Source: an uncultured Acidimicrobiales bacterium (GTDB lineage Bacteria > Actinomycetota > Acidimicrobiia > Acidimicrobiales > SZUA-35). Taken from it: a DNA stretch of 64,000 nt. The stretch covers positions 62,001 through 126,000 of the forward strand of contig CALAJQ010000003.1 in assembly GCA_937922785.1 (NCBI GenBank), read 5' to 3'. The notes beneath the pieces are model-generated. The model saw nothing but the letters and a program-made list of their open reading frames with translations. It was not told the DNA's origin and did no database searches. The translations under genes and the position numbers were made by a program. Below are positions 1 through 64,000 of this stretch, piece by piece; positions within the stretch are counted from its first letter, which is position 1, and each line of letters begins with the position of its first letter.

Positions 1-63
1 TTTGACACGCCTCTTAAGTTCCATAGCCAAATTGTGCACCGGTCGCCGAGCACCTGAATCTAC

Positions 64-75
64 GAACTGACCTAG
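64..75. repeat. Possible degenerate copy of the GAACTGACCTAG repeat family
   Basis: The 12-bp string GAACTGACCTAG is identical to the core of the 30-bp repeat at the far end of the window. It lies just beyond the stop codon of the PadR gene. Only this core is recognisable; the rest of the unit is absent, so chance similarity is possible. Confidence 0.3.
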
Positions 76-80
76 AACAC

Positions 81-389
81 TTAGGCCTTTAGGCTCAGAG
101 CAAGAGCTTTACCTTTTTCGGTTATCCGGAACACGCGGCGGGCCGGACCTTGGTGCCCACTTGGTCTGGTCTCTAGATCACTTTCGACAAGCTCACGCTC
201 TTCGAGACGCGCTAGACAGCGGTAGAGCGTAGACACCGCCATCGATTTTGCTGGCGGTTCTGCTTGGGTGAACTCTTTACTAAGCCCGTACCCGTGCACG
301 GTCTCATGGCCTTCCTGCGCCAGTTCATGTACACGACGAAGAATTCGTTCCTCGTTGTGAACCAGTGCAGTCCCTCTACGGCGTTTCAA
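81..389 (-). CDS. PadR family transcriptional regulator
   Basis: This 102-residue protein is a winged-helix DNA-binding protein of the PadR type. The pattern HGYGLSKEF, then STLYRCLARLEERELV, then a basic wing ending RVFRITEKGKALA matches the PadR fold, in which the helix-turn-helix is followed by a wing and a short C-terminal helix. It probably acts as a ligand-responsive repressor; the ligand is unknown. The start is TTG, preceded by GGAG seven bases upstream, with no better in-frame start. Its upstream gap carries a perfect 15-bp direct repeat that could be its operator. It is on the same strand as DUF3107 and Mrp but about 180 bp away, so it is probably transcribed separately. Confidence 0.85.
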   Translation of the reverse strand: MKRRRGTALVHNEERILRRVHELAQEGHETVHGYGLSKEFTQAEPPAKSMAVSTLYRCLARLEERELVESDLETRPSGHQGPARRVFRITEKGKALALSLKA

Positions 390-497
390 TTTATTCTCCG
401 TCTCCGCAAATGCGTCGATGGATCTGGTCGCCCTCAGACCAACTATTGAAAAACTAGCTCAAATAGCAACTAGCGATGTGAATTCACACTATTCAAA

Positions 498-527
498 ACT
501 TACTGTGTATGAACTTACTGTGTATGA
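498..527. promoter_or_regulatory. Perfect 15-bp direct repeat upstream of the PadR gene
   Basis: ACTTACTGTGTATGA occurs twice head to tail (498-512 and 513-527) in the 180-bp gap upstream of the PadR start. Tandem sites upstream of a PadR gene suggest an autoregulatory operator. That is inference; the repeat itself is directly visible. Confidence 0.45.
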
Positions 528-568
528 GAGATTAGCCATATATGACCGGCTGTGCAGGTCGAAGCGAC

Positions 569-802
569 TTAAGCGCCGAAACCGATCTTTCGTCCGGTCT
601 CTTCGCTGCCGAGTTCTACAAAGGAAATCTGAGAAGCCGGAACGCCGATCTCCTTGTTGCGCTTGTCAGTAACCCAAAGAGTTCCCGAGCCACTTTCCAT
701 CGCTGCATCGATCCGACCACGCAGCTCAGCCCGATCTGTTCCATCGGGAAGCTCGATCTCAAGGACCGAAGCCGAACGGGCAATTCCAATACGCAAATCC
801 AT
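569..802 (-). CDS. DUF3107 family small protein
   Basis: A 77-residue acidic/mixed protein beginning MDLRIGIARSASVLEIEL and containing the sequence VTDKRNKEIGVPASQISFVELG. This matches DUF3107, a small actinobacterial family of unknown function. Two start codons lie side by side (GTG at 805, ATG at 802); the ATG is chosen. It lies 17 bp downstream of the mrp stop codon, so the two are probably cotranscribed. Family membership supports an actinobacterial host. No function can be assigned. Confidence 0.8.
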   Translation of the reverse strand: MDLRIGIARSASVLEIELPDGTDRAELRGRIDAAMESGSGTLWVTDKRNKEIGVPASQISFVELGSEETGRKIGFGA

Positions 803-821
803 CACTAAGACGCTAGCCGAC

Positions 822-1985
822 TCAGACGATCTTTAGTTCGCTTCTGTAACGACGCTTTGGGGCCATCTCCACATCGATCTTTCTGGCAAGTTCTCCGAAT
901 GCCCCACCGATCTCTGATTCAGGGGCGACAGCAACGATCGGGTGGCCGTCGTCACCACCTTCGCGAAGCTGGGGCACAAGCGGAAGCTTTGCCAGGAGCG
1001 GAACGTCTAGTTCGGTGGCTAGTGCCTCTCCCCCACCAGATCCGAATAGTTCATAACGCTTGTTGTCATCACCGGTAAACCAGCTCATGTTTTCGATCAC
1101 GCCCGCTACTGCAATGTTGACCTTGTGGGCCATGTAGGCGGCTCGCTGAGCAACCTTTTGAGCAGCAGGTTGAGGCGTGGTCACAACTAACAGCTCGCTG
1201 CGCGGCAAAAACTGACTGATACTTAGCGAAATATCGCCTGTGCCGGGTGGGAGGTCCACAAGAAGGTAGTCAGGATCGTCCCAGAAAACATCGGTGAGGA
1301 ACTGCTCCAAAGCCTTGTGAAGCATGGGGCCCCGCCAAATCACTGGCTGTTTCTCTTCGACGAAGAAGCCCATTGAGATGCAGCGCACTCCGTAGTTCTC
1401 AGGAGGAATGATCATTTCGTCGATGACCGTCGGGTTGTGATCTACACCGAGCATGCGAGGAATCGAGAAGCCCCAGACGTCGGCGTCAACAACAGCTACG
1501 GACTTGCCTCGAGCGGCTAGGGCAACACCAAGGTTGGTCGTGACCGAACTTTTACCCACACCGCCCTTGCCTGAGGCAACAAGAAGGACGCGAGTCTTTG
1601 AGTCTGGATCGGCGAATGGGATCGCCCGACCTTCGGCGTGACCATGCGCCTGTTGTGATCCGGCAGTCGCACCAGGATCTCCGTGCAATTGTTGGCGCAG
1701 CGCGGCCCGCTGCTCGTCAGTCATGACGCCAAAATCGATGTCTACGGTCTCGACGCCAGCCAACGCCTTAACAGCGTCAGTTACGCGGTTGGTGATTTCG
1801 GCACGGAGCGGACAGCCCGCGATGGTGAGGTCGATGCCGACCCCTACCTGCGGTAATGAGATGTTGACTTCTCGAACCATGCCAAGATCCACGATGCTTC
1901 GATGCAGCTCTGGGTCTTCAACTGGTCGCAGTGCCTCGATAACGGCTTCATAAGTAATGGTCACGGCTTCGTACACTATCGGCAC
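822..1985 (-). CDS. mrp: Mrp/ApbC-type iron-sulfur cluster carrier ATPase
   Basis: A 387-residue P-loop ATPase of the Mrp/NBP35 family, which carries and delivers Fe-S clusters. Residues about 10-90 form a MIP18/DUF59 domain (EALRPVEDPELHRSIVDLGMV). The deviant Walker A GKGGVGKSS lies at 139-147, and DLPPGTGD is present further on. The CPHC cluster-binding motif found in many Mrp proteins is missing: after ENMSWF the sequence reads TGDDNKRYELFGSGGG, as in other actinobacterial homologues. GTG start; a second GTG lies seven codons downstream and cannot be excluded. It precedes DUF3107 on the same strand. Confidence 0.92.
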   Translation of the reverse strand: MPIVYEAVTITYEAVIEALRPVEDPELHRSIVDLGMVREVNISLPQVGVGIDLTIAGCPLRAEITNRVTDAVKALAGVETVDIDFGVMTDEQRAALRQQLHGDPGATAGSQQAHGHAEGRAIPFADPDSKTRVLLVASGKGGVGKSSVTTNLGVALAARGKSVAVVDADVWGFSIPRMLGVDHNPTVIDEMIIPPENYGVRCISMGFFVEEKQPVIWRGPMLHKALEQFLTDVFWDDPDYLLVDLPPGTGDISLSISQFLPRSELLVVTTPQPAAQKVAQRAAYMAHKVNIAVAGVIENMSWFTGDDNKRYELFGSGGGEALATELDVPLLAKLPLVPQLREGGDDGHPIVAVAPESEIGGAFGELARKIDVEMAPKRRYRSELKIV

Positions 1986-2030
1986 CGCAGTTATTGCGCC
2001 CCACCGCGCAAATTCATCTAGCTTGATGAA

Positions 2031-3107
2031 ATGAGCACTACCGCAGCCCCAGACCTAGACCCGGACGAGCTAAAGAAGTTTCAATTCAAGCTCTGGAGCT
2101 ACAAGATGGGCGAGCTTGTGTCGTTCATGGTCTATCTAGGTGATGAGCTGAAAATGTTTTCCGCCTTGGCCGGAGCGGGTCCTGTGACCAGCGATGAGCT
2201 GGCGGCTAAGACCAACCTCAACGAACGTTTCGTTCGGGAGTGGCTTTATGGAATGGCGGCCGCCAAACTTTTCACTCGCCATCAGTCCGGGACCTTTGAG
2301 ATGTCTGATGTGGCCGCGTCGGTGCTGGCCGACGAGGAAGGCTCAGTAAACTTCGCCTGCGGCGCTTTCCGAGGCGGCACTGACCCGGTTGTGCTGGAAA
2401 AGCTTGTGGACTCGTTCCGTACCGGGATTGGCGTCACCTACGAAGAGCAAGGTCCCGGATTGGCCTCAGGACTAAGCCGGATGACGGCGCCCCGTTCAAG
2501 ACACGAACTGACAACTGTGATCTTGCCCGGCTTAGAAGGCGTGGTCGAAAAGCTCGAATCTGGAATCAGAGTATGCGACATCGGCTGTGGTGGAGGCTTC
2601 GCGTTAACCACAATGGCCAGGGCCTACCCGAACAGCTCATTCATCGGCATCGATCCCTCGGGAACCGCAATCGCCCAAGCAATCGAAGCTGCCGCAGATG
2701 TGCCAAACGTCAGCTTTATCACCCAGCGAGGCGAGGACCTCTCGGGTGATGAGCCGTTTGACTTGATTCTCACGTTCGACTGCCTCCATGACATGGCCCG
2801 TCCTGACATAACCGCAGCCGCAGTAAGAGGCGCCATTGCCGACGATGGAACGTGGCTGATCAAAGACATCCGGTCTACTGGTGACTTCGAGACCGACTCT
2901 CGGAATCCAATGTTGGCAATGATGTACGGCTTCTCGCTGGCTTCTTGTTTGCAATCAGCCATGAGCGAGCCAGGAGGCCTTGGGTTGGGAACAATTGGTT
3001 TGCATCCCGCAAAAGCTCAAGAGCTTGTAACCGAGGCCGGGTTTACCCGCTTCACCGAGCATGATTTTGGTGATCCAAACAATCTCTTCTACGAGGTTCG
3101 GGCATAA
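2031..3107 (+). CDS. Class I SAM-dependent methyltransferase with N-terminal winged helix
   Basis: A 358-residue protein. The N-terminal 100 residues resemble the winged-helix dimerisation domain of plant O-methyltransferase-like and Rv2258c-like enzymes (TSDELAAKTNLNERFVREWLYGMAAAKLF). The C-terminal Rossmann domain has SAM motif I CDIGCGGGFAL, an acidic residue ending strand 2 (FIGIDPSG), and LILTFDCLHDMARP at motif IV. The substrate is unknown. It is divergent from mrp with a gap of only 45 bp. The following SDR gene starts 3 bp after its stop, so the two form an operon and may modify one small molecule. Confidence 0.85.
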   Translation: MSTTAAPDLDPDELKKFQFKLWSYKMGELVSFMVYLGDELKMFSALAGAGPVTSDELAAKTNLNERFVREWLYGMAAAKLFTRHQSGTFEMSDVAASVLADEEGSVNFACGAFRGGTDPVVLEKLVDSFRTGIGVTYEEQGPGLASGLSRMTAPRSRHELTTVILPGLEGVVEKLESGIRVCDIGCGGGFALTTMARAYPNSSFIGIDPSGTAIAQAIEAAADVPNVSFITQRGEDLSGDEPFDLILTFDCLHDMARPDITAAAVRGAIADDGTWLIKDIRSTGDFETDSRNPMLAMMYGFSLASCLQSAMSEPGGLGLGTIGLHPAKAQELVTEAGFTRFTEHDFGDPNNLFYEVRA

Positions 3108-3110
3108 ATC

Positions 3111-3914
3111 ATGAGCGAAACCCAGCCAACCCAAGCTCAGCCTGAGATTCAAACAGCGTCTGATCTGTTCAGCGTCGCCGGCAAAGTTGCACTGGTAACC
3201 GGGGCCTCATCCGGACTTGGTGTGCGCTTTGCCAAGGTTTTGCACCAAGCTGGTGCAGAACTCGTTCTGGTGGCGCGACGCAAGGACCGTCTGGAAGCAC
3301 TAGCTGCAGAGGTCGGCGATGCCACTGTGATCACCGCAGATCTGTCAGTGCCCGGAGTCGGCGCCGAAGTTGTGGCCACCGCGCTTGAGGCCAATGGACG
3401 CTTAGACATCGTTGTTAACAACGCAGGCATCAGCCGGGTTGTTCCGGCGCTGGCTGATGACAGTGAGGATTTTCAGCGCGAAGTCCAAATCAACTTGGTT
3501 GCTCCCTATGACATTGCTCGCCATAGCGCCGCGGCGATGATCGAGGCCGGTGACGGTGGTTCGATTGTGAACATTGGGTCTGTCCTTGGTCATGGTGGTG
3601 GAGGCCCTTTGAAGGTGCCTGGATATGCCGCCAGCAAGGGCGGAGTTCACAATCTGACCCGTGAGCTCGCCTCACAATGGGCTCGCAAGGGCATCCGTGT
3701 GAACGCCATCGCACCAGCGTTCTTCGAGTCCGAGATGGCGTCGGAGATGTTCTCCACCGACGCTGGCAACGCTTACATTCGTCAGATGACACTTATGGGG
3801 CGGGGCGGACAACCGCACGAGCTGGATGGAGCTCTGCTGTTTCTAACATCGGATGCTTCCAGCTACGTGACTGGCCATGTCCTCTTTGTTGACGGCGGCT
3901 GGACGGCTACTTAG
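3111..3914 (+). CDS. SDR family NAD(P)-dependent oxidoreductase
   Basis: A 267-residue short-chain dehydrogenase/reductase with a classical layout. The cofactor-binding motif TGASSGLG is near residue 30, NNAG is mid-protein, the catalytic serine is in NIGSVLG, and the YxxxK pair is in YAASKGG. The C-terminal segment DGALLFLTSDASSYVTGHVLFVDGGW is typical of FabG-like enzymes. It reduces or oxidises a hydroxyl or ketone on an unidentified substrate. It starts 3 bp after the methyltransferase gene. It ends 4 bp before the convergent DUF4015 lipoprotein gene. Confidence 0.9.
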   Translation: MSETQPTQAQPEIQTASDLFSVAGKVALVTGASSGLGVRFAKVLHQAGAELVLVARRKDRLEALAAEVGDATVITADLSVPGVGAEVVATALEANGRLDIVVNNAGISRVVPALADDSEDFQREVQINLVAPYDIARHSAAAMIEAGDGGSIVNIGSVLGHGGGGPLKVPGYAASKGGVHNLTRELASQWARKGIRVNAIAPAFFESEMASEMFSTDAGNAYIRQMTLMGRGGQPHELDGALLFLTSDASSYVTGHVLFVDGGWTAT

Positions 3915-3918
3915 GTCA

Positions 3919-5259
3919 TCAGGCAGGTGGCAGCCAGTCCAATTCGTAGTTGCCGAACACGTTCCAAATGATCCACCCTGCGCCATGACGCTCGGCCTCA
4001 GCTATCTGGGCCATCACCTGGTCACCGCTGTAGAAGAAGCCTTGAATCCATGGTCGCATCAAAGACCCTGGGGCCAGTCGGGGCATGCCCGAGTCGAGGG
4101 CGTCTCCAACAACCACACCCGGATGAGAATTAGGATTATCTAAGCCCAGCCATCCAGAGTTGTAGTGGCTGGGGTAAATCATCGGTGAGATTGCGTCCGC
4201 CACCCCAGACACGGTCTCGGGCGTCTGGCCAAGTCGCTGATCATCCGGGCTAGAAAGTACGATTCCAAAGATTGCGGCAGAGACGCCACACCCCATCGGG
4301 TGGAGTTGATCCTTGGCTTTGGTTAAGAATCCGGCGATGGCGGCGGTACGTTCTTCAACAGTTTGGGGTACAAGATCACGGGCTCGGGCCGCCGTCTGGC
4401 CTGATGGGAACCGCACGTAGTCGAACTGGATTTCATCAAATCCCAGAGAGCAGGCTTCTACTGCTAGAGCCACCGGGTAGTCCCAGTTGGCTTCGTCCGC
4501 AGCGTCCACCCAGGCGCCAGCAAGCTTGGCTTCTGGCACCGCAGCTGCCCAAGCCGGGTCTTCAAAGGTGACGATCCTGGTGATTGTGTAGAGGCCCTCT
4601 GCCTTGGCTCTACCGATGAGTTCGGCGGGGTCATAGATGTCATCAACTCGTCCGATTTCGGTTGCTAGAGGCACTTTGCTTTGGTACAGGATCCGATCAG
4701 CTTCATCCTTGGTGTCAAACACCAACGCGTTGACAGTCGTGATAGCGGCGGTTTCCAGTAAGGCGTCGAATCGGGCGGGGTCGGCGGCAATATCAGATGA
4801 CACTCGCAATGCGCGAGCCACAAAGGGCTCCAGTTCGATCTCCAACTCCACTTCCAAGTCAGGATCATCTGAAGCTGAAACATCGGTTGGCCACTGGACC
4901 GTTTGGGCAATCCAGACCGGCCTCGACACTTCAATAGCTTGCGCTGGGACTTGAGCAATCTCGAACCGGCCGTCAGCGTCAGTAGAGGTGGCTGAGCCTC
5001 CGACCTTCACCACGACGCCCGGCAATGGAGTCTGATCGACTGCGGAAACCACTACGCCTGTTAGATCGAACAACTCCGCTTGGGTGGTTGTGGTGTTTTG
5101 AGTGGTTGTCGGCGCAGCGTCGTCTGAGACCGGGCTTTCGGAGATGGGGCTATCCGAGATAGTGGTCTCACCCAGCACCTCGACGCCTACACAAGCAGTA
5201 GCCGTCCAGGCCAGGACGACCAAAATCTGCATAACCTTTGTCCGCCGATTGTTCACCAC
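3919..5259 (-). CDS. Secreted lipoprotein with carboxypeptidase-regulatory-like and DUF4015 glycoside-hydrolase-like domains
   Basis: 446 residues. The N-terminus (MVNNRRTKVMQILVVLAWTA, then TACVG) looks like a lipoprotein signal peptide with a lipobox cysteine near 23. A Ser/Thr-rich linker (about 33-62) leads into a carboxypeptidase-regulatory-like beta-sandwich at about 66-130 (LTGVVVSAVDQTPLPGVVVKVGG). Residues about 150-446 match DUF4015, a putative glycosyl-hydrolase TIM barrel: YTITRIVTFEDPAWA and FDEIQFDYVRFPSG are family hallmarks. It is probably surface anchored and acts on a carbohydrate, but the substrate is unknown. GTG start; an ATG nine codons in is an alternative. Confidence 0.8.
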   Translation of the reverse strand: MVNNRRTKVMQILVVLAWTATACVGVEVLGETTISDSPISESPVSDDAAPTTTQNTTTTQAELFDLTGVVVSAVDQTPLPGVVVKVGGSATSTDADGRFEIAQVPAQAIEVSRPVWIAQTVQWPTDVSASDDPDLEVELEIELEPFVARALRVSSDIAADPARFDALLETAAITTVNALVFDTKDEADRILYQSKVPLATEIGRVDDIYDPAELIGRAKAEGLYTITRIVTFEDPAWAAAVPEAKLAGAWVDAADEANWDYPVALAVEACSLGFDEIQFDYVRFPSGQTAARARDLVPQTVEERTAAIAGFLTKAKDQLHPMGCGVSAAIFGIVLSSPDDQRLGQTPETVSGVADAISPMIYPSHYNSGWLGLDNPNSHPGVVVGDALDSGMPRLAPGSLMRPWIQGFFYSGDQVMAQIAEAERHGAGWIIWNVFGNYELDWLPPA

Positions 5260-5353
5260 GGCTGAAGCGTAGCCAGCCTGGCCAGAGTGATAAGTTCATT
5301 GCTTCAATGACTGTGCTGTGTGACCCGCTGTGTGACGTGTTGTTTGGGCTCAG

Positions 5354-5833
5354 ATGAGCCAGCGCGAAACCATCGTTTATGTGATCCGTCATGCCCACGC
5401 GGGCCAACGCGCAGCGTCGGGCCGAGACATCTACCGACCATTGTCTGATCGAGGCATCAGGGAAGCCAGCGCTCTGGCAGAGGGTTTAGTCTCGGCGCAA
5501 ATCGACACGATCATGTCAAGCCCCGCCACTCGCTGTGTGCAGACCGTCCAGCACTTGGCCGCCGACCGAGGATTGCCGGTGGTCGAGGTAGAGAATCTGT
5601 GGGAGGACTCGTTGCCCAATGAGATGCTGGCTGTAATTGAGGCCTGCGCGGTAGAGGAGAACATTGCCGTCTGTTCCCACGGCAACTTGATCCCCGAAAT
5701 CATCGAGATGTTGTCGGCCAGACACAAAATTGAAGTGACGGGCCGCGGTTGCGAAAAGGGTTCGGTCTGGGAACTACGGCGCTCGGACGGTCAGTGGGTG
5801 GCCGCCCGTTACGTCGGCACCTTCAATAGTTGA
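5354..5833 (+). CDS. Histidine phosphatase family protein (SixA/phosphoglycerate-mutase-like)
   Basis: A 159-residue histidine phosphatase. The RHG-type motif is VIRHAHAG, with the catalytic His at residue 13. SDRGIREASALAEGL, MSSPATRCVQTVQ and the second catalytic histidine in VCSHGNLIP follow in the expected order. The short length and lack of insertions resemble SixA-type protein phosphohistidine phosphatases more than phosphoglycerate mutases. It is divergent from the DUF4015 gene. Its 3' end overlaps the convergent transglutaminase gene by 25 bp. Confidence 0.87.
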   Translation: MSQRETIVYVIRHAHAGQRAASGRDIYRPLSDRGIREASALAEGLVSAQIDTIMSSPATRCVQTVQHLAADRGLPVVEVENLWEDSLPNEMLAVIEACAVEENIAVCSHGNLIPEIIEMLSARHKIEVTGRGCEKGSVWELRRSDGQWVAARYVGTFNS

Positions 5834-7716
5834 TCAACAGCTGTTTCTAGATCGGCTATCTGATCGTCCACCGGCAATCGGCCGGCCGATGGAACCTGGG
5901 CATATGAAACATGTTCCAGCCCGGCAGCTACTTGTGAGGTCAATTGCTCGTCAATCCCAAGACTTGAGAGATCGGCCAGCCGTTCCCTAATGGTCATTGC
6001 CTCCGTCCAGTCTCTCTCCAACCGGGCCCCTAGGGCGTCAACAGTTTGAAGCCGTACGTCAGGGCCGGTCTTGGATCTAGCAAGCAGGTTAGAAACCAAT
6101 GCTCCAACGGCTGCGACCGAAGTGAAACCTAACAGGATCCGGGCAATCAGATTCCAGTTCGCTGGCTCGCTTTCGGTGTTGTTCTGAGTTAGCTCATCAC
6201 CGGACAACGGCACACCAGAGGTGGGATCGAAGCCCTGCCACCCGATTCCCGGGAAGTACACCTCGGCCCACGCGTGAGCGTCGCTTGAACGTGATATCCA
6301 TTCGCCGGTGGATTCGTCATAGCCACCCGGCACATACCCAACAACGAGACGGGACGGGATGCCAAGTGAGCGCAGCATTACCACCAGCGAGCTTCCGATC
6401 TGTTCGCAGTAGCCCAGCTGATCCACAAACAACAGCTGCTCGACCGCGTCGGCACCTTCGGGTAGCGGGGCTATATCACGGCTGTATTTGATGTTGTCAT
6501 CAATCCAGGCTTCGAGGGCTTTGACTTTGTCATAGGTGTTCGGAATCCCAGCGGTGATCTCAGCCGCCAGAGCCGCGACCCTCGGCTGTACATCTGACTC
6601 GGTGGCAAACTCTTTGATCCCACCTGAAACACCCAAGGCCAAGGGGTCAGCGGCGCGAAGAGAATCGGGGGTTATGTCTCGGACCGAGCTTCGGACTGTC
6701 CATTTAGCACCGGCTCCCAAGGGCTCATCGAGGGTAACGCTGCCGTCGGATCGAACAAGACCAGCTCGCTGAGTGCTCCAGAGAGCCTCGATCTTGTATG
6801 CACCGTGAATCACATTGAGTCCGGCTCGCTCCACCGTGAACTGCTGGCGAGATAGCTCGCCTCCAGGCCGCCCGTTGGAAAGAGTCACACCTTCTGAAGG
6901 CCAGGTGTAGCGAGTGCCGTTGTCGGAGTTTGTCCAGGTGCGCCCGTCCCAGTTGGTGTAGGTCACCCCGCGCCAATAGTCTGGCCTGTCAGCCTTAACC
7001 CTCAGCACAATGTTGTCGTCGAGATCAACTCTGCGGCCAGTGTCCAACTCACCCCATTGCAGTCCCGGATGGACGCTGAGCTGCGGGCCACCTAGATCGC
7101 CTCCAAAAGCAGCAAACCCGATGTCGACCTGGGGAGCCTTAACCAGTGGAACAAGAAACGAAGACAAACCAACACAAAGACCAAATACACCAATTGCCTG
7201 CAGTGCCCTAACGGGGCGATGCACGTGTCCCCCCGCGACGTTGTTTAGGGATCTGCCATTTAGTACAGGCGAAGTTCCCTCAAACTGCATGTGGTTGGTG
7301 AGAAGCGCAAAGGCTGCGACTACCACAAGCCACGGAACAATTGTGATCCCGACTCGCTCATCTGATGCAATGATGCTGACAATCATTGGTAGCCCGAGAG
7401 CTGGGACCATCCGGTTGTAGGCACGCCATTCGGTTAGCGAAACGCCAACGAGAAGACCACCAAGACAGCCCAGAGTGATTGCAACTCCAGAGTTGCTGGC
7501 GCTTACAACCGCCGCGGCGCTGAGTATCCAAGGCGCCATAGCCGCCCTCGATGTGAGCACCCCAGCTAGGACTGCAGAGCTCCAGCAGATCCCGAAACCG
7601 CCAAGTGCGCTAGCCAACAACACGACAGACCCCTGCGGCTCGACGGCTGCGACTTCTAAAGCCATCGCGAAGCTGATTGCGGCAACAGCCTTCAGGATCA
7701 GACTTGAGTAGCCCAC
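5809..7716 (-). CDS. Transglutaminase-like membrane protein (TgpA/DUF3488 type)
   Basis: 635 residues. The first 200 or so contain several hydrophobic helices (ILKAVAAISFAMALEVAAV, VVLLASALGGFGICWSSAVL and others). An extracytoplasmic region follows, with a transglutaminase core at about 380-490: GYCEQIGSSLVVMLRSLGIPSRLVVGYVPGG supplies the catalytic Cys, and SDAHAWAEVYFPGIGWQGFDPT supplies His and Asp. One further membrane helix and a cytoplasmic tail end the protein. With the adjacent DUF58 and MoxR genes it forms the common MoxR-DUF58-transglutaminase module, whose substrate is unknown. The start overlaps the DUF58 3' end by 19 bp. Confidence 0.88.
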   Translation of the reverse strand: MGYSSLILKAVAAISFAMALEVAAVEPQGSVVLLASALGGFGICWSSAVLAGVLTSRAAMAPWILSAAAVVSASNSGVAITLGCLGGLLVGVSLTEWRAYNRMVPALGLPMIVSIIASDERVGITIVPWLVVVAAFALLTNHMQFEGTSPVLNGRSLNNVAGGHVHRPVRALQAIGVFGLCVGLSSFLVPLVKAPQVDIGFAAFGGDLGGPQLSVHPGLQWGELDTGRRVDLDDNIVLRVKADRPDYWRGVTYTNWDGRTWTNSDNGTRYTWPSEGVTLSNGRPGGELSRQQFTVERAGLNVIHGAYKIEALWSTQRAGLVRSDGSVTLDEPLGAGAKWTVRSSVRDITPDSLRAADPLALGVSGGIKEFATESDVQPRVAALAAEITAGIPNTYDKVKALEAWIDDNIKYSRDIAPLPEGADAVEQLLFVDQLGYCEQIGSSLVVMLRSLGIPSRLVVGYVPGGYDESTGEWISRSSDAHAWAEVYFPGIGWQGFDPTSGVPLSGDELTQNNTESEPANWNLIARILLGFTSVAAVGALVSNLLARSKTGPDVRLQTVDALGARLERDWTEAMTIRERLADLSSLGIDEQLTSQVAAGLEHVSYAQVPSAGRLPVDDQIADLETAVDQLLKVPT

Positions 7717-8612
7717 GTGGCCCCTCGTGTTGGGTCAAGCGTCAATATTGGACCGCCAGATCGTGCCAACTCCAACATCGGATCCTGGTCAGCAGTGATG
7801 CAGGCAAGCCTGCGCCACGCCTCAACTTCTGAGCTGACGGCGATGAGCTCAGCCCCGATCAGCAGATTGACCTGATGGCCCCTCTGGATGAGAACGTGAA
7901 TGGCCGAGCGGGCCATGCCGGCAAGCTTCTCGGTCTTGTCCGCATGCACATGACCCAGCGCCACCGTGACTCGTCCGTGAGTTGTAGGAGAGCGATGATC
8001 GCGAACCAATACCGTTCCGCTTCTAGCCAGTGCCGGCCAATGGACATCTCTGAGCTTGTCTCCGGGCGTGTACTCACGAAGGCCGGTCATTTCACCCGCT
8101 TCTGAAGACACGGTGGCACCGTTGTGAGGCGCCACGGGCACCGTCACTGGAACAACCGCGGGATAGACATAGATCGGTTGCGCTAAGGAGACCTGTCGAC
8201 GTTCCACAGCCCCAACAACACCGTCGGGCACTCCGGTTTGCACCACAACCGGCACTGCGTCGAATCGACCCATCTGCCTGGCCACGGCAAGAACTGACCC
8301 GCTTGCCGGAATCCTCAGACCTAACGTCTCGCCGTTCATGACTTCAACAGCGCATTCGAGACCTTCGGCGCCCGACACGGCGACCCATATCTCCAGGGTT
8401 TCGCCCAATGTCACATCGCTTGAAGCGCTGGCCTCGATCTCAACCGACTTCAGAACCGCAGCTGACCACACATACCCAATGATCATCAAAAGCCCGACAC
8501 CAATACCGATTCCCAAGACAACCTGCTGACCGCTCATCGATCCCAAGATGATGCAGGGCAGCACCAAGGAAAACAATCCGCGTCCGAGTGGCGACAACCC
8601 GTAGCGAGGCAC
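7698..8612 (-). CDS. DUF58 domain-containing membrane protein
   Basis: A 304-residue protein with two N-terminal membrane helices (LFSLVLPCIILGSM and VVLGIGIGVGLLMIIGYVWSAAV) followed by a beta-rich region. It contains the DUF58 signature GEMTGLREYTPGDKLRDVHWPALARSGTVLVRDH. DUF58 proteins are typically encoded next to a MoxR AAA+ ATPase and are VWA-like partners in complex assembly. Here the MoxR gene ends 8 bp upstream and the transglutaminase gene overlaps downstream. The exact role is unknown. Confidence 0.88.
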   Translation of the reverse strand: MPRYGLSPLGRGLFSLVLPCIILGSMSGQQVVLGIGIGVGLLMIIGYVWSAAVLKSVEIEASASSDVTLGETLEIWVAVSGAEGLECAVEVMNGETLGLRIPASGSVLAVARQMGRFDAVPVVVQTGVPDGVVGAVERRQVSLAQPIYVYPAVVPVTVPVAPHNGATVSSEAGEMTGLREYTPGDKLRDVHWPALARSGTVLVRDHRSPTTHGRVTVALGHVHADKTEKLAGMARSAIHVLIQRGHQVNLLIGAELIAVSSEVEAWRRLACITADQDPMLELARSGGPILTLDPTRGATWATQV

Positions 8613-8620
8613 CGAACTCC

Positions 8621-9613
8621 CTAACCTGTCGGCTTTGGTACTGGAACCTGATCCAACGCTGCGGCCACGGCGGGAACCCGAGCATCAACTTGCTCTCCTT
8701 CAGCTGCCAAGCGATGAGCCAGCGCTGGGATGGCAAGGATCTTGATGTCGTCAGGAATCACGAAGGGCCGGCTATCCAGTACTGCCAAAACCCGGGCTAG
8801 CGACAACAGCGCTTGGGGGGCTCGGGCACTCAAGTGACCCTGACCTTTCAAAGCCTCACATAGGTCGAGGGTGTAGTCGAGCAAAGGCTCCGAGACTGTC
8901 ACCAGAGCCACGTGGGCCCGGAAGTTGATTAATGAAGAGGCGCTCATAACGGCAGTGAGGGCTTCACAGGCATCGGCGCCGCCTCCGCCTCGGAGCAGTT
9001 CCTTCTGAATCTGCCTGCTCGGCTTGCCAAGGGAAAGAACAAGGCCAAACCGATCAAGCTGAGCTGAGGTCAGAGAGAACGTGCCAGCCGAACCTGCAGG
9101 GTTCATGGTGGCAACAACGGTGAACGGGTCGGGAAGACCTCTGCTGACTCCGTCAACGGTTACGTGGCCTTCAGCCATAGCTTCAAGAAGAGCTGACTGA
9201 CTGCGAGGGGTGATGCGGTTTAGCTCATCCACCAGAACCACGTTTGAAAACAGTGGACCAGGTCGGAATGTCCACTCTTCAGTTCGCTGAGAATAGACGG
9301 TCACCCCGGTTAGGTCAGAAGGCAGGAGGTCAGGCGTTCCCTGTACCCGACCAAAAGTGCCGTCGATGGTCTTAGCCAGTGCCAACCCCAAAGTGGTCTT
9401 TCCGACACCAGGAAGGTCGTTCAGAAGAAGATGCTGACCACTCAGTAAGGCTGCGGTTGCCAGCCGAACCTGTGCGGGTTTTCCCAACAGCACTGAAGAC
9501 AGTGCAGCCTCAAAAGAGCGGGCCAGATCGGTCAGGCTGACGCTCGGACGCTGATCGGACTGGGCTGAAGGCTCGTGCTGAACAGCGTGCTCACGCTGAG
9601 TTGAGATGTTCAC
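8621..9613 (-). CDS. MoxR family AAA+ ATPase
   Basis: 330 residues. Walker A is NDLPGVGKTTLGLALAK and Walker B is NVVLVDELNRITPRSQSALLEAM. FTVVATMNPAGSAGTFSLTSAQLDRF covers sensor 1 and the arginine-finger region, and a C-terminal lid domain follows. MoxR ATPases act as chaperones, often maturing protein or metal complexes with a DUF58/VWA partner. Residues 1-30 (STQREHAVQHEPSAQSDQRP) are a low-complexity extension absent from most family members. It is the first gene of the MoxR module and lies about 40 bp downstream of the CcmI-like gene, so it may be read from the ccm operon. Confidence 0.92.
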   Translation of the reverse strand: MNISTQREHAVQHEPSAQSDQRPSVSLTDLARSFEAALSSVLLGKPAQVRLATAALLSGQHLLLNDLPGVGKTTLGLALAKTIDGTFGRVQGTPDLLPSDLTGVTVYSQRTEEWTFRPGPLFSNVVLVDELNRITPRSQSALLEAMAEGHVTVDGVSRGLPDPFTVVATMNPAGSAGTFSLTSAQLDRFGLVLSLGKPSRQIQKELLRGGGGADACEALTAVMSASSLINFRAHVALVTVSEPLLDYTLDLCEALKGQGHLSARAPQALLSLARVLAVLDSRPFVIPDDIKILAIPALAHRLAAEGEQVDARVPAVAAALDQVPVPKPTG

Positions 9614-9652
9614 TCTGTGCCATTCGGCCTATGCCGGTCGGTTCTTAGCGTT

Positions 9653-10399
9653 TCAGCAGGCTAAACGGTCCCTTAGCGGCTGAGTCAGCTCGTCAATAAA
9701 AGGCGGCGGGTTGACCGAATCAAGGATTGCTAGTTCCTCACACGCCCGCTGAAATTCCCCTTCGGCCTCAAACACCACGGATCGAAACGCTCGGACATCA
9801 GGAAACTCTGGATCAATAGCGATGGCTCGCTCAAAATGAGCCTTGGCTTGAGGCAGAAGAATTTCAGCCGCCTCGGTGTCGCCACCTTGCTGGGCACTAC
9901 CCACTACCAGCACTAACGCCCACCCTCGGTAGGTGTGGGCCTCAACGTTGTCGGGATCAACGTCAAGCACATCCTGGTAGCACTCAAGTGACTCTTGAAC
10001 CCTGTTCGGCCCCAGATTCTGACAAACCAGCACCTGTTCCCGGGGCGTTCGGTTGATTCCACCTGTCAATTCGTCACCGAGACCTCGTTCGCCAGTGGCC
10101 TGAGCCAGGACGTACCCCGCTACGACGGCAAAGGTGGCCAGACCTATAAACCAGACCAGCTTTTGACTGCCAGAACGTTCGACGGTCTCTGACTTTTTCG
10201 GTTTGGATCCCTCTTCAAGCGACTTAATCTCGCGAATCACCTTCGCGGCCCGGGCGGTGTAGGCATTCTTCAACTCGTCGAAGTCATCCGGGTCGATATC
10301 TCCCGCTTCGTTCTCCGCGTCGAGGTCTCTCAAGCTGACCAACAAGAAGTCGTGTTCAGACCTCAGCGTGGACAATTTGTCCGATTCAGTCGAGCTCAT
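9653..10399 (-). CDS. CcmI-like TPR membrane protein of cytochrome c maturation
   Basis: 248 residues. The N-terminus (LRSEHDFLLVSLRDLDAENEAGDIDPDDFDELK) resembles CcmI. It is followed by a basic stretch, one membrane helix (LVWFIGLATFAVVAGYVLA) and a periplasm-side region with about two tetratricopeptide repeats (VQESLECYQDVLDVDPDNVEAHTYRGWAL; AKAHFERAIAIDPEFPDVRAFR). CcmI holds apocytochrome c for heme ligation. This one is shorter than proteobacterial CcmI. It overlaps the ccmH stop by 4 bp (ATGA), which supports the assignment by context. Confidence 0.75.
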   Translation of the reverse strand: MSSTESDKLSTLRSEHDFLLVSLRDLDAENEAGDIDPDDFDELKNAYTARAAKVIREIKSLEEGSKPKKSETVERSGSQKLVWFIGLATFAVVAGYVLAQATGERGLGDELTGGINRTPREQVLVCQNLGPNRVQESLECYQDVLDVDPDNVEAHTYRGWALVLVVGSAQQGGDTEAAEILLPQAKAHFERAIAIDPEFPDVRAFRSVVFEAEGEFQRACEELAILDSVNPPPFIDELTQPLRDRLAC

Positions 10400-10878
10400 G
10401 ACTCACTGGGGCTGCGCGCCTGTTGGGCCTCGGCCACGAGGTCAAAGTCTTCTGAGGTTGCGGTGGCCGCCTTGATCTTGCCTCGCCGGGCCGCCTCAGC
10501 GATGCCCACCATGCCAAATACCAAGACTGCCACTGGCAGGATCCAGACCAATACGGCCGCACCATCAGAAGGTGGAGTCATCAGCACAGAGGTTCCGTAT
10601 GCATCAATAAGTTCGTCGCGGATCTCAGTATCGGTAGATCCTTTGTTGACCTCGGCGGCAATGAAACCTCGGATAGTGGTGGCGACGGCTGCATTTGATT
10701 CCGACACCGACTGTCCGTCACACACCGGACAGGCGAACCGCTCGCTTAGGTATTGAACCCGATCACCGTCGCTGAGTGTTTTGTTACCCGAGAAGCTTGC
10801 GATGGCCAGCATCGCCGTGGCGGCCACCAGGACCAGAAGCCACTGCCAGCTTGTTGGCTTGAAGCGGTTTGTGCTCAT
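10396..10878 (-). CDS. ccmH: Cytochrome c maturation protein CcmH
   Basis: 160 residues with an N-terminal membrane helix (WQWLLVLVAATAMLAIASF). The CcmH redox motif is FACPVCDGQSVSESNA, with cysteines at 50 and 53, corresponding to LRCxxCQxxSIxxSNA in characterised CcmH. A second helix (AVLVWILPVAVLVFGMVGIAEAA) lies near residue 120. CcmH reduces the CxxCH disulfide of apocytochrome c before heme attachment. The usual Arg before the first Cys is Ala here. Both ends overlap neighbours by 4 bp, so expression is translationally coupled. Confidence 0.9.
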   Translation of the reverse strand: MSTNRFKPTSWQWLLVLVAATAMLAIASFSGNKTLSDGDRVQYLSERFACPVCDGQSVSESNAAVATTIRGFIAAEVNKGSTDTEIRDELIDAYGTSVLMTPPSDGAAVLVWILPVAVLVFGMVGIAEAARRGKIKAATATSEDFDLVAEAQQARSPSES

Positions 10879-11381
10879 GATCCCTCAATGATTTCGATGA
10901 TCTCGTCCGCTTCCAAACCACCAATGGCGTGTTGGAGCACTAAGCCCGAGGGCGATACCAAGAAACTCTCGGGAATCAGCGCTATTTGGAACTTCACAGC
11001 GGCCGAAGGATCTTGCAACACAGGCCAAGTCCCACCGCGCTCGGCAAAGAACTCTTCGACCCGATCGGCGTCATCGTCAAATACGACTGAGACAACGTCC
11101 AGCCCATTTTCCTCACCCCAAGCTTCGAGTTCAACCAGCTCGGGGTGTTCTCTCACACAGCCAACACACCAAGTGGCAAAGAAGTTGACGAGTACCCAGT
11201 TCCCGCGACTGTTGTCGACGTTGTAGTCCTCACCGTCGAGAGTCTGACCGGCAAGTTCCGGTACCCGCCGGCCGAGCAGCCGGCTTCGTTCAGGTTCAAG
11301 ATCTGCGCCGGAGAATATGAAAAGGGCAACTAGTCCGATGAGGAATGCGCCCACAACCGCCGCTGTTCGTCGAGCCGTCAT
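10875..11381 (-). CDS. ccmG: Thioredoxin-like cytochrome c biogenesis protein CcmG/DsbE
   Basis: 168 residues with an N-terminal signal anchor (VVGAFLIGLVALFIFSGA). The thioredoxin-fold domain has the active site NFFATWCVGCVREHPE, with cysteines at 72 and 75, and a later cis-proline in LIPESFLVSPSG. CcmG passes reducing equivalents to CcmH and apocytochrome c. The ATG at 11381 is preferred over an upstream in-frame start at 11483 because it overlaps the ccmF stop as ATGA, like the other junctions in this operon. Confidence 0.9.
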   Translation of the reverse strand: MTARRTAAVVGAFLIGLVALFIFSGADLEPERSRLLGRRVPELAGQTLDGEDYNVDNSRGNWVLVNFFATWCVGCVREHPELVELEAWGEENGLDVVSVVFDDDADRVEEFFAERGGTWPVLQDPSAAVKFQIALIPESFLVSPSGLVLQHAIGGLEADEIIEIIEGS

Positions 11382-13312
11382 GCGGTTTGTTCTTCCAGCT
11401 TGGCAGCTGTGCGCCGAGGTTTGTCCGGGAAGACAGCCAATAGCGTGCCAAGCCCCATCAGAATGCCTCCGGCCCAGATCCATGAGATGAGCGGTCGGAC
11501 CACAACACGAAGACGGATTGGATCATCGGTTTGTTCACCAATGCTGTCGAGCACAAGGAAGAGGTCTTCACTGAACCCCGGGCGGACTGACGGCGTGGGC
11601 ACGATCATGCCTTGTGAGAACCTAGTGATTGCCGGGGTGTAGATGTCGTCTCCGTCGATTTCGATATTGGCAAAAACCTTTTCCCGAATCTCGTTTTGAT
11701 TGCCGTCAAGACCAAGGTGGGTAAATTCGTGGTCCGCCACGGTCATGGACTGGCCGACTTCCAGAGTTGCGACACGATCGGTCTTGTAGCTTTCGCTGGC
11801 GGCGATGCCAACCGCCAGGATGATCACACCGATGTGCACCACCATGCCGCCGTTGGCCCTACCCACAAAACCACGCCAACCGTTGCGCCTTGAGGCCAGC
11901 CGCAGCTGACGAACTGCGGCTCCGCCAGCAAAGCCGCCAAGGCCAAAGGTCAATACCGGATAAAATCCTCGAGCCCCAAGGGCGATCGACAGCCCCATTG
12001 CCGCCACGCCGGCAACTGCGGGCCAGAAGAGCCGCTGGGAAAGCAGTTCGCCTGACGCTTTTCGCCACGGAAGAACCGGCGCAGACGCCATTAGGAACAG
12101 CATCACTAGAGCAATCGGCCGAGCCAACGAATCAAAGTACGGACGACCGATGGTTAGGCGGGTCCCGTCATAAGCCTCTGCAACTAGCGGGAACACAGTT
12201 CCGAGAAGGACCACCAGAGCTAGCGCTCCGAACAGAACGTTGTTGGCGAGGAACGACGCCTCACGTGAAGCAAACGAGTCAATTGCCCCCGGTGAACGCA
12301 GCTTGTCGCCCCGCCAGCCGATCAAAATGACACTGCCGCCCGCCACCACAGTGAAGAAGACCAATAGCCATGGCCCAACAGCGCCATCGGCAAACGCATG
12401 TACCGACTCCACTACCCCACTTCTGGTTAAGAACGTGCCCAAGATGGTCAGGCAAAACGTTGCGCAAACCAACGATAGGTTCCACACCCGCAGCATTGAA
12501 CGACGTTCTTGCACCATTACTGAGTGAAGGAAGGCAGTGCCGGTTAGCCACGGCAGCAGCGAAGCGTTCTCCACCGGGTCCCAAGCCCAATAGCCGCCCC
12601 AGCCGAGGACTTCGTAGCTCCACCAGGCGCCCAGCACGATTCCGAACGTCAGAAAGCCCCAGGCAATCACCGACCAGCGCCGAGTCTCAACTAGCCAGCC
12701 CTCGCCGACCCGGCCGGTTATCAGCGCGGCGATTGCGAACGCAAAGGGCACCGAAAACCCGACGTAACCCATATAAAGCATGGGCGGATGGAAGGCCACA
12801 AGTATGTGGTTCTGAAGAAGCGGATTAGGTCCGGGTCCTTCAAATCCAAACGGCACGTCGACCTGGATGAAAGGGTTGGCCGGCCCAGTCAACAAAGCGA
12901 AGAAGAAGGCGCTAATCCCAAGAAGAACCACGAGCGCCCACCCAAGCAGCTCGTCGTTACCACGTTTGGAGAACTTCACAACCACTGCCCAGATGTAGCA
13001 GGCCAAGATCATCGTCCACAGAAGAATGGAACCTTCCAAAGCGCTCCACAGCGCAGCGAAGTTGTAGATCGCCGGCGTGAACTCCGAACCCACTCGTTGT
13101 ACGTAGCTGACCGTGAAATCACGTTGGAAGAGGGCGATCTCCATCACCGCAAAGCCGCCGATGCCGGCCACAAGCACGAGGCCGGCCATCTGCCGCACCA
13201 CCGCCAAACGGGCCAGCTTCTTCGTGATAAGGGCGTGAGCGCCGCCTAACGCACCGAGCACCGAGGCCGTGAGGCCCATGGTGACAAAGGCGAGCCCGAT
13301 TATGGAATTCAA
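11378..13312 (-). CDS. ccmF: Cytochrome c heme lyase subunit CcmF
   Basis: A 644-residue polytopic membrane protein, the usual length for CcmF. The tryptophan-rich heme-binding WWD motif is WGGYWAWDPVENASLLPWL. Conserved histidines occur in HPPMLYMGY and in TAFLHSVMVQERR. About 14-15 membrane helices are apparent, and a soluble loop lies near the C-terminus (about 500-600). CcmF ligates heme from holo-CcmE onto apocytochrome c. It sits between ccmE and ccmG, with 4-bp overlaps on both sides. Confidence 0.95.
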   Translation of the reverse strand: MNSIIGLAFVTMGLTASVLGALGGAHALITKKLARLAVVRQMAGLVLVAGIGGFAVMEIALFQRDFTVSYVQRVGSEFTPAIYNFAALWSALEGSILLWTMILACYIWAVVVKFSKRGNDELLGWALVVLLGISAFFFALLTGPANPFIQVDVPFGFEGPGPNPLLQNHILVAFHPPMLYMGYVGFSVPFAFAIAALITGRVGEGWLVETRRWSVIAWGFLTFGIVLGAWWSYEVLGWGGYWAWDPVENASLLPWLTGTAFLHSVMVQERRSMLRVWNLSLVCATFCLTILGTFLTRSGVVESVHAFADGAVGPWLLVFFTVVAGGSVILIGWRGDKLRSPGAIDSFASREASFLANNVLFGALALVVLLGTVFPLVAEAYDGTRLTIGRPYFDSLARPIALVMLFLMASAPVLPWRKASGELLSQRLFWPAVAGVAAMGLSIALGARGFYPVLTFGLGGFAGGAAVRQLRLASRRNGWRGFVGRANGGMVVHIGVIILAVGIAASESYKTDRVATLEVGQSMTVADHEFTHLGLDGNQNEIREKVFANIEIDGDDIYTPAITRFSQGMIVPTPSVRPGFSEDLFLVLDSIGEQTDDPIRLRVVVRPLISWIWAGGILMGLGTLLAVFPDKPRRTAAKLEEQTA

Positions 13313-13746
13313 ACGCCTACGCCGTCTCGGTCTTCGTTGTCGGCTACGTAGTTCTCCGAATGCTTCACCAAGATCTGGGTGCTTTGAAATATGTCACCGA
13401 TGAAACGCCCTTCAACAATTACTGATTGACCAAAGGCAAACAGATCTGTTGGCTCTTCTCCCACATGACGCACTGTCTGGGTAGTGCCTTCCCATCCGAC
13501 CGTGAACTCGATGATGCCGCTGGAGTTCGTTTCGGGCTCGCTAACGACCGTGCCCTGCATGCGGAACGTATCGTCGGCAAGGTCAACCTTTTGTTCTTGT
13601 GCTTCGTCAACATTTAGGTAGAACACAGCGGCATCACCCAATGCTTGAGTGACAACAAAAGCTCCAGCTGCCAAGAAGATGCCGCAAATGATCCAGTTCC
13701 GATATGACCGCTTTTGTTCTGGAAGCTCTCGGGGAGTCAGGTTCAT
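13309..13746 (-). CDS. ccmE: Heme chaperone CcmE
   Basis: 145 residues with one N-terminal membrane anchor (WIICGIFLAAGAFVVTQAL) and an OB-fold domain. The heme-attachment motif is LVKHSENYV, with His129 and Tyr133, so this is the classical histidine-type CcmE rather than the cysteine variant (CxxxY) known elsewhere. CcmE receives heme from CcmABCD and delivers it to CcmF. Upstream in-frame starts at 13833 and 13773 lie within ccmD; the ATG at 13746, just past the ccmD stop, is chosen. Confidence 0.92.
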   Translation of the reverse strand: MNLTPRELPEQKRSYRNWIICGIFLAAGAFVVTQALGDAAVFYLNVDEAQEQKVDLADDTFRMQGTVVSEPETNSSGIIEFTVGWEGTTQTVRHVGEEPTDLFAFGQSVIVEGRFIGDIFQSTQILVKHSENYVADNEDRDGVGV

Positions 13747-13747
13747 G

Positions 13748-13909
13748 TCAGTCAAGGAATCGCCTTTCGTCATCGGGAAGCTCAGCTGAGAGTTTTCGCC
13801 CACGGCGCACAACCCAAACTGCGTAGATCCCAATCAACCCGAACGTGATTGCGTAACCCGGCACGACATACTGCCAGCCGTCTTCGAGGCCTAAGACCAC
13901 GGCATCCAT
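13748..13909 (-). CDS. ccmD: Heme exporter protein CcmD
   Basis: A 53-residue ORF that is easily missed. Its ATG overlaps the ccmC stop (TGATG), and its stop lies 1 bp before the chosen ccmE start. It begins MDAVVLGLEDGWQYVVPGYA. One membrane helix (YAITFGLIGIYAVWVV) is followed by a basic stretch (RRGRKLS) and an acidic tail. Size, single-helix topology, charge pattern and position between ccmC and ccmE all fit CcmD, which helps release holo-CcmE from the CcmABC complex. Confidence 0.88.
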   Translation of the reverse strand: MDAVVLGLEDGWQYVVPGYAITFGLIGIYAVWVVRRGRKLSAELPDDERRFLD

Positions 13910-14691
13910 CAGGACCTACCTTCAGACTGACGTTCGACGATCGCCGCCGCCAGCGATTGTTCAGCTTTGCGTTCTTCCATCCAAGCGACCCGGAAGCGGT
14001 GAACCAATAACCAAGCGCCGATAGCGATCATTGCCAGCATTCCTAGGAAGAAGCTGAAGAGCATTGAACCGTCTAGCTGAGTGTCAACGGGGTCAAGCGT
14101 TGTGCCTTGATGCAGACTGCGCCACCATTGCACCGAGTAGCGCACGATTATCAAGTTGGCGAAACTAATGATGCCCAGAATGGCGGCGCGCTGGCGGCGA
14201 ACGTGTGGTGGCAGTTCCAGCTTCCTAACGGCCAGGTAGCCGACGTAAAGCAAGAAACTCACCGCAGTGGAGGTAAGTCTCGGGTCCCACTTCCAGTAGA
14301 CGCCCCAAGTCGGGCGCCCCCAGAGCATTCCGGTGATCAGAGTGATGGCACAGAAGATCACACCAATCTCCGCTGCTGCTCCCGCCATTAGATCCCAGAA
14401 GATGCTTTTCTTGCGAAGGTAGATGATCGAGCCAACAAGGGTTATGGAGAACGCCAGGTAAAGCGAGACAATCGCGGAGGGCACATGAATGTAGAAAAGC
14501 CGAACTGACTCGCCCTGGATGACCTCTGGGGGCGAAATCACCAAGGCGAATACCAACAACGCGCTGGTGAGCACAAAGGCAGCTACCCCAAAAACCCTGG
14601 TCAGCTTGGACGCGGTCCCAAAGGCATCACGCGGAGCTTTTGACTTGGCCGATTTTGCGTCTTCGGATTGAGTAGTGGTCACGCGGGTCAC
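13909..14691 (-). CDS. ccmC: Heme transporter subunit CcmC
   Basis: About 260 residues from a GTG start whose GTGA overlaps the ccmB stop. An upstream ATG at 14778 would force a 90-bp overlap with ccmB and is rejected. Six membrane helices are visible. The WWD-type motif is WGRPTWGVYWKWDPRLTSTAVSFLLYVGYL, and histidines in FYIHVPSA and SVQWWRSLHQG fit the heme-ligand positions. CcmC loads heme onto CcmE. The N-terminal 25 residues are polar, with several Lys and Ser, and precede the first helix. Confidence 0.92.
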   Translation of the reverse strand: MTRVTTTQSEDAKSAKSKAPRDAFGTASKLTRVFGVAAFVLTSALLVFALVISPPEVIQGESVRLFYIHVPSAIVSLYLAFSITLVGSIIYLRKKSIFWDLMAGAAAEIGVIFCAITLITGMLWGRPTWGVYWKWDPRLTSTAVSFLLYVGYLAVRKLELPPHVRRQRAAILGIISFANLIIVRYSVQWWRSLHQGTTLDPVDTQLDGSMLFSFFLGMLAMIAIGAWLLVHRFRVAWMEERKAEQSLAAAIVERQSEGRS

Positions 14692-15383
14692 GATTCTTCG
14701 AGGAAAGAGCCGAAGGCGACTATGCCAATGGCGATGTAAAGCAGAGCGAAAGCCCCTAGCAAACCAGCCCAAGGCCACCCGTCGCTAACCGGACCAAATA
14801 ACGCAGCCTCGGTGGCTTGGGTAGCCCCAAGTAGAACCGGGGCAAGAACTGGCAGAACTAGCAAAGGAACCAAGGTTTCCCGAACCCTTTGACCTGCTGC
14901 CAACGTCGCATAAAGCGTACCGGCGCAACCGATCGCAACAGTCGCCCCGACAATTGTCACAGCCAACAATCCAACGTTCGCCAGCGAAACTCCGAACAAC
15001 AAGATGGCGCCAACGCCGACGATGACTTCAAGCACCGCCAATTGCACGATCACCGCCGCTGCTTTGCCAAGAAAGATGCCTGCAGGATCAAGCCCACCTA
15101 GACGAAGCCCATCGAGGTTTCCGTCGGCCGCCTCGATCGAAAAAGAACGACCTAAACCAAGCAGCGCCGCAAACAGCACCGTGATCCAGAAAAGCCCCGG
15201 CGAGACCTGCTCCAGAACCGATCTTCGTGGCACCTCGCCAAGAACTTGGCGATCGGGTGAAATGCCGAATCCAAACAACAACAGAACCATTAGGCCAAAC
15301 GGCAGTACCTGGGTTAGCAACACCCGACTGGATGCCTCGATACGAAGGTCCTTTGCTGCAATCAACCGGGCGTCGCTAAGCAT
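14688..15383 (-). CDS. ccmB: Heme exporter subunit CcmB
   Basis: A 231-residue membrane protein with six predicted helices (for example LLTQVLPFGLMVLLLFGFGI and VLEVIVGVGAILLFGVSL). It contains the CcmB-type soluble patch FSIEAADGNLDGLRLGGLDPAGIFLGKA and the helix LLVLPVLAPVLLGATQAT. CcmB is the permease partner of CcmA in releasing holo-CcmE. It overlaps ccmA by 8 bp at its start and ccmC by 4 bp at its end. Confidence 0.92.
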   Translation of the reverse strand: MLSDARLIAAKDLRIEASSRVLLTQVLPFGLMVLLLFGFGISPDRQVLGEVPRRSVLEQVSPGLFWITVLFAALLGLGRSFSIEAADGNLDGLRLGGLDPAGIFLGKAAAVIVQLAVLEVIVGVGAILLFGVSLANVGLLAVTIVGATVAIGCAGTLYATLAAGQRVRETLVPLLVLPVLAPVLLGATQATEAALFGPVSDGWPWAGLLGAFALLYIAIGIVAFGSFLEES

Positions 15384-16116
15384 CTGCGTCCTTTACAACA
15401 GTGCCCTTTACAACAGCGTCTTCTACAACAGTGCCCTCAACAACGCGACCGCCAACAACATCGATTCTTCTGGTGGCCACAGACGTGGCCCAGTCCAGAT
15501 CATGGCTTGCAATCAAGATAGTTGCGCCTGCATCCTTGGCCTCAAGGACAAGACCGTTAACGAGCTCTCTGCCGTCTTTGTCCAGGCCTGCGTGAGGCTC
15601 ATCCAGAAGCCACAGACTGGGACGGCGACACAACAACACAGCCAGCGCCGTTCTACGCCGCTGACCTGCAGAAAGGGCTGAGACCTTTACCGTTTGCAGG
15701 CGCCCGGCCAGGCCAGTTCTGTCTAAGGCAGGAACGACGGTTTCGCTTTCGGCTTTGCTAGCAGCAGCCCAAAACTGAACGTTTTGTTCAACAGTAAGGT
15801 CGTCGTAAAGCGCGGTGGAGTGGCCCATCAAACCCACGCTGCGCCTCACCCTTCGGCGACCGTTTGCCGAGCCCACGTCTTGACCTAAAACCATCGCCGT
15901 TCCACTGGATGGTCCGATTAGGCCAGCACAAAGCCTCAGTAGTGTTGTTTTGCCAGCTCCGTTGGGACCTTGCAAAAGGGCAACGTCGTTGTGATGCACG
16001 TCCAAATCAACGCCGGCCAGCGCTGGGAAGGACCCAAGTAGGGCAACAGCTGAACGCAGCTGAACCGCAGGCCGGTTGGATCCGTCGGGGCGAGCCGATT
16101 TTGACGCCTCAGACAC
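15376..16116 (-). CDS. ccmA: Heme exporter ATP-binding protein CcmA
   Basis: A 246-residue ABC ATPase with Walker A GPNGAGKTTLLRLCAG, signature LSAGQRRRTALAVLL, Walker B LWLLDEPHAGLD and an H-loop in IASHDLDWA. It powers the CcmABCD step that frees holo-CcmE. It is the first gene of the minus-strand run that continues through ccmI, so the operon promoter should lie near 16117-16176, shared with the divergent sortase gene. The C-terminus ends in degenerate 5-residue repeats (VVEGT, VVEDA, VVKGT, VVKDA) that are not part of the ABC fold. Confidence 0.93.
   Translation of the reverse strand: MSEASKSARPDGSNRPAVQLRSAVALLGSFPALAGVDLDVHHNDVALLQGPNGAGKTTLLRLCAGLIGPSSGTAMVLGQDVGSANGRRRVRRSVGLMGHSTALYDDLTVEQNVQFWAAASKAESETVVPALDRTGLAGRLQTVKVSALSAGQRRRTALAVLLCRRPSLWLLDEPHAGLDKDGRELVNGLVLEAKDAGATILIASHDLDWATSVATRRIDVVGGRVVEGTVVEDAVVKGTVVKDADA
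15390..15464. repeat. 15-bp tandem repeat inside the 3' end of ccmA
   Basis: Four to five degenerate copies of a 15-bp unit (consensus CCTTTACAACAGTGC on the plus strand) lie in the last 75 bp of ccmA. They encode the repeated pentapeptide VV-[EK]-[GD]-[TA]. The pattern suggests slipped-strand expansion of the coding end. Confidence 0.7.
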
Positions 16117-16176
16117 AGCTCATAACCATACGGGTGAGGTAAAGAATTGGCTTGTCGGACCGATGATAAATGTGAC

Positions 16177-17385
16177 ATGAGTAGGCGAAGCGCGCAGATT
16201 ATTGGAGGCATCGGCCGGACCCTCATAGGGGCCGGTTTGTTAGTGATGGCCTTTGCCGTTTTCCAGCTTTGGGGTACCGGACTCCAGGAAGAGCGGGCTC
16301 AGGGCAATCTCACCAGCGAATTCGACGCCCAGCTCGCGTTGATAGCCGAGCTTCAAGCCCAACAGCCACCAGGAGGTGGGGCGTTTGTATCCGACGGTGA
16401 ACCCGAACCTGGTTCAGGCGATCTGCTTCCCGAGCCTGGCTCTGCTGTCTCAGAACCTGGTGTCTCAGAACCTGGTGTCTCAGAACCCGCCGGGCCAGCT
16501 CCCCAGTCGATAGACCAGATTGAAAAGGCCCCAGTTCTTGCTCCCGAGCTTGCTGAAGCCCTAAGGCCCAAAGCGGGCGACGCTATGGGACGAATTACGA
16601 TCCCCAAGATCGACGTAGTCAAAGCCATCGTCCACGGTGTTCGTCGATCGGATCTGCGAGACGCTCCGGGCCACTACCCAGACACAGTGTTTCCCGGACA
16701 GGCAGGCAACGCTGCGATCGCTGGCCACAGAACAACCTATGGATCCCCGTTCGGTGATCTGGACCTTCTCGAGCCCGGTGATCAGATCGTCGTCGAGACT
16801 CTTCAAGGCAAGTTCTTTTACGAGGTACTTCCATACATAGATCCAGCAACAGGCAACGATATTGGCCATCAAATCGTCACGCCATATGACGTCGAGGTTC
16901 TCGAAGACCAAGGAGACAATCGCCTCACCCTGACCGCCTGTCACCCAAAGTTCTCTGCCCGCCAGCGAATCGTTGTGTCGGCCAAATTGGTTTCTGAACC
17001 TGCCGAGCCCCTTCCGGAACTAGCCCCCATCGAACGACCGCCTGATGACTCCCCCGGTGACCCAGACTTTGATCCATCAACGCTTGAGTTCGACCCGACC
17101 CTCGACGATGAGGCTTTTGAAGGCTCGGGCGAAGCCAACGGATTAGATGCCACAGATGACGGCGAACTAACCGAGGCCGACTTTGAGGCGTCGCTCGGGT
17201 GGCAAATGGAAGAACTTCCAAGCGTGTTGCTTTGGGCTCTCGCCACCTTCGCTGTTGGCGTTTGCGCCTATGTTCTTGGCCGCAAGTGGAGACGCATTCC
17301 GGCCTATGCCGCCGCAACGGTGCCTTTCCTTGCAATGCTCTGGGTGTGCTTCGAACATCTCGACCGCTTGTTGCCTGCTTTCTAG
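16177..17385 (+). CDS. Class E sortase
   Basis: About 402 residues from ATG 16177; an upstream ATG at 16147 is less likely. An N-terminal helix (IIGGIGRTLIGAGLLVMAFAVF) is followed by a Pro/Glu-rich linker with VSEPG repeats, then the sortase barrel. Motifs: IPKIDVVKAIVHGV; the catalytic His184 in AIAGHRTTYGSPFGDLD; the catalytic Cys255 in TLTACHPKFSARQR, which also supplies the Arg. An acidic stretch and a C-terminal helix pair follow (LLWALATFAVGVCAYVLG). Class E sortases attach LAXTG-type proteins to the cell wall. No sorting-signal substrate was noticed in this window. It is divergent from ccmA. Confidence 0.9.
   Translation: MSRRSAQIIGGIGRTLIGAGLLVMAFAVFQLWGTGLQEERAQGNLTSEFDAQLALIAELQAQQPPGGGAFVSDGEPEPGSGDLLPEPGSAVSEPGVSEPGVSEPAGPAPQSIDQIEKAPVLAPELAEALRPKAGDAMGRITIPKIDVVKAIVHGVRRSDLRDAPGHYPDTVFPGQAGNAAIAGHRTTYGSPFGDLDLLEPGDQIVVETLQGKFFYEVLPYIDPATGNDIGHQIVTPYDVEVLEDQGDNRLTLTACHPKFSARQRIVVSAKLVSEPAEPLPELAPIERPPDDSPGDPDFDPSTLEFDPTLDDEAFEGSGEANGLDATDDGELTEADFEASLGWQMEELPSVLLWALATFAVGVCAYVLGRKWRRIPAYAAATVPFLAMLWVCFEHLDRLLPAF
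16447..16491. repeat. 15-bp tandem repeat in the sortase linker
   Basis: GTCTCAGAACCTGGT is repeated at 16447-16461 and 16462-16476, with a third diverged copy at 16477-16491. The repeats encode VSEPG units in the extracytoplasmic linker. Copy number may vary between strains. Confidence 0.75.
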
Positions 17386-17909
17386 CCCTCGGGTTAGCGC
17401 TCGGCGCGTGTACTTCTGACAACACCGCAACCACCACCGAACTTACAGTCTCGGTTGTCACTACTGAGACAACTGTGGCGCCTGACGTGGAGCCGGACCC
17501 TCCGGTTCTGCTGGGCCGCAAGGCGTCGCTTTCGCTTAACCCCGGTGAGTGCTATTCAGATCTGACAATCGACCAGCCACGCAACGCTGCCACTCCGGAA
17601 TCGCCCTGGGTCGACGTGGTCGATTGCAACGGCACTCATTTCGGTGACGTCTACGCGGTCGGCTGCCTGGGCACCGATCCTGATGAAGAGGGCCTGGTTG
17701 CAGTCGCTTGTCCAGGGCAGGCCGAAGATGAATGGCCAGGCAAGGTCGAGTTACAACGATCCTCGGTTAAGGCCTGCTTACCGCAGTTTGAGGCGGTCTA
17801 TTCCGAAAGCTACGCCGAGACAGAACTGCGTGCGGTAGAGCTGCTGCCGACAGAGGAAACTTGGCTCACCGGAGAGCGACGTGTCATTTGTGCGATACGC
17901 GGAAGTTGA
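17346..17909 (+). CDS. Lipoprotein with septum-formation-like domain
   Basis: About 187 residues from a GTG at 17346, inside the sortase 3' end. This start gives a clean lipoprotein signal (VLRTSRPLVACFLALGLALG, lipobox cysteine in ALGACTSD), whereas the longer reading frame upstream has no signal peptide. A Thr-rich linker precedes a domain with LNPGECYSDL, VDVVDCNGTHFGDVYAVG and four or more further cysteines. This resembles the actinobacterial septum-formation (Septum_form) family. The function is not established. It overlaps the sortase by 40 bp, so it is probably cotranscribed. Confidence 0.65.
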   Translation: MLRTSRPLVACFLALGLALGACTSDNTATTTELTVSVVTTETTVAPDVEPDPPVLLGRKASLSLNPGECYSDLTIDQPRNAATPESPWVDVVDCNGTHFGDVYAVGCLGTDPDEEGLVAVACPGQAEDEWPGKVELQRSSVKACLPQFEAVYSESYAETELRAVELLPTEETWLTGERRVICAIRGS

Positions 17910-18003
17910 CCTAGCCAGCGGCCGCCGCCTTCGCTACAGTCACGAACTCAAGGCGAAGCGAAAGCGCGATGTCTGACTCGGCCTGGAGGGGTACGTTTCT
18001 TAA

Positions 18004-18735
18004 ATGGTTCTAATTCCGTTTGCTCTAGCTGCGGGCCTTTTCATAGGCCTCCTACGCCGAGGAAAACTTGAGAACTTACTTGGATTCGCACCAGCATTTT
18101 GGCTCGCTGGGATCGTCGGACTTGCCGCCTTGCTGGTTGGTGAATACGGCTCCCTCGATCGAACCTATGCCGTGGGCACCTTCATTGCCGGCGGACTGAT
18201 CCTCATTTTTACCTTGTTCAAAAACACTCGTTTCAAGGGTGCGATCACCATTGGGCTCGGCTTGGCACTGAACATGTTGGCCGTCGTTGCTAACGGACAT
18301 GTGCCGGTTCGCTACGACGCCCTGGTCAACTCGGGCGAGGTCAGCCCAACCCGAAGAATTGATTCGGTTTCGCTAACCGGTTTGCGAGAAATGGAAACGG
18401 CCGAAACCAGACTGAGCATTTTGGGCGAAGTTGTTCCGGTGGAGATCCTGAACGCTGCGATCTCCTTTGGCGACCTCATCATTGCTGCGGGCGTTGGTGT
18501 TTTTGCTATGCACCTCTTACTGGCTCGCAGGCGCCGCGGGATCGACGTAGATGAGCTATTGGGCGATGAGCGTGTCTATTTTCCTTCACCGCCGGTTCCT
18601 ACACCACCGATCGAACCTGAACTTGACCTCCGAGTCAGCCCGGCGGCAGAGCCCGACATCGACCTGCGCCCAACCGAACCGAAGCTGATTCCGGCAGCAT
18701 CTGATAAAGCTCAGGTGTTTCGGTCCGGCGAGTAG
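18004..18735 (+). CDS. DUF5317 family membrane protein
   Basis: 243 residues with about five hydrophobic helices in the first 110 residues, another near 160-175, and a Pro-rich cytoplasmic tail (SPPVPTPPIEPELDL). The segments LRRGKLENLLGF and LNMLAVVANGHVPVRYDALVNSGEV fit DUF5317, an uncharacterised actinobacterial family. A 94-bp gap separates it from the lipoprotein gene. The gap contains GGAGGGG about 15 bp before the start and no other feature I can identify. Confidence 0.75.
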   Translation: MVLIPFALAAGLFIGLLRRGKLENLLGFAPAFWLAGIVGLAALLVGEYGSLDRTYAVGTFIAGGLILIFTLFKNTRFKGAITIGLGLALNMLAVVANGHVPVRYDALVNSGEVSPTRRIDSVSLTGLREMETAETRLSILGEVVPVEILNAAISFGDLIIAAGVGVFAMHLLLARRRRGIDVDELLGDERVYFPSPPVPTPPIEPELDLRVSPAAEPDIDLRPTEPKLIPAASDKAQVFRSGE

Positions 18736-18745
18736 TAGTCGAGAA

Positions 18746-19867
18746 TCAATCGACACAGACCGCTAGACCCGCCCACGTCTGGGGAATTGCACCCCTACCT
18801 TCGCCAGTCTCAGCGTTCCAATACTCGGCCAGGCCTGAAGCGGCTGCGCCAGCTTTCAGTTGATTTGCGAGTGCTTGTGCAACCTCGGAATGGGAAGCCT
18901 GGCGAGCGGAAATGTAGGCAAGGTAGCCGAGCTGGGGCCACGCAGGACCTCTCCAATACTGATCCGGGTCATAAGAAGGCTCATCGACGTGGACTCCTCT
19001 CGGCCCGTACGGGGCCCCAAATGCGGCCGGGTCGATGAGAGCTTCAAGAGTCTCTGGGCGCGGGTCCACTAGCGATCCCATCATCGCGTCCAATGTCCGA
19101 ATCTGGCCCGACCCGGTATCGGAGTCGGTCCAGCTTCCTAGACGCGGATCCCAGCGGGCCGATACAGCGTCCACAATCTGAGATGCGCCAGTATCGAGCT
19201 CGTCATCAGACTCGTTGACCGAGGCCATCTCTTGGATATTCCAAGCGATGAGAGCATTGAAACCAACCGAGCCCACCTCAAACTGCGAACCTTCTACAGC
19301 ACCATCGGGATCGGCGTTTAGGGTCAGCACGTACTGGCTCTTTTGTTGGCGCCACGTATCAAAGTTGAATCCCTTGTTGTCAGCCACCCAGTCGTCCCAG
19401 CGGGCGCTGTTGTCACAACCGGTTTCCCACGGATGCCAAACCGGCGCCAGTGCGTTTGAAGTTCGGGGGCGATCCAACAAGTGCCTCAGGCCAGCCCGAG
19501 CTTTGGACGCTAAGTCAGCAGGAATCGTGAAACCCCGTCTAGTCAATTCAGCCAACGCGTGTCCATACATTGGAGGCTGGGTGATGCTTGATGTTCCCGA
19601 CAAACCCCAGAAATCGGCATGGACCTCAGGATCTCCCCAGTAGTTCATGTGGGGCACAAACCCGCTCTTGTGCTGATTTGCCAATGTGTTCTCGAGTTCG
19701 ACGACGCAGCGCTCATCCCCAAGCTCGGCCCAGATGATCGAGTGGAAGCATGAGTCCCACAGCCACTGAAATGGGTAGGTGGTCGGGTTGGGCACACAAA
19801 AGCCCGGCTCGGTCCAGGCGTTGGACAACATGGCGGCCACGCTTGCTCTTAACTCGTCGGTTTCCAC
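18746..19867 (-). CDS. MGH1-like/GH63-type glycoside hydrolase
   Basis: A 373-residue (alpha/alpha)6-barrel-like protein. TTYPFQWLWDSCFHSIIWAELG, HKSGFVPHMNYW and YWRGPAWPQLGYLAYISAR resemble mannosylglycerate hydrolase MGH1 and trehalase/GH63 enzymes. Likely catalytic acids are in LWDSCF and in a C-terminal Glu such as AEYWNAETGEG. It lacks a signal peptide and so is probably cytoplasmic. The GTG start lies only 18 bp from the divergent glycosyltransferase start. The pairing suggests turnover and synthesis of the same glycoside, possibly a compatible solute, but this is inference. Confidence 0.75.
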   Translation of the reverse strand: METDELRASVAAMLSNAWTEPGFCVPNPTTYPFQWLWDSCFHSIIWAELGDERCVVELENTLANQHKSGFVPHMNYWGDPEVHADFWGLSGTSSITQPPMYGHALAELTRRGFTIPADLASKARAGLRHLLDRPRTSNALAPVWHPWETGCDNSARWDDWVADNKGFNFDTWRQQKSQYVLTLNADPDGAVEGSQFEVGSVGFNALIAWNIQEMASVNESDDELDTGASQIVDAVSARWDPRLGSWTDSDTGSGQIRTLDAMMGSLVDPRPETLEALIDPAAFGAPYGPRGVHVDEPSYDPDQYWRGPAWPQLGYLAYISARQASHSEVAQALANQLKAGAAASGLAEYWNAETGEGRGAIPQTWAGLAVCVD

Positions 19868-19885
19868 CAGCCGAACCTAACCTGA

Positions 19886-20926
19886 ATGTCCATGCCAACT
19901 GCAGCGTTTTTGTCTTTCCGTCTTGGTTTGGATGACGGCGTTTCGGTGGTCGCTCGGCAATGGCAAAGCGCTTTCGCCGAGCTGGGCTGGGAGACGTATT
20001 CGGTAGCCGGTGATGGACCAGTAGATGTCTTAGTTTCGGGTCTCGAGCTTGGAGCCCCAGATCCGCCTGAACCTGAGGCTGTTGCTGACGCACTGGGCTC
20101 GGCAGATCTTGTAGTTGTGGAGAACCTCCTATCGATTCCCATGAACCTCCCGGCCAGCCAAGTAGTGGCGAAGGTTTTGGAGGATCGTCCAGCTCTACTC
20201 CATCACCACGACCCGCCTTGGCAGCGCAGCCGTTTTGCCCACATAACCGAGCTGCCCCCACGCAACGACCTTTGGCATCACGTCACCATTAACCGCTACA
20301 CCGAAGCTCAATTCGCGGAGCGAGGCTTGGACGCCACAACGATTTACAACGGGTTCGAGACTGACGTTGAACACACCAATGTTCAAGATGCCAGAGCCGA
20401 AGTCGGAGTTGGCGATGACCAGTTGTTGTTTGTGCATCCGGTTAGGGCCATTGAGCGCAAGAACATTCCAGCTGCGCTTGAGATTGCCGAGCGATGCGGA
20501 GCAACCTATTGGCTGACCGGCAGCGCCGAGGACGGCTACGGCCCAACGCTTCGGGCGCTACTCGCCAAAGCGAAGTGTCGAGTCATCCATCAGCCTGCGG
20601 CTTCGACAGCCCAGCTCTACGATGCCTCCGACTTGGTGCTGTTTCCCAGTACATGGGAGGGCTTCGGCAATCCCCCGGTTGAGGCGGCGATCTACCGAAA
20701 GCCAGTGGTAGTAGGGAACTATCCAGTGGCTTCGGAACTGAGACGCCTGGGTTTTCAATGGCTGGGGGCCGATCTGGCGGAGAACAACATTGAGGCAATC
20801 ACTTCTGAGGCAAAGCGGGCTTCAGTGAGCTCTCTGGACATCAATCAATCGCTAGCCGCAGAGCACCTCTCGCTGTCACAAATGACGCTAAGTGTGAAAT
20901 CGCTTCTAGAGAAGGCAGGCTGGTAG
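19886..20926 (+). CDS. Glycosyltransferase, GT4-like
   Basis: A 346-residue GT-B-fold transferase. The N-terminal domain contains GLDDGVSVVARQWQSAFAELGW and HHHDPPWQRSRF. The C-terminal donor-binding domain has LFVHPVRAIERKNIPAALEIA and the E-x7-E region in FPSTWEGFGNPPVEAAIYRKPVVVGNYP. It transfers a sugar to an unknown acceptor. It is divergent from the MGH1-like hydrolase. The downstream two-helix protein starts 2 bp after its stop. Confidence 0.85.
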   Translation: MSMPTAAFLSFRLGLDDGVSVVARQWQSAFAELGWETYSVAGDGPVDVLVSGLELGAPDPPEPEAVADALGSADLVVVENLLSIPMNLPASQVVAKVLEDRPALLHHHDPPWQRSRFAHITELPPRNDLWHHVTINRYTEAQFAERGLDATTIYNGFETDVEHTNVQDARAEVGVGDDQLLFVHPVRAIERKNIPAALEIAERCGATYWLTGSAEDGYGPTLRALLAKAKCRVIHQPAASTAQLYDASDLVLFPSTWEGFGNPPVEAAIYRKPVVVGNYPVASELRRLGFQWLGADLAENNIEAITSEAKRASVSSLDINQSLAAEHLSLSQMTLSVKSLLEKAGW

Positions 20927-20928
20927 TC

Positions 20929-21183
20929 ATGAGTGACGATTCGGTCCTTGCCCAGCGCAAGAAAATCGCTAACTGGGTGTCTTATGGTCTCCGAGCCGGA
21001 ACCATTATCTACGCCATCGCCATGTCGCTGTTCTTTCTCGGCTTCATGTTTAAGTTCACCCCGGCGCTGACCACGGCGATTCTCGTAGCGCTCATTGTCG
21101 GATCCGTCCTGCTCGCACCCGCAATGGTGTTTAACTATGGCGTCAAAGCAGCTAACCGTGAGGACCGCAAGGCCGGTCGATGA
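20929..21183 (+). CDS. Small two-helix membrane protein
   Basis: 84 residues with two hydrophobic helices (AGTIIYAIAMSLFFLGFMF and TAILVALIVGSVLLAPAMVFNYG) and a basic C-terminus (KAANREDRKAGR). I do not recognise the family. It lies between the glycosyltransferase (2-bp gap) and the TetR gene (ATGA overlap), so it is very likely expressed with them. It may be a membrane accessory for the regulator or transferase, but there is no direct evidence. Confidence 0.7.
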   Translation: MSDDSVLAQRKKIANWVSYGLRAGTIIYAIAMSLFFLGFMFKFTPALTTAILVALIVGSVLLAPAMVFNYGVKAANREDRKAGR

Positions 21184-21773
21184 GCGGTCGACTGCCTCGA
21201 GCCCAGCGTCGAGACCAACTTCTACAGCACGCCAAGGTGGTCTTCGCCGGGGCTGGTTTCCAGGGTGCGTCGATGAACGACGTAGCCGAGGCTGCGGGCG
21301 TAACAAAGCCGGTCTTGTATCAGCACTTCGACAACAAGCGAGCGCTGTTTGAAGTCGTTCTTGAGTCGATCATGACCGATATCCGAGTCCGCACCTTTGG
21401 CGCCGCCGCTGAGGTAGAGACTCCGTTCGAGCAAGTAGACCGATCCTTAAGGGCCTTTGTGACCTTCATGGTTGAAGACCCGTCGGGGTTTGACATCCTG
21501 GTGGCTGGTCTTGTCAGTCCAGACCCGGAATGGCGCGAACGGGTCAACTGTTTTTTCGACGAGCTAAGCATTCTGGCCGTCGAATTCATCGAGGTCGAAG
21601 GCATGAGCAACGCCCAGCGCCGCACGCTGGCAAACGGAATGATCGGGCTGGCTTTATCGATGGCCCGCTCATGGAAGAACGAGCCAATCGTTACAGTCGA
21701 AGAATTAGCCATCAACCTCGTCGCCCTTTGTTGGGGCGGTATGCGAGGTGTCAACGACGCAAGACCGAGGTAA
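21180..21773 (+). CDS. TetR family transcriptional regulator
   Basis: 197 residues. The N-terminal TetR helix-turn-helix reads RRDQLLQHAKVVFAGAGFQGASMNDVAEAAGVTKPVLYQHFDNKRALFEVVL. The C-terminal helical ligand domain is diverse and gives no ligand clue. It overlaps the small membrane protein by 4 bp and is followed 6 bp later by an alpha/beta hydrolase, which may be in its regulon. Confidence 0.9.
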   Translation: MSGRLPRAQRRDQLLQHAKVVFAGAGFQGASMNDVAEAAGVTKPVLYQHFDNKRALFEVVLESIMTDIRVRTFGAAAEVETPFEQVDRSLRAFVTFMVEDPSGFDILVAGLVSPDPEWRERVNCFFDELSILAVEFIEVEGMSNAQRRTLANGMIGLALSMARSWKNEPIVTVEELAINLVALCWGGMRGVNDARPR

Positions 21774-21779
21774 CAAACA

Positions 21780-22673
21780 ATGCCAATCGCAACCACGTCC
21801 GCAGGAATCGAGCTTTATTATGAGGTGAAGGGCCAAAGCGACAACCCCACCATCTTGTTGGTGATGGGCTTCACCGCTCAGCTAACTGCGTGGCCTGAAG
21901 GGTTCGTGGATGGCCTTGTAGGCCGCGGCTTCCAAGTGGTCTTGTTTGACAATCGCGACTGTGGTTTGTCCTCTAAGAGCCCAGGCGCCTTTGATGGAGC
22001 GGTTGAGTTGTTGTTCCGGGCCCAAGCCGGGGAAGATGTGAGTGCAGACGCTCCTTACACGCTCAGCGATATGGCTAGCGACGCTCTGGCGGTTCTTGAC
22101 GCAGTTAACGTTGATGCGGCCCATATTGTTGGCGCCTCGATGGGCGGGATGATCGTCCAACACATGGCAATCGAACATCCAACTCGAGTTCTGTCAATGA
22201 CTTCGATTATGTCCACCACCGGCAACGGAGAAGTCGGCACTGGAGACCCTGAAGTAATGGGCGCGCTGCTGACCCCTGCACCTCTGGAACGCGAGGCTTC
22301 GATCGCCAACGGAGTTGAAGTCAACCGACTAATCGCCGGACCATTGTGGGATCGGGCCCTGGCCGAGGAGCGAACCGCCGCCAACTGGGATCGGTCGTTC
22401 CACCCTGAAGGCGCCACGTATCAGATCGCCGCTATCGCAGCTTCAGGTGACCGGACCGAGAAGCTGAAATCAGTTAGGACCCCAACTCTTGTCTTGCACG
22501 GCCGAGCCGACGCGCTGATCAGCTACTCCGGCGGCGCGGCAACAGCGGAGGCAATCCCCGAAGCCGATCTGTTGATTCTGGCCCAGATGGGCCACGACCT
22601 TCCCGAAGCACTTTGGCCTCAGACAATTGACGCCATCGAAGCCAACACCAAACGAACGCTAGTCAACCCCTAA
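21780..22673 (+). CDS. Alpha/beta-fold hydrolase
   Basis: 297 residues. The nucleophile elbow is GASMGGM, the oxyanion region is VMGFTAQLTAWPEGF, and DNRDCGLSSK is typical of epoxide-hydrolase/esterase-like members. The acid is likely in LHGRADALI and the catalytic His in QMGHDLPEALW. The substrate is unknown. It is the last gene of the plus-strand group that starts with the glycosyltransferase, and it ends 26 bp before a 102-bp repeat. Confidence 0.85.
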   Translation: MPIATTSAGIELYYEVKGQSDNPTILLVMGFTAQLTAWPEGFVDGLVGRGFQVVLFDNRDCGLSSKSPGAFDGAVELLFRAQAGEDVSADAPYTLSDMASDALAVLDAVNVDAAHIVGASMGGMIVQHMAIEHPTRVLSMTSIMSTTGNGEVGTGDPEVMGALLTPAPLEREASIANGVEVNRLIAGPLWDRALAEERTAANWDRSFHPEGATYQIAAIAASGDRTEKLKSVRTPTLVLHGRADALISYSGGAATAEAIPEADLLILAQMGHDLPEALWPQTIDAIEANTKRTLVNP

Positions 22674-22699
22674 CCCCCATCACCGTCTCAAGTCCCGTA

Positions 22700-22801
22700 C
22701 TGACCTGGCTACCAGCCAAAATTCCGGAACTGACCTGGGAACCAGCCGGGTTTGACTGGCTACGCCGCCAGAACGGATTTGGTGACTGTTTCCCAGGTCA
22801 G
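22700..22801. repeat. 102-bp palindromic repeat, copy 1
   Basis: This copy matches 23826-23927 at 98 of 102 positions in the same orientation. It begins with two 30-bp-spaced CTGACCTGG units. Inside it is a long inverted repeat, CTGACCTGGGAA(C) facing GTTTCCCAGGTCAG, about 45 bp apart, and the small hairpin TGGCT-ACC-AGCCA. No ORF is present. It looks like a non-autonomous, MITE/REP-like element. It lies between the convergent hydrolase and AbiEi/DUF559 genes. Confidence 0.85.
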
Positions 22802-22804
22802 AAG

Positions 22805-23752
22805 CTAGGCCGAGACGACATTCTGGGTGGATGCCAAGCGTCGACTTGTTATGACTTTGCTGATCTCGCTGAGGACTGTGTCACGACGATTGACAAATTC
22901 CTGATAGCCGACGCGCAGGACTAGATACCCGTGGGCTGCCGCAACGCGATCACGCTGTCGGTCATTGTCATGGGCTTGGGTTACTTGTCGAAATCGACGA
23001 CCGTCAGCTTCAATAATCGTACGGCCGACCGGATCTGCGATGTCCACAACCCCACGAATCCCTTCGTACCATTCTGGTCGGAACTGCCGAACGAGATCTG
23101 CTAGACCGACCGAAGCCAAGCCCTCATACAACCGCATTTCAAGAATCGACTCTGCGACCGGCTGGTCATCGAGCATGAAAGCCAGAATCCCGGCAAGACG
23201 ACCGACTCCCTTGACCCCTCGGCGTCGACGACTTTGCACACATGCCACGAGCTCTCCAGCCTCAGGCGACTTACGAGTCAGCTGAGTTTCAACCATGTGC
23301 CGCAGTCGGGCTGGCTTCACAATCCAGGAGATATCGCACAGAGTTCGAGCCGCAGAAGTGGTCCGCAGCCCCTGGACGTCGACAACGTCCACTGAAGGCA
23401 GGCTTCGAGTCTCACGAAACCGGACCAGGCCAGACTGAAGGGCGGAACCCTTGCCTACCAGTAGTTCGGGCTGAGCGGGTGCCTTTGCGTCGAATCCAAG
23501 CCTGACCGCCGCCGAGAATCGGCACAGGGCTGCTTCGGAATGGGCCAACTGCGCAGCAAACACGATGCTTTCGCTCGAGCACATCGCTTGAACGATGTAA
23601 ACGCCCTTGAATGGGGACGCCAGCTCACCCGCCTTCACCCGTCTCCTGATTGAGGATTCTGAAACTCCTGCCTCGACCAGCATTGCGGCAGACACCGCTC
23701 CTCCGCTCGCCGTCGCAGCCTTAATTATTTGGTAGTCAATGTTCTTTGCCAT
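22805..23752 (-). CDS. AbiEi-like winged helix plus DUF559 nuclease-like protein
   Basis: 315 residues. The N-terminal winged helix (about 10-60: GAVSAAMLVEAGVSESSIRRRVKAGEL, ending SPFKGVYIV) resembles AbiEi-type antitoxin or regulator domains. The C-terminal 110 residues resemble DUF559/Vsr-like PD-(D/E)xK nucleases: GVVDIADPVGRTIIEADGRRFR, RDRVAAAHGYLVLRVGYQEF. Such proteins are widespread in actinobacteria and often annotated as antitoxins, but no toxin partner (AbiEii) is adjacent. The gene is flanked by two near-identical 102-bp direct repeats, suggesting a mobile or deletable unit. Its stop lies 4 bp outside repeat copy 1. Confidence 0.75.
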   Translation of the reverse strand: MAKNIDYQIIKAATASGGAVSAAMLVEAGVSESSIRRRVKAGELASPFKGVYIVQAMCSSESIVFAAQLAHSEAALCRFSAAVRLGFDAKAPAQPELLVGKGSALQSGLVRFRETRSLPSVDVVDVQGLRTTSAARTLCDISWIVKPARLRHMVETQLTRKSPEAGELVACVQSRRRRGVKGVGRLAGILAFMLDDQPVAESILEMRLYEGLASVGLADLVRQFRPEWYEGIRGVVDIADPVGRTIIEADGRRFRQVTQAHDNDRQRDRVAAAHGYLVLRVGYQEFVNRRDTVLSEISKVITSRRLASTQNVVSA

Positions 23753-23825
23753 CGGTCAATCATGACCACACCCTGTGACAGTCAACCGCTCAAAGGGGTG
23801 TTCAAGTCGACTCCCCATCCCTATT

Positions 23826-23927
23826 CTGACCTGGCTACCAGCCAAAATTCCGGAACCGACCTGGGAAACCGCCGGGTTTGACTGGCTACACCGCCAGAAC
23901 GGATTTGGTGACTGTTTCCCAGGTCAG
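23826..23927. repeat. 102-bp palindromic repeat, copy 2
   Basis: Direct-orientation partner of copy 1 on the other side of the AbiEi/DUF559 gene. Here the inner palindrome is perfect over 14 bp: CTGACCTGGGAAAC at 23857-23870 region facing GTTTCCCAGGTCAG ending at 23927. Its right edge supplies the stop codon of the HisN-like gene (TGA at 23926-23924). Confidence 0.85.
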
Positions 23928-24748
23928 TTGAGGATTTCTAACGCGGCTTTATGTAGTTCGGGGGTTGCGGCAGCGACCACATATCCGCCGGCGATTGGTT
24001 CGGATCCGTCTAGGTTCGTGATGATCCCGCCAGCGCCTTTGACGATTGGGATCAGCGCCATCACGTCATAGGGCTCAAGCCGATCCTCCACAACCAGGTC
24101 TGCGCCGCCTTCGGCCAGCAGCGCATAGTTGACACAATCTCCGCTGTAGCGGGTCAACTTAACTCGACCACATATCTCGTTGAACTGGGCCTCGCGCTCC
24201 CCCCTCATCATGTCGGGGTGGGTGCTCAGCAGGGTGGCCTCAGCCAAGTCGGTCACCGAAGATGTTGAAATCACCGACTCCCCCGCTGGCCCGATTCGCC
24301 GAGTCGCAACCGACTCCCCAGCGGCGGCAGCAACGTAAGTTTCGTTCAACGGCGGAATGTGCATCCAGCCGGCAACTGTTGCACCGGCCTCGGTGTCGAG
24401 CAGGCCAACCAACGTTCCCCACATCGGCTGTCCGGTGACGAACGCTCGGGTGCCATCAATCGGATCGAGGTACCACGCATAACGCCCTTCGCCAGTGACC
24501 CCATACTCCTCTCCCACGATCTGATGCTCGTCACCAAAGATTGATTCCAGCCCGGCCCGCAAGTCTCGCTCCACCGACCGGTCAGCCTCAGTTACAGGGT
24601 CATAACCTGACATCGCCCCATCGCCGACACCCACCGCGGCTTTGTTGTCGATTGATAACTCCTTGCGGTACCAGCCCAGTGAGGTCATTGATGCTGTTTG
24701 AACCAGGCTTGTGATGCGTGCAATTTGATCTGCTCGAAGAACACCCAC
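23924..24748 (-). CDS. Inositol-monophosphatase-family phosphatase, HisN (histidinol-phosphatase)-like
   Basis: A 274-residue metal-dependent phosphatase. The metal ligands are in VTEADRSVE, VGEEYG and DPIDGTRAFVTGQPMWGTLVG. The C-terminal signature is TRYSGDCVNYALLAEGGADLVVEDRLEPYDVMALIPIVKGAGG, which resembles HisN-type histidinol-phosphatase more than inositol phosphatase. It probably dephosphorylates histidinol phosphate or a sugar phosphate. The last codon AAC is followed by a TGA that belongs to the adjacent 102-bp repeat, so the C-terminus may have been trimmed by insertion, though the family motif set is complete. Confidence 0.85.
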   Translation of the reverse strand: MGVLRADQIARITSLVQTASMTSLGWYRKELSIDNKAAVGVGDGAMSGYDPVTEADRSVERDLRAGLESIFGDEHQIVGEEYGVTGEGRYAWYLDPIDGTRAFVTGQPMWGTLVGLLDTEAGATVAGWMHIPPLNETYVAAAAGESVATRRIGPAGESVISTSSVTDLAEATLLSTHPDMMRGEREAQFNEICGRVKLTRYSGDCVNYALLAEGGADLVVEDRLEPYDVMALIPIVKGAGGIITNLDGSEPIAGGYVVAAATPELHKAALEILN

Positions 24749-24757
24749 GCCTACACC

Positions 24758-25501
24758 TCAGCTAACCAGAGCGGAGGAAATCTCCGCCGCAGTCTTCAAT
24801 ATTGAGTCCTGTATCTCCTGGGCTCGTCCTCCAGGGAATCGATAAGCCGGACCCTGCACGTGAATAGCGGCCACTAGCTCCCCGCTGTTGTTAACTAACG
24901 GCGCAGCGATCGAAGTGAGTCCGGCCACCAAAGTCTCAGACGTCCAAGCGAAACCCACCTCACGAACTTGGTCTAGCTGAGCCCGCAAAGCCGCCGGCTC
25001 AGTTACCGAGGCAGGCATCGGAGCCTCCAGATTACGTTCCAGGTAAGTGTCGACCGCCTCCGATGGCCAACTCGCCATCGTGACCAACCCCGCCGACACA
25101 AGATGCATTGCCACTCTCACACCCTTCCAGTTTTGCACCTGGATTGGCTGGTTAGCTTTGGTCTCAAAGATGTAGTGCATCTCATAGCCGGTCGGCACAC
25201 TCATACCCGAGGTCTCACCAAGCCGCTCGGTCAGTTCTTCTAGATCGACCCGCACTCGGGCAGTGAGACTGGCGCTGGAATCTATTGACGCCGCTAGCTC
25301 GGCGATTCCGCTACCAATGCTGTAGAGACCGGTTGTGTCGTCGCGCTGCAGGGCCCCAAGCTCTTCGAGCGACCCAAGAAGGCGGCTAACTGTGCTGAGA
25401 GCCAGGTCGGTATTACGAGCCAGGTCTGTCAGCCCCATTGGCTTGGCAGCAACAGCCTCCAACAGCGCAAACGCTCTATCTAAACTTTGTACTGAACTCA
25501 T
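24758..25501 (-). CDS. IclR family transcriptional regulator
   Basis: 247 residues. The winged helix is at about 1-70 (SLDRAFALLEAVAAKPMGLTDLARNTDLALSTVSRLLGSLEELGAL). The GAF-like effector domain at about 80-245 includes ETSGMSVPTGYEMHYIF and the family-typical IHVQGPAYRF near the end. It is divergent from the corrinoid operon with 107 bp between starts, and that gap holds two IclR-type palindromes. A matching box also lies between the formate dehydrogenase and DsbA-like genes 30 kb away. I infer that it controls methyl-group catabolism; the effector is unknown. Confidence 0.92.
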   Translation of the reverse strand: MSSVQSLDRAFALLEAVAAKPMGLTDLARNTDLALSTVSRLLGSLEELGALQRDDTTGLYSIGSGIAELAASIDSSASLTARVRVDLEELTERLGETSGMSVPTGYEMHYIFETKANQPIQVQNWKGVRVAMHLVSAGLVTMASWPSEAVDTYLERNLEAPMPASVTEPAALRAQLDQVREVGFAWTSETLVAGLTSIAAPLVNNSGELVAAIHVQGPAYRFPGGRAQEIQDSILKTAAEISSALVS

Positions 25502-25540
25502 GAAGTTTCACTGGCTTTCGCCTGTCCCTCAGTTGTAGAC

Positions 25541-25573
25541 TTCCATGATACGGTTTATTTCCACATTATGGAA
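25541..25573. promoter_or_regulatory. Two IclR-type palindromic boxes before the corrinoid operon
   Basis: Box 1 is TTCCATGATACGGTT (25541-25555) and box 2 is TTCCACATTATGGAA (25559-25573). The outer arms GACTTCCAT and ATGGAAGTC also form a perfect 9-bp inverted repeat across both boxes (25539-25575). The location between the divergent iclR and corrinoid genes is where an IclR protein would bind. Confidence 0.7.
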
Positions 25574-25608
25574 GTCCTGTTATCAGGACCTGAGCAACGA
25601 GGCTTGCC

Positions 25609-26310
25609 ATGTCAGAAGATGTTGACGATATTGATCTCTCCGCACTTAGCGATGAAGACCTCACCGCGCAGATGCACGATGATCTCTACGACGGCCTCGC
25701 CGAAGAAATCGATGAAGGCACAAGGATCCTCCTCGACCGAGGATGGGGACCAGACAAGGTACTGAACGACGCCTTGGTCGAAGGCATGCGGATCGTCGGC
25801 ATCGACTTCCGTGACGGCATCTTGTTTGTGCCCGAAGTTCTCCTCGCCGCCAACGCCATGAAGGCCGGCATGGCTATCTTGCGTCCCCTCTTGGCCGAGA
25901 CAGGTGCAGAGTCAGTTGGCACCGTGGTAATCGGCACGGTTAAGGGCGACATCCACGACATTGGCAAGAACTTGGTTGCCATGATGCTCGAAGGCGCAGG
26001 CTTTGAAGTTCACGACATCGGAATCAACACCGACGCCGACGCCTTCCTTGCCGCCCTGGACGAGCACAAGCCTGACATTCTCGGCATGTCTGCGCTCCTA
26101 ACCACCACGATGCCTTACATGAAGGTGGTCATTGACACCCTCATCGAAAAGGGGCTTCGTGATGAGTACATCGTCTTGGTTGGAGGCGCTCCTTTGAACG
26201 AAGAGTTTGGCGAAGCAATCGGCGCAGACGCCTACTGTCGTGACGCGGCCGTTGCGGCCGAGACCGCAAAGACCAAGGTCGCTGAAGCCCGTGCAGCCCT
26301 CAAAGGCTGA
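25609..26310 (+). CDS. Corrinoid (B12-binding) methyl-carrier protein
   Basis: 233 residues built like MtmC/MtbC/MttC and methionine-synthase B12 modules. A four-helix cap covers about 20-95, and a cobalamin-binding Rossmann domain covers about 105-230. The lower-ligand motif is GDIHDIG, with D114, H116 and G119. MSALLTTTMPYMK and VGGAPLNEEFGEAIGADAY complete the cobalamin pocket. It carries a methyl group on cobalt between a substrate methyltransferase and a THF methyltransferase. It is the first gene of a tight operon. GAGG lies 8 bases before the ATG, and IclR boxes lie upstream. Confidence 0.95.
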   Translation: MSEDVDDIDLSALSDEDLTAQMHDDLYDGLAEEIDEGTRILLDRGWGPDKVLNDALVEGMRIVGIDFRDGILFVPEVLLAANAMKAGMAILRPLLAETGAESVGTVVIGTVKGDIHDIGKNLVAMMLEGAGFEVHDIGINTDADAFLAALDEHKPDILGMSALLTTTMPYMKVVIDTLIEKGLRDEYIVLVGGAPLNEEFGEAIGADAYCRDAAVAAETAKTKVAEARAALKG

Positions 26311-26902
26311 GAGACTTCTAGTAATCGCTTGTGGGGCGCTAGTGAAAGAACTTCGTGCTGTTCTTCAACAGCAAGGCCTCGGCCATATCGACGTACATTG
26401 GCTTCCAGCCCCCTACCACCAACGACCTGAGAAGATCGTGCCCGCGTTTCGCGAAGTGATGGCCGAAAAGGCCGACGCCTATGACCGGGTCGTAGTTGGC
26501 TACGCCGACTGTGGAACCGGCGGCTTGCTAGACGCCGCTCTTGCCGAATATGGCGGAATCGAGCGCATCCCTGGGGACCATTGCTATGAGTTCTTTGCTG
26601 GGAGCGAGGAATTCAAACAACTTCACGCCCAAGACCTCGGCACGTTCTTTCTTACCGACTACCTGGTCAAGCATTTCGACACCCTCATTTGGGGCCCGCT
26701 CGGCATGGACAAACATCCCGAGCTTCGGGACATGTACTTCGGCAACTACAACCGCTGCCTCTACTTGACCCAGACCCATGGCACTGAACTGGTTAGCGAT
26801 GCTCAGGCTGTCGCCGAACGGTTAGGTCTTGAATTCGAACTGATAGACACTGGACTCGAGCCGTTCGCCGAGACAGTTGTAACTCTTCTAGGAGCACAAT
26901 AA
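26291..26902 (+). CDS. DUF1638 family protein in the corrinoid operon
   Basis: About 203 residues from GTG 26291, overlapping the corrinoid gene by 20 bp; the upstream ATG at 26207 would overlap it by 104 bp and adds a Pro/Arg-rich stretch absent from the family. Conserved-looking features are LLVIACGALVKEL, VHWLPAPYHQRPEKI, VVVGYADCGTGG, IPGDHCYEFFAG and an HGTEL segment. Cys and His residues are concentrated in these motifs, hinting at metal or corrinoid binding. DUF1638 has no established function that I know of, but it recurs beside MttB-type methyltransferases. A role in corrinoid methyl transfer is inferred from context. Confidence 0.85.
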   Translation: MQPSKAERLLVIACGALVKELRAVLQQQGLGHIDVHWLPAPYHQRPEKIVPAFREVMAEKADAYDRVVVGYADCGTGGLLDAALAEYGGIERIPGDHCYEFFAGSEEFKQLHAQDLGTFFLTDYLVKHFDTLIWGPLGMDKHPELRDMYFGNYNRCLYLTQTHGTELVSDAQAVAERLGLEFELIDTGLEPFAETVVTLLGAQ

Positions 26903-27246
26903 TGGCCCGTCGTGGTGGAGCGAAGCTCATAACGATTTACTGGCGCGACATCCCCGCTCAGGTGAATGCCGGCAGCGGTGAGAACAAACACCAAGTCCTC
27001 CTCAAACCAAGATTCCAGAAAGCCATTGACCGCGCCGCCATGGTGGCCGGGATCACCAGCGCTTCTGACTACGTAAACGAGTGGCGCCAAGCCGCCGCTC
27101 CGCTCTCGGGCGAGGCCAGCGCCGCCGCCGATGAGCTTGCAACCCAAATCGACGAGACGTTTCCTCTGGAACGACTCAACGAACTAGTAGCCAACGGCGG
27201 CTACGAGGCGGAGAACGTTCCCGCCAATGAAGATGGAGATAGCTAA
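26902..27246 (+). CDS. 'Virulence factor' (PF13769-like) small protein in the corrinoid operon
   Basis: 114 residues beginning ARRGGAKLITIYWRDIPAQVNA and containing VLLKPRFQKAIDRAAMVAGITSASDYVNEWRQ. This matches the small family labelled 'virulence factor', a name that says nothing here. It overlaps the DUF1638 gene by 1 bp and abuts the methyl-THF methyltransferase gene with no gap, so its function must lie in this pathway. It has no cysteines and one possible helical core. An adaptor or assembly role in the corrinoid complex is a guess. Confidence 0.8.
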   Translation: MARRGGAKLITIYWRDIPAQVNAGSGENKHQVLLKPRFQKAIDRAAMVAGITSASDYVNEWRQAAAPLSGEASAAADELATQIDETFPLERLNELVANGGYEAENVPANEDGDS

Positions 27247-28149
27247 ATGACGCGAACTATTCTTTCTAGTGCGACAAAAGAGGTCGTGATTGGATTCGAT
27301 CAACCGTTTGTGATGATCGGGGAACGGATCAACCCGACTGGCCGCAAGTTGCTTGCCGCTGAAATGAAAGAAGGCAACTTCGACCGTGTCATCGCCGACG
27401 CCATCGCTCAGGTTGAAGGCGGTGCTCAAATGCTTGACGTCAACGCAGGCATCCCGCTTGCTGATGAGCCCGCGCTTCTGGCCAAGGCAATCCAACTAGT
27501 TCAAGGTGTGACCGATGTTCCTCTTTGCATCGACTCTTCGATCATCGAAGCACTTGAGGCGGGTATTGCGGTCTATGAAGGCAAGCCACTCATTAACTCG
27601 GTAACCGGAGAGGATGAGAACCTCGAACGCGTTCTTCCGTTGGTGGCAAGACACGGCGCCGCAGTTGTTGCCATCTCAAACGACGAGACCGGCATTTCCG
27701 AAGACCCCGACGTCCGCTTTGAGGTAGCGAAGAAGATTGTAAACCGGGCAGCAGATCATGGAATCAAGCCTGAAGACGTTGTGGTTGATCCCCTCGTGAT
27801 GCCGATCGGAGCGATGGGAGGAGCAGGCCGTCAGGTTTTTGCTCTAGTTCATCGGCTCCGAACTGAGCTTGGCGTGAACACCACCTGCGGTGCTTCGAAC
27901 GTTAGCTTCGGGCTACCTAACCGCCACGTCGTAACCGGCACCTTCCTGGCAATGGCAATCAGCCATGGCATGACGTCAGCCATTATGAACCCTCTCCATA
28001 AAGAGGTGAAGGATTCCGTCATGGCCGCAGATGTGCTTAACAATCAGGATCCAAACTGTGCCGCCTGGATTCAAGCCAATCGAGACCCCAACGCCGATGC
28101 TGGGGCCCGGGGCCGCCGAACGGGACGTCGACGCGGCGCCTCCGCATAA
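27247..28149 (+). CDS. Methyltetrahydrofolate:corrinoid methyltransferase (MtgA/MtrH/AcsE-like)
   Basis: 300 residues with the pterin-binding TIM-barrel fold. FVMIGERINPTGRKLL is the family start motif. GAQMLDVNAGIP, LCIDSSIIEALEAG, PLINSVTG and GASNVSFGLPNR line the THF-binding face. It would move the methyl group from the corrinoid protein to tetrahydrofolate, giving 5-methyl-THF. It ends in an Arg/Gly tail (GARGRRTGRRRGASA). It starts immediately after the PF13769 stop and 15 bp before the RamA-like gene. Confidence 0.93.
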   Translation: MTRTILSSATKEVVIGFDQPFVMIGERINPTGRKLLAAEMKEGNFDRVIADAIAQVEGGAQMLDVNAGIPLADEPALLAKAIQLVQGVTDVPLCIDSSIIEALEAGIAVYEGKPLINSVTGEDENLERVLPLVARHGAAVVAISNDETGISEDPDVRFEVAKKIVNRAADHGIKPEDVVVDPLVMPIGAMGGAGRQVFALVHRLRTELGVNTTCGASNVSFGLPNRHVVTGTFLAMAISHGMTSAIMNPLHKEVKDSVMAADVLNNQDPNCAAWIQANRDPNADAGARGRRTGRRRGASA

Positions 28150-28164
28150 GGACTCGCCAGCTCT

Positions 28165-30186
28165 ATGCCCCGAGTTGTCTTTACTCCCTCTGGTCTCGAC
28201 GGCGAAGTCGTTGAAGGCACAACAGTGCTTGAAGCGGCGCGCCAACTGGGCGTCGACCTCGACACAGTCTGTGGTGGGAGAGGAATTTGCGGACGCTGTC
28301 AGGTGACACCAAGCGTTGGCACGTTCGATAAGTGGAGCATCAGCTCCACGGTCGCTGCGCTGACCGCGCCTGGTCCAACTGAGAACGAGTACCGGGGCAA
28401 ACGGCCTCTTCGCGATGGTCAACGCCTTGGCTGCTCAACCGGCATTTGTGGCGACGTCGTGCTCGACGTGCCGCCCGAAAGCCAGATCCACAAGCAGGTC
28501 GTGCGCAAAGAAGTAAACATCGAAGGGATCCAGCTCGACCCAACGATCGAGCTTCGGTACGTCGAACTGGTCATGCCTGAACTTGGCGAAGACGCCACTG
28601 CAGCTGATCTGATTGTCACGGCGTTAGCCAAAGAGTGGGACATCGAGGGTGCTGTTGTTGCCCCACAAGTTCTGCCGACGATTCATGCCGCAGTTGAATC
28701 TGACGAACCGGGGGCCACAGTTGCGTTGCGCCGCTCGGACTCCACCGTCGTTGCGGCCTGGGCCGGATTTGTAGACACCATCGTGGGTGTTGCAGTAGAC
28801 ATCGGCTCGACCACAGTGGCTGGCCATCTGTGCAACTTGGCAACTGGCGAAGTGTTGGCAACCTCGGGGCGCATGAACCCTCAGATTCGCTTTGGCGAAG
28901 ATCTCATGAGCCGGGTCTCCTACGTGATGATGAACCCAGGCGGGGACGTTGAGCTCACCACTGCGATCCGATCGACCTTGGACGAACTGGTCACCGATCT
29001 GTTGGACCAAACCAACCTTGGTGGGGCCAGCGTTTCTAGAGACAGCATTACGAGAGATAAAGTCTTAAGCATCACCCTGGTCGGTAATCCAGTGATGCAC
29101 CACATTCTCTTGGGTGTCGACCCGACTCCCTTGGGTGCGGCCCCCTTCCTGCTAGCCATAAGTGACGCGGTGCAGATGCGGGCCACGGAGCTAGATCTCA
29201 GCTGTCCAAACGCATCGGTCTATATCGCCCCTTGTATTGCTGGTCATGTGGGTGCTGACACTGCAGCGGCGGTGCTGTCTGAGGGTCCGCATCGCTCCGA
29301 TGAAGTGCAACTAATGGTTGACGTTGGAACCAACGCAGAGATCGTTCTTGGAAACAACAAGCGCCTGTTTGCAGCTTCGTCGCCCACAGGGCCAGCGTTC
29401 GAGGGCGCTCAGCTTTCGTGTGGGGTACGGGCTTCGGCCGGCGCTATCGAGCGCGTGCGGATTGATCGCGAAACGCTAGAACCTCGAATCAAGATCATCG
29501 GAACAGATCTGTGGAGCGACGAAGAGGGGTTCGACGAGGCGGCGAAAAAGCTTGGTGTTATCGGAGTCTGCGGCTCCGGAATAATCGAGGCCGTCGCCGA
29601 GCTTTTTCTGGCCCAGGTGCTCGACGAGGATGGCGTGGTTCGAAGCGAAGGAGCAGAACGAACTGAGCGTGTCATTCCTGATGGTCGAACCTTTTCCTAC
29701 GTTCTTTGGGGCGAACACCGAATCACTCAGAATGACGTCCGGGCAATCCAGCTGGCCAAGGCTGCCCTGCGCGCTGGCATCGATCTGCTAATGGAGCATG
29801 CCGAGCTAAACCACGTCGATGACGTGCGGCTGGCTGGGGCGTTCGGGTCACACATCGATCCGGTTTATGCAATGGTCTTGGGGCTCATCCCAGATTGCGA
29901 ACCAAGCTCTGTTTCATCATCTGGTAACTCAGCCGGAACGGGAGCTGTGCGGATGCTCCTTAGCGGGTCCGAGCGGTCTGAAATCGAGAACGTCGTTCGG
30001 TCGATCCACAAGATCGAAACCGCTACCGAACCAAGGTTTCAAGAGTTGTTTGTAAACGCAATGGCCTTCCCGCACAAGACAACACCAACACCCCATCTGG
30101 CCAAGGTCATAGACCTGCCGGCCCCGATGGAAAAAACTAACAACGAGGCCGGAGGTCGCCGTAGGCGACGGCGGCCGGCTAGCTAA
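28165..30186 (+). CDS. RamA-like reductive activator of corrinoid proteins (ASKHA/DUF4445, [2Fe-2S])
   Basis: 673 residues. The N-terminal ferredoxin domain has the cluster ligands C36-x5-C42-x2-C45 and C90 (VCGGRGICGRC, LGCSTGICGD). A linker domain is followed by the ASKHA ATPase core from about 205: VAVDIGSTTVAGHL (phosphate 1) and LMVDVGTNAEIVLGN (phosphate 2), with CGVRASAGAIERV and GVCGSGIIEAVAELF. It reduces inactive Co(II) corrinoid to Co(I) using ATP. The C-terminus is basic (GGRRRRRRPAS). It is encoded in the same operon as its presumed client, with the MttB gene 13 bp downstream. Confidence 0.93.
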   Translation: MPRVVFTPSGLDGEVVEGTTVLEAARQLGVDLDTVCGGRGICGRCQVTPSVGTFDKWSISSTVAALTAPGPTENEYRGKRPLRDGQRLGCSTGICGDVVLDVPPESQIHKQVVRKEVNIEGIQLDPTIELRYVELVMPELGEDATAADLIVTALAKEWDIEGAVVAPQVLPTIHAAVESDEPGATVALRRSDSTVVAAWAGFVDTIVGVAVDIGSTTVAGHLCNLATGEVLATSGRMNPQIRFGEDLMSRVSYVMMNPGGDVELTTAIRSTLDELVTDLLDQTNLGGASVSRDSITRDKVLSITLVGNPVMHHILLGVDPTPLGAAPFLLAISDAVQMRATELDLSCPNASVYIAPCIAGHVGADTAAAVLSEGPHRSDEVQLMVDVGTNAEIVLGNNKRLFAASSPTGPAFEGAQLSCGVRASAGAIERVRIDRETLEPRIKIIGTDLWSDEEGFDEAAKKLGVIGVCGSGIIEAVAELFLAQVLDEDGVVRSEGAERTERVIPDGRTFSYVLWGEHRITQNDVRAIQLAKAALRAGIDLLMEHAELNHVDDVRLAGAFGSHIDPVYAMVLGLIPDCEPSSVSSSGNSAGTGAVRMLLSGSERSEIENVVRSIHKIETATEPRFQELFVNAMAFPHKTTPTPHLAKVIDLPAPMEKTNNEAGGRRRRRRPAS

Positions 30187-30199
30187 GGGACCGATATTT

Positions 30200-31747
30200 A
30201 TGAGTGAACGATCTAAAAGAGGCGGTGGCCGAAGAGGTGGTGGTCGAGCCGCCCGTCAAGAACTAAGAGCCAAAGGCAACACTGAATCTGTGCCCTACCT
30301 AGAGCGGCAGATTGCGCCAGTAAGCGTGCTTGATGAGGCCAGCCTTGTTCAGTTGGAAGAGAACGCTGAGATCATCATGTCCGAGGTTGGGATTGCTTTT
30401 CAGGAGTTCCCACTCGCACTAGAACTATTCGAAGCTGCTGGCTGCACGATTGAGGGCGACCTCGTCAAGTTCCCTCACGGTCTTGCTCGAAAGATCGTGC
30501 AGGAAAACGCTCCTAAGAGCTACATCCAGCACGCTCGCAACCCCGAACGAAACGTCAAGATTGGCGAGAACACCACTGTCTTTGCCCCCAACTACGGGTC
30601 GCCCTTTGTTACTGATCTTGACAACGGTCGGCGCTACGGCACCATCGAAGACTTCCGCAACATCGTCAAGCTCACCTACATGCTCCCCCACCTGCATCAC
30701 AGTGGCGGCACGGTTTGTGAACCAGTGGACATTCCGGTCAACAAGCGCCACCTCGACATGGTGTACTCCCACCTCAAATATTCAGATAAGCCGATCATGG
30801 GCTCGGTGACAGCACCGGAGAACGCACAAGATTCTGTTGAGCTCTGCCGGATCGCCTTTGGTGGGGACTTGCAAGACCGGACGGTGATGACCAGCCTCAT
30901 AAATGCCTCCTCGCCCCTTCGGTGGGACGCAACAATGTTGGGGGCCGCTGAGGTTTATGCCCGCAACAACCAGGCCTCAATCATCAGCCCGTTCATCCTT
31001 GCCGGAGCGATGAGCCCTGTGACCGTCGCAGGCTTGTGCGCCCAAGCCTTGGCCGAAGCCTTAAGTGGCATGGCTTTCACTCAACTGGTCCGACCCGGCT
31101 CGCCCGTGATCTTTGGAACCTTTGCTACGTCGATGTCCATGGCCACTGGCGCACCCACATTTGGCACTGCCGAGGGTGGCCTGGCCATATACGTGATGGC
31201 CGAACTCGCCAGGCGCGTGGGTGTGCCTTTCCGGTCTGGCGGCCAGTTCACTGCATCGAAGACCCCCGATGCTCAGGCTGCTTACGAATCATCCTCAAGC
31301 ATTGTCCCCACGATGATGGCCGGGGTGAACTTCGTGCTTCACGCTGCGGGCTGGATCGAAGGCGGCCTGGCGCTTAGCTACGAGAAGTTGATTCTCGATG
31401 CAGATCAACTGGGCATGATGGGTGTCTATGCTAAGGGCGTAGACATGACCGAGAACGGCCAAGCCGTCGAGGCGTTTCGCACAAACCCGGCCGGCATGCA
31501 CTTCCTTGGCAACGCCCACACGTTGGAGAACTTCGAGACGGCGTTTTACCGCTCCGACACCGCCGACAACAACAGCTTCGAGCAATGGGACGAAGACGGC
31601 GGCCTAACCGCTGCTCAACGGGCCAACACTCGGTGGAAAGAAATGTTGGCTAGCTACGTGGCTCCTCCGCTCGATGAAGCTGCTGACGCCGAAATGCTGG
31701 CTTATATCGAAAAGCGGAAGGCCGAAATGCCTGACGCCATTGGATAG
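30200..31747 (+). CDS. Non-pyrrolysine MttB-family methyltransferase (quaternary-amine:corrinoid, MtgB-like)
   Basis: 515 residues with a TIM-barrel MttB fold. Features include ENAEIIMSEVGIAFQEFPLAL, YGSPFVTDLDNGRRYGTIEDF, HHSGGTVCEPVDIP, MGSVTAPENA and GMMGVYAKGVDMTENGQAVEA. No in-frame amber codon interrupts the frame, so it belongs to the pyrrolysine-free branch that includes glycine betaine (MtgB), proline betaine and carnitine enzymes. The true substrate cannot be read from sequence; glycine betaine fits the dimethylglycine- and sarcosine-type enzymes 14-33 kb away. The N-terminus is Arg/Gly-rich (ERSKRGGGRRGGGRAAR). Confidence 0.92.
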   Translation: MSERSKRGGGRRGGGRAARQELRAKGNTESVPYLERQIAPVSVLDEASLVQLEENAEIIMSEVGIAFQEFPLALELFEAAGCTIEGDLVKFPHGLARKIVQENAPKSYIQHARNPERNVKIGENTTVFAPNYGSPFVTDLDNGRRYGTIEDFRNIVKLTYMLPHLHHSGGTVCEPVDIPVNKRHLDMVYSHLKYSDKPIMGSVTAPENAQDSVELCRIAFGGDLQDRTVMTSLINASSPLRWDATMLGAAEVYARNNQASIISPFILAGAMSPVTVAGLCAQALAEALSGMAFTQLVRPGSPVIFGTFATSMSMATGAPTFGTAEGGLAIYVMAELARRVGVPFRSGGQFTASKTPDAQAAYESSSSIVPTMMAGVNFVLHAAGWIEGGLALSYEKLILDADQLGMMGVYAKGVDMTENGQAVEAFRTNPAGMHFLGNAHTLENFETAFYRSDTADNNSFEQWDEDGGLTAAQRANTRWKEMLASYVAPPLDEAADAEMLAYIEKRKAEMPDAIG

Positions 31748-31791
31748 CCGGGAACTTCACAGTGCCCGCCTGGCGTTAAGTACCTAGTGCC

Positions 31792-33519
31792 ATGAACAAC
31801 AACACACTTTCGCTTAGAGAAGCGCTACTGCTCTACCCGCAACCTGAGGGTCGCCAGTGGTTGCGTTTCCTAAACCCAATCGAAACAGTTATCGCTTGGG
31901 ACATCGAAGATGTTGTGCCTGCCATTAAGAAGGCCGAGGCAGCTACTCAAAAAGGCTTCTGGGCTGTTGGAATGGTCTCCTACGATGCTGGCGAGGCCTT
32001 CGATACAGCGTTCGTGTCACACCGTGACCCCGATACTCCGCTAGTTGCATTCGGGATTTTTGATGGGCCGTCAGAGAAAGAATCCAGCGGCGAGGGCCAG
32101 TTCGAGCTGGCCGCGTGGACACCATCGGTCTCTCAAACTCATCACGAAGATGGAGTCGACAAAGTCAAAGAGTTCATTGCGTCTGGCGACACTTACCAGG
32201 TGAATCTGACGTTGCGTATGCACTCAGAATTTAACGGCGACCCAAAAGCCCTGTTTCACTCCCTGGCCAGAGCTCAAAAAGGTGACCATCTTGCCTACCT
32301 AGACTTCGGCAGCCGTGCGGTCTGTTCTGCCTCGCCCGAACTTTTCTTCAGAAAGCGAGGCCGAACTCTTATCTCCAAGCCGATGAAGGGCACGCTCCCC
32401 GCTTCGGTCGATCCGGCCGAATTGAGGGCCAGCATCAAAGACCAAGCCGAGAACACGATGATCGTGGACATGATGCGAAACGACTTTGGCCGCATCGCCG
32501 AGATCGGTTCAGTTCAGGTACCTATTTTGCACGAGATCGAGACTTATCCAACGGTCCACCAGATGGTGTCGGAGGTTCGTGCCGAGACCGATGCCTCGAT
32601 CGCTGAAGTATTCAGTGCAACGTTCCCTGCAGCTTCAATAACCGGTGCCCCCAAAATCTCTACGTCGCGAATAATTACCGAGCTCGAATCAACCCCACGG
32701 GGTATCTACACCGGCGCGATCGGAGCTATGGCTCCCGACGGGGGCGCCGAGTTCAACGTTGCAATCAGAACGGTCTGGCTCGACACCGAGAGTGGGCGCG
32801 CCATCTACGGAACGGGCGGCGGAATTGTCTGGGATTCCCAACCCACAGCCGAGTGGTACGAGGCCATCACAAAGACCCGCGTCTTGGATCGGGCTCCCCG
32901 CAGTTTCGACCTTCTTGAGACCATGCTTTTTGTGCCCGAGGATGGAATTCTGCTTCTTGAGCGCCACTTAGACAGGTTGGCCGACAGCGCAAAGTTTTTT
33001 GCCATCGATCTGGACATCGCCGCCATCGAAACCATGCTTAAAGGAATCGAGCTTGATGACCCGGCGAGCCTTCGCCTCACCGTCGATGTCGCTGGCGAGC
33101 CTCACTTACACATCACTCCGCTTGTCGAAACCAATCACGGCCCGTGGCTTGTACCTGTCCACCCGGATCCGGTCCAAACTCGGGATCTTTTCCTAAGCCA
33201 CAAGACTACTAACCGCGGCGTTTATGACCGGGCTAGAGAGGCCCATCCAGAAGCGCCAGATGTAATCCTGGTCAACGAGCGTGGCGAACTGACCGAGACT
33301 TCAATTGGCAACCTGGTATTGGTACTTGATGGCCAGTTGGTTACACCGCCGCTGTCATCGGGTGTACTGCCGGGCACGATGCGGGCCGATCTTGTGGAGC
33401 ACGACAAGATTTCAGAGCGTGTGCTGACTAAAGAAGATCTGAAAGTCGCTGAAGAGATATTCATGATCAACTCTGTCAGGGGCTGGGTCGAACTCCTGGT
33501 TGCTGAGACAAACGAGTGA
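31792..33519 (+). CDS. Fused aminodeoxychorismate synthase component I and aminodeoxychorismate lyase (PabB-PabC)
   Basis: 575 residues. Residues about 110-370 are a chorismate-binding domain (SGDTYQVNLTLRM, SPELFFRKRGRTLISKPMKGT, MIVDMMRNDFGRIAEIGSV, PAASITGAPKISTSRIITELE, GIYTGAIGAM). Residues about 380-575 form a class IV PLP aminotransferase/lyase (LLERHLDRLADSAKFF, NERGELTETSIGNLVL, LPGTMRADLV). Together they make p-aminobenzoate for folate. It starts 44 bp after the MttB-family gene on the same strand. This placement may link folate supply to the THF-dependent methyl pathway. Confidence 0.9.
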   Translation: MNNNTLSLREALLLYPQPEGRQWLRFLNPIETVIAWDIEDVVPAIKKAEAATQKGFWAVGMVSYDAGEAFDTAFVSHRDPDTPLVAFGIFDGPSEKESSGEGQFELAAWTPSVSQTHHEDGVDKVKEFIASGDTYQVNLTLRMHSEFNGDPKALFHSLARAQKGDHLAYLDFGSRAVCSASPELFFRKRGRTLISKPMKGTLPASVDPAELRASIKDQAENTMIVDMMRNDFGRIAEIGSVQVPILHEIETYPTVHQMVSEVRAETDASIAEVFSATFPAASITGAPKISTSRIITELESTPRGIYTGAIGAMAPDGGAEFNVAIRTVWLDTESGRAIYGTGGGIVWDSQPTAEWYEAITKTRVLDRAPRSFDLLETMLFVPEDGILLLERHLDRLADSAKFFAIDLDIAAIETMLKGIELDDPASLRLTVDVAGEPHLHITPLVETNHGPWLVPVHPDPVQTRDLFLSHKTTNRGVYDRAREAHPEAPDVILVNERGELTETSIGNLVLVLDGQLVTPPLSSGVLPGTMRADLVEHDKISERVLTKEDLKVAEEIFMINSVRGWVELLVAETNE

Positions 33520-33573
33520 GAACAGTGTCACTCAATGCCACTCTCGGGCCGTGAGCTGCCATAATCGCCTTAG

Positions 33574-34257
33574 ATGAGCGAAACACCAGACGCATCAGGT
33601 TCACACCGAGTCGAAGCCGAAAAGGTGTACCGGGACCTGAGATACAAGATAATTCACCTGGATTTGCCGCCAGGAACACGTCTTCGTGAAGGCGCTCTCG
33701 GCCGCGAGTTCGACATGAGTCGTACACCGATTCGACGAGTTCTAGATCGTCTTTCCAATGATGGGCTGGTCAGCATGAGTCCTGGAAGCGGCGCTGTGGT
33801 TTCCGATGTGGATTTCGCGATGCAAGGTCAGGTTTGGGCGCTACGGGTAAAGATGGGCGAGCTCTTCGCTCCGATCATGGTGAATTCAGTGCCACCTGAG
33901 GTCCTCAAAGGCGCTCGATCACTTGTAAAGAAGATTGCCAAAACAAAGAACGAACGTGATCTTGTAGATGCATTTGAACAACACCACATGTTGTTTCTCA
34001 GGCTTGTAACCCCGGGCCCAGTGCAAACCATTTATGACCAGCTGTATTCACAGAGCGCTCGTATGTATGCTCTCATGCTGCCGCGCCTCAAGTTCGCCGA
34101 AGAACTTGAGTTCGCCCAAACCGAATTCTCCGCCTTTCTGGCCGACTGCGAAGCATCAGATCTTGAAAAGCTGGCGGCCGCCCGACTCAAGGACATGCGT
34201 GACGCTTTGGATCGCTTGAACGCAGTTCCTCTGATGTCGCCGTTGAGATTCGGCTAG
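33574..34257 (+). CDS. GntR family transcriptional regulator (FCD-type)
   Basis: 227 residues. The GntR winged helix is at about 13-80 (VYRDLRYKIIHLDLPPGTRLREGALGREFDMSRTPIRRVLDRLSNDGLV). The helical C-terminal FCD-like domain includes FEQHHMLFLRLV, a possible metal-ligand region. Its stop overlaps the convergent ABC-transporter gene by 4 bp. Three TGGTATACC-type boxes of the GntR operator style lie upstream of the transporter operon, making this the best candidate repressor. Confidence 0.88.
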   Translation: MSETPDASGSHRVEAEKVYRDLRYKIIHLDLPPGTRLREGALGREFDMSRTPIRRVLDRLSNDGLVSMSPGSGAVVSDVDFAMQGQVWALRVKMGELFAPIMVNSVPPEVLKGARSLVKKIAKTKNERDLVDAFEQHHMLFLRLVTPGPVQTIYDQLYSQSARMYALMLPRLKFAEELEFAQTEFSAFLADCEASDLEKLAAARLKDMRDALDRLNAVPLMSPLRFG

Positions 34258-36275
34258 CTCGCTCGTTTTTGCATCTCCTTTAGCTCAGCAACCGGGATAT
34301 GGCATTTGATGGTGTGACCGGGGGCCACTTGAAGAGTGTCCGGCTCGGTCACTTCACAAAGCCCTTCGATAGCGCGGTGGCATCGGGTATGGAACACACA
34401 ACCTGACGGCGGGTCTGCCGGAGTCGGAATGTCGCCAACAAGGGGGATCCGCCGTTCCGTGCCGCCATCCACATTGGGGACCGCCGACAGCAATGCCTCT
34501 GTGTATGGATGGTTTGGTCCGTGGAATAGTTGGTCGGTTTCACCAAGTTCAAAGATCCGGCCGAGATACATCACTGCGATTCTGTCTGACAGGTAGCGAA
34601 CAACTCCTATGTCGTGGGAGATGAACAGGTAGCTCGTGCCTTCATTGTTCTGGAGCTCTGCGAGAAGGTTCAAAATGGCGGCTTGCACGGACACATCGAG
34701 AGCGCTTGTTGGCTCGTCACAGACAACAACTTTCGGGTCGCCAGCGAATGCCCGCGCAATGGCCACCCTTTGTTTCAGACCGCCCGACAGTTGACTGGGT
34801 CGCATGCCAAGGTGGCGCGGCGAAAGCTGCATCGAAGCCGCTAGATCATCCACCCATGGCTCGGACTCTTCCTTGGACAGGTTGGAAAGCTTCTGAATAG
34901 TTCGCTGAAGAATGCGGCGAACGGTCCAGGCCTTGTTCAAGGCCGAATCAGGGTTCTGGAAGACCATCTGCATGGCGCCCAAGGCTCGCGGACTCCGGTC
35001 TCTGGCTGAAGCCGCCACTACGTTGTCTTCAATTAGAATCTCGCCGCCCTCATCATAGGAATGAACACCGAGCAAGGTCTTAGCGAGGGTGCTCTTGCCC
35101 GACCCTGACTCCCCCACCAGGCCGACGGTCTCGCCTTGGCCGATGTTTAGGTCGATCCCGGTAAGCGCCGGAATATCTACGCTCCCCTGCCTGAACGTTT
35201 TGGCCACCCCCTTTAGTTCAACAACTGTCTCGCGTGTTTGGCCGGTGCCCGCAAGGGATGCTTTGACCTCTGGTTCGGGAATGTCCTGGAGCCGGTCGAT
35301 GTGGTGGCAGCGGCTCCAATGCCCGCCCACCTCGGCTTGGATCTTTGGGGGTACTTCGGTTCGGCATTTGTCATCGGCCAACCCACAGCGATCTACGTAC
35401 ACACAAGTTGGCAGGTCAGTTCCGATCTGCGGCAAGCCGCCCTCAATTGCCAGCAACGCTTGCTCGGTTTTGCGAACGCCATGGCGGGGCAGGCTCCTCA
35501 AGAGTCCGACCGTGTAGGGGTGCCGAGGACGGTCAAATATCTCAGCGGCGGCACCCTCCTCAACTACTTTGCCTGCATACATGACCCCAACTCGGTCACA
35601 CATTGTTCTGATTACGCCCAGATTGTGAGCAATCAGCAAAACAGCAGCGTTCGATTCGGTTCGAAGAGTCCTGACCAGGTCAAGAACCTCGGCCTCAACC
35701 GTTGCGTCGAGTCCAGTTGTTGGCTCGTCCAGCACTAACAGCTTGGGGTCAGACGCCAGAGCCATGGCTATAACAACACGTTGCAGCATCCCACCTGAGA
35801 GCTGGTGGGGGAACCGGTCGAGAACACTGTCTGGGTCGGCAATCCGCACCCGCACCAGCGCAGCCCGAGCGTTGGCTGCAGCTTCGTCCTTGGTCTGGCC
35901 TAGCAGTGTGAACACCTCGGCCACCTGCCGACCGATTTTCATAGAGGGGTTCATACACGCGACCGGGTCTTGATAGACCATCGAGATCTCGTTCGACCGA
36001 ATGCGAGCCAGTTCCTTGGTACCTATCGACGTGATGTCTGTACCGTCCACCAAAATTTGGCCGTCGGTGATGGCAGCATTCGGTGGCAGATAGCGCATAG
36101 CGGCATAGGCGGTGGTGCTCTTGCCACAGCCCGACTCCCCAACCAACCCATATGCCTCGCCAGGGCGAATCGAAAAGCTCACGCCCCTAAGGACCTCTCG
36201 GGGCACGCCCCTGACCTCATAAGCGAGGCGCAAATCTTCGACTTGGAGCGCGGCTGAGGATTCCGATGAGCTCAT
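34254..36275 (-). CDS. Fused DppD-DppF-type ABC transporter ATPase
   Basis: 673 residues with two complete ABC domains. The first has Walker A GLVGESGCGKSTTAYAAM, signature LSGGMLQRVVIAMAL and Walker B LLVLDEPTTGLD. The second has GLVGESGSGKSTLAKTLL, LSGGLKQRVAIARAF and VVCDEPTSALDVS. Each is followed by an oligopeptide/dipeptide-type C-terminal extension with cysteine clusters (CVYVDRCGLADDKC; CVFHTRCHRAIEGLC). It energises uptake through the two permeases upstream. ATG 36275 is chosen because it overlaps the permease stop as ATGA; the longer ORF start at 36368 lies within the permease gene. Confidence 0.93.
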   Translation of the reverse strand: MSSSESSAALQVEDLRLAYEVRGVPREVLRGVSFSIRPGEAYGLVGESGCGKSTTAYAAMRYLPPNAAITDGQILVDGTDITSIGTKELARIRSNEISMVYQDPVACMNPSMKIGRQVAEVFTLLGQTKDEAAANARAALVRVRIADPDSVLDRFPHQLSGGMLQRVVIAMALASDPKLLVLDEPTTGLDATVEAEVLDLVRTLRTESNAAVLLIAHNLGVIRTMCDRVGVMYAGKVVEEGAAAEIFDRPRHPYTVGLLRSLPRHGVRKTEQALLAIEGGLPQIGTDLPTCVYVDRCGLADDKCRTEVPPKIQAEVGGHWSRCHHIDRLQDIPEPEVKASLAGTGQTRETVVELKGVAKTFRQGSVDIPALTGIDLNIGQGETVGLVGESGSGKSTLAKTLLGVHSYDEGGEILIEDNVVAASARDRSPRALGAMQMVFQNPDSALNKAWTVRRILQRTIQKLSNLSKEESEPWVDDLAASMQLSPRHLGMRPSQLSGGLKQRVAIARAFAGDPKVVVCDEPTSALDVSVQAAILNLLAELQNNEGTSYLFISHDIGVVRYLSDRIAVMYLGRIFELGETDQLFHGPNHPYTEALLSAVPNVDGGTERRIPLVGDIPTPADPPSGCVFHTRCHRAIEGLCEVTEPDTLQVAPGHTIKCHIPVAELKEMQKRAS

Positions 36276-37183
36276 GATTTGTTCACCCTGTCGATGGTGT
36301 CGGCGATGAGGTTTACGCCCACAACCAAAGACGCAATTGCCAGAGCCGGGAATATGGACGCCCACCATCGATCGTTCTTTAGCTCGCTGAACTCTGCGGC
36401 GATGTCTTTACCCCAATCGGCGGTTGCCACGTCGGCTCCGGTCAGCCCGAGAAAGGCCAAAGTGGCGAGGGTGAAAATTGCATAGGCAAACCTCACCGTT
36501 AATTCAACAGTGATCGTTCCAGTGACGTTTGGCAGAATCTCTCGCAGCATGATGAACAGGCTTGACTCGCCCCGAAGTCGAGCAGAGGTGACGTAGTCAA
36601 GATCGCCTTGGGCCATGACGTCAGCTCGAACAGTCCGAGCCACGATTGGGCTGAACAACACAGCCACGATTGCCACGATCACCGGCCGACTTTTACCAAG
36701 ACTCGCAGTGGCCAAGATGCCTATGAGGATTACTGGGAGTGAAAGAAAGGCCTCGACGAAGCGGCTGAGAATCTCATCAACCCAACCTCGGAGATACCCC
36801 ATCATCAAGCCCAGGAAGCTGCCAGCAAAGACGGCAATGATCGCCGCCAAGGCAGCGTCCACCATGATCGGCCTAGCTCCCGCAACCACGCGGGAAAAGA
36901 CGTCTCTACCGTTTTGGTCGGTTCCGAACCAGAACTGACTGTCAGGCGAAAGCCGGCCGGAGAATACCGCATCAGGGTTTTCAACCAGCTCAATCGGCAC
37001 CACCTGTTTGGGTTCGAACCGCAAGAGAACCCCAGGGAACATGGCGCAGAATCCCCAGAACGCAACGATTGTCACCCCAATAACAAAGGCCGGGCTTCTC
37101 AACAGCAGTCGCGCCCGTTCTCGGCGAGCTTGTTTGCGTTCGACGGCCGCAACTTCTCGGCTGGACTCGATTGCGTCGGTCAT
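36272..37183 (-). CDS. ABC transporter permease, DppC/OppC type
   Basis: 303 residues from ATG 37183, which overlaps the DppB-like stop as ATGA; the upstream in-frame start at 37219 is rejected. It has an N-terminal charged segment and a first helix (FVIGVTIVAFWGFCAMFP). FWFGTDQNGRDVFSRVVAGAR is the OppC_N hallmark. The transmembrane core contains the EAA-type loop MAQGDLDYVTSARLRGESSLFIMLREILPN. It forms the channel with the adjacent DppB-like permease. Confidence 0.93.
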   Translation of the reverse strand: MTDAIESSREVAAVERKQARRERARLLLRSPAFVIGVTIVAFWGFCAMFPGVLLRFEPKQVVPIELVENPDAVFSGRLSPDSQFWFGTDQNGRDVFSRVVAGARPIMVDAALAAIIAVFAGSFLGLMMGYLRGWVDEILSRFVEAFLSLPVILIGILATASLGKSRPVIVAIVAVLFSPIVARTVRADVMAQGDLDYVTSARLRGESSLFIMLREILPNVTGTITVELTVRFAYAIFTLATLAFLGLTGADVATADWGKDIAAEFSELKNDRWWASIFPALAIASLVVGVNLIADTIDRVNKS

Positions 37184-38130
37184 TGCTCGGCTCCCAGCTG
37201 ACTGCGTGGATTCATCCAAGCGATCAGAATGTCGGCCAAGAGGGTGGCCACCATAAAGACAACGGCAATCAGGATGATCGAAGCCTGTAGGACCGGCGGG
37301 TCGAACTTCTGTGCCGCGGGCAAGATCACTGATCCAATTCCCCGGTAGCCGAAGACAAACTCAAGAGCCACCAAGCCACCCATGAGGAACCCAATTTGGG
37401 TGCCGATCACAGCAACGGTCGGTTGCAAGGCATTGCGCAAGACATGTCGCTTCATCACCTTGGAGTTGGACAGCCCTTTCATGTAGGCCGTCCTGACATA
37501 GTCGGAGTTGAAAGCGCTTATGGCGCCTGCCCGGGCGATACGGGCGATGTAACCGAAGTAGACAAACAAAATGGTCAAGACCGGTAGAGCCAACCGGAAC
37601 AAGATTGTGCCGATGCTCGACCCTTCTGGTGCCCGCGCTATCGGCTCAAACCATCCGAGCTTGGTACCAAGCAAATACTGCAGGATGACAGCAGTGACAA
37701 AGTCCGGAATCGAAGCGCTAGCCAATCCGAGGGTCACCACCAGTCGGTCAAAACGACTGTCTTGGCGGCGAGCCGCAAGCAAGCCGCCAGCAATACTCAG
37801 CGGCACAAAGACCACCAGTGCGGCAATCATCAGAATGGCCGACCGTCCAGCAGCCGGCAGCACCTCACCCCGGACCGGATTCTGCGTGGCGTAGGACTCA
37901 CCAAAGTCGAAAGTGACTATGTCCTTGAGAAGCCGACCAAACTTTGTGTACCAAGGGTCATAGAACCCGATGCGGACACGAACGGCTTCCAGCTGTGCAT
38001 CGGTGCCGCGAGGCGCCAGGATTCGCGAAGTGTCGCCCGGAACAATCACTGAAAGGAAGAAAATTACAACGATGAGAATGAAGAGCGTGATGATGGCTAA
38101 GGCCAGCCTTTTGCGCAGGTAGACACCCAT
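37180..38130 (-). CDS. ABC transporter permease, DppB/OppB type
   Basis: 316 residues from ATG 38130; the longer frame to 38253 runs into the substrate-binding-protein gene and is rejected. The first helix is LALAIITLFILIVVIFFLSVIVPGD. The DppB motif set is present: RVRIGFYDPWYTKFGRLL, and the EAA loop YVRTAYMKGLSNSKVMKRHVLRNALQP. About six helices are visible. It partners the DppC-like permease, with 20 bp separating it from the binding-protein stop. Confidence 0.93.
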   Translation of the reverse strand: MGVYLRKRLALAIITLFILIVVIFFLSVIVPGDTSRILAPRGTDAQLEAVRVRIGFYDPWYTKFGRLLKDIVTFDFGESYATQNPVRGEVLPAAGRSAILMIAALVVFVPLSIAGGLLAARRQDSRFDRLVVTLGLASASIPDFVTAVILQYLLGTKLGWFEPIARAPEGSSIGTILFRLALPVLTILFVYFGYIARIARAGAISAFNSDYVRTAYMKGLSNSKVMKRHVLRNALQPTVAVIGTQIGFLMGGLVALEFVFGYRGIGSVILPAAQKFDPPVLQASIILIAVVFMVATLLADILIAWMNPRSQLGAEQ

Positions 38131-38150
38131 CGTTGATTGTCCTCTAAGGC

Positions 38151-39857
38151 CTAAGCGAGGGAGGCGCCAGAGACGATGGGTTGCCCAAGCGCCGTAACCC
38201 GTGCATTGGCAACACGGGGTCCGTAGCCACTCAGATAATTCCGGAAGTTGCAATACAGCGCAGGAACGTTCTCATGCAGATGCTTTTGAATATCTGAGAT
38301 CGCCTTCTTCTGCGCATCGACATCGCCTGAGACCTGATACGCGGTGACCAATTTGTCGTAGTCGCTGCTGGCATACACCGAGCCGTTCCAGACGGCTCCG
38401 GTCTGAAGGGCCGAGGTCAAGAACACGTCTGGCGTAGGCCTGTGACCCCAATCCACAATGCCGAACTCGTCGGAGTTGAAGCAGCTTGGCTCACCGTCAC
38501 CGCTCTCTGGACACCAAGAGTCGCTGTAGAAACTGCCTTGTGGCGTGGTTTCGACCGTGACCTCGATCCCAGCCTCGCGTGCTGAGGAGGCCATTAGCTG
38601 GGCCATGTCAGGTATCTCCTGATTGTCGCCAACGTTGCAGACGGTGCTTAGCGAATCAAGCCCCGCCTCGGCCAGCAGTGCCTTGGCCTTGTCGATGTCT
38701 TTCTCTCGTTGCGGAACTGCGTCGGGATCGAAGAACGGCAGTGAACTAAGAACGGGGTGATCGTTGGCCAGCGTGGCTCGGCCCTTGTAGAGCGCCTCTA
38801 TGAGCTGGGGCCGGTCGACGGTGTAGGCCATCGCTTGGCGAAGCTTTACATCGGTGAACTGACTGTTCGGATTCGAGCAGTTGAACCAAACCTGCCGATG
38901 AGCTGCTGATGGCGGCTCCAGCACCGTGATGCTGGAGTCGTTCAGAAGGGACTCACCCGAGATGACATCGAAGTCGACGATCATATCAATGTCACCTGAT
39001 AGGAGACCGGTGACCTGAGTGTCTATTGACTCGAACTGTCGCAGTTCAATGCCATCAAGGGGAGTCGTGCCACCCCACCAATTGGGGTTTCGCACGAATT
39101 TTGCGATTTCGGATCCGTCGAAGGATTCCAACATGAATGCCCCGGTGCCGTCAGGTCGATCACTCAGCAGAGTGCCCAGCTCATAGTCGACAGGGGTGAT
39201 GCTTGACTGTGCGTTAAACATCGAAACAAGGACTGGGAAGTTCCCGTTTGGGTTAATCAGCTGGAAGACGGCTTTGGCTGGATCTGTTGCGTCAACTGAA
39301 CCGAGTCCGATCACTCCTGCAAGTCCTGCGTTCTCGGCTTCGACCAATCGGTCCATGGTCGCGGCGACGTCAGCGGAGGTGAAGTCGCCGCCGCTTTGCC
39401 ACTTGACGCCCTGACGCAGATCGAAGGTCCACACGTCCAGCGCTTCGTTGGGAGACCAAGCCGTTGCCAAACCAGTGTCCCCGATGTTGCCGTCGGCTCC
39501 GACGCCAACCAGAAACTCAAAGCTCTGAGCGATGTGGGCGTATGCGGCAAAGTCCAGCATGTTCACCGGATCAAGGCCAGTGCTCGTAACTTGAGTGGAT
39601 ATCAGCATCGAGCCCCCTTCTTTCGCTGGGGCCGCTTCACCGCCTGAGGCTGCTGTGGTGAGCGTTGTTTCATCTGCTGCGTCGGTTCCACCGCATGCAC
39701 TTATGACTGCCCCCAAGGTGCCAGCGCTGAGCCCAAGAATGGCCCCCCGTTTGACAAAATCACGCCGACCGATTGAGCCCGATGCGTAGTTCTCGATGAG
39801 GTCTACCTCCAACGGACTTGAGTTTCGGCGCAGCCAATCGAATCGATTGAAGTTCAT
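38151..39857 (-). CDS. ABC transporter substrate-binding lipoprotein (SBP_bac_5)
   Basis: 568 residues. ATG 39857 is chosen because AAAGGGGA lies 8-10 bases upstream. The export signal combines a twin-arginine motif (RRDFVK at 31-36) with a lipobox cysteine at 55 (GAVISACGG). The mature protein matches family-5 binding proteins: SLDVWTFDLRQGVKW-like and AMAYTVDRPQLIEALYKG segments, and VFLTSALQTGAV near the end. It captures a peptide or other small polar solute; with betaine and methylamine genes on both sides, a methylated compound is conceivable but unproven. It is the first gene of the transporter operon, with phased operator boxes upstream. Confidence 0.9.
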   Translation of the reverse strand: MNFNRFDWLRRNSSPLEVDLIENYASGSIGRRDFVKRGAILGLSAGTLGAVISACGGTDAADETTLTTAASGGEAAPAKEGGSMLISTQVTSTGLDPVNMLDFAAYAHIAQSFEFLVGVGADGNIGDTGLATAWSPNEALDVWTFDLRQGVKWQSGGDFTSADVAATMDRLVEAENAGLAGVIGLGSVDATDPAKAVFQLINPNGNFPVLVSMFNAQSSITPVDYELGTLLSDRPDGTGAFMLESFDGSEIAKFVRNPNWWGGTTPLDGIELRQFESIDTQVTGLLSGDIDMIVDFDVISGESLLNDSSITVLEPPSAAHRQVWFNCSNPNSQFTDVKLRQAMAYTVDRPQLIEALYKGRATLANDHPVLSSLPFFDPDAVPQREKDIDKAKALLAEAGLDSLSTVCNVGDNQEIPDMAQLMASSAREAGIEVTVETTPQGSFYSDSWCPESGDGEPSCFNSDEFGIVDWGHRPTPDVFLTSALQTGAVWNGSVYASSDYDKLVTAYQVSGDVDAQKKAISDIQKHLHENVPALYCNFRNYLSGYGPRVANARVTALGQPIVSGASLA

Positions 39858-39894
39858 TATGTGTGTCCCCTTTGAATGCGAATCGGAATACAAG

Positions 39895-39946
39895 TGGTAT
39901 ACCCACAGTGTTGTTTGGTATACCGATTCCGGGACAACGTATACCG
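39895..39946. promoter_or_regulatory. Three 21-bp-phased TGGTATACC operator-like boxes
   Basis: TGGTATACCC (39895-39904), TGGTATACCG (39916-39925) and ACGTATACCG (39937-39946) start exactly 21 bp apart, two helical turns. The core GGTATACC is palindromic and resembles sites bound by GntR-family regulators of the FadR/FCD type. They lie 38-90 bp upstream of the substrate-binding-protein start. Confidence 0.7.
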
Positions 39947-40084
39947 ATCATGTGTCGCCTGTCACGCCTATCGCGAAAAAAGTCTCCTGCAGGCGCGTCA
40001 AAGACGCACCACCAGGGCACTTCCCACAGCGCGTGACTATGGCCTGACCTGCAGTTACGAGACCTGAACCAAAAGTTGGACGAG

Positions 40085-40939
40085 CTAATCGATCAGCGCG
40101 TCTGATCTAACCCTTTGCTCCTCAGCTTCGATGTGTTCGGGCAGAACACGGCCGAACAGTTGCTTGGTTCGAACCAGTCGACCTATCACACCAGGCTGTT
40201 CGGTGTAGGCAAAGATTGCAGCATGGCGCGGTTTGGAATTGGCCGGTACCCGAGTGACGCGGTGTAAGGAATAGCGACCCCGAAAGATCTGGAGATCGCC
40301 CGGAGTCAGATCGAGTGTGCGAACCCCGCGTTCGCCGCCTTCAAGCACTTCTTGGATTCGGTCAAAACCCTCATCTGAGGCCGACCTGATAGCCGGCACA
40401 TACTGAAATAGTCCACCTTCATCCGCTTCGTCCACCAACACCGTGACGGCAAACTCATTTGTGTCGAAGTGCCAAGTGAACTGCTGGCCAGGATCCAGAA
40501 TATTTGCGGTCAAACCAGCCAGCGGATCGGCATAACAATGAAGCTCAGCTATCTCGAGGCAGTCCGCAAGAAACTGAGCCAATTCCGGAGACCGGAACAA
40601 CAGATCAGTGGCGCAACCGGCCTCCCACGCGTCGCCAGGCAAGAATCCGCTTGATCGCTCGATGAAGGTGTTCATCGGATGCCGGTCGGGGTAGTCGGGG
40701 TTGTGATCAACGTGAAAGTACGGGTTGATTGTTTGCTTGGAGAAGTGTGTGGTGTGTTTGCGCTCGATGATTTCTTGGTTCAAAACGGCGACCGCGTCGG
40801 ACTTGACTAGGTCAGCAATCACCGCACACCCTTCGGCTCTAAGCTCCGACCGTGCGGCTTCGACGGCTGCGACGTAGCCATGACTACCTGGCCGATCAAT
40901 CGGGTAGCGCTGAAGATCAACTAGATCTCCAATATCCAT
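40085..40939 (-). CDS. Phytanoyl-CoA-dioxygenase-like Fe(II)/2-oxoglutarate enzyme
   Basis: 284 residues with a double-stranded beta-helix pattern. The iron facial triad is His157-x-Asp159 (FTWHFDTNEF) and His226 (GRYSLHRVTR), with Arg230 a likely 2-oxoglutarate anchor. It resembles the PhyH/HalD/ArpA-like group, which hydroxylates small amino-acid-like or amine substrates. The substrate is unknown. It is 5 bp downstream of the 3-hydroxyisobutyrate-dehydrogenase-like gene on the same strand. The 227-bp gap that follows contains the phased operator and promoter region of the transporter. Confidence 0.8.
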   Translation of the reverse strand: MDIGDLVDLQRYPIDRPGSHGYVAAVEAARSELRAEGCAVIADLVKSDAVAVLNQEIIERKHTTHFSKQTINPYFHVDHNPDYPDRHPMNTFIERSSGFLPGDAWEAGCATDLLFRSPELAQFLADCLEIAELHCYADPLAGLTANILDPGQQFTWHFDTNEFAVTVLVDEADEGGLFQYVPAIRSASDEGFDRIQEVLEGGERGVRTLDLTPGDLQIFRGRYSLHRVTRVPANSKPRHAAIFAYTEQPGVIGRLVRTKQLFGRVLPEHIEAEEQRVRSDALID

Positions 40940-40944
40940 CGTTT

Positions 40945-41859
40945 CTACTTCTCCCAGTGTGGAGTCCAGTCGCCGTCAAGGCGGAAGGACAGGTCAGCGT
41001 CATCTTCGATTCGTTTCGCCACGTGAAGCTCGCCTTGGTCAGCGCCATAACGCTCGGCGGCAACTTTGAACGCTCCCTGGGCCGCGTCTGTCATCGGAAG
41101 CTCACCTCCGATTGGAGCAGCTAGCTCTTGAATTAGGCCAAGATCCTTAAGACAAAGATCAAGGCTGAACGAAGGGTCGTAGTGCCCAGCGAAAATAGAC
41201 GGGGCATCGTGACGGGCGACAAAGGAGTCGCCAACGGAGTCCTTGATTGCGTCCCAGAGCACATCGAGCTCGACGCCGTGTTGCATGCCAACCGCAAATC
41301 CTTCACCGATTGCCGCTGCGGCCACGAACCAAAGTTGATTAGTCACCAGCTTCACTACATTGCCATTGCCCAAAGGCCCACACGCTATTACTCGACCCAG
41401 GTGCGACAGAATTGGGGTGGCTCGAGCAATATCGGAGTCACTGCCCCCAATGAACAAAGTGAGCTTGCCGGTTCTGGCCCCGTCGACTGCACCGGTCAAC
41501 GGTGAATCGGCGACAGCAACTCCCTCGGGAGCTTCCGCAGCCAATTCGGCAACCAGTTCCTTTCGGTTTGTGGTCAGGTCGACCCAAAGCGAGCCTGGAG
41601 CCATCGCAGCCAATGCGCCACCAGTTCTCATAACTGAGACCACGTGATCAGGCCGGGGCAAAGAAGTTAGGAGGACATCACACCCAACAGCAGCGTCAGT
41701 GGCAGATGCTGCCGCCTCGACACCAGCCTCGACGCACTCACTTAGAGCGGCCTCGTTGAGATCAAATCCCCGGACCTTATATCCGGCGCCGACCAGGCGC
41801 TTAGCCATAGGGCCACCCATGTTTCCGAGGCCGATGAAGCCAATTTTCTCTAGACTCAC
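40945..41859 (-). CDS. NAD(P)-dependent beta-hydroxyacid dehydrogenase (3-hydroxyisobutyrate dehydrogenase family)
   Basis: 304 residues. The N-terminal Rossmann motif is IGFIGLGNMGGPMAKRLVGAGY. DSPLTGAVDGARTGKLTLFIGG contains the family substrate-binding signature. The catalytic lysine region is NGNVVKLVTNQLWFVAAAAIGEG. It oxidises a beta-hydroxyacid to a semialdehyde or ketoacid; the substrate is not identified. It is probably cotranscribed with the PhyH-like gene (5-bp gap), suggesting oxygenation followed by dehydrogenation in one catabolic route. Confidence 0.88.
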   Translation of the reverse strand: MSLEKIGFIGLGNMGGPMAKRLVGAGYKVRGFDLNEAALSECVEAGVEAAASATDAAVGCDVLLTSLPRPDHVVSVMRTGGALAAMAPGSLWVDLTTNRKELVAELAAEAPEGVAVADSPLTGAVDGARTGKLTLFIGGSDSDIARATPILSHLGRVIACGPLGNGNVVKLVTNQLWFVAAAAIGEGFAVGMQHGVELDVLWDAIKDSVGDSFVARHDAPSIFAGHYDPSFSLDLCLKDLGLIQELAAPIGGELPMTDAAQGAFKVAAERYGADQGELHVAKRIEDDADLSFRLDGDWTPHWEK

Positions 41860-41985
41860 CCATTACTCCGATCGATGTCAGTGCCCTAAGCCAGCAGTAA
41901 CTAGGCGTTAACTAAACTGGGTAATACGGCGCTAGTCAATACATTCTATTCCTCTAGACAATCTCACCGAGAGTGACCTAGGTTC

Positions 41986-43893
41986 ATGCTTATGGGCGGA
42001 ATCAGGCGGATATCAAAGAATTTCAGGGTCGCGTCGTTGGCGATGTTGTGTTGCGCGCTTGCTGTGGTCGGACTTCCTGCCACTGCAGATGCTGCGGATG
42101 AATTCTCGCCATCGAGTGACGTCGTGTGGGATGTTGTCAACCTGGACCCAGGGACCCGACACACCGGTCCGTTGAGGGCACTTATTTGGGATCTCGAAGA
42201 ATACGACGGCAAAATTTATGCAGCGGGCAAGTTCCTTAACGTCCTATCCCCTGACGGAACAACCTTCGACCAGCCTTACCTCGCAGCGTTTGACCTAGCA
42301 ACCGGTGTTTGGATTGACACGTTCCGGCCCGATGCCGGTGGCATTCTCTATTCGATCGCCATCTCCGATGACGGTCGGATTCTTGCCGGAGGCGAAATCC
42401 CCGGTGGGGTTGCCGCCTTTGACGCTCAGACGGGTGCCCGAGATAACTCGTTCAACGCTGATCTGTCACTTAGTTGGGGTCCAACAGCTGTTTATGACAT
42501 GGAGATCGTTGGCAGTGACGTCTTTGTAGGCGGCAACTTCTCCGCTGCTGAAGGCGTAGCACTTCGTGATCTTGCGAAGATTAGTGTGGACACTGGCGCA
42601 CTTGTTTCAAGCTGGCTTCCACGAGCCGATTTGGACCAAGGAACCCCAAGAATTGGCGGGCGATTGGTATACGGCATCGCCGTCGACAGCGCCCGTGACC
42701 GGGTGTACGTTGCCGGCAAGTTCGGGGGAATCGACGGCGACACCAACGCCGCGTACCTGGCAATCATTGACCCTCAAACAGGTCTTCTGCGAACTGACGT
42801 CCCTCAAGGCGTACCTCCGGAAACCCTTAGCCACAGGGAATCGTTCTCAATGTGGCTCCACGACGTCCAGTTTCGTGATGACAAGGTGTACCTGGGCGGC
42901 CAGGCCCACCAGACTCTTATCCTCGATGCAGCAACGCTTGCGCCGGAACGTTCCTATTTCACCAATCGTGGTGTTGGCGACGAATTCGCCGGCGGCGACA
43001 CCCAGGTGCTGTACGTGGGTGAGAACACAGTTTGGGCAGGGTGCCACTGTTGGGGATCAGTTGGGGAATACCAGCTTGGTTCTTACATCGCTGACCCCGG
43101 TGGGATCATGACTTATGCCGAATACCGAGAGTGGGTCATTGACTTCCGAGACGTGAACCCATTTGGCCAACAAAGCGTCAAGGGCGGTTTTGGTATCGAT
43201 ATCACAACGGGTGACCTTCTACCGCTGACCTTCAACCTCGGCGGTCAAGCGGGTGGATGGGCTCTGGTCGAAGATTCCAACGGCCGGCTGTGGATGGGTG
43301 GCCAATTCACTCGCGATCCGGCAACGGGCCGCGCAATCAATGGCCTGACCAGATTTTCCCCCACCGGTCAGGTGCAGCCTGGGCCCGAGGGACTGCGAAC
43401 TACACGCCAAACACGAGAGCGCATTGTTCTGAACTGGCAGCCAGTGGCCGGCGCAACGGAATACGAAGTGCTTCGTGACGGATCCGTGATTGGGACCCCA
43501 AGCGGAGTCTGGTTCACAGACCTTGGCCTTGAGGCCGGAACTGAATACTCATACACGGTTCGAGCCCTCACGCCCGCCGGGCCGACCGCCCAGAGCTCAA
43601 GCTTGACCGCTGCCACCGAAGGCGCCCCGAACGTGAGACCCGATACCCCAGAGGGGCTGCGCTCTACGCTGCAAACCAGAGAACGGATTGTGCTTAATTG
43701 GCAGCCTGTTGACGGTGCGGCAACGTATGAGATTCTACGAGACGGCACGGTTGTGGCCTCGCCGAGTGGTGTTTGGTACGTCGATCTGGGATTGGACGCC
43801 GACACCTTCTACTCCTACAGCGTGAGAGCAGTCGCAGCTGACGGCACGAACTCGGCGGTGTCTACACCGATTGCGGTTTCAACCCAGTCCTAG
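41986..43893 (+). CDS. Secreted beta-propeller-like protein with two fibronectin type III domains
   Basis: 635 residues. A signal peptide (VASLAMLCCALAVVGLPATADAAD) is followed by about 420 residues of propeller/delta-60-like repeats: AFDLATGVWIDTFRPDAGG, AIDDGRILAGGE-like and VDTGALVSSW strands. Two FN3 domains occupy about 468-550 and 555-635. They are highly similar to each other (both contain RERIVLNWQPV, and a YE[VI]LRDG strand), indicating recent duplication. No membrane anchor or sorting motif is visible at the C-terminus, so it is probably released. The function is unknown; carbohydrate or cell-surface binding is possible. Confidence 0.8.
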   Translation: MLMGGIRRISKNFRVASLAMLCCALAVVGLPATADAADEFSPSSDVVWDVVNLDPGTRHTGPLRALIWDLEEYDGKIYAAGKFLNVLSPDGTTFDQPYLAAFDLATGVWIDTFRPDAGGILYSIAISDDGRILAGGEIPGGVAAFDAQTGARDNSFNADLSLSWGPTAVYDMEIVGSDVFVGGNFSAAEGVALRDLAKISVDTGALVSSWLPRADLDQGTPRIGGRLVYGIAVDSARDRVYVAGKFGGIDGDTNAAYLAIIDPQTGLLRTDVPQGVPPETLSHRESFSMWLHDVQFRDDKVYLGGQAHQTLILDAATLAPERSYFTNRGVGDEFAGGDTQVLYVGENTVWAGCHCWGSVGEYQLGSYIADPGGIMTYAEYREWVIDFRDVNPFGQQSVKGGFGIDITTGDLLPLTFNLGGQAGGWALVEDSNGRLWMGGQFTRDPATGRAINGLTRFSPTGQVQPGPEGLRTTRQTRERIVLNWQPVAGATEYEVLRDGSVIGTPSGVWFTDLGLEAGTEYSYTVRALTPAGPTAQSSSLTAATEGAPNVRPDTPEGLRSTLQTRERIVLNWQPVDGAATYEILRDGTVVASPSGVWYVDLGLDADTFYSYSVRAVAADGTNSAVSTPIAVSTQS

Positions 43894-43935
43894 GCACTCG
43901 GGCCCGACTGGGAAGTCTTCGAGCTGGCGTCTAGG

Positions 43936-43983
43936 TTCGGTAGACCCAGTAATTCGGTAGACCCAGTAATTCGGTAGACACAG
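43936..43983. repeat. 17-bp tandem repeat
   Basis: TTCGGTAGACCCAGTAA occurs at 43936-43952 and 43953-43969, followed by a partial third copy at 43970-43983. It lies in the gap after the FN3 protein gene. Each unit carries a GGTAGAC core. No terminator-like hairpin is evident, and its role is unknown. Confidence 0.85.
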
Positions 43984-44041
43984 CTATGTGCGGCTGTGAG
44001 GATGTAAGTTCGCCCATTTCTAACAGCAAGGACAGCGCGTT

Positions 44042-44281
44042 ATGGTCTCAGAAGACGGATCCGAGGGGCATCCCGAAAAAGAGCTAGGCGGCCGAGATTT
44101 TATGTTGTTGATCCCATTTGATGGACCACCGATAGAGGGAAGGCGAGCCGTGGTTTCCACCGCAGCTGGCATGTTCAAGGGCATCGTGATGCGCTTTGAC
44201 AGAGATGGAGTTGATCTTGCGATTGATGGCAAGGTCAAGCAATTTGACGGACGCGACGTTCACTCAATCGCTGCGGCCTGA
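44042..44281 (+). CDS. Small hypothetical protein, possibly SH3/Sm-like barrel
   Basis: 79 residues. After a polar N-terminus (SEDGSEGHPEKELGG), residues about 20-79 alternate short beta-strands: DFMLLIPF, GRRAVVSTA, MFKGIVMRFDRDGVDLAID, GKVKQFDGRDVHSI. The order and glycine placement recall small SH3- or Sm-like barrels, but I do not recognise the family. It has an ATG and fits cleanly between a repeat region and the convergent HAD gene, 1 bp from its stop. It has no clear ribosome binding site, so it is only moderately supported. Confidence 0.5.
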   Translation: MVSEDGSEGHPEKELGGRDFMLLIPFDGPPIEGRRAVVSTAAGMFKGIVMRFDRDGVDLAIDGKVKQFDGRDVHSIAAA

Positions 44282-44282
44282 G

Positions 44283-45074
44283 CTAGATCAGATCTAACAG
44301 TTGAGCCCAACCGCCCTCATCAGGGTGAGGCACGACAACGTCGGCTAGGGCAAGAGCTCCTTCATTGCCGCCCGAGCACCCAACCGCTACATCGGCTGCT
44401 GCAAGCATTTCGAGATCGTTGCTGCCGTCGCCGATAGCAATGACTTTGGTGGGCTTCAAATCAGCGTGTTCTACATAAGCCTCTATGCCTACCTGTTTTG
44501 ATACCCCAGCTGGCTGGACCATGAGGGACCAACCAGCAAATAGGCCATCTTTGTAAAAAATGGTCTCGGCGGCATCGGACGCCTCCAGCGCTTGAACGCC
44601 GGGTGCCAACTCATCGTGGGTCATTCCCAACATAGAGAACCCCACTACCGAGTCTTCAGGGCCCGGCAGCCCCTTGGTGTAGTACATCCGCGTTTCTCGG
44701 ATGTGCCGCGGGTTAGTTGTGGGCGATCCATCGTGACGGATCCGACCATCGGCGGTGTAAGCACACGGAGCGATGCCCGCTGCTTGGAGAATCTCGACGA
44801 CCTCTGCAACTTGGTCCTGAGTAAAACCTTGTTCGTGGAATCGTTGACCGGTGGCCAGATCAATCCCTAGGGCGCCGTTTAACAGCACCGATGGAAAGCT
44901 GAGCTTGTTTCGATCTAGCCCGAACCGAGCACTCACCTCCCGACGACCGGTTGCCACCAGAATTGGAATCTCTTGTCGTTTCAACTCCGCTATCGCGGCG
45001 GAGGTCTTGGGATGGACGTCCATCGATTCGCCCCACAGAGTGCCGTCCAGATCAGTAACTACGAGAGTGCTCAC
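44283..45074 (-). CDS. HAD-IIB family (Cof-type) phosphatase
   Basis: 263 residues with all HAD motifs: I, VTDLDGTLWG; II, LVATGR; III, a Lys in the PTKVIAIGDGSND region; IV, IGDGSNDLEMLAAADVAVG. A C2B-type cap sits between motifs II and III. It dephosphorylates an unidentified small phosphoester. The DUF3052 gene ends 3 bp upstream of its start, so the two are probably one transcript. Confidence 0.9.
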   Translation of the reverse strand: MSTLVVTDLDGTLWGESMDVHPKTSAAIAELKRQEIPILVATGRREVSARFGLDRNKLSFPSVLLNGALGIDLATGQRFHEQGFTQDQVAEVVEILQAAGIAPCAYTADGRIRHDGSPTTNPRHIRETRMYYTKGLPGPEDSVVGFSMLGMTHDELAPGVQALEASDAAETIFYKDGLFAGWSLMVQPAGVSKQVGIEAYVEHADLKPTKVIAIGDGSNDLEMLAAADVAVGCSGGNEGALALADVVVPHPDEGGWAQLLDLI

Positions 45075-45077
45075 CTG

Positions 45078-45488
45078 CTAGATCCTAAGTTCTTTGCGAA
45101 CCATTAGTTTGAGGCCGGACCAGTCGCTGTCGATCGCGCACACCTTCACGTCGACCAACCCTTGGCCCAGCACATTGGCCCGAACACCGTCTTCTGTGAG
45201 ATCGATAAAGAGTGGGCTGGACTTTTTTGGCCAACAGACCCATACCGATCGGTCCGGAAAGGCCAAATTCCAAAGTTGGTGAACTCGCTTCTGAAGTGCA
45301 GACTCTGTTCGGCAAAAGACCAGCGCCACCTCTGGCTTGCCCCGAGCGCCAGTCCGAATCGTGACGTTTTCGGGCATCGGAACAAGCAACGTTTCGAGGT
45401 GACCGGGCCCGTCCACAACAGCAACTGTGAAGCCGGGCTTAATCCCAAGCTTCTTGGGTAGCGGTGTTCCTGAATAGCCTGCAACCAT
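45078..45488 (-). CDS. DUF3052 family protein
   Basis: 136 residues matching the small family DUF3052: YSGTPLPKKLGIKPGFTVAVVDGP at the N-terminus, RVHQLWNLAFPDRSVWVCWPKKSS, LTEDGVRANVLGQGLVDVKVCAIDSDWSGLKLMVRKE at the C-terminus. The family is common in actinobacteria and has no established function. It lies 3 bp upstream of the HAD phosphatase. The 120-bp gap to the divergent GcvT-type dehydrogenase must hold both promoters. Confidence 0.82.
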   Translation of the reverse strand: MVAGYSGTPLPKKLGIKPGFTVAVVDGPGHLETLLVPMPENVTIRTGARGKPEVALVFCRTESALQKRVHQLWNLAFPDRSVWVCWPKKSSPLFIDLTEDGVRANVLGQGLVDVKVCAIDSDWSGLKLMVRKELRI

Positions 45489-45610
45489 CGGTCAAGGCTG
45501 GCACAAAAAATGGCTGCCTATTAGGCCAAATGGAGATATGCCTGCGAGCAATTGCCAGCTAAGATCATCTAACTGTCCCGTTAGGGGCCATCACTTAGGG
45601 GACGTTTGAG

Positions 45611-48031
45611 GTGCTACAGAGTCAAGCTCGAGTCGTAATAATTGGCGGAGGAGTACACGGCGCTTCGCTTTTGTATCACCTAACGCTTGAAGGCTGGACA
45701 GATGTTGTCCTGATAGAAAAGGCAGAGCTGACATCAGGTTCGACCTGGCACGCGGCAGGGCAAATCACCCGGTCAGTTGGCGACTACACAACAGCTGCAT
45801 TCCATCATTACGCAATCGAGCTATATGAGCGGATCGAAGAAGCTACCGGCCAGGCTGTTTCTTTGCACCAGCCTGGCGGCCTGCGAATTGCCTACAACGA
45901 ACTCGAAATGGATGCGCTGCGAACGCACCTCGGTGTTGGGCGCTACATCGGTTACCCAATTGAGCTTGTCAGCCCCAAGGAAGCAGCCGATTTCAACCCT
46001 TTCTATGACTTCTCTGATGCTCTCGGTGCCATTTGGACCGAAGGCGAGGGTCACGTAGATCCATCTGGTGTGACGATGGCTTTCGCGGCCGGAGCTCGGG
46101 CTGCTGGCGCAACCATCTCGCGGCGAAACCGAGTTGTTGAGGTGAACAACCTGCCTAATGGCGAGTGGGAGGTCGTGACCGAGAAGGGCACCATCACTTG
46201 TGAACACGTTGTTGACGCCGCCGGTTGTTATGGCGACCAGGTCGCAGCTTTGTCCGGGTTTCGGGTTCCTCAGGCCAACGTGCTTCACCACTATCTAGTG
46301 ACCGACGAGGTACCCGAACTTGTTGAGCACGGCGTCGAAATGCCGGTCATGCGAGACAACAAAGTTGCTGGCTACATCCGTCAAGAACAGACCGCCGGCC
46401 TGATCGGAATCTATGAGCACCGCGGCGCAGAAATCGTCTGGCCCGACGGTGTCCCGTGGGAGGCCGAGAACCCGCTATTCCCTGCCGACTATGACAAGAT
46501 CGCTCCCTGGCTGGAAGAGGCCTTCAATCGAATCCCAATTCTGGGTGAGGTTGGCATCAAACGTGTGGTTCACGGCGCCATAACCCACACCACTGACGCT
46601 CACATGCTGCTGGGTCCAGCGCCTGGTGTTCGCAACTACTGGCTGAACACCGGCTCATCAATTGGTTTGGCGTGGGGGCCAGGAGCTGGTCGGGAGCTTG
46701 CCCGCTGGATGGTTCACGGCGAGACCGAGTTGAACCTGCGTCACTATGACCCTCGCCGTTTCGGTTGGGCCAGCCAGGACTACATCGCAGCCAAGTCCAC
46801 TGAGGACTATGAGTGGATGTTCCGGGTCCACCCTCCAGGTGAAGAGCGCCTAGCCCACCGCCCTGTACGGACTTCAGGCCTTTATGAAAAGCTCAAGGCC
46901 AAGCGTGCGTTCTTCGGCCAGTCCTATGGCTGGGAAAGTCCGAAGTGGTTCGTTCCCGAGGACCAGCCTTTAGAGGACGTCTACGGTTGGCGCCGCCCCG
47001 ACTGGTACCGGGCCGTCGAGGCTGAGTGCAAGGCCGTTCGCGAACAGGTAGGCGTAATCGACCTTACTGCGTTCGCCAAGTACGAGATGACTGGTGCCGA
47101 TGCAAACGCTGTGTTGAACAACATGACCACGGGCCGCATCCCCAAGACTGACGGCCGTATCGCACTGAACTATTTGCTTAACGAACAAGCCCGGATTGAA
47201 ACAGAGATCACAGTCACCCGCCTTGCCGAAGACAGGTACTACATCATCTCAGGTCCGATGGGCGAGCTTCGAGACTTCGACTGGATCAACCAGCACATTC
47301 CTGAAGGCGCCGATGTCACCCTGACCGACTTGTCGACAACCAACGGTGTCATTGTTATCGCCGGTCCGAACTCTCGAGAGTTGCTAAGTCGGTGCACCGA
47401 CGCCGACGTTTCGCCTGAAGAGTTCAAGTTCCTGAGTGGCCGACACATCACAATTGCTGGCGTCGAGGTGCTGGCGCTGCGGGTTGGTTTCACCGGTTCG
47501 CTTGGTTGGGAACTCCACATGGCTATGGATGCCATGGAAGCTGTGTACGACTCATTGTGGGCCAACAGCGAAGGGACTGGCCTTGTCGACTTTGGCGGCT
47601 ACGCGCTGAACTCGATGCGCCTTGAAAAAGGCTATCTCGCTCGCCAAGAGCTGACCCATGACATCGGCCCGAAACAGGCTGGCGTCGACTTCTTCGTGAA
47701 GGCCGACAAGGGAGACTTCATCGGAAGAGACAAACTAGACGCGCCCCCCACTGGCAACCCGTGGAAGCTCGTGATGCTTGAAGTTGATGCCGCCGACGCA
47801 GACTGCCAAGGGGGCGAAGGTGTTTTCGCCACTGATGGCTCGCCGCTGGGCTTGGTGACCTCTGGTGGGTTTGGCTTCTACACACAAAAGAGTTTGGCAT
47901 TTGCCTACATTTCCGAAAGCCATTCGGAACCGGGCACTGAGATGGACGTGCTAATTCTGGGCGAACCGCAGCGGGCCACGGTCCGAGGCGAAGATGCCTA
48001 TGACCCCACCAACTCCGCACTGCGGGCCTAA
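45611..48031 (+). CDS. GcvT-type FAD-dependent N-demethylase 1 (dimethylglycine/sarcosine dehydrogenase family)
   Basis: 806 residues. The FAD-binding Rossmann motif is IIGGGVHGAS (11-18 region), and the flavin-linking histidine region is GSTWHAAGQ, His47. Residues about 1-380 are the DAO oxidase domain, then an FAO linker, and from about 430 an aminomethyltransferase (GcvT) domain that binds THF (FAKYEMTGADANAVLNNM, VGFTGSLGWELHM, NSMRLEKGYLA). It oxidises an N-methyl group and passes the one-carbon unit to THF. Its substrate within the dimethylglycine/sarcosine range cannot be told from sequence. GTG start with AGGGGA upstream; it forms an operon with the next gene (19-bp gap). Confidence 0.9.
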   Translation: MLQSQARVVIIGGGVHGASLLYHLTLEGWTDVVLIEKAELTSGSTWHAAGQITRSVGDYTTAAFHHYAIELYERIEEATGQAVSLHQPGGLRIAYNELEMDALRTHLGVGRYIGYPIELVSPKEAADFNPFYDFSDALGAIWTEGEGHVDPSGVTMAFAAGARAAGATISRRNRVVEVNNLPNGEWEVVTEKGTITCEHVVDAAGCYGDQVAALSGFRVPQANVLHHYLVTDEVPELVEHGVEMPVMRDNKVAGYIRQEQTAGLIGIYEHRGAEIVWPDGVPWEAENPLFPADYDKIAPWLEEAFNRIPILGEVGIKRVVHGAITHTTDAHMLLGPAPGVRNYWLNTGSSIGLAWGPGAGRELARWMVHGETELNLRHYDPRRFGWASQDYIAAKSTEDYEWMFRVHPPGEERLAHRPVRTSGLYEKLKAKRAFFGQSYGWESPKWFVPEDQPLEDVYGWRRPDWYRAVEAECKAVREQVGVIDLTAFAKYEMTGADANAVLNNMTTGRIPKTDGRIALNYLLNEQARIETEITVTRLAEDRYYIISGPMGELRDFDWINQHIPEGADVTLTDLSTTNGVIVIAGPNSRELLSRCTDADVSPEEFKFLSGRHITIAGVEVLALRVGFTGSLGWELHMAMDAMEAVYDSLWANSEGTGLVDFGGYALNSMRLEKGYLARQELTHDIGPKQAGVDFFVKADKGDFIGRDKLDAPPTGNPWKLVMLEVDAADADCQGGEGVFATDGSPLGLVTSGGFGFYTQKSLAFAYISESHSEPGTEMDVLILGEPQRATVRGEDAYDPTNSALRA

Positions 48032-48050
48032 GGCTGTTTAGGAGTTCATC

Positions 48051-50492
48051 ATGGCAAACGCACCAGAACGGGCAGAAGTAATTGTTGTTGGCGGTGGCAT
48101 CGTTGGATGCTCTATTGCCTACCACCTAACCAAAAAGGGCATCTCAGATGTCCTAGTTCTTGACCGGCACGAGTTAACGGGCGGTACCACCTGGCATGCG
48201 GCAGGACTTGTAGCCCAATTACGGTCAACCGAGAACACCACACGCCTTGCCCAGTACTCTCTCGAGCTATATCGCAACCTAGAAGCCGAAACGGGCCAGT
48301 CAACTGGCTTTATGGCGCCAGGGGCAATCTCACTGGCATCAACCGAGCACCGTTGGGAAGAGCTACGCCGCACTGCTGCGATGGCGCGGTACCTAGGAGT
48401 CGACGCAACCGAGATCGGACCGAACGAGATCCTCGAGAAGTTCCCGCTGTGTGAAGTCTCAGACATCGTTGGCGGCATCTGGTTACCCGAAGACGGAACG
48501 GTTGGACCATCCGACTGCACCATGGCCCTAGCCAAGGGCGCCCGAATGGGCGGTGCCAAGATCCTTGAGCACACCGGCGTCGCCGACATCATCGTCACCG
48601 ACGGTCGCGCGTCGGGTGTTATCACCGAAGACGGCCAGACCATTGAGGCCGACACCGTTGTGTTGGCGTGTGGGCTTTGGACTCGTCACCTTGCTGCCAA
48701 GGTCGGCGTTCGTGTTCCGCTAATGGCAGCCGAACACCACTACGTAGTGACCGAGCCCATCCCTGGTGTTGACCAAGACTGGCCCATTCTGCGAGACCCT
48801 GATCGCTGGGCTTATCTAAAGCCTGAGGCCGGCGGCTCAATGCTTGTTGGCCTATTCGAGCCTGTGTCTCGGCCGTGGCCGGCATCAGGCCCGCCACCCA
48901 CAGACAAATCCTTCATCTCGATGGAACCTGACGCCGACCACCTTTCGGACTGGCTGCCGCCGACGTTTGACCGGATCCCGGCCCTTCACGAGGCCGGCCT
49001 TCGCTTACTGTTTGACGGTCCGGAAAGCTTCACCCCCGACGACAACTACATACTCGGCGAGGCACCAAACCTGCCGCGATTGTTTGTAGCAGCCGGGTTC
49101 AACTCCATCGGCATCCAGTCTGCCGGCGGCGCCGGTATGGCGATGGCCCACTGGATCACCGAGGGCGAATCGCCAATGGATCTGGCCGATGTTGATATCC
49201 GCCGATTCGAGCCGTTCCACTCCACCGAATCGTTCCTTCGGCAAAGGACCGTTGAGGGCCTCGGCCTGCTCTACGCGCCGCACTGGCCCCATCGCCAGTA
49301 CGACACGGCCCGAGACGTTCGCCGCTCTCCCCTGCATGATCGGCTCAGCGACGCTGGCGCGTGTTTCGGATCGCTCATGGGTTGGGAACGGCCTATGTTC
49401 TTTGCCCGCCCCGAGCTAGGCATTGAACCCAAGTTTGAATACTCGTGGGGTCGCCAGAACTGGCACGAAGCAAACGCCATTGAACACAAGGCTGTTCGCG
49501 AAGCAGCAGGGCTGTTCGACCAGACAAGCTTTGCCAAGTTCTTGGTTCAAGGACGTGACGCAGGTGCTGTCATGAACCGCCTCGCCGCCAACGACGTCGT
49601 TCGCGAGGTAGGCACTTCGGTATACACGCAATGGTGTAACGAACGAGGTGGTATCGAAGCCGACCTCACTGTAAACCACGTAGCCGAAAATGAATTCTGG
49701 GTTATCGGTGGTGCAGGCACTCGCTCTCGGGACCTTGCGTGGATTCGCAAGGGCATCGCCGAACACCCAGGTGGCGAGGCCAACGCCACAGTTACCGACA
49801 TCACCTCCGCCTACGCAGTCCTTGCGGTGATGGGTCCGAACTCACGAGATCTGTTACAGCCTTTGACCGACCATGACATGTCCGAAGAGGCGTTTCCGTT
49901 TGCCACCCATGCCGAGATCAACCTCGGCACCGCTGTGGTAATCGCCAACCGGATGTCATATGTTGGCGAACTTGGCTGGGAGCTCTATGTCCCAACTGAA
50001 TTTGCCGTGTCGGTTTTTGACCTACTTACCGAAGCTGGGAAGGACCACGGCCTGGAGCTTTGTGGGTACCAGACTCTTAACTCTCTGCGCTTCGAAAAGG
50101 GCTACCGGCATTGGGGTCACGAGGTTACGCCTGATGACACGCCCGTGCAGGCTGGCCTATCGTTTGCAGTCGGTTGGGACAAAGACGACTTCATCGGCAA
50201 GGACGCTCTTGTGGCCCAACGGGCCGAAGGCGCCAGCCGGCGCCTTGTGCAAGTAGCGGTGTTTGATGCCGACGTTCTACTACACCACCATGAGCCGCTG
50301 TACCGAAACGGCGAACGAGTTGGCTACGTAACTGACGGAATGTGGGGCCACACTGTTGGCGCCGCCGTCGGCATGGCCTGGGCCTACGGTGACTCTAAGA
50401 TCACTAAGGCTTGGATTGACGAAGCTAACTGGGAAATTGAACTACCCGGCCGAATGGTTCCGGCCCAAGTGCAGTTCAGGCCTTTCCTCTAG
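48051..50492 (+). CDS. GcvT-type FAD-dependent N-demethylase 2
   Basis: 813 residues with the same layout as its upstream neighbour: VVGGGIVGCSIAYHL for FAD, GGTTWHAAGL with His49 as the probable covalent flavin site, then linker and GcvT domain (FAKFLVQGRDAGAVMNRL, MSYVGELGWELYVP, NSLRFEKGYRHWGHEV). AGGAG lies 8 bases before the ATG. The close match to mitochondrial DMGDH/SARDH organisation suggests that the pair does successive demethylations. It converges on the formate dehydrogenase operon 14 bp later. Confidence 0.92.
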   Translation: MANAPERAEVIVVGGGIVGCSIAYHLTKKGISDVLVLDRHELTGGTTWHAAGLVAQLRSTENTTRLAQYSLELYRNLEAETGQSTGFMAPGAISLASTEHRWEELRRTAAMARYLGVDATEIGPNEILEKFPLCEVSDIVGGIWLPEDGTVGPSDCTMALAKGARMGGAKILEHTGVADIIVTDGRASGVITEDGQTIEADTVVLACGLWTRHLAAKVGVRVPLMAAEHHYVVTEPIPGVDQDWPILRDPDRWAYLKPEAGGSMLVGLFEPVSRPWPASGPPPTDKSFISMEPDADHLSDWLPPTFDRIPALHEAGLRLLFDGPESFTPDDNYILGEAPNLPRLFVAAGFNSIGIQSAGGAGMAMAHWITEGESPMDLADVDIRRFEPFHSTESFLRQRTVEGLGLLYAPHWPHRQYDTARDVRRSPLHDRLSDAGACFGSLMGWERPMFFARPELGIEPKFEYSWGRQNWHEANAIEHKAVREAAGLFDQTSFAKFLVQGRDAGAVMNRLAANDVVREVGTSVYTQWCNERGGIEADLTVNHVAENEFWVIGGAGTRSRDLAWIRKGIAEHPGGEANATVTDITSAYAVLAVMGPNSRDLLQPLTDHDMSEEAFPFATHAEINLGTAVVIANRMSYVGELGWELYVPTEFAVSVFDLLTEAGKDHGLELCGYQTLNSLRFEKGYRHWGHEVTPDDTPVQAGLSFAVGWDKDDFIGKDALVAQRAEGASRRLVQVAVFDADVLLHHHEPLYRNGERVGYVTDGMWGHTVGAAVGMAWAYGDSKITKAWIDEANWEIELPGRMVPAQVQFRPFL

Positions 50493-50506
50493 CAGCGTTA
50501 CTGGAC

Positions 50507-51346
50507 TTAGTCAGGCTGTACGTACTTCCAGCCGAATCGACCCTTAATGCAAAGGTGTCCGCTAGTCACCGAGTGATCGTTCGGTGATGTCACCTTCACG
50601 ATCTTTTCATCCTGCACATGCATTTCCAGGTTGCAGCCGACCCCGCAGTAGGAGCACACGGTGGTTGTGACTGTTTGCTCCTCGGGCTTCCAGTTGTCCT
50701 CTTGGCGCAAATCCCACTCGGTCTTGAATTGAATGGCGCCTGTCGGGCACACAGCCACACAGTTGCCGCAGTAGACACACGCCGATTCGGGTAAGGCCAC
50801 ATCGAACTCTGTAGAAATTCTGGATTCGAACCCACGCCCGCTGACCGCAATAGCAAATGTGTGCTGAGCGTCATCGCCACAGGCCTCTACGCACTTGTAA
50901 CAGAGGACGCACTTGTCATAGTCACGGATGTAGAGGTTGTCTTGAATCTTCACCTCTTCTTGGATCTTCAAAGGATCGTGGTAGCGAGTGGTATCGGCTC
51001 CGTAGTGAGCTGACCACTTGTTCATGTCGTCAGCTTGAGACAGATCTGTACCGCTGCCAAGGAACTCCAGGACCATTTTGCGTGAGTGTTTAACTCTGTC
51101 TGAGTCAGTCTGGACTTCCATACCTTCTTCAGCTGCGCGTGAACACGACGGCACCAATGTTCGGTTGCCTTCGACTTCCACCACACACACGCGGCACACA
51201 TTTACCGGGGTCAGGTTCTCCGCATAACAAAGCGTTGGCGTGTCTATGCCGGCCGCGTTACAGGCGTCAAGAATTGTGGCTCCGCTGGGTACCGAAACGT
51301 CATTGCCATCAACTTTGATTGTTACTTGAGTTTCTGTGACGGTCAT
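50507..51346 (-). CDS. Formate dehydrogenase iron-sulfur subunit (detached N-terminus of FdsA/FdhA)
   Basis: 279 residues. A [2Fe-2S] domain covers about 1-80 (TLCYAENLTPVNVCRVCVVEVEG), then a His/Cys region, two [4Fe-4S] ferredoxin motifs at about 138-205 (DKCVLCYKCVEACG; SACVYCGNCVAVC) and a Molybdop_Fe4S4 module at about 230-270 (CSYCGVGCNLE, CIKGRFGW). In usual NAD-linked FDHs all of this is fused to the molybdopterin domain. Here it ends at KYVQPD, and the catalytic part is a separate gene two positions upstream. It wires electrons from Mo/W to FMN. ATGA overlap with the NuoEF-like gene. Confidence 0.92.
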   Translation of the reverse strand: MTVTETQVTIKVDGNDVSVPSGATILDACNAAGIDTPTLCYAENLTPVNVCRVCVVEVEGNRTLVPSCSRAAEEGMEVQTDSDRVKHSRKMVLEFLGSGTDLSQADDMNKWSAHYGADTTRYHDPLKIQEEVKIQDNLYIRDYDKCVLCYKCVEACGDDAQHTFAIAVSGRGFESRISTEFDVALPESACVYCGNCVAVCPTGAIQFKTEWDLRQEDNWKPEEQTVTTTVCSYCGVGCNLEMHVQDEKIVKVTSPNDHSVTSGHLCIKGRFGWKYVQPD

Positions 51347-53103
51347 GATGCTCCTATTAGGCCCATTGCGATCGCGGAACGGACGGCCGTTGCCGCCGTG
51401 TGGCCGAGGCCGCAGATCGATGCGTCTCTCATTGCCATATCCATTTCTTCAATCAGCTTCACTTCACCGTTGAGTGAGCGGCCGCTGTTCTTAACCAAGA
51501 TTTCGTGTTGCCGAACTACTCCAACCCGACAAGGCACACATTGCCCGCAGCTCTCGTTGCGGAAGAACTCTGCAATGCGCGTTACGACTGCGTCGAAATT
51601 CGTCGTGTCGTTGAAGGGCATGATTACGCCTGACCCAAGTGAGGCCCCACGCTCTCGTGAACCTTCGAACGTAAGCGGCATGTCAAGCATGTCCGGACCA
51701 ACGAAGCTGCCAGCGGCGCCGCCCAAGAGGATGGCCTTGAGGTTGCCGGTAACTCCCCCAGCTTTTTCGATCATTTCGCCCAATGTGACTCCGAACGGAA
51801 CTTCGTAAACGCCTGGAGTTGCGATGTGGCCACTCAAACAGAACAGCTTTGGTCCGGTCGATCGTTCGGTACCGATCTGGCCGTAAGCCTCACCGCCGCC
51901 AAGCACGATGGGCAATACGTTAATCAGTGTCTCTGGATTGTTAATGGCTGTGGGCTTGTCGAACAGGCCGTTGGTTGTAGGGAACGGAGGCTTCTGGCGA
52001 GGTTCGCCTCTGAAACCTTCCAGTGAATTAAACAGAGCGGTCTCTTCTCCACAAATGTAGGCACCAGCGCCTCTGCGGATTTCGAGTTCAAACTTGATTG
52101 ATGAACGGGCAATACCCTCGCCCAAGAATCCGGCCTTTACTGACTCGTCAATTGCATTCTGTAGCCGAGCTGTAGCCAGCGGGTACTCGCCTCTGATGTA
52201 GACGTAGCCTTTTTCGGCGCCGGTCGCGAAGCCAGCAATGGTGGCGGCCTCAACCAAGGAGAACGGATCGTGCTCCATGATGACCCGGTCTTTGAAGGTC
52301 CCGGGTTCTGACTCATCTGCGTTGACGACGATGAACTTGTCGCCTGTTTCGCCGGCAACTGCCTTCCATTTGATGCCGGTCGGGAACGCAGCGCCTCCTC
52401 GGCCCATCAGGCCCGAAGCTGAGACGTCTTCAAGTACACCGTCTGCACCTTTTCGGAACGCTTCGGCAAGCGCCTTGAAGCCGCCCGCGCCGATGTACTG
52501 CTCCAAGCTGGTTGGATCTATCCGCCCCACCCTCTTTAGTAGCTGTAGCTCTGGGTCATAGGCCTGAGGCAAGTTGAACGCTGCTGGTTGGCCACCGGGT
52601 TCCCAATCAGCGGGAACCGAGTTCGGACCTTGTCGACCTTGAATGAACAAAGCCGGAGCACGGTCGCACTGACCAAGACATGGGCTGCGGTGGATGTGCT
52701 TACCTTCAGCCTCGAGCTTCAATATGAGGTCATCCGATGCAGCGATCTGACACGCAGCGTCGACGCACACGTGCACTACATCGTCGTTGTGGTCAGGCGC
52801 TTCGTCGACCTTGAACATCTCATAGAAGCTGGCCACCCCGTATGCCTCAGCCGGCGGCACCTGCAAGAAATCAGAGATGTAGTTGAGCCCGCCAGGTGAG
52901 ATCCACCCGGAATGGGTTTGCAGCGCGTGAAGCGCCGGCAACAGGTAATGCCGGCTTTCATTCTTGCGGGAAGTACCGCCTCGAATTAGGCGCTCACCTA
53001 AAGTCAGCTCGGCGCGCTCGGCGCCAATCTCAGATAAGGCAAAATCAATCGCAGCGGCTTCTTCGGCCGTGGCGCGATCTTCTGTTAGATAGAGGTCGGC
53101 CAC
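51343..53103 (-). CDS. NAD-dependent formate dehydrogenase diaphorase subunit (NuoE-NuoF fusion)
   Basis: 586 residues. The N-terminal ~160 are NuoE-like with a [2Fe-2S] ligand set (VHVCVDAACQ and CLGQCDRAPAL). The rest is NuoF-like: GRGGAAFPTGIKW and NADESEPGTFKDR for FMN/NADH, GAGAYICGEETAL, and a C-terminal [4Fe-4S] motif ESCGQCVPCRVG with a fourth Cys in ICGLG. It hands formate-derived electrons to NAD+. FdsG and FdsB are separate in the best-known soluble FDHs; the fusion is a variant. The GTG start overlaps the catalytic-subunit stop by 1 bp. Confidence 0.92.
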   Translation of the reverse strand: MADLYLTEDRATAEEAAAIDFALSEIGAERAELTLGERLIRGGTSRKNESRHYLLPALHALQTHSGWISPGGLNYISDFLQVPPAEAYGVASFYEMFKVDEAPDHNDDVVHVCVDAACQIAASDDLILKLEAEGKHIHRSPCLGQCDRAPALFIQGRQGPNSVPADWEPGGQPAAFNLPQAYDPELQLLKRVGRIDPTSLEQYIGAGGFKALAEAFRKGADGVLEDVSASGLMGRGGAAFPTGIKWKAVAGETGDKFIVVNADESEPGTFKDRVIMEHDPFSLVEAATIAGFATGAEKGYVYIRGEYPLATARLQNAIDESVKAGFLGEGIARSSIKFELEIRRGAGAYICGEETALFNSLEGFRGEPRQKPPFPTTNGLFDKPTAINNPETLINVLPIVLGGGEAYGQIGTERSTGPKLFCLSGHIATPGVYEVPFGVTLGEMIEKAGGVTGNLKAILLGGAAGSFVGPDMLDMPLTFEGSRERGASLGSGVIMPFNDTTNFDAVVTRIAEFFRNESCGQCVPCRVGVVRQHEILVKNSGRSLNGEVKLIEEMDMAMRDASICGLGHTAATAVRSAIAMGLIGAS

Positions 53104-55055
53104 TAGGCGTCGGCTCCCGCAGTCTCTAGATCAGCTTTCGCTGGTTCGATTTTCTCAACCCGGATTGCCGCTGCTTTGAACTCTGACGTGCCGGATTTAC
53201 GATCCCACTCGTCATTGGTCAACACGTTTGCATCAACCAGCTCTGGGAAGTGGAACGTGGTGAAGGTAAGGCCTTCTGGAATGTCGGGCTGAACCCGAAT
53301 GGCCATGTCAACCGAGCCTCGTGGCGAAGAGACCCGCACGGTCTCCCCGTTGGTGATGCCAAGGCGTTCGCAATCGGCGGGGTTCATATCCAGCTCGTCC
53401 CCGTAGCGAATCGGGCTGTCATAACCGCCGCTCTGAACACCAGTGTTGTAGCTGTCGAGCGCTCGGCCGGTTGTCAGCCGGATTGGGAACTCTTCGCTTA
53501 ACTCTTCCTTAGGTCCAGCGTGATCTACTGCTGAGAAGGGCGCAGGCGGGTTCCCACCAAGATCGTCCTCCCAGAGCCAACCGTGCAGAAATGGGCTGCC
53601 TGGATGATCGAGCGAGGGGCAGGGCCACTGCAGGCCGCCTTCAGATTCGAGACGGTCATAGGTCATGCCTGCGTGCATCGGAGAAAGGCTAAGCAGCTCA
53701 TTCCACAACTCTTCGGGCGTAGGGTCGCCCCAATCGAATCCCATTCGACGGGCTAGCTCGCCGATGATCCACTCGTCGTGGCGGGCTTCACCTGGCGGCG
53801 GAACTGCAGCACGAACTCGTTGAACTCGGCGCTCCGACGAGGTGACAGTGCCCTCATTCTCGGCCCATCCAACAGATGCGGGCAACACAACGTCGGCAAG
53901 TTCGGCGGTGCGAGTCATGAAGATGTCCTGAACCACCAACATGTCAAGCCCACTCAGCAAGTTACGGGCGTGGGTGATGTCGGCTTCTGAGTCTGCTGGG
54001 TTTTCACCGATTACATAGGCAGTGGTTATTTCACCCCGTCCCATCGCTTCAAACATGAGCGTCAGGTGGATGCCTGGTTCTGCTGGTAAGTCGACGCCGT
54101 AGACGGTCTCGAACTTCTTGAGCGAAACCTCGTCGGTGATGTCTTGGAAACCGGGCAGCTTGTTAGGCAAGGCGCCCATGTCTCCGCCACCTTGCACGTT
54201 GTTCTGGCCTCGAAGCGGAACCAGCCCGCTACCCCAACGACCCACGTGGCCAGTAAGCAGCGAGAGGTTGCAAAGAGCCAGCACGTTGTCTACAGCGTTG
54301 TGGTGCTCAGTGATACCCAGAGTCCACAGAATCTGAGCCTTCTCGGCCTTGGCATAAGCCTCGGCCATCTCGGCAATAGCGTGTGCAGGAACCCCCGTTA
54401 GTTGTTCGCCAACCTCAAGCGTGTATGGCTTCACGCTTTCGACGAAGTCTTCGTAACCGGTGGTTGAGTGCTTAATGAAGGCTTCGTTTACCAGGCCCTC
54501 ATTGATTATGTGGTTGGCCACGGTATTGGCCAACGCCACATCTGAACCCAGCTCTAACCCAAGCCAGAGGTCGGCAAACTTAGATGATGATGAGCGACGC
54601 GGATCAACCGAGTACATCTTGGCCCCGTTGTCGAGGCCAGTCATTAGGTGATGGAAGAAGATGGGGTGGGCTTCTCGGGCATTGGATCCCCAAAGCAGGA
54701 TGACATCGGTTTCCTCGATCTCTTTATAAGAACAAGTTCCGCCACCTGCACCAAACACTGTCGCCAGACCGACGACCGAAGGAGCGTGTCAGGTTCGGTT
54801 GCAAGAGTCGATGTTGTTAGAGCCCAACACCGCTCTGGAGAACTTCTGTGCTGCGTAGTTCATTTCGTTTGTGCTCTTTGAGCAGCTGAACATCGCAAAC
54901 GCGGTCGGCCCCAAAGTGTCCTTTGTTTGGGTAAATCCGGCCACTACTTTGTTGAGTGCTTCATCCCAAGATGCCGGGCGAAGCTCGCCACCTTTGGTGT
55001 CTCGGATCAGCGGCGTGGTAAGCCGCTCCTTGGGGTAATAGTTCCTTTTTGCCAT
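53103..55055 (-). CDS. Selenocysteine-containing formate dehydrogenase catalytic subunit (UGA read-through)
   Basis: About 650 residues including selenocysteine, read through the in-frame TGA at 54791-54789 (residue 89 from ATG 55055; a GTG at 55070 is an alternative start). The flanks read NNIDSCNRT-U-HAPSVVGL, aligning with the E. coli FdhF active site, where Sec sits in the same VUHGPSVAGL context. Both halves are in one frame and together cover the molybdopterin oxidoreductase domain and the C-terminal dinucleotide-binding domain (IRLTTGRALDSYNTGVQSGG). A SECIS-like hairpin follows the TGA. The Fe4S4 N-terminal module is a separate downstream gene. It oxidises formate to CO2. Calling only 53103-54758 loses the active site. 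Confidence 0.93.
54760..54791 (-). promoter_or_regulatory. Bacterial SECIS-like element in the formate dehydrogenase mRNA
   Basis: Reading the minus strand, the UGA at 54791-54789 is followed by 18 nt and then the apical loop GGUCU (54770-54766), closed by GUCGUC (54776-54771) pairing with GGCGAC (54765-54760), one pair being U-G. E. coli fdhF also places GGUCU 18 nt after its UGA (from memory of that sequence). The loop also encodes the conserved Gly-Leu, so the stem is the more independent evidence. Confidence 0.85.
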
Positions 55056-55097
55056 ACCTAAGTATCGCACCTATACGAGGCGCTAGCACCACGAAGC

Positions 55098-55119
55098 GGA
55101 AGTCTTCCACAATGCGGAA
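55098..55119. promoter_or_regulatory. IclR-type box between the two selenoprotein genes
   Basis: TTCCACAATGCGGAA (55105-55119) matches 12 of 15 positions of TTCCACATTATGGAA upstream of the corrinoid operon and keeps its palindromic arms. An overlapping perfect palindrome, GGAAG-T-CTTCC, is at 55098-55108. The site lies in the 113-bp divergent gap between the FDH and DsbA-like genes. Confidence 0.65.
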
Positions 55120-55168
55120 AACCACCGGTTCTTCCTAGAAAGAGATTTTGGGCACCTAGGCTTTCAGG

Positions 55169-55783
55169 ATGGATTTAGATTTTTGGGTTGACCCCATTTG
55201 ACCTTGGTGTTGGGTGACTGCCCGTTGGGTAGTCGATGAAGTACAACCACAGCGAGACCTAAACATAAACTGGCGACCGATCTCACTACTGGTCAAGAAT
55301 CAGCCACCCAAAGACTCTGAGTACTACGACGCTGCGATGGCAACACACCGCATGCTTCGAGTTATGGAATCTGTGCGCAAAGCCGAAGGTGACGGCCCGA
55401 TCCAGGCGCTGTATTGGGAGCTTGGAACCCGAGTTCACCACGATGGCGACCGCAACTTCGATATTGCCGATGCGCTAACTGCGGTGGGCCTAGACGCTTC
55501 TCACGCGGCTGCTGCCGATGATGAGTCATGGGACGAGGTCATCACCGACGACATGGACCAGGGTCTTACGCTTACCGGTACTGATGTTGGCACCCCGCTT
55601 CTTGGGTTTACCGACAAAAACGGCAACCAGAAGGGCATTTTTGGTCCCGTGATCTCAAAGGTCCCGCCCAAAGAAGACTCTCTCGCGTTGTTTGATGCCA
55701 TGGTCACAATGGCCACGATGGATGGGTTCTGGGAGCTAAAGCGGACCAGAACCGAAGGTCCACAGTTCGGCGACCGACCCTAG
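55169..55783 (+). CDS. Selenocysteine-containing DsbA-like oxidoreductase (UPWC; Rv2466c family)
   Basis: About 204 residues including selenocysteine. ATG 55169 is the only possible start, because TAG lies in frame at 55157. The N-terminus reads MDLDFWVDPI-U-PWCWVTARW, with TGA at 55199-55201. This aligns with FWFDPLCPWAW/CPWC at the N-terminus of mycothiol-linked Rv2466c-type DsbA proteins, so Sec replaces the first catalytic Cys (UPWC, residues 11-14). The rest fits that family end to end: LYWELGTRVHHDGDRNFDI, VGTPLLGF (cis-Pro), FGPVISKVPP, FWELKRTRTEGPQF. It probably reduces or isomerises thiols with mycothiol. Starting at GTG 55214 removes the active site. Confidence 0.9.
55199..55234 (+). 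promoter_or_regulatory. Candidate SECIS hairpin in the DsbA-like mRNA
   Basis: After the UGA (55199-55201), GACUGCCC (55216-55223) pairs with GGGUAGUC (55227-55234) over 8 bp including one G-U, closing a GUU loop that begins 22 nt after the UGA. Distance, strong stem and a G at the loop start fit the loose bacterial SECIS consensus. The loop differs from the GGUCU loop of the neighbouring gene. Confidence 0.7.
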
Positions 55784-55940
55784 CCAACTTGTTCTGGTGA
55801 CACCCAGGACCAAAACTACCTGTTCTGGCTGTGTCCGGGCCCGGATTCGGGCTTGGGCGCAGCCAGAATCGATTTTCGGCCTCAAACGGAGCGTTAAACA
55901 GCCACGACCCGCAGTGGCCCAGCCTGTACGGTAATGGGCT

Positions 55941-57647
55941 ATGCGCTGGTCAAAACTGTTCGTTCCTACACTTCGAGATGCACCTAACGATGCTGTAGCT
56001 CCGAGCCACAAGTTGCTGATTCGCGGCGGCTTCATCCGTCAGCTTCATGCTGGCCACTACTCAATGTTGCCCATGGGTTGGCGGGTGCACCAAAAGGTTG
56101 CCCAGATCGTTCGCGATGAGATAGACGCAATAGGTGGTCAAGAGTTCCTGCTTCCCACCATGCATCCTGCCGAGATCTGGCAAAAAAGTGGCCGCTGGGA
56201 CACGATGGGCGAAATCATGTTCCGTCTTGAGGACCGCAAAGGCGCTCCAAACGCACTGGGCATAACTCACGAAGAGATTTTCTCCACAGTGGCAGCAGAA
56301 CTGAGCAGCTACAAGCAGTTGCCCCAGCTTTGGTACCACATCCAAACCAAGTTCCGTGACGAAGCAAGACCCAAGAGCGGCCTCTTGCGAGTGCGCGAGT
56401 TCCACATGAAGGACAGCTATTCGTTTGACGTCGATGCTGATGGGTTAGACCGACAATTCGAAGCCCACGACCAGGCCTACCAGCGAATATTCGAGCGAAT
56501 TGGCGTCCCGTCGTTCGGTGTAGAGGCGTCGTCGGGAGCCATGGGCGGCAATAGCTCAATCGAGTTCATGACACCCTCTATGGCGGGTGAAGACGACGTA
56601 GTCCTATGCCCAAATTGTGACTACAAGGCAAACGTCGAGCGCGCCACCTCGGCACTGCCGCCTATCAGTGACGATGCTCCTCCCGCCAAGCCCGAAAAAT
56701 TTGCTACGCCTGGTATTCGAACTATCGCTGCGCTCGAAGAAGCGGGTGCACCGGCCGATCGCCAGTTGAAGACTCTTGTAATGGTGCTTGACGATGAGAT
56801 CACCCTTGCGGTTGTCCGCGGAGATCACCAACTGAACCTTCAGAAGTTGATCGATTCCACTGGTGCTATCCAAGTTCGGCCAGCCGAAGCTAATGAAGCG
56901 TTCGCGGCGCTGGGCGCCCACCCTGGAAGCTTAGGGGCGGTTGGGGTTACCGGCCTGAAGATCATCATGGATGAGTCTTTGCGAGGCCGGACCAACATGA
57001 CTACCGGCGCCAACGAGGACGACTGGCATTTCCGCGGAGTAGACGTGGCCACAGACATCGCCGTCGATCAATGGGCTGACCTGCGTGAGGTAGGTGCAGG
57101 CGAACCGTGCATCCGGTGCGGATCCATACTTGAGGTAGTCCGGTGCATCGAGGTCGGCCACATCTTCAAACTGGGAACCAAATACGCAGAGACCTTTGGT
57201 GTCAGGGTCGGCAACGCTGACAATGCGGACGTTCCTGTTCACATGGGTTCATACGGGATAGGTATTGGCCGCAACATGGCTGCATCTGTTGAAGCCAATC
57301 ATGATGACAAAGGCATCGTATGGCCAGTAGCCATTGCGCCATTTGAAGTTGTTGTAATAGCGATGAGGCTGGACGAGGAAACGCTGGGGGCCGCCGAAGC
57401 GCTCTACAACGAACTGAAAGCAGCTGGGGTAGACGCTCTGCTTGACGATCGCGATGCCCGAGCTGGGGTCAAGTTTGCCGATGCGGAGCTTGTGGGAATT
57501 CCGTTCCGACTGACCGTTGGCCCCAAAGGCATCGCTAGCGGCAACTTCGAATTGCACAACCGCCAGACCGGCGAGACGTCAGAGCTGGCAATCGCAGACT
57601 CAGCACAGACTTTGATCGACGCTGTCCGTCAAGCCAAGAGCCAATAA
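55941..57647 (+). CDS. proS: Prolyl-tRNA synthetase, bacterial type
   Basis: 568 residues, the usual length for the bacterial form with an inserted editing domain. Class II motifs are visible: QLHAGHYSMLPMGWRVHQKVAQIVRDEID, the motif 2 loop in KFRDEARPKSGLLRVREFHMKDSYSFD, and motif 3 in VPVHMGSYGIGIGRNMAA. The INS editing domain lies at about 225-385, and a C-terminal anticodon-binding domain starts near 460 (VVIAMRLDEETLGAAEALYNEL). It charges tRNA-Pro. The 157-bp gap upstream contains a weak hairpin at 55839-55852 and no gene. Confidence 0.96.
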   Translation: MRWSKLFVPTLRDAPNDAVAPSHKLLIRGGFIRQLHAGHYSMLPMGWRVHQKVAQIVRDEIDAIGGQEFLLPTMHPAEIWQKSGRWDTMGEIMFRLEDRKGAPNALGITHEEIFSTVAAELSSYKQLPQLWYHIQTKFRDEARPKSGLLRVREFHMKDSYSFDVDADGLDRQFEAHDQAYQRIFERIGVPSFGVEASSGAMGGNSSIEFMTPSMAGEDDVVLCPNCDYKANVERATSALPPISDDAPPAKPEKFATPGIRTIAALEEAGAPADRQLKTLVMVLDDEITLAVVRGDHQLNLQKLIDSTGAIQVRPAEANEAFAALGAHPGSLGAVGVTGLKIIMDESLRGRTNMTTGANEDDWHFRGVDVATDIAVDQWADLREVGAGEPCIRCGSILEVVRCIEVGHIFKLGTKYAETFGVRVGNADNADVPVHMGSYGIGIGRNMAASVEANHDDKGIVWPVAIAPFEVVVIAMRLDEETLGAAEALYNELKAAGVDALLDDRDARAGVKFADAELVGIPFRLTVGPKGIASGNFELHNRQTGETSELAIADSAQTLIDAVRQAKSQ

Positions 57648-57756
57648 GCAGCATCACTCTTTGGGGTTCACAAAAGAATCACTCGCCCTAGTTTTGGCCA
57701 GGGAAAGATGCCCAATGGTGTGGACATACCCCAGGCGATCCGCGAAGCTGGGCGCC

Positions 57757-58272
57757 ATGAACTTCCTGGCGGGGGCGTCCCTCTTATTTGCCGCGTTTTC
57801 CACGATCGGCATCGCCTACTACCGAATATGGCGAAAATCCACTTGGCGCACAGATCAAGTGGACGCTGTCAGGCGCATCAGTAGGCTTGTTGATCGCCTT
57901 GTCCTCATTCTGGATGAGCCAGATTCGGGCCTCACCTATGACGACATTGGCGACGTTGCCGCAGACTGGGCCCCGTTGCGGGCCGAGCTTGTGCACAGAT
58001 ACAGCTTCAAGTCATGGATTACCAGTTCTCGCAAGCGTCATACCCTCGATGACCGTTTCGCCCACGCTTTGTGGACACTCGCCGACAAGCAAATCAGACC
58101 CCTAAACCAACATCTCGACACAAGGCCTGACGGGCCCCTGTCTAAGTCGACTATCAAGACCATTTTTGAGGTGCTCTCGACCGACCTCAACGAAAAGTCC
58201 AGCAACGTCGTCAAACTGGCCACAAGAATCCCAGATCCCCAAGACGAGTCGCAACTAAAACTGTCTTCCTAA
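57757..58272 (+). CDS. Hypothetical membrane-anchored protein, paralogue A
   Basis: About 171 residues from ATG 57757, chosen because the membrane helix (FLAGASLLFAAFSTIGIAYYRI) then sits at the N-terminus; a TTG at 57661 is an upstream alternative. The remaining cytoplasmic region is helical: RTDQVDAVRRISRLVDRLVLIL, SGLTYDDIGDVAADWAPLRAELVHRY. It is similar to the next gene throughout. I do not recognise the family. It lies 110 bp after proS. Confidence 0.65.
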   Translation: MNFLAGASLLFAAFSTIGIAYYRIWRKSTWRTDQVDAVRRISRLVDRLVLILDEPDSGLTYDDIGDVAADWAPLRAELVHRYSFKSWITSSRKRHTLDDRFAHALWTLADKQIRPLNQHLDTRPDGPLSKSTIKTIFEVLSTDLNEKSSNVVKLATRIPDPQDESQLKLSS

Positions 58273-58338
58273 AACTGTCTTCCTGAGCCAGGCGCCAGCC
58301 GCACTGGGCAAAGTAGCTCTTGATAATGGCGGCTCTGG

Positions 58339-58878
58339 ATGTACAGAGTAAGGCTTGTGTCCACCAAGCTTCTGATTACAACTGGTCTTCTTGGTCTGTC
58401 GACGTTCATGCTCTATGTGCGCTGGGCTCGATCCAACTGGCGCGCCGAACAGATCGTCGCGATCGGGCTAATAGACCGCCTCATACGCAGGGTCATCCTG
58501 CTGGCCAACAAACCCGAGTCGGGACTCTCCGCTGCTGAAATTGGCGATTTAAAGGGAGACTGGCAAAGGGTCAGTGCGGAACTTAGCTCTCACCATGGTT
58601 TCGTCGCATGGATCCGCTCGGGCCGTATGAGCCACGCCATCGAAGATCCCTATGCTCGAGCTTTGTCGGTCTTCGCCCGCAAACGGGTCGATCCGCTACA
58701 CGCTGTTCTGCACAGTCACTCTGACGAAACGCTCCAGCCCTACCTGGTCGATGAGATATTTGAAGTGCTTTCGGTAAACATCGACGATCTCGTGAGCAAG
58801 GGCGCGCGAGTTGTGCAAGTGATCCCGTCAGCTGCTGTTGTGCCGAATGGCGCTGTCTTACCAGCCGAGCTGATCTAG
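58339..58878 (+). CDS. Hypothetical membrane-anchored protein, paralogue B
   Basis: 179 residues with an N-terminal helix (LLITTGLLGLSTFMLYVRW). It aligns with paralogue A over its length: W-R-[TA]-[DE]-Q, SGL-x4-[DE]-IGD, AEL, WI-x-S-x-R-x2-H, D-x-[FY]-A-x-AL, IFEVLS. The pair therefore arose by tandem duplication and diverged strongly. No known domain is recognised. Its stop overlaps the convergent ETF alpha stop by 4 bp. Confidence 0.68.
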   Translation: MYRVRLVSTKLLITTGLLGLSTFMLYVRWARSNWRAEQIVAIGLIDRLIRRVILLANKPESGLSAAEIGDLKGDWQRVSAELSSHHGFVAWIRSGRMSHAIEDPYARALSVFARKRVDPLHAVLHSHSDETLQPYLVDEIFEVLSVNIDDLVSKGARVVQVIPSAAVVPNGAVLPAELI

Positions 58879-59825
58879 GCCTTGCGCTTGCGAACCTCTT
58901 CGGTGATAGCTGGGATCATCACGTGAAGATCGGCAATTACGGCCCAACCGGCCTTGGTAACCATGTTGGCCTCAGGGTCGGTGTTGATAGCCAAGATGTT
59001 CTTCGAACCCATCGCGCCAACCCAATGCTGAGTTGCTCCTGAGATACCCGAAGCAATGTAGATCGTGGGGGCGATGCGGGTTCCGGTCTGGCCGACCTGA
59101 TCTGAGTGGGGCCTCCAGCCGTTGTTGGTAACCGCACGTGAGCAACCGACTTTGCCGCCGAGTTCGCCTGCAAGTTCTTCAAGCGGAGCAAAACCTTCGG
59201 CTGAACCAACCGCACGCCCGCCGCTGATAACAACAGGTGCGGTCGAAAGCGTGATGCCCTCGTTCATAACAACACGGTCTTTGATGACGGTGCGGTTCAG
59301 ACCAGCGTCTATCTCGACCTCTAGCTCTTCGATATCCCCGGCCGCTTCTTCGGTGGTTGCCTCAACAGCGTGAGGGGCAACAGAAACCAACTTGATTTCG
59401 GCGTCAAGAGTTGTTTCTTCGTGAAGCGCTCCGCCCCACTGAGAACGAATCATTTCGCTTGCGTCATCGTTTAGTTCGACACAGTTCGCAACAAACGGCA
59501 GATCCATACGGGCACCAATCTGAGCCATAAGTTCATTGCCCCGGTCGGTCCCAGCAGTCATGACGACCTCAGGGTCAAGCTCCTTTATTGCCTCAACAGC
59601 GGCTTGGCCCCACGCTTCTGGGCTGTAGTCGCCCAACTCGTCGCTGGTCACATGATGTACGGTCTCAGCGCCGTAAGCGCCTAGCTGAGTTGCAGCAGTT
59701 TCTGCGCCCTCACCTATTACCACTGCCTCAACGTCACCCTCTAGTTCGCGAGCAACGGTTAGTGCCTCGAACATGGCTGGTGCCACGTCACCGCGGTCGT
59801 GCTCGATGATTACAAGAATGCTCAT
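58875..59825 (-). CDS. etfA: Electron transfer flavoprotein alpha subunit
   Basis: 316 residues. The N-terminal adenine-nucleotide-like domain is followed by a C-terminal FAD domain with the ETF alpha signature: VISGGRAVGSAEGFAPLEELA, SRAVTNNGWRPHSDQVGQTG, and YIASGISGATQHWVGAMGSKNILAINTDPEANM. It accepts electrons from flavin dehydrogenases and passes them to the quinone pool via ETF dehydrogenase, which is not in this window. Its ATG overlaps the ETF beta stop by 1 bp. The gene order GcvT-type dehydrogenase, ETF beta, ETF alpha suggests a dedicated electron acceptor for N-demethylation. Confidence 0.94.
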   Translation of the reverse strand: MSILVIIEHDRGDVAPAMFEALTVARELEGDVEAVVIGEGAETAATQLGAYGAETVHHVTSDELGDYSPEAWGQAAVEAIKELDPEVVMTAGTDRGNELMAQIGARMDLPFVANCVELNDDASEMIRSQWGGALHEETTLDAEIKLVSVAPHAVEATTEEAAGDIEELEVEIDAGLNRTVIKDRVVMNEGITLSTAPVVISGGRAVGSAEGFAPLEELAGELGGKVGCSRAVTNNGWRPHSDQVGQTGTRIAPTIYIASGISGATQHWVGAMGSKNILAINTDPEANMVTKAGWAVIADLHVMIPAITEEVRKRKA

Positions 59826-60598
59826 TACATGACTCCTAGTTCTTCGAGAAGGTCGACAACAGCCCCAGCTGCTTCGGGACCAGTTCCCAGGATGACGGTT
59901 TCGTTCACCGTTTCGGGAGGACTTACTAGCCGCACCATTTTCTGGCTTCCAGCATCGGAATCAGTTTCGATTGAGTTGAGCTCGGCCTTCTTGGATGCAA
60001 GTCGACCCTTCATCGTCGGGTACCGAGGAAGGTTGATCCCTTCCTTAACCCCAACACATGCTGGCAGCGGAAGCTCATATACCTCAACGCCTGCGTCGAT
60101 CTCGCGCCGGGCAATGATGTGACCTTCAGGCGCACCTTCAATCTCTAGCCCCTTGATGGCGTTGACCATCGGGCGACCAAGAGCATAAGCAACCCGAACA
60201 CCAACTTGGAAACCACCTGAGTCCGCTGACTCGTTTCCAAAGATGATCAAATCAAATTCGCCGTCAGCTGCCTCCATCTGACCAATGGCATCGGCCAACG
60301 CCGCAGCGGTTCGCTGCGGGTCATAAGGAGTGCCGTCGGTGGGAACAAGAACGATCTTATTGACACCGGTCGACGCCGCATAGCGCAGCTGCTCTTCAGC
60401 CTCAGGCGGGCCCAGGGTTAACACAGTTACATCACCGCCGTGCTTTTCAACCAGTTGAACAGCGGCTTCGGTGGCACATTCTTCGTGGGGGGAAACGGCG
60501 TGACCGAGGTGCTTATCGTCAACGTGTTGCTCATCAGCTGTGATGTTTATGCGGGCGCCAGGAGCCGGCACTCGCTTCACTAAGGCAAGAATCCGCAT
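59825..60598 (-). CDS. etfB: Electron transfer flavoprotein beta subunit
   Basis: 257 residues from ATG 60598, chosen because it gives the canonical start MRILALVKRVPAPGARI and follows the upstream stop by 4 bp; the longer frame to 60658 overlaps that gene. Motifs are the ETF beta ones: VSPHEECATEAAVQLVEKHG, DLIIFGNESADSGGFQVGVRVAYALG and CVGVKEGINLPRYPTMKGRLASKKAEL. It forms the heterodimer with ETF alpha. Confidence 0.94.
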   Translation of the reverse strand: MRILALVKRVPAPGARINITADEQHVDDKHLGHAVSPHEECATEAAVQLVEKHGGDVTVLTLGPPEAEEQLRYAASTGVNKIVLVPTDGTPYDPQRTAAALADAIGQMEAADGEFDLIIFGNESADSGGFQVGVRVAYALGRPMVNAIKGLEIEGAPEGHIIARREIDAGVEVYELPLPACVGVKEGINLPRYPTMKGRLASKKAELNSIETDSDAGSQKMVRLVSPPETVNETVILGTGPEAAGAVVDLLEELGVM

Positions 60599-60602
60599 GA
60601 AA

Positions 60603-63125
60603 CTAAGAACCCTTGAGCCGGGTGTTCTCAGGATCGAACGCTGAGCCTGTTCCAACAACAGTGCATGGGAACAGCTCGTTCATGTACATGACCTTTAGCT
60701 GTGTACCCGGGGCGGCATGTTCGGTTGGCAGATAACCAAGAATCAGGTTCTTGCCAACTGATGGACCATAACCTGCAGTTGTAACCCGGCTTACTCGGCC
60801 GTGGCTATCAGTAATGCGTTCTCCGTCAAGAGTAAGGATTGGCTCGTTGCCACCTTGCATCCAGCGCTTGCGACCTTGACTATCGGTGTTGTCATCAACG
60901 GTAAGGGTCACACAATGCACTTCAGGCTCACCGGCTTCGCGGGCTGCCATGTAAGCAGCCTTGCCGATGAAGTCCGCGGCCTTAACCTTTGGTCGAGCTA
61001 GGCCAGCCTCAAGCGGGTTGTACTCAGATTCGAGCTCGGCACCCATCAGGCGGTAGCCCTTTTCGACCCGACCAGAAACTGCGTAGACGCCCATACCTGT
61101 TGGGCGCAGACCGTGGTCCTTGCCGGCTTCCATGATGGCGTCCCACAGGGCTGGTCCGTTGTCCCAACCGGTGTAGATCTCCCAGCCAGTGTCGCCGACG
61201 TAAGAAACGCGGAACATGCTGCAAGCAATGCCAGCGATTTCGAGGTTGATGACCGACCCGTAAGGAGAGCCTTCGTAGCTAATGTCAGCGTCGGTTAGTT
61301 GACCAAGAATTGCTGGAGCGTTCGGTCCCCAAAGACCAAGCGTTGTTGTTGTTCTGCTGAGGTTAGTGAAGGTCACCGATTCGTCTGCTGGAAGGTACTT
61401 CTTTATCCAGTACTCGTCCCGACCGCCGTCAAAGGCGCCGGTGACGATGCGAACCGTGTCTTCGCCAGTCTGCATCATGGTGAGGTCGGAATGGAAGCCA
61501 CCGTCTTCGTTTAGCCACGGGGTGTAGGCAGAGGTGCCGACTCCCTTGCATACCTTGTTAACAGCCAAGTACTCGGCAAAGTCACAAGCGCCGGGGCCCG
61601 ACAGTTCGAACACCTGGAAGGCGCTGAGGTCGAACAGGCCAGCGTTCTCACGCATGTTGAGGTGTTCGCCATTGATGATCGGGCTCCACCAGCGGTTATC
61701 CCATTCAACTTCACGCTCTGAAAGTCCGTAGCGCTCAACGAGGTCAGCGTTAGATGTGTACCACTGGGCTCGTTCCCAAACTCGGGCCTGGAAGAACATT
61801 GCGCCAAGTGATTCCTGACGTGAGTAGTAAGGGCTCTTCACGAGACCACGTCGACCTTCCCACTGTTCCTGTGGGTGAACGATGCCGTAGGTCTTGATGA
61901 AGTGCTCATCAGCTCGGCTCCAGATGTGGTCATCACCACGCTCTTCTGGATAGAAGCGAGAGATGTCGGCGCCATGAGGATCGATAACGCGTGGGTAGCC
62001 GTGTGTCATCCACTCGGCCACAACCTGAGCCATACCGGGGCCTTCCTTTACCCAAACCGCAGCAGCTGACCAGAGGTTACGTACTTCGGTGGTCTCACCA
62101 AGGCAAGGCATTGTGTCAGGAGTAAGTGATAGCAGACCGTTGATGGCGTACTTGATTTCCGCGTCGCCCAGAAAGTCCATTAGCTCGATGGCAGTTTCCA
62201 TCTGATCGTCGAAGTCGTCAGGGGTGAACGGCATCTCGGTAGGAGTTAGAGCTGCTTCTTCGTTTGATGGAATCTCATCGGGATGATGCAGGATTGCGCG
62301 GTGGCCGTATGAACCAACTTCCATCGAGCCTGAGCTCTGACGCTCGTAGCAGAAGGTGTCCATGTCCCGAACGATTGGGTAGCCGATTTCGTTGTTGGTC
62401 TCAGCCAAGATGTCCATTGGGCCAACGTCGGCCATCTGGTGAACTGCAGGAACAAGGGGAATAGTTGCGCCTGCCATGTTGGCGATTCGGTTGGACCAAA
62501 CACCACAAGCCACGACAACATATTCGGCTTCGATGGTGCCTCGATCAGTTACTACCGACTTCACCTTCTGCTGACCGTTTGGAGCATCAACAGTTTCAAC
62601 GTCCATAACTTCGGTGTTGGCGAACACCTGCAGGACACCCTTTTCCATGGCTTCGTTGCGGAAGAGCGTGCCGGTGTCGAGCGAGTCAACGACTGAAACG
62701 GTCGGGCAGTGGAAACCGCCCATGATGACCTCTTCGTTGATGAATGGAACAAGTTCCTTGACCTCGGCCGGCGTAAGCAGATAGGCCTCAACACCCCAAG
62801 CCTTGGCTGAGGTCATACGACGGTTCAGTTCGTCCATGCGTTCTTGGGTTCGGGCTACTTCGATTCCACCCGAGTCCACCGAGCGGTCAAGGTCTCGGTA
62901 CTGGTTGGCGCTTTGCACACCAAGCAGCGCCATTTCCTTGTTGTGATCGACCGGGAAGATGAAGTTTGAAGCGTGGCCGGTAGAGCCACCCGGGTTTGGA
63001 AGCGGCCCCTTGTCTAACAAGACAATGTCTTCCCACCCAAGGCGGGACAAGTGCCCGACCAAACAGCTTCCTACGATGCCAGCGCCGATTACGACGACGT
63101 TGGCTTTGGTTGGGAATTCACTCAT
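60603..63125 (-). CDS. GcvT-type FAD-dependent N-demethylase 3
   Basis: 840 residues. The FAD motif is VVIGAGIVGSCLVGHL. The usual TWHAAG is replaced by GGSTGHASNFIFPVD (His51 retained). The central and C-terminal GcvT regions are intact (SAFQVFELSGPGACDFAEYL, VSYVGDTGWEIYTG, VEKGYRLMGAEL). It is more divergent from the two enzymes at 45.6-50.5 kb than they are from each other, so a different N-methyl substrate is likely. It is followed within 4 bp by etfB and then etfA. Operator palindromes and a divergent GntR gene lie just upstream. Confidence 0.9.
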   Translation of the reverse strand: MSEFPTKANVVVIGAGIVGSCLVGHLSRLGWEDIVLLDKGPLPNPGGSTGHASNFIFPVDHNKEMALLGVQSANQYRDLDRSVDSGGIEVARTQERMDELNRRMTSAKAWGVEAYLLTPAEVKELVPFINEEVIMGGFHCPTVSVVDSLDTGTLFRNEAMEKGVLQVFANTEVMDVETVDAPNGQQKVKSVVTDRGTIEAEYVVVACGVWSNRIANMAGATIPLVPAVHQMADVGPMDILAETNNEIGYPIVRDMDTFCYERQSSGSMEVGSYGHRAILHHPDEIPSNEEAALTPTEMPFTPDDFDDQMETAIELMDFLGDAEIKYAINGLLSLTPDTMPCLGETTEVRNLWSAAAVWVKEGPGMAQVVAEWMTHGYPRVIDPHGADISRFYPEERGDDHIWSRADEHFIKTYGIVHPQEQWEGRRGLVKSPYYSRQESLGAMFFQARVWERAQWYTSNADLVERYGLSEREVEWDNRWWSPIINGEHLNMRENAGLFDLSAFQVFELSGPGACDFAEYLAVNKVCKGVGTSAYTPWLNEDGGFHSDLTMMQTGEDTVRIVTGAFDGGRDEYWIKKYLPADESVTFTNLSRTTTTLGLWGPNAPAILGQLTDADISYEGSPYGSVINLEIAGIACSMFRVSYVGDTGWEIYTGWDNGPALWDAIMEAGKDHGLRPTGMGVYAVSGRVEKGYRLMGAELESEYNPLEAGLARPKVKAADFIGKAAYMAAREAGEPEVHCVTLTVDDNTDSQGRKRWMQGGNEPILTLDGERITDSHGRVSRVTTAGYGPSVGKNLILGYLPTEHAAPGTQLKVMYMNELFPCTVVGTGSAFDPENTRLKGS

Positions 63126-63160
63126 TTACTTACCCCGGTTTCTTGACTGTGATCGACTTG

Positions 63161-63181
63161 TGATATATCACTGATGTATCA
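63161..63181. promoter_or_regulatory. Tandem TGATATATCA/TGATGTATCA operator
   Basis: TGATATATCA (63161-63170, perfect palindrome) and TGATGTATCA (63172-63181, one mismatch) repeat with an 11-bp step in the gap between the divergent demethylase 3 and GntR genes. This is typical of an autoregulatory GntR/FCD operator. The second box covers the first codons of the longest GntR reading frame. Confidence 0.65.
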
Positions 63182-63932
63182 GGATGAATCCTACGGCTCA
63201 ATTGAGGCCCGTGCAAGCACAACTTTTATGACAATCTCTAACTCCAGCCCCAACGGCAACTCCAGCCCGAACGGCGAGACCGAATCAAAAAGCGAGCTGG
63301 CCTACCAGCAGTTGCGCACAATGATCGTCCAGCTAGACCTAGCGCCCGGCGACGTCTTGCGCGAAGAGGAGCTTCGGGACCAGCTTGGGGTTGGCCGAAC
63401 GCCAATTCGGGAGGCATTACAACGACTACAGCGCGAGCATTTTGTAACCGTGCTCCCGCGCCGGGGCATGTACGTATCTGGCATTGACGTCTCCGAACTG
63501 TCGATGCTGTTTGAGACCCGGGCTGTGCTTGAGCCCTACGCGGCGCGGTTGGCGGCACTTCGAGGAACCGACCAAGACTGGGCTGCGATGTCAGCTGCGC
63601 TGGATCGAACCACTCGTAAAGGCGTTTCCAAGGTTGAGCACCTGGCCATCGATCGGACATGTCACGAAATCATGTGGAATGCGTCGGGCAATCGGTTCTT
63701 ATGGGACACCCTCGACACGCTTTATGCCCAAAGCGACCGCCTTTGGCATCTCTATCTGGCCGAAGTAGCAAACATGGAACACGCAGTCGAAGAACACCGG
63801 GCGATCTTGGACGCCCTCACCGACGGAGACGCTGAACAAACCGCCTCGCTTGTGGAAACCCACGTTCAATCCTTCGATGCCCAAGTGCGTGAAGCCGTAA
63901 CTGCACGCCTGGCCGCCCCGCTCGCCCAATAG
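63174..63932 (+). CDS. GntR family transcriptional regulator (FCD-type) next to demethylase 3
   Basis: Up to 252 residues from ATG 63174; an ATG at 63228 (234 residues) is equally plausible because the first start has no ribosome binding site and lies inside the operator. A Ser/Pro/Asn-rich repeat (NSSPNGNSSPNGE) precedes the GntR winged helix (AYQQLRTMIVQLDLAPGDVLREEELRDQLGVGRTPIREALQRL) and an FCD domain (ETRAVLEPYAARLAALRG, EHRAILDALTDGDAE). It probably controls the divergent demethylase-etfBA operon. A 30-bp repeat begins 2 bp after its stop. Confidence 0.88.
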   Translation: MYQDESYGSIEARASTTFMTISNSSPNGNSSPNGETESKSELAYQQLRTMIVQLDLAPGDVLREEELRDQLGVGRTPIREALQRLQREHFVTVLPRRGMYVSGIDVSELSMLFETRAVLEPYAARLAALRGTDQDWAAMSAALDRTTRKGVSKVEHLAIDRTCHEIMWNASGNRFLWDTLDTLYAQSDRLWHLYLAEVANMEHAVEEHRAILDALTDGDAEQTASLVETHVQSFDAQVREAVTARLAAPLAQ

Positions 63933-63933
63933 C

Positions 63934-64000
63934 GAACTGACCTGACTACCAGCCACCACTTTCGAACTGACCTAGCTACCAGCCACCACTTTCGAACTGA
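63934..64000. repeat. 30-bp tandem repeat reaching the window edge
   Basis: Two full units of GAACTGACCT[GA/AG]CTACCAGCC plus ACCACTTTC (63934-63963, 63964-63993), and the start of a third, run off the end of the window. The core CTGACCTxxCTACCAGCCA and 30-bp period match the start of the 102-bp repeats at 22.7 and 23.8 kb. The array starts directly after the GntR stop codon. Confidence 0.85.

What the first reader, a model, noticed from the sequence alone, without database searches (positions are those of the whole stretch)
55098..55119. Same 15-bp IclR box precedes the corrinoid operon and the FDH/DsbA pair
TTCCACATTATGGAA (25559-25573), TTCCATGATACGGTT (25541-25555) and TTCCACAATGCGGAA (55105-55119) share TTCCA and a palindromic layout. 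The iclR gene is beside the first two. A shared regulon would tie methyl transfer to formate oxidation across 30 kb.
Basis: partly seen in the sequence, partly recalled or inferred. Interest (0 to 1): 0.74.

Follow-up and report, generated by a model that had tools for sequence, protein, structure and literature searches.

The report
IclR operators on methyl-oxidation genes
A pair of matching DNA docking sites, probably for one regulator protein, sits in front of three separate sets of genes that together strip methyl groups off a nutrient and burn them to carbon dioxide, so this bacterium and its relatives probably switch the whole pathway on and off together.

Summary
All three boxes are present. 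They belong to 33-bp operators: two TTCC-N7-GGAA palindromes 18 bp apart, centre to centre (25541-25573 and 55087-55119). In the whole 4.9-Mb genome the only 0-1-mismatch copies of this tandem lie at the corrinoid operon, at fdhA, and, 151 bp beyond the window, before fhs (formate-THF ligase) and a metF-like gene. A matrix trained only on relatives' corrinoid and fhs promoters scores the three sites 35, 25 and 37 bits; shuffles reach about -13 ± 5.5. The operator precedes the corrinoid gene in 35 of 38 further actinobacterial loci and 0 of 12 proteobacterial ones. The fdhA site is less conserved (6 of 26 clear). C1-linked IclR genes in relatives lie by the corrinoid operon, fdhA or fhs. Best reading: one IclR regulon covering corrinoid demethylation, MetF, Fhs and formate dehydrogenase. 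Binding, sign of regulation and effector are inferred. Caveat: the genome has two other IclR genes, and the C1-linked IclRs of relatives form two clades. It is a new regulon of a known regulator type, not a new mechanism.

The parts
25541..25573 (.). Operator O1: tandem boxes TTCCATGATACGGTT-TAT-TTCCACATTATGGAA, 18 bp centre to centre, between iclR and the corrinoid operon
   Evidence: 1 mismatch, one of three best in the genome; 35.0 bits with a matrix from relatives only; conserved in relatives
55087..55119 (.). Operator O2: tandem boxes, on the - strand TTCCGCATTGTGGAA-GAC-TTCCGCTTCGTGGTG, between fdhA and the DsbA/Rv2466c-like gene
   Evidence: 1 mismatch; 25.4 bits; shuffle maxima -12.9 +/- 5.4; clear in 6 of 26 relatives' fdhA promoters
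24758..25501 (-). iclR, the proposed regulator
   Evidence: PF09339 53 bits and PF01614 91 bits; clade A in the tree; not an equivalog of any named IclR
25609..26310 (+). corrinoid protein (MtgC/MtbC-like), first gene of the operon
   Evidence: PF02310 99 bits; MtgC model 206 bits, below its cut-off of 370
26207..26902 (+). DUF1638 protein (true start probably downstream, about 26334)
   Evidence: PF07796 90 bits
26902..27246 (+). small 'Virulence_fact' (PF13769) protein
   Evidence: 66 bits; gene kept at this place in most relatives
27247..28149 (+). methyl-THF:corrinoid methyltransferase (MtgA/MtgD-type)
   Evidence: PF00809; NF005719 361 bits, above its cut-off of 259
28165..30186 (+). RACo-type reductive activator of corrinoid proteins
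   Evidence: PF14574 277 bits
30200..31747 (+). MttB-superfamily methyltransferase without pyrrolysine (MtgB-like)
   Evidence: PF06253 711 bits; closest solved chains 4yyc, 2qne and 9yce, the last named glycine betaine methyltransferase
53103..55055 (-). fdhA, formate dehydrogenase catalytic subunit with selenocysteine (TGA, codon 89)
   Evidence: TIGR01591 645 bits over model positions 49-672; TGA kept in relatives
51343..53103 (-). NuoE-NuoF fusion, NADH-linked subunit of the formate dehydrogenase
50507..51346 (-). HoxU/NuoG-like Fe-S subunit that ends in the missing N-terminal Fe4S4 domain of FdhA
55169..55783 (+). DsbA/Rv2466c-like protein, probable selenoprotein (UPWC), divergent from fdhA; possible second target of O2
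   Evidence: PF22234; in-frame TGA at the active-site position and a hairpin after it

Best explanation
The boxes are operators of one IclR-family regulator, most likely the product of the adjacent gene 24758-25501. Each operator is two TTCC-N7-GGAA palindromes 18 bp apart, so two dimers (a tetramer) would sit side by side on nearly the same face of the DNA. The regulator controls a dispersed pathway. The corrinoid operon moves methyl groups from a methylated amine (probably glycine betaine or a similar quaternary amine) to tetrahydrofolate; the metF-like protein and FolD oxidise methyl-THF to formyl-THF; Fhs releases formate with ATP; and Sec-FDH oxidises formate to CO2 with NADH. Shown: the sites, their spacing, their near-uniqueness in the genome at these three promoters, and their conservation. 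Inferred: that this IclR binds all of them, that it acts as a repressor released by a pathway metabolite and also represses its own gene through O1 (about 65% for repressor over activator), and the substrate.
For: Tandem pattern: the only 0-1-mismatch sites in 4.9 Mb are the fhs, corrinoid and fdhA promoters. Matrix from relatives' corrinoid and fhs sites finds all three own sites at 25-37 bits against shuffle maxima of about -13 +/- 5.5. The 3-nt gap is strictly the best of 13 gap lengths in 18 of 22 corrinoid and 23 of 26 fhs promoters (counted). 35 of 38 further actinobacterial loci have the operator before the corrinoid gene, 0 of 12 proteobacterial loci do. In relatives the C1-linked iclR lies beside the corrinoid operon, near fdhA or near fhs, and in several loci iclR, the corrinoid operon, mttB, fhs and metF form one cluster. 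Tandem sites 18-22 nt apart are typical of IclR proteins, which can bind as tetramers (PMC8222616).
Against: No binding or expression data. The genome has two more IclR genes, one of them with a similar single box upstream (C7:56308). C1-linked IclRs of relatives form two clades (A at the corrinoid operon, B at fdhA or fhs), not one. The fdhA operator is clear in only 6 of 26 relatives. No sigma-70-like promoter was found at either site to place the operators against.
Confidence: 0.77

Rival explanations
1. The operators are real, but the fdhA and fhs sites are read by another IclR (for example the C7 paralogue), so the corrinoid operon and formate oxidation are controlled separately by look-alike sites.
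For: The genome has three IclR genes; the C7 gene has TTCCACGATATGGAA upstream; in many relatives the IclR near fdhA or fhs belongs to a different clade from the corrinoid-linked one.
Against: The C7 box is single and scores -10.7 with the tandem matrix, against 25-37 for the three C1 sites; C7 and C17 fall outside both C1-linked clades; one matrix fits the corrinoid and fhs sites together.
Confidence: 0.15
2. The sites are conserved operators of a regulator from another family that happens to favour the same palindrome.
For: Binding was not measured; a sequence palindrome alone does not name its protein.
Against: The motif and the 18-bp tandem spacing fit the published IclR group 1 pattern, and an iclR gene is repeatedly found next to the operator or the target genes.
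Confidence: 0.05
3. The boxes are chance matches to a short palindrome.
For: With 2 mismatches the single-box pattern is no more frequent in the window than in shuffles; with 1 mismatch in the genome it is close to its reversed-pattern control.
Against: Conservation at orthologous promoters, fixed 18-bp register, and absence from proteobacterial orthologues.
Confidence: 0.02

Closest known systems
IclR-family group 1 regulators with tandem sites (Suvorova and Gelfand 2021, PMC8222616)
   Same: IclR HTH and C-terminal domains, palindrome of the TYCRY-N3-RYGRA type, two sites about 18 bp apart, regulator gene beside its target.
   Different: Target set (corrinoid demethylation, Fhs, metF-like gene, formate dehydrogenase); spacing at the low end of the published 18-22 nt range.
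BhcR and PcaR/PcaU subfamilies of IclR
   Same: Best NCBIfam matches of the window IclR (144 and 122 bits).
   Different: Both far below the curated cut-offs (350 and 285 bits), and the gene neighbourhood is different.
Aerobic MtgBCD glycine betaine demethylation (Ruegeria pomeroyi; PMC12478193)
   Same: MttB-superfamily enzyme, corrinoid protein and pterin methyltransferase passing methyl groups to tetrahydrofolate, followed by THF-linked oxidation.
   Different: Here in an Acidimicrobiia-type genome, with an IclR operator system that the proteobacterial orthologues examined do not carry. The substrate is untested.

Membership tests
IclR family | HTH_IclR plus IclR_C domains | tested here: met
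   PF09339 53.3 bits (cut-off 22) and PF01614 90.6 bits (cut-off 24)
IclR family, group 1 operator type | Palindrome GKTYCRYW3-4RYGRAMC, core TYCRY-N3-RYGRA | tested here: met
   TTCCRYNNTRYGGAA at the four best boxes; consensus definition from PMC8222616
IclR family, tandem-site subset | Two sites 18-22 nt apart between centres | tested here: met
   18 bp in all three own operators; the 3-nt gap is best of 13 in most relatives
IclR family | This protein binds these sites | not testable with these tools
   Needs EMSA or footprinting
BhcR (NF045644) | Curated equivalog score | tested here: not met
   144 bits against a cut-off of 350
MtgBC-type glycine betaine methyltransferase system | MttB-family enzyme, corrinoid protein, methyl-THF methyltransferase and RACo in one operon | tested here: met
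MtgBC-type glycine betaine methyltransferase system | Corrinoid protein reaches the MtgC model cut-off | tested here: not met
   205.9 bits against 370 for the best MtgC model, which is an 'exception' type model
MtgBC-type glycine betaine methyltransferase system | Glycine betaine as substrate | not testable with these tools
   The MttB superfamily has several quaternary-amine substrates (PMC12478193)

The most novel reading that the evidence does not exclude
A lineage-wide IclR switch in Acidimicrobiia controls cobalamin-dependent methyl-group oxidation from demethylation to CO2, and its two IclR clades have shifted among the corrinoid, fdhA and fhs loci while keeping a nearly identical 33-bp operator; the effector could be a C1 intermediate rather than the methylated substrate.
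Probability: 0.2. Interest if true: 0.65.

Novelty: new member of a known kind. Interest (0 to 1): 0.5.

Why it matters
It predicts a regulator and an operator for aerobic corrinoid-dependent methyl oxidation in a widespread, largely uncultured actinobacterial group, and indicates that demethylation, Fhs and formate dehydrogenase act as one physiological unit there. The 33-bp matrix can be used to pick out further regulon members, and so missing pathway steps and transporters, in other genomes of the group.

Tried and rejected
The 1-mismatch site at C3:38078, about 700 bp upstream of a second MttB gene, looked like a regulon member but lies inside an ORF that reads as a LysR-type regulator: rejected. 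TTCCATCTTGTGGAA at C6:156729 overlaps the 3' end of a mycothiol-dependent formaldehyde dehydrogenase ORF and recurs identically in seven genomes, as a conserved coding stretch would: rejected as an operator. The perfect box at C29:98871 lies at the 3' end of a convergent gene and has no tandem partner: taken as chance. The two dimethylglycine-dehydrogenase-like genes (45611-50492) have no operator. Sigma-70 promoter scans gave nothing usable. In several Microthrix and MedAcidi-type loci fhs lacks its own operator; there it follows mttB directly and would share its transcript.

Full report
OBSERVATION. The three boxes are present at the stated coordinates. TTCCRYNNTRYGGAA has 7 distinct places in the 4.9-Mb genome: the corrinoid box, the fdhA box, two boxes at C3:126151 and C3:126169 (the first 151 bp past the window's end), and three others. 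The C3:126151/126169 pair lies upstream of a gene that matches formate-tetrahydrofolate ligase (775 bits, NF010030) and starts at C3:126249; a metF-like gene follows it (PF02219, 26 bits, just over cut-off). The three others are a box upstream of another iclR gene, a box overlapping the 3' end of a formaldehyde dehydrogenase ORF, and one at the 3' end of a convergent gene.

THE REAL UNIT IS A TANDEM. At the corrinoid operon and at fhs the two boxes are exactly 18 bp apart. At fdhA a degenerate second box (TTCCGCTTCGTGGTG on the - strand, 55087-55101) lies in the same register. A whole-genome search with TTCC-N7-GGWA-N3-TTCC-N7-GGWA found 0 mismatches at fhs, 1 at the corrinoid operon and 1 at fdhA, and no other site below 2. 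Overall counts up to 3 mismatches do not exceed the reversed-pattern control, so only these top sites are informative.

RELATIVES. 36 genomes of the same family and 24 of the same order were searched for MttB, and subsets of them for FdhA, Fhs and IclR; promoters were fetched. The tandem appears before the corrinoid gene and before fhs in nearly all genomes where the locus was available. Against 12 other gap lengths in the same promoters, the 3-nt gap is strictly best in 18 of 22 corrinoid and 23 of 26 fhs promoters, own genome included (counted; chance would give about 1 in 13).

INDEPENDENT TEST OF fdhA. A 33-bp matrix was trained on 42 corrinoid and fhs sites of relatives only, with no fdhA site and no site of this genome. 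It scores the window's corrinoid site 35.0, the fhs site 37.5 and the fdhA site 25.4 bits; the maxima of 1000 dinucleotide shuffles are about -13 with sd 5.5. Six of 26 fdhA promoters in relatives have strong sites (10.6 to 33.5 bits); Fisher's combination over all 26 gives p 6.6e-12. Related genomes are not independent, so this p is optimistic. No other tandem site in the window exceeds 2 bits; the 9.4-bit entry at 55105 overlaps O2 itself.

WIDER SAMPLE. 80 named MttB loci were fetched; the closest are Acidimicrobiia MAGs (Acidimicrobiales, Acidimicrobiaceae, Ilumatobacter, Microthrix, MedAcidi-G2B), the more distant mostly Proteobacteria. Only 51 of 4315 windows of 300 bp in these loci pass the same threshold, real sites included. 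In some loci the operator also precedes mttB (L204, L207, L217), a metF-like gene (L186, L190, L192), or lies between fdhA and iclR (L188).

WHICH REGULATOR. Three genes of the genome match the window IclR at E below 1e-15 (further HTH_IclR hits are weak). The one in the window is divergent from the corrinoid operon with O1 between them, the usual IclR layout. In relatives, C1-linked iclR genes sit beside the corrinoid operon, near fdhA, or near fhs. The IclR tree puts them in two supported clades: A (corrinoid-linked, includes this one, 99/95) and B (fdhA- or fhs-linked, 98/97; one further fhs-linked sequence stands alone); the paralogues C7 and C17 fall elsewhere. Read from the alignments, fhs box 1 is of a TTCTGTAT type (TTTTGTAT in one) in most clade-B genomes and in no clade-A genome, and the clades differ in the recognition helix (PISTASRLL against PKSTVARLL). 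This fits regulator and operator changing together but could also be shared ancestry. Five of the six relatives with a clear fdhA operator have a clade-A regulator.

MECHANISM. IclR proteins can bind DNA as tetramers, and tandem palindromes 18-22 nt apart are typical (PMC8222616). Repression relieved by a small-molecule effector is common in the family (established knowledge), and O1 and O2 lie about 30-70 bp upstream of start codons, where a bound tetramer could block RNA polymerase. No start sites are mapped, so the sign of regulation is inferred. The pathway is MttB plus corrinoid protein plus pterin methyltransferase to methyl-THF; the metF-like protein and FolD to formyl-THF; Fhs to formate plus ATP; Sec-FDH with NuoEF to CO2 plus NADH. 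It follows from the gene content and from the published aerobic MtgBCD pathway (PMC12478193). FolD was not looked for here.

WHAT IS KNOWN. The motif, spacing and protein are those of a group 1 IclR regulator. Paper searches found no IclR regulator of MttB-type or corrinoid C1 oxidation; the library is incomplete, so this is weak evidence of novelty. It is a new regulon of a known regulator type.

Noticed in passing
55169-55783 (+), TGA at 55199-55201: The DsbA/Rv2466c-like gene has an in-frame TGA exactly at the first active-site cysteine (MDLDFWVDPI-U-PWCW) and a hairpin right after it, so it is probably a selenoprotein; its true start is 55169, not 55214. It lies next to the selenocysteine FDH.
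   Followed up: partly
50507-55055 (-): The formate dehydrogenase catalytic subunit is split: model TIGR01591 positions 1-49 (the Fe4S4 domain) are at the C-terminus of the HoxU/NuoG-like protein 50507-51346 and positions 49-672 are in fdhA 53103-55055. FdhA matches in relatives begin at the same N-terminus.
   Followed up: partly
L204:9844, L207:9865, L217:9852; L186:17135, L190:13482, L192:8700; L188:18601: Further copies of the tandem operator in relatives: before mttB, before a metF-like gene, and between fdhA and iclR.
   Followed up: partly
L157, L164, L156, L171 (upstream of iclR paralogues): Some other IclR paralogues in relatives have their own different tandem box of a GTCCCAT-N-ATGGGAC type upstream.
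   Followed up: no
G009:C25, G012:C656, G026:C75, G032:C21, G010:C146: Other iclR genes lie next to MttB paralogues (about 35-40% identical to the window MttB), hinting at several IclR and MttB pairs for different methylated substrates.
   Followed up: no
45611-50492 (+): Two adjacent dimethylglycine/sarcosine-dehydrogenase-like proteins (DAO + GCV_T) lie between the corrinoid operon and fdhA. They would complete glycine betaine demethylation but carry no operator of this type.
   Followed up: partly

Follow-up and report, generated by a model that had tools for sequence, protein, structure and literature searches.

The window, a stretch of 64,000 nucleotides from an uncultured Acidimicrobiales bacterium, carries a gene (55169–55783, + strand) whose frame runs from an ATG at 55169 to a TAG at 55781–55783 and is crossed by a single in-frame TGA at 55199–55201 (+), codon 11. 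Read through this triplet, the frame encodes a DsbA-like protein of 204 amino acids of the Rv2466c/Mrx2 type with U11-P12-W13-C14 at its active site: the TGA occupies the position of Rv2466c Cys19 as a selenocysteine (Sec) codon and a TGT codon (55208–55210, +) provides the second, resolving Cys14 at the position of Rv2466c Cys22. The residues around the TGA, MDLDFWVDPI-U-PWCWVTARWVVDEV, follow one another without a frameshift. An in-frame TAG at 55157–55159 (+) lies upstream, so that no earlier start is available and ATG 55169 is the sole start ahead of the TGA. The 3′ side of the gene harbours a terminator-like hairpin (55824–55867, +), a kind of structure that chance alone would produce about once in the region scanned, and a prolyl-tRNA synthetase-like ORF (55941–57647, +) named from its sequence. 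On the other flank, and divergently oriented, lies the catalytic subunit of a formate dehydrogenase (53103–55070, −) with an in-frame TGA at 54789–54791 (CNRT-U-HAPSV). This is the second Sec gene of the window; ORF calling splits it, and behind its TGA lies a hairpin whose loop reads GGUCU. The alpha subunit itself appears to be divided: the Sec part begins approximately 48 residues into the model, and a stretch resembling the missing Fe-S part (CSYCGVGC...CIKGRFGW) ends a separate protein at 50507–51346 (−).

The read-through protein matches the Pfam family PF22234 (Rv2466c-like, mycothiol-dependent nitroreductase) over model positions 1–180 of 180, with 138.6 bits against a gathering cut-off of 27 (E 3.3e-40), and the C-P-W-C active site of this family is present as U-P-W-C, Sec replacing the first Cys. 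A phmmer alignment runs end to end with Rv2466c chains of Mycobacterium tuberculosis (E about 1e-39) and sets the TGA in the column of Cys19 of the motif C19-P-W-C22. The general DSBA family PF01323 is also matched in Pfam, more weakly, and the NCBIfam models gave no match at E 0.001. An AlphaFold model of the Sec protein, built on an alignment of 14 sequences, has a mean pLDDT of 93.6. The ten solved chains closest to it are all Rv2466c or its M. leprae homologue (best TM 0.83, lowest E 2e-15). The next folds are those of FrnE, DR2335 and kappa-class GST, none with an E better than 3e-6. An earlier note on this DNA had placed one TGA where the CPWC motif of Rv2466c-type proteins has its first catalytic Cys, had seen the family alignment continue on both sides without a frameshift and had taken the TAG at 55157 to exclude another start; translation and the phmmer alignment bear out each of these readings.

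The simplest objection is that the TGA is a real stop, marking a pseudogene, a sequencing error or a short protein of 189 amino acids that starts at GTG 55214. Mechanical ORF calling indeed yields the frame GTG 55214–55783. Such a product, however, would lose the first strand and the entire active-site motif, and the residues ahead of the TGA are conserved. A scan of 84,980 public species genomes, from which the best 80 loci were taken, returned TGA at this column in 77 of the 80 and TGC or TGT in the other three (L135, L139, L147); the titles of these loci are nearly all Acidimicrobiia, Acidimicrobiales, Acidimicrobiaceae, Ilumatobacter, Microthrix or Actinomycetota. One TGA-form locus, L138, comes from a record ('Acidimicrobiia bacterium EGI L10123') that bears no metagenome-bin label, and its organism may be culturable. 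In the taxonomic family itself, almost every close homologue contains exactly one TGA, at this column wherever it was read, and 38 loci of the family set share it. As the triplet recurs at one column in these 38 loci and in the 77 of the best 80 public loci, it is not there by chance; 58 genomes of the order also carry the TGA form. The comparison of sequences in effect refutes the real stop, which may be regarded as vanishingly improbable, and a misread TGT or TGC, the refuting case named in the earlier note, is excluded by the many independent assemblies.

The exchange at this column is confined to two residues: homologues have Sec or Cys and nothing else, with no scattered stops or frameshifts, which is the Cys/Sec exchange that had been proposed as a check. 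Among the 298 genomes of the order, a selA match was found in 58 of the 58 with a TGA-form orthologue (defined as a match above 230 bits and counted by hand), although these counts are not independent because of kinship; selA occurs overall in 185 of the 298 genomes, in 175 of them above the cut-off. Two genomes of the family set that lack selA (G016 and G017) have Cys forms, and a third without selA (G018), an incomplete genome, has no homologue. Cys forms are found in selA-positive genomes too. In the phylum sample the TGA form is limited to G000, G069 and G301, whose loci belong to the same order, and the others that were read have Cys, the distant locus L188 apart. Among the loci of the public scan, L112 and L115 also contain a distant paralogue each, with TGT and TGC respectively. 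A tree of 140 sequences, 89 with TGA and 51 with Cys, calls for at least nine changes between Sec and Cys, several of its forks being weak. One genome (G038) holds a natural pair, with a Sec form (L019) and a Cys form (L053). Viral contigs contained no relatives.

Ten distant matches of the phylum sample that had been flagged as having one TGA (L178, L180–L187, L189) were rejected as Sec forms: their codon 11 is TGC or TGT, and the TGA is the terminal stop or falls outside the aligned part. L188 (G638:C46) is alone among the flagged matches that were checked in having TGA at codon 11. This distant Rv2466c-like paralogue reads FFFDPG-U-PWT, with Sec and no resolving Cys, and has a similarly placed hairpin; its U-P-W-T looks like a separate Sec acquisition.

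The TGA of the window's gene is followed, after 14 nt, by a SECIS-like hairpin. Its 5′ strand (GACTGCCC, 55216–55223, +) pairs over 8 bp with its 3′ strand (GGGTAGTC, 55227–55234, +) around an apical GTT loop (55224–55226, +; GUU in the mRNA), 22 nt separating the UGA from the loop, in agreement with the 8-bp hairpin at SECIS distance described in the earlier note. The minimum free energy (MFE) of the 45-nt stretch is −16.1 kcal/mol. The bacterial SECIS model of PMC13188914 has a loop of 3–9 nt with G in its first two positions, a stem of 4–16 bp, 16–37 nt from UGA to loop and an MFE of at most −7.5; on all four counts of that model the hairpin lies within range, its loop of the minimum length having G first. 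An Rfam gathering scan of the whole window returned 0 matches, so this SECIS has no curated match.

Evidence that the structure is maintained comes from both pairing and covariation. In a set of 23 different Sec sequences, standard pairs make up 98.4% of the pair cells and 14 cells are altered on both sides; the window's own copy has T-A as its fourth stem pair, a compensatory change with respect to the common G-C. The covariation score of the hairpin is 0.325, as opposed to 0.128 after shuffling (0 of 500); slid control structures pair in only 15–57% of cells. Seven or eight of the eight stem pairs form in the 89 Sec loci, as against one to six in 16 Cys loci. The loop has G-U in 89 of the 89 Sec forms counted: the Arg codon that forms it is CGT, AGG or CGG only, all of which yield G-U in the loop, whereas Cys forms mostly have CGC, CGA or other codons at this position. 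Codon homozygosity at the fourfold codons 16–22, inside the hairpin, is 0.87–0.97, against a mean of 0.45 and a maximum of 0.72 elsewhere. The synonymous sites of the Sec gene are frozen solely within the hairpin.

The window's genome (4.9 Mb in 45 contigs, 96% complete) contains the full set of SelA, SelB, SelD and tRNA-Sec, the four items for which the earlier note had asked the genome to be checked. The selA and selB genes adjoin (C21:42693–44938), selD is on C16 (368 bits) and the tRNA-Sec is at C45:9760 (66.7 bits), with ARAGORN agreeing on an anticodon TCA (UCA). The selD gene (L051) has an in-frame TGA of its own at the catalytic Cys, SHGAG-U-GCK.

Some bacteria are reported to possess Cys tRNAs that decode opal, and homologues have Cys at the column in question, so that the UGA might be read by a special tRNA of this kind to give an ordinary CPWC enzyme. 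The genome, however, possesses a complete Sec system, the TGA form tracks selA, and the SelB-type hairpin is kept where a plain suppressor tRNA would not need it; furthermore, TGA serves as a normal stop, ending 18 of the 49 long ORFs of the window. Reading of the UGA as Cys is accordingly very improbable. The machinery, the conserved TGA, the covarying hairpin and the Sec/Cys exchange together uphold the Sec insertion first proposed on the strength of the triplet and the hairpin: it is nearly certain that the UGA at 55199 is a Sec codon.

What the enzyme does has to be approached through its relatives. The nucleophile of Rv2466c is Cys19, and two mycothiols reduce the Cys19–Cys22 disulfide (PMC11841060); SigH induces the gene when the cell is under oxidative stress, and nitro prodrugs are reduced by the enzyme (PMC11841060, PMC7052010). 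The genome under study has an MshC-like gene (L070, C9:236340–237428) scoring 434 bits against an NCBIfam curated cut-off of 485.1, and an MshA-like gene (L197, C19:49361–50536) scoring 417 bits against 462.5. The other CysRS-type gene of this genome reaches 269 bits with the MshC model and the next glycosyltransferase 92 bits with the MshA model. These genes just below the cut-offs suggest a divergent mycothiol pathway in Acidimicrobiales, and the organism of the window is likely to make mycothiol. A different view accepts Sec and holds that the enzyme is not linked to mycothiol, being instead a DsbA/FrnE-like enzyme of the general kind that isomerises or reduces disulfides and receives its electrons from thioredoxin or some other thiol. 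The additional match to PF01323 speaks for it, as do the MshA and MshC scores under the curated cut-offs and the genome G017, a Cys-form carrier whose single match to the MshC model is at the level of an ordinary CysRS. Against it, Rv2466c is the nearest relative in both sequence and fold, well apart from the FrnE/DsbA folds, and the MshC-like and MshA-like genes far outscore their nearest paralogues. This alternative is thus a possibility of some substance, albeit the less probable one, and the likeliest role of the Sec protein is that of a selenol/disulfide reductase (UPWC) linked to mycothiol, the mycothiol part resting on homology and on the MshA/MshC-like genes.

The best explanation of the locus, in which Sec codon, SECIS, machinery, family and fold come from computation and the catalytic cycle and mycothiol are what we infer, is that of a genuine selenoprotein: UGA 55199 would be translated as Sec by means of the hairpin, giving a PF22234-type reductase with U11 as nucleophile and a thiol, probably mycothiol, for recycling. 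The probability of this reading is put at roughly 85%. SelB and tRNA-Sec would decode the UGA under the direction of the mRNA hairpin 55216–55234, and the product would be a thioredoxin-fold reductase of the Rv2466c/Mrx2 type (PF22234) in which the nucleophilic Cys is swapped for Sec. The U11 selenolate would then attack a disulfide or another oxidised or electrophilic substrate, and C14 would resolve the intermediate by formation of an internal selenenylsulfide, which a low-molecular-weight thiol, probably mycothiol, would reduce back. By homology, the Sec form should perform the same chemistry as Rv2466c but with a selenolate.

The surroundings of the Sec genes offer one lead rather than a finding. 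Among 57 upstream neighbours scanned with Pfam, 21 are FrhB_FdhB-type coenzyme F420 genes directly upstream of the Sec gene (for example at L082, L088 and L113), on its strand and mostly separated by short gaps; most of the encoded proteins are 83–92% identical to the first one. On this basis the enzyme might, in part of the group, be paired with the FrhB-type F420-dependent flavoprotein encoded upstream and draw its electrons from F420H2. The window's genome does have a homologue that is 79% identical (L199), but on another contig and beside another neighbour, whereas the Sec gene here adjoins formate dehydrogenase; moreover, the adjacency may be the plain gene order of one clade. Such a pairing is unlikely. 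On the downstream side, re-picked neighbours scanned with Pfam revealed no consistent partner. The neighbours that were scanned did not include pepN, a neighbour in mycobacteria. A broader picture, speculative and rather doubtful, would have Acidimicrobiia maintain a selenium branch of mycothiol redox metabolism, comprising a Sec-Mrx2, coupled in some lineages to F420 via the upstream FrhB-type flavoprotein, and a divergent paralogue (UPWT, L188) with a Sec acquisition of its own and a single working selenol.

These assignments bring the mycothiol-dependent Rv2466c/Mrx2 branch into the selenoproteome, and Sec use proves widespread and evolutionarily fluid in the little-cultured class Acidimicrobiia. 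The gene is also a case of truncation by ordinary ORF calling, and natural Sec/Cys pairs, some within one genome, provide a handle on the benefit of selenium to a mycothiol-linked reductase. A literature search largely confined to papers free of subscription yielded no report of Rv2466c with selenium, none joining mycothiol with this selenoprotein and none of selenoproteins in Acidimicrobiia. For Sec in the Rv2466c/mycothiol-dependent branch, no earlier report was found and no NCBIfam model covers it.

DsbA-like selenoproteins as such are well documented. UxxC forms are listed for the Sargasso Sea (COG2761, 9 sequences; PMC1088965), for GOS as DsbA 1–3 (PMC2398784), in genome surveys of 2006 and 2016 (PMC1794560, PMC5029168) and, under PF01323, in reviews of 2022 and 2026 (PMC9312934, PMC13188914); the hosts named in the table of the 2006 survey are Deltaproteobacteria and Clostridia. 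The remark that Sec in such an enzyme would be unusual therefore stands for the Rv2466c branch, of which no description was found, and does not extend to DsbA-like UxxC selenoproteins, catalogued since 2005. The catalogued proteins (COG2761; GOS DsbA 1–3; 'DsbA-like form 1' of 2026) likewise have a DsbA fold with Sec first in UxxC, but in the passages retrieved they are filed as COG2761 or PF01323 without assignment to the Rv2466c branch; this comparison is by description, and overlap with some of their metagenomic members is possible. The neighbouring FdhA selenoprotein, in the same genome, also combines a UGA with a hairpin further downstream whose loop contains G-U, yet it is a different enzyme and its loop is GGUCU as opposed to the GUU of the DsbA-like gene. 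The closest known system is Rv2466c/Mrx2 of M. tuberculosis (PF22234; PDB 4NXI, 4ZIL, 5XUR), which has the same fold and is homologous end to end, sharing the active-site column and the Pro-Trp-Cys that follows; the Sec protein starts at the first strand, which leaves no room for a signal peptide. The protein described here differs from it in having Sec for the first catalytic Cys, in an identity of 35–38% and in its Acidimicrobiales host.
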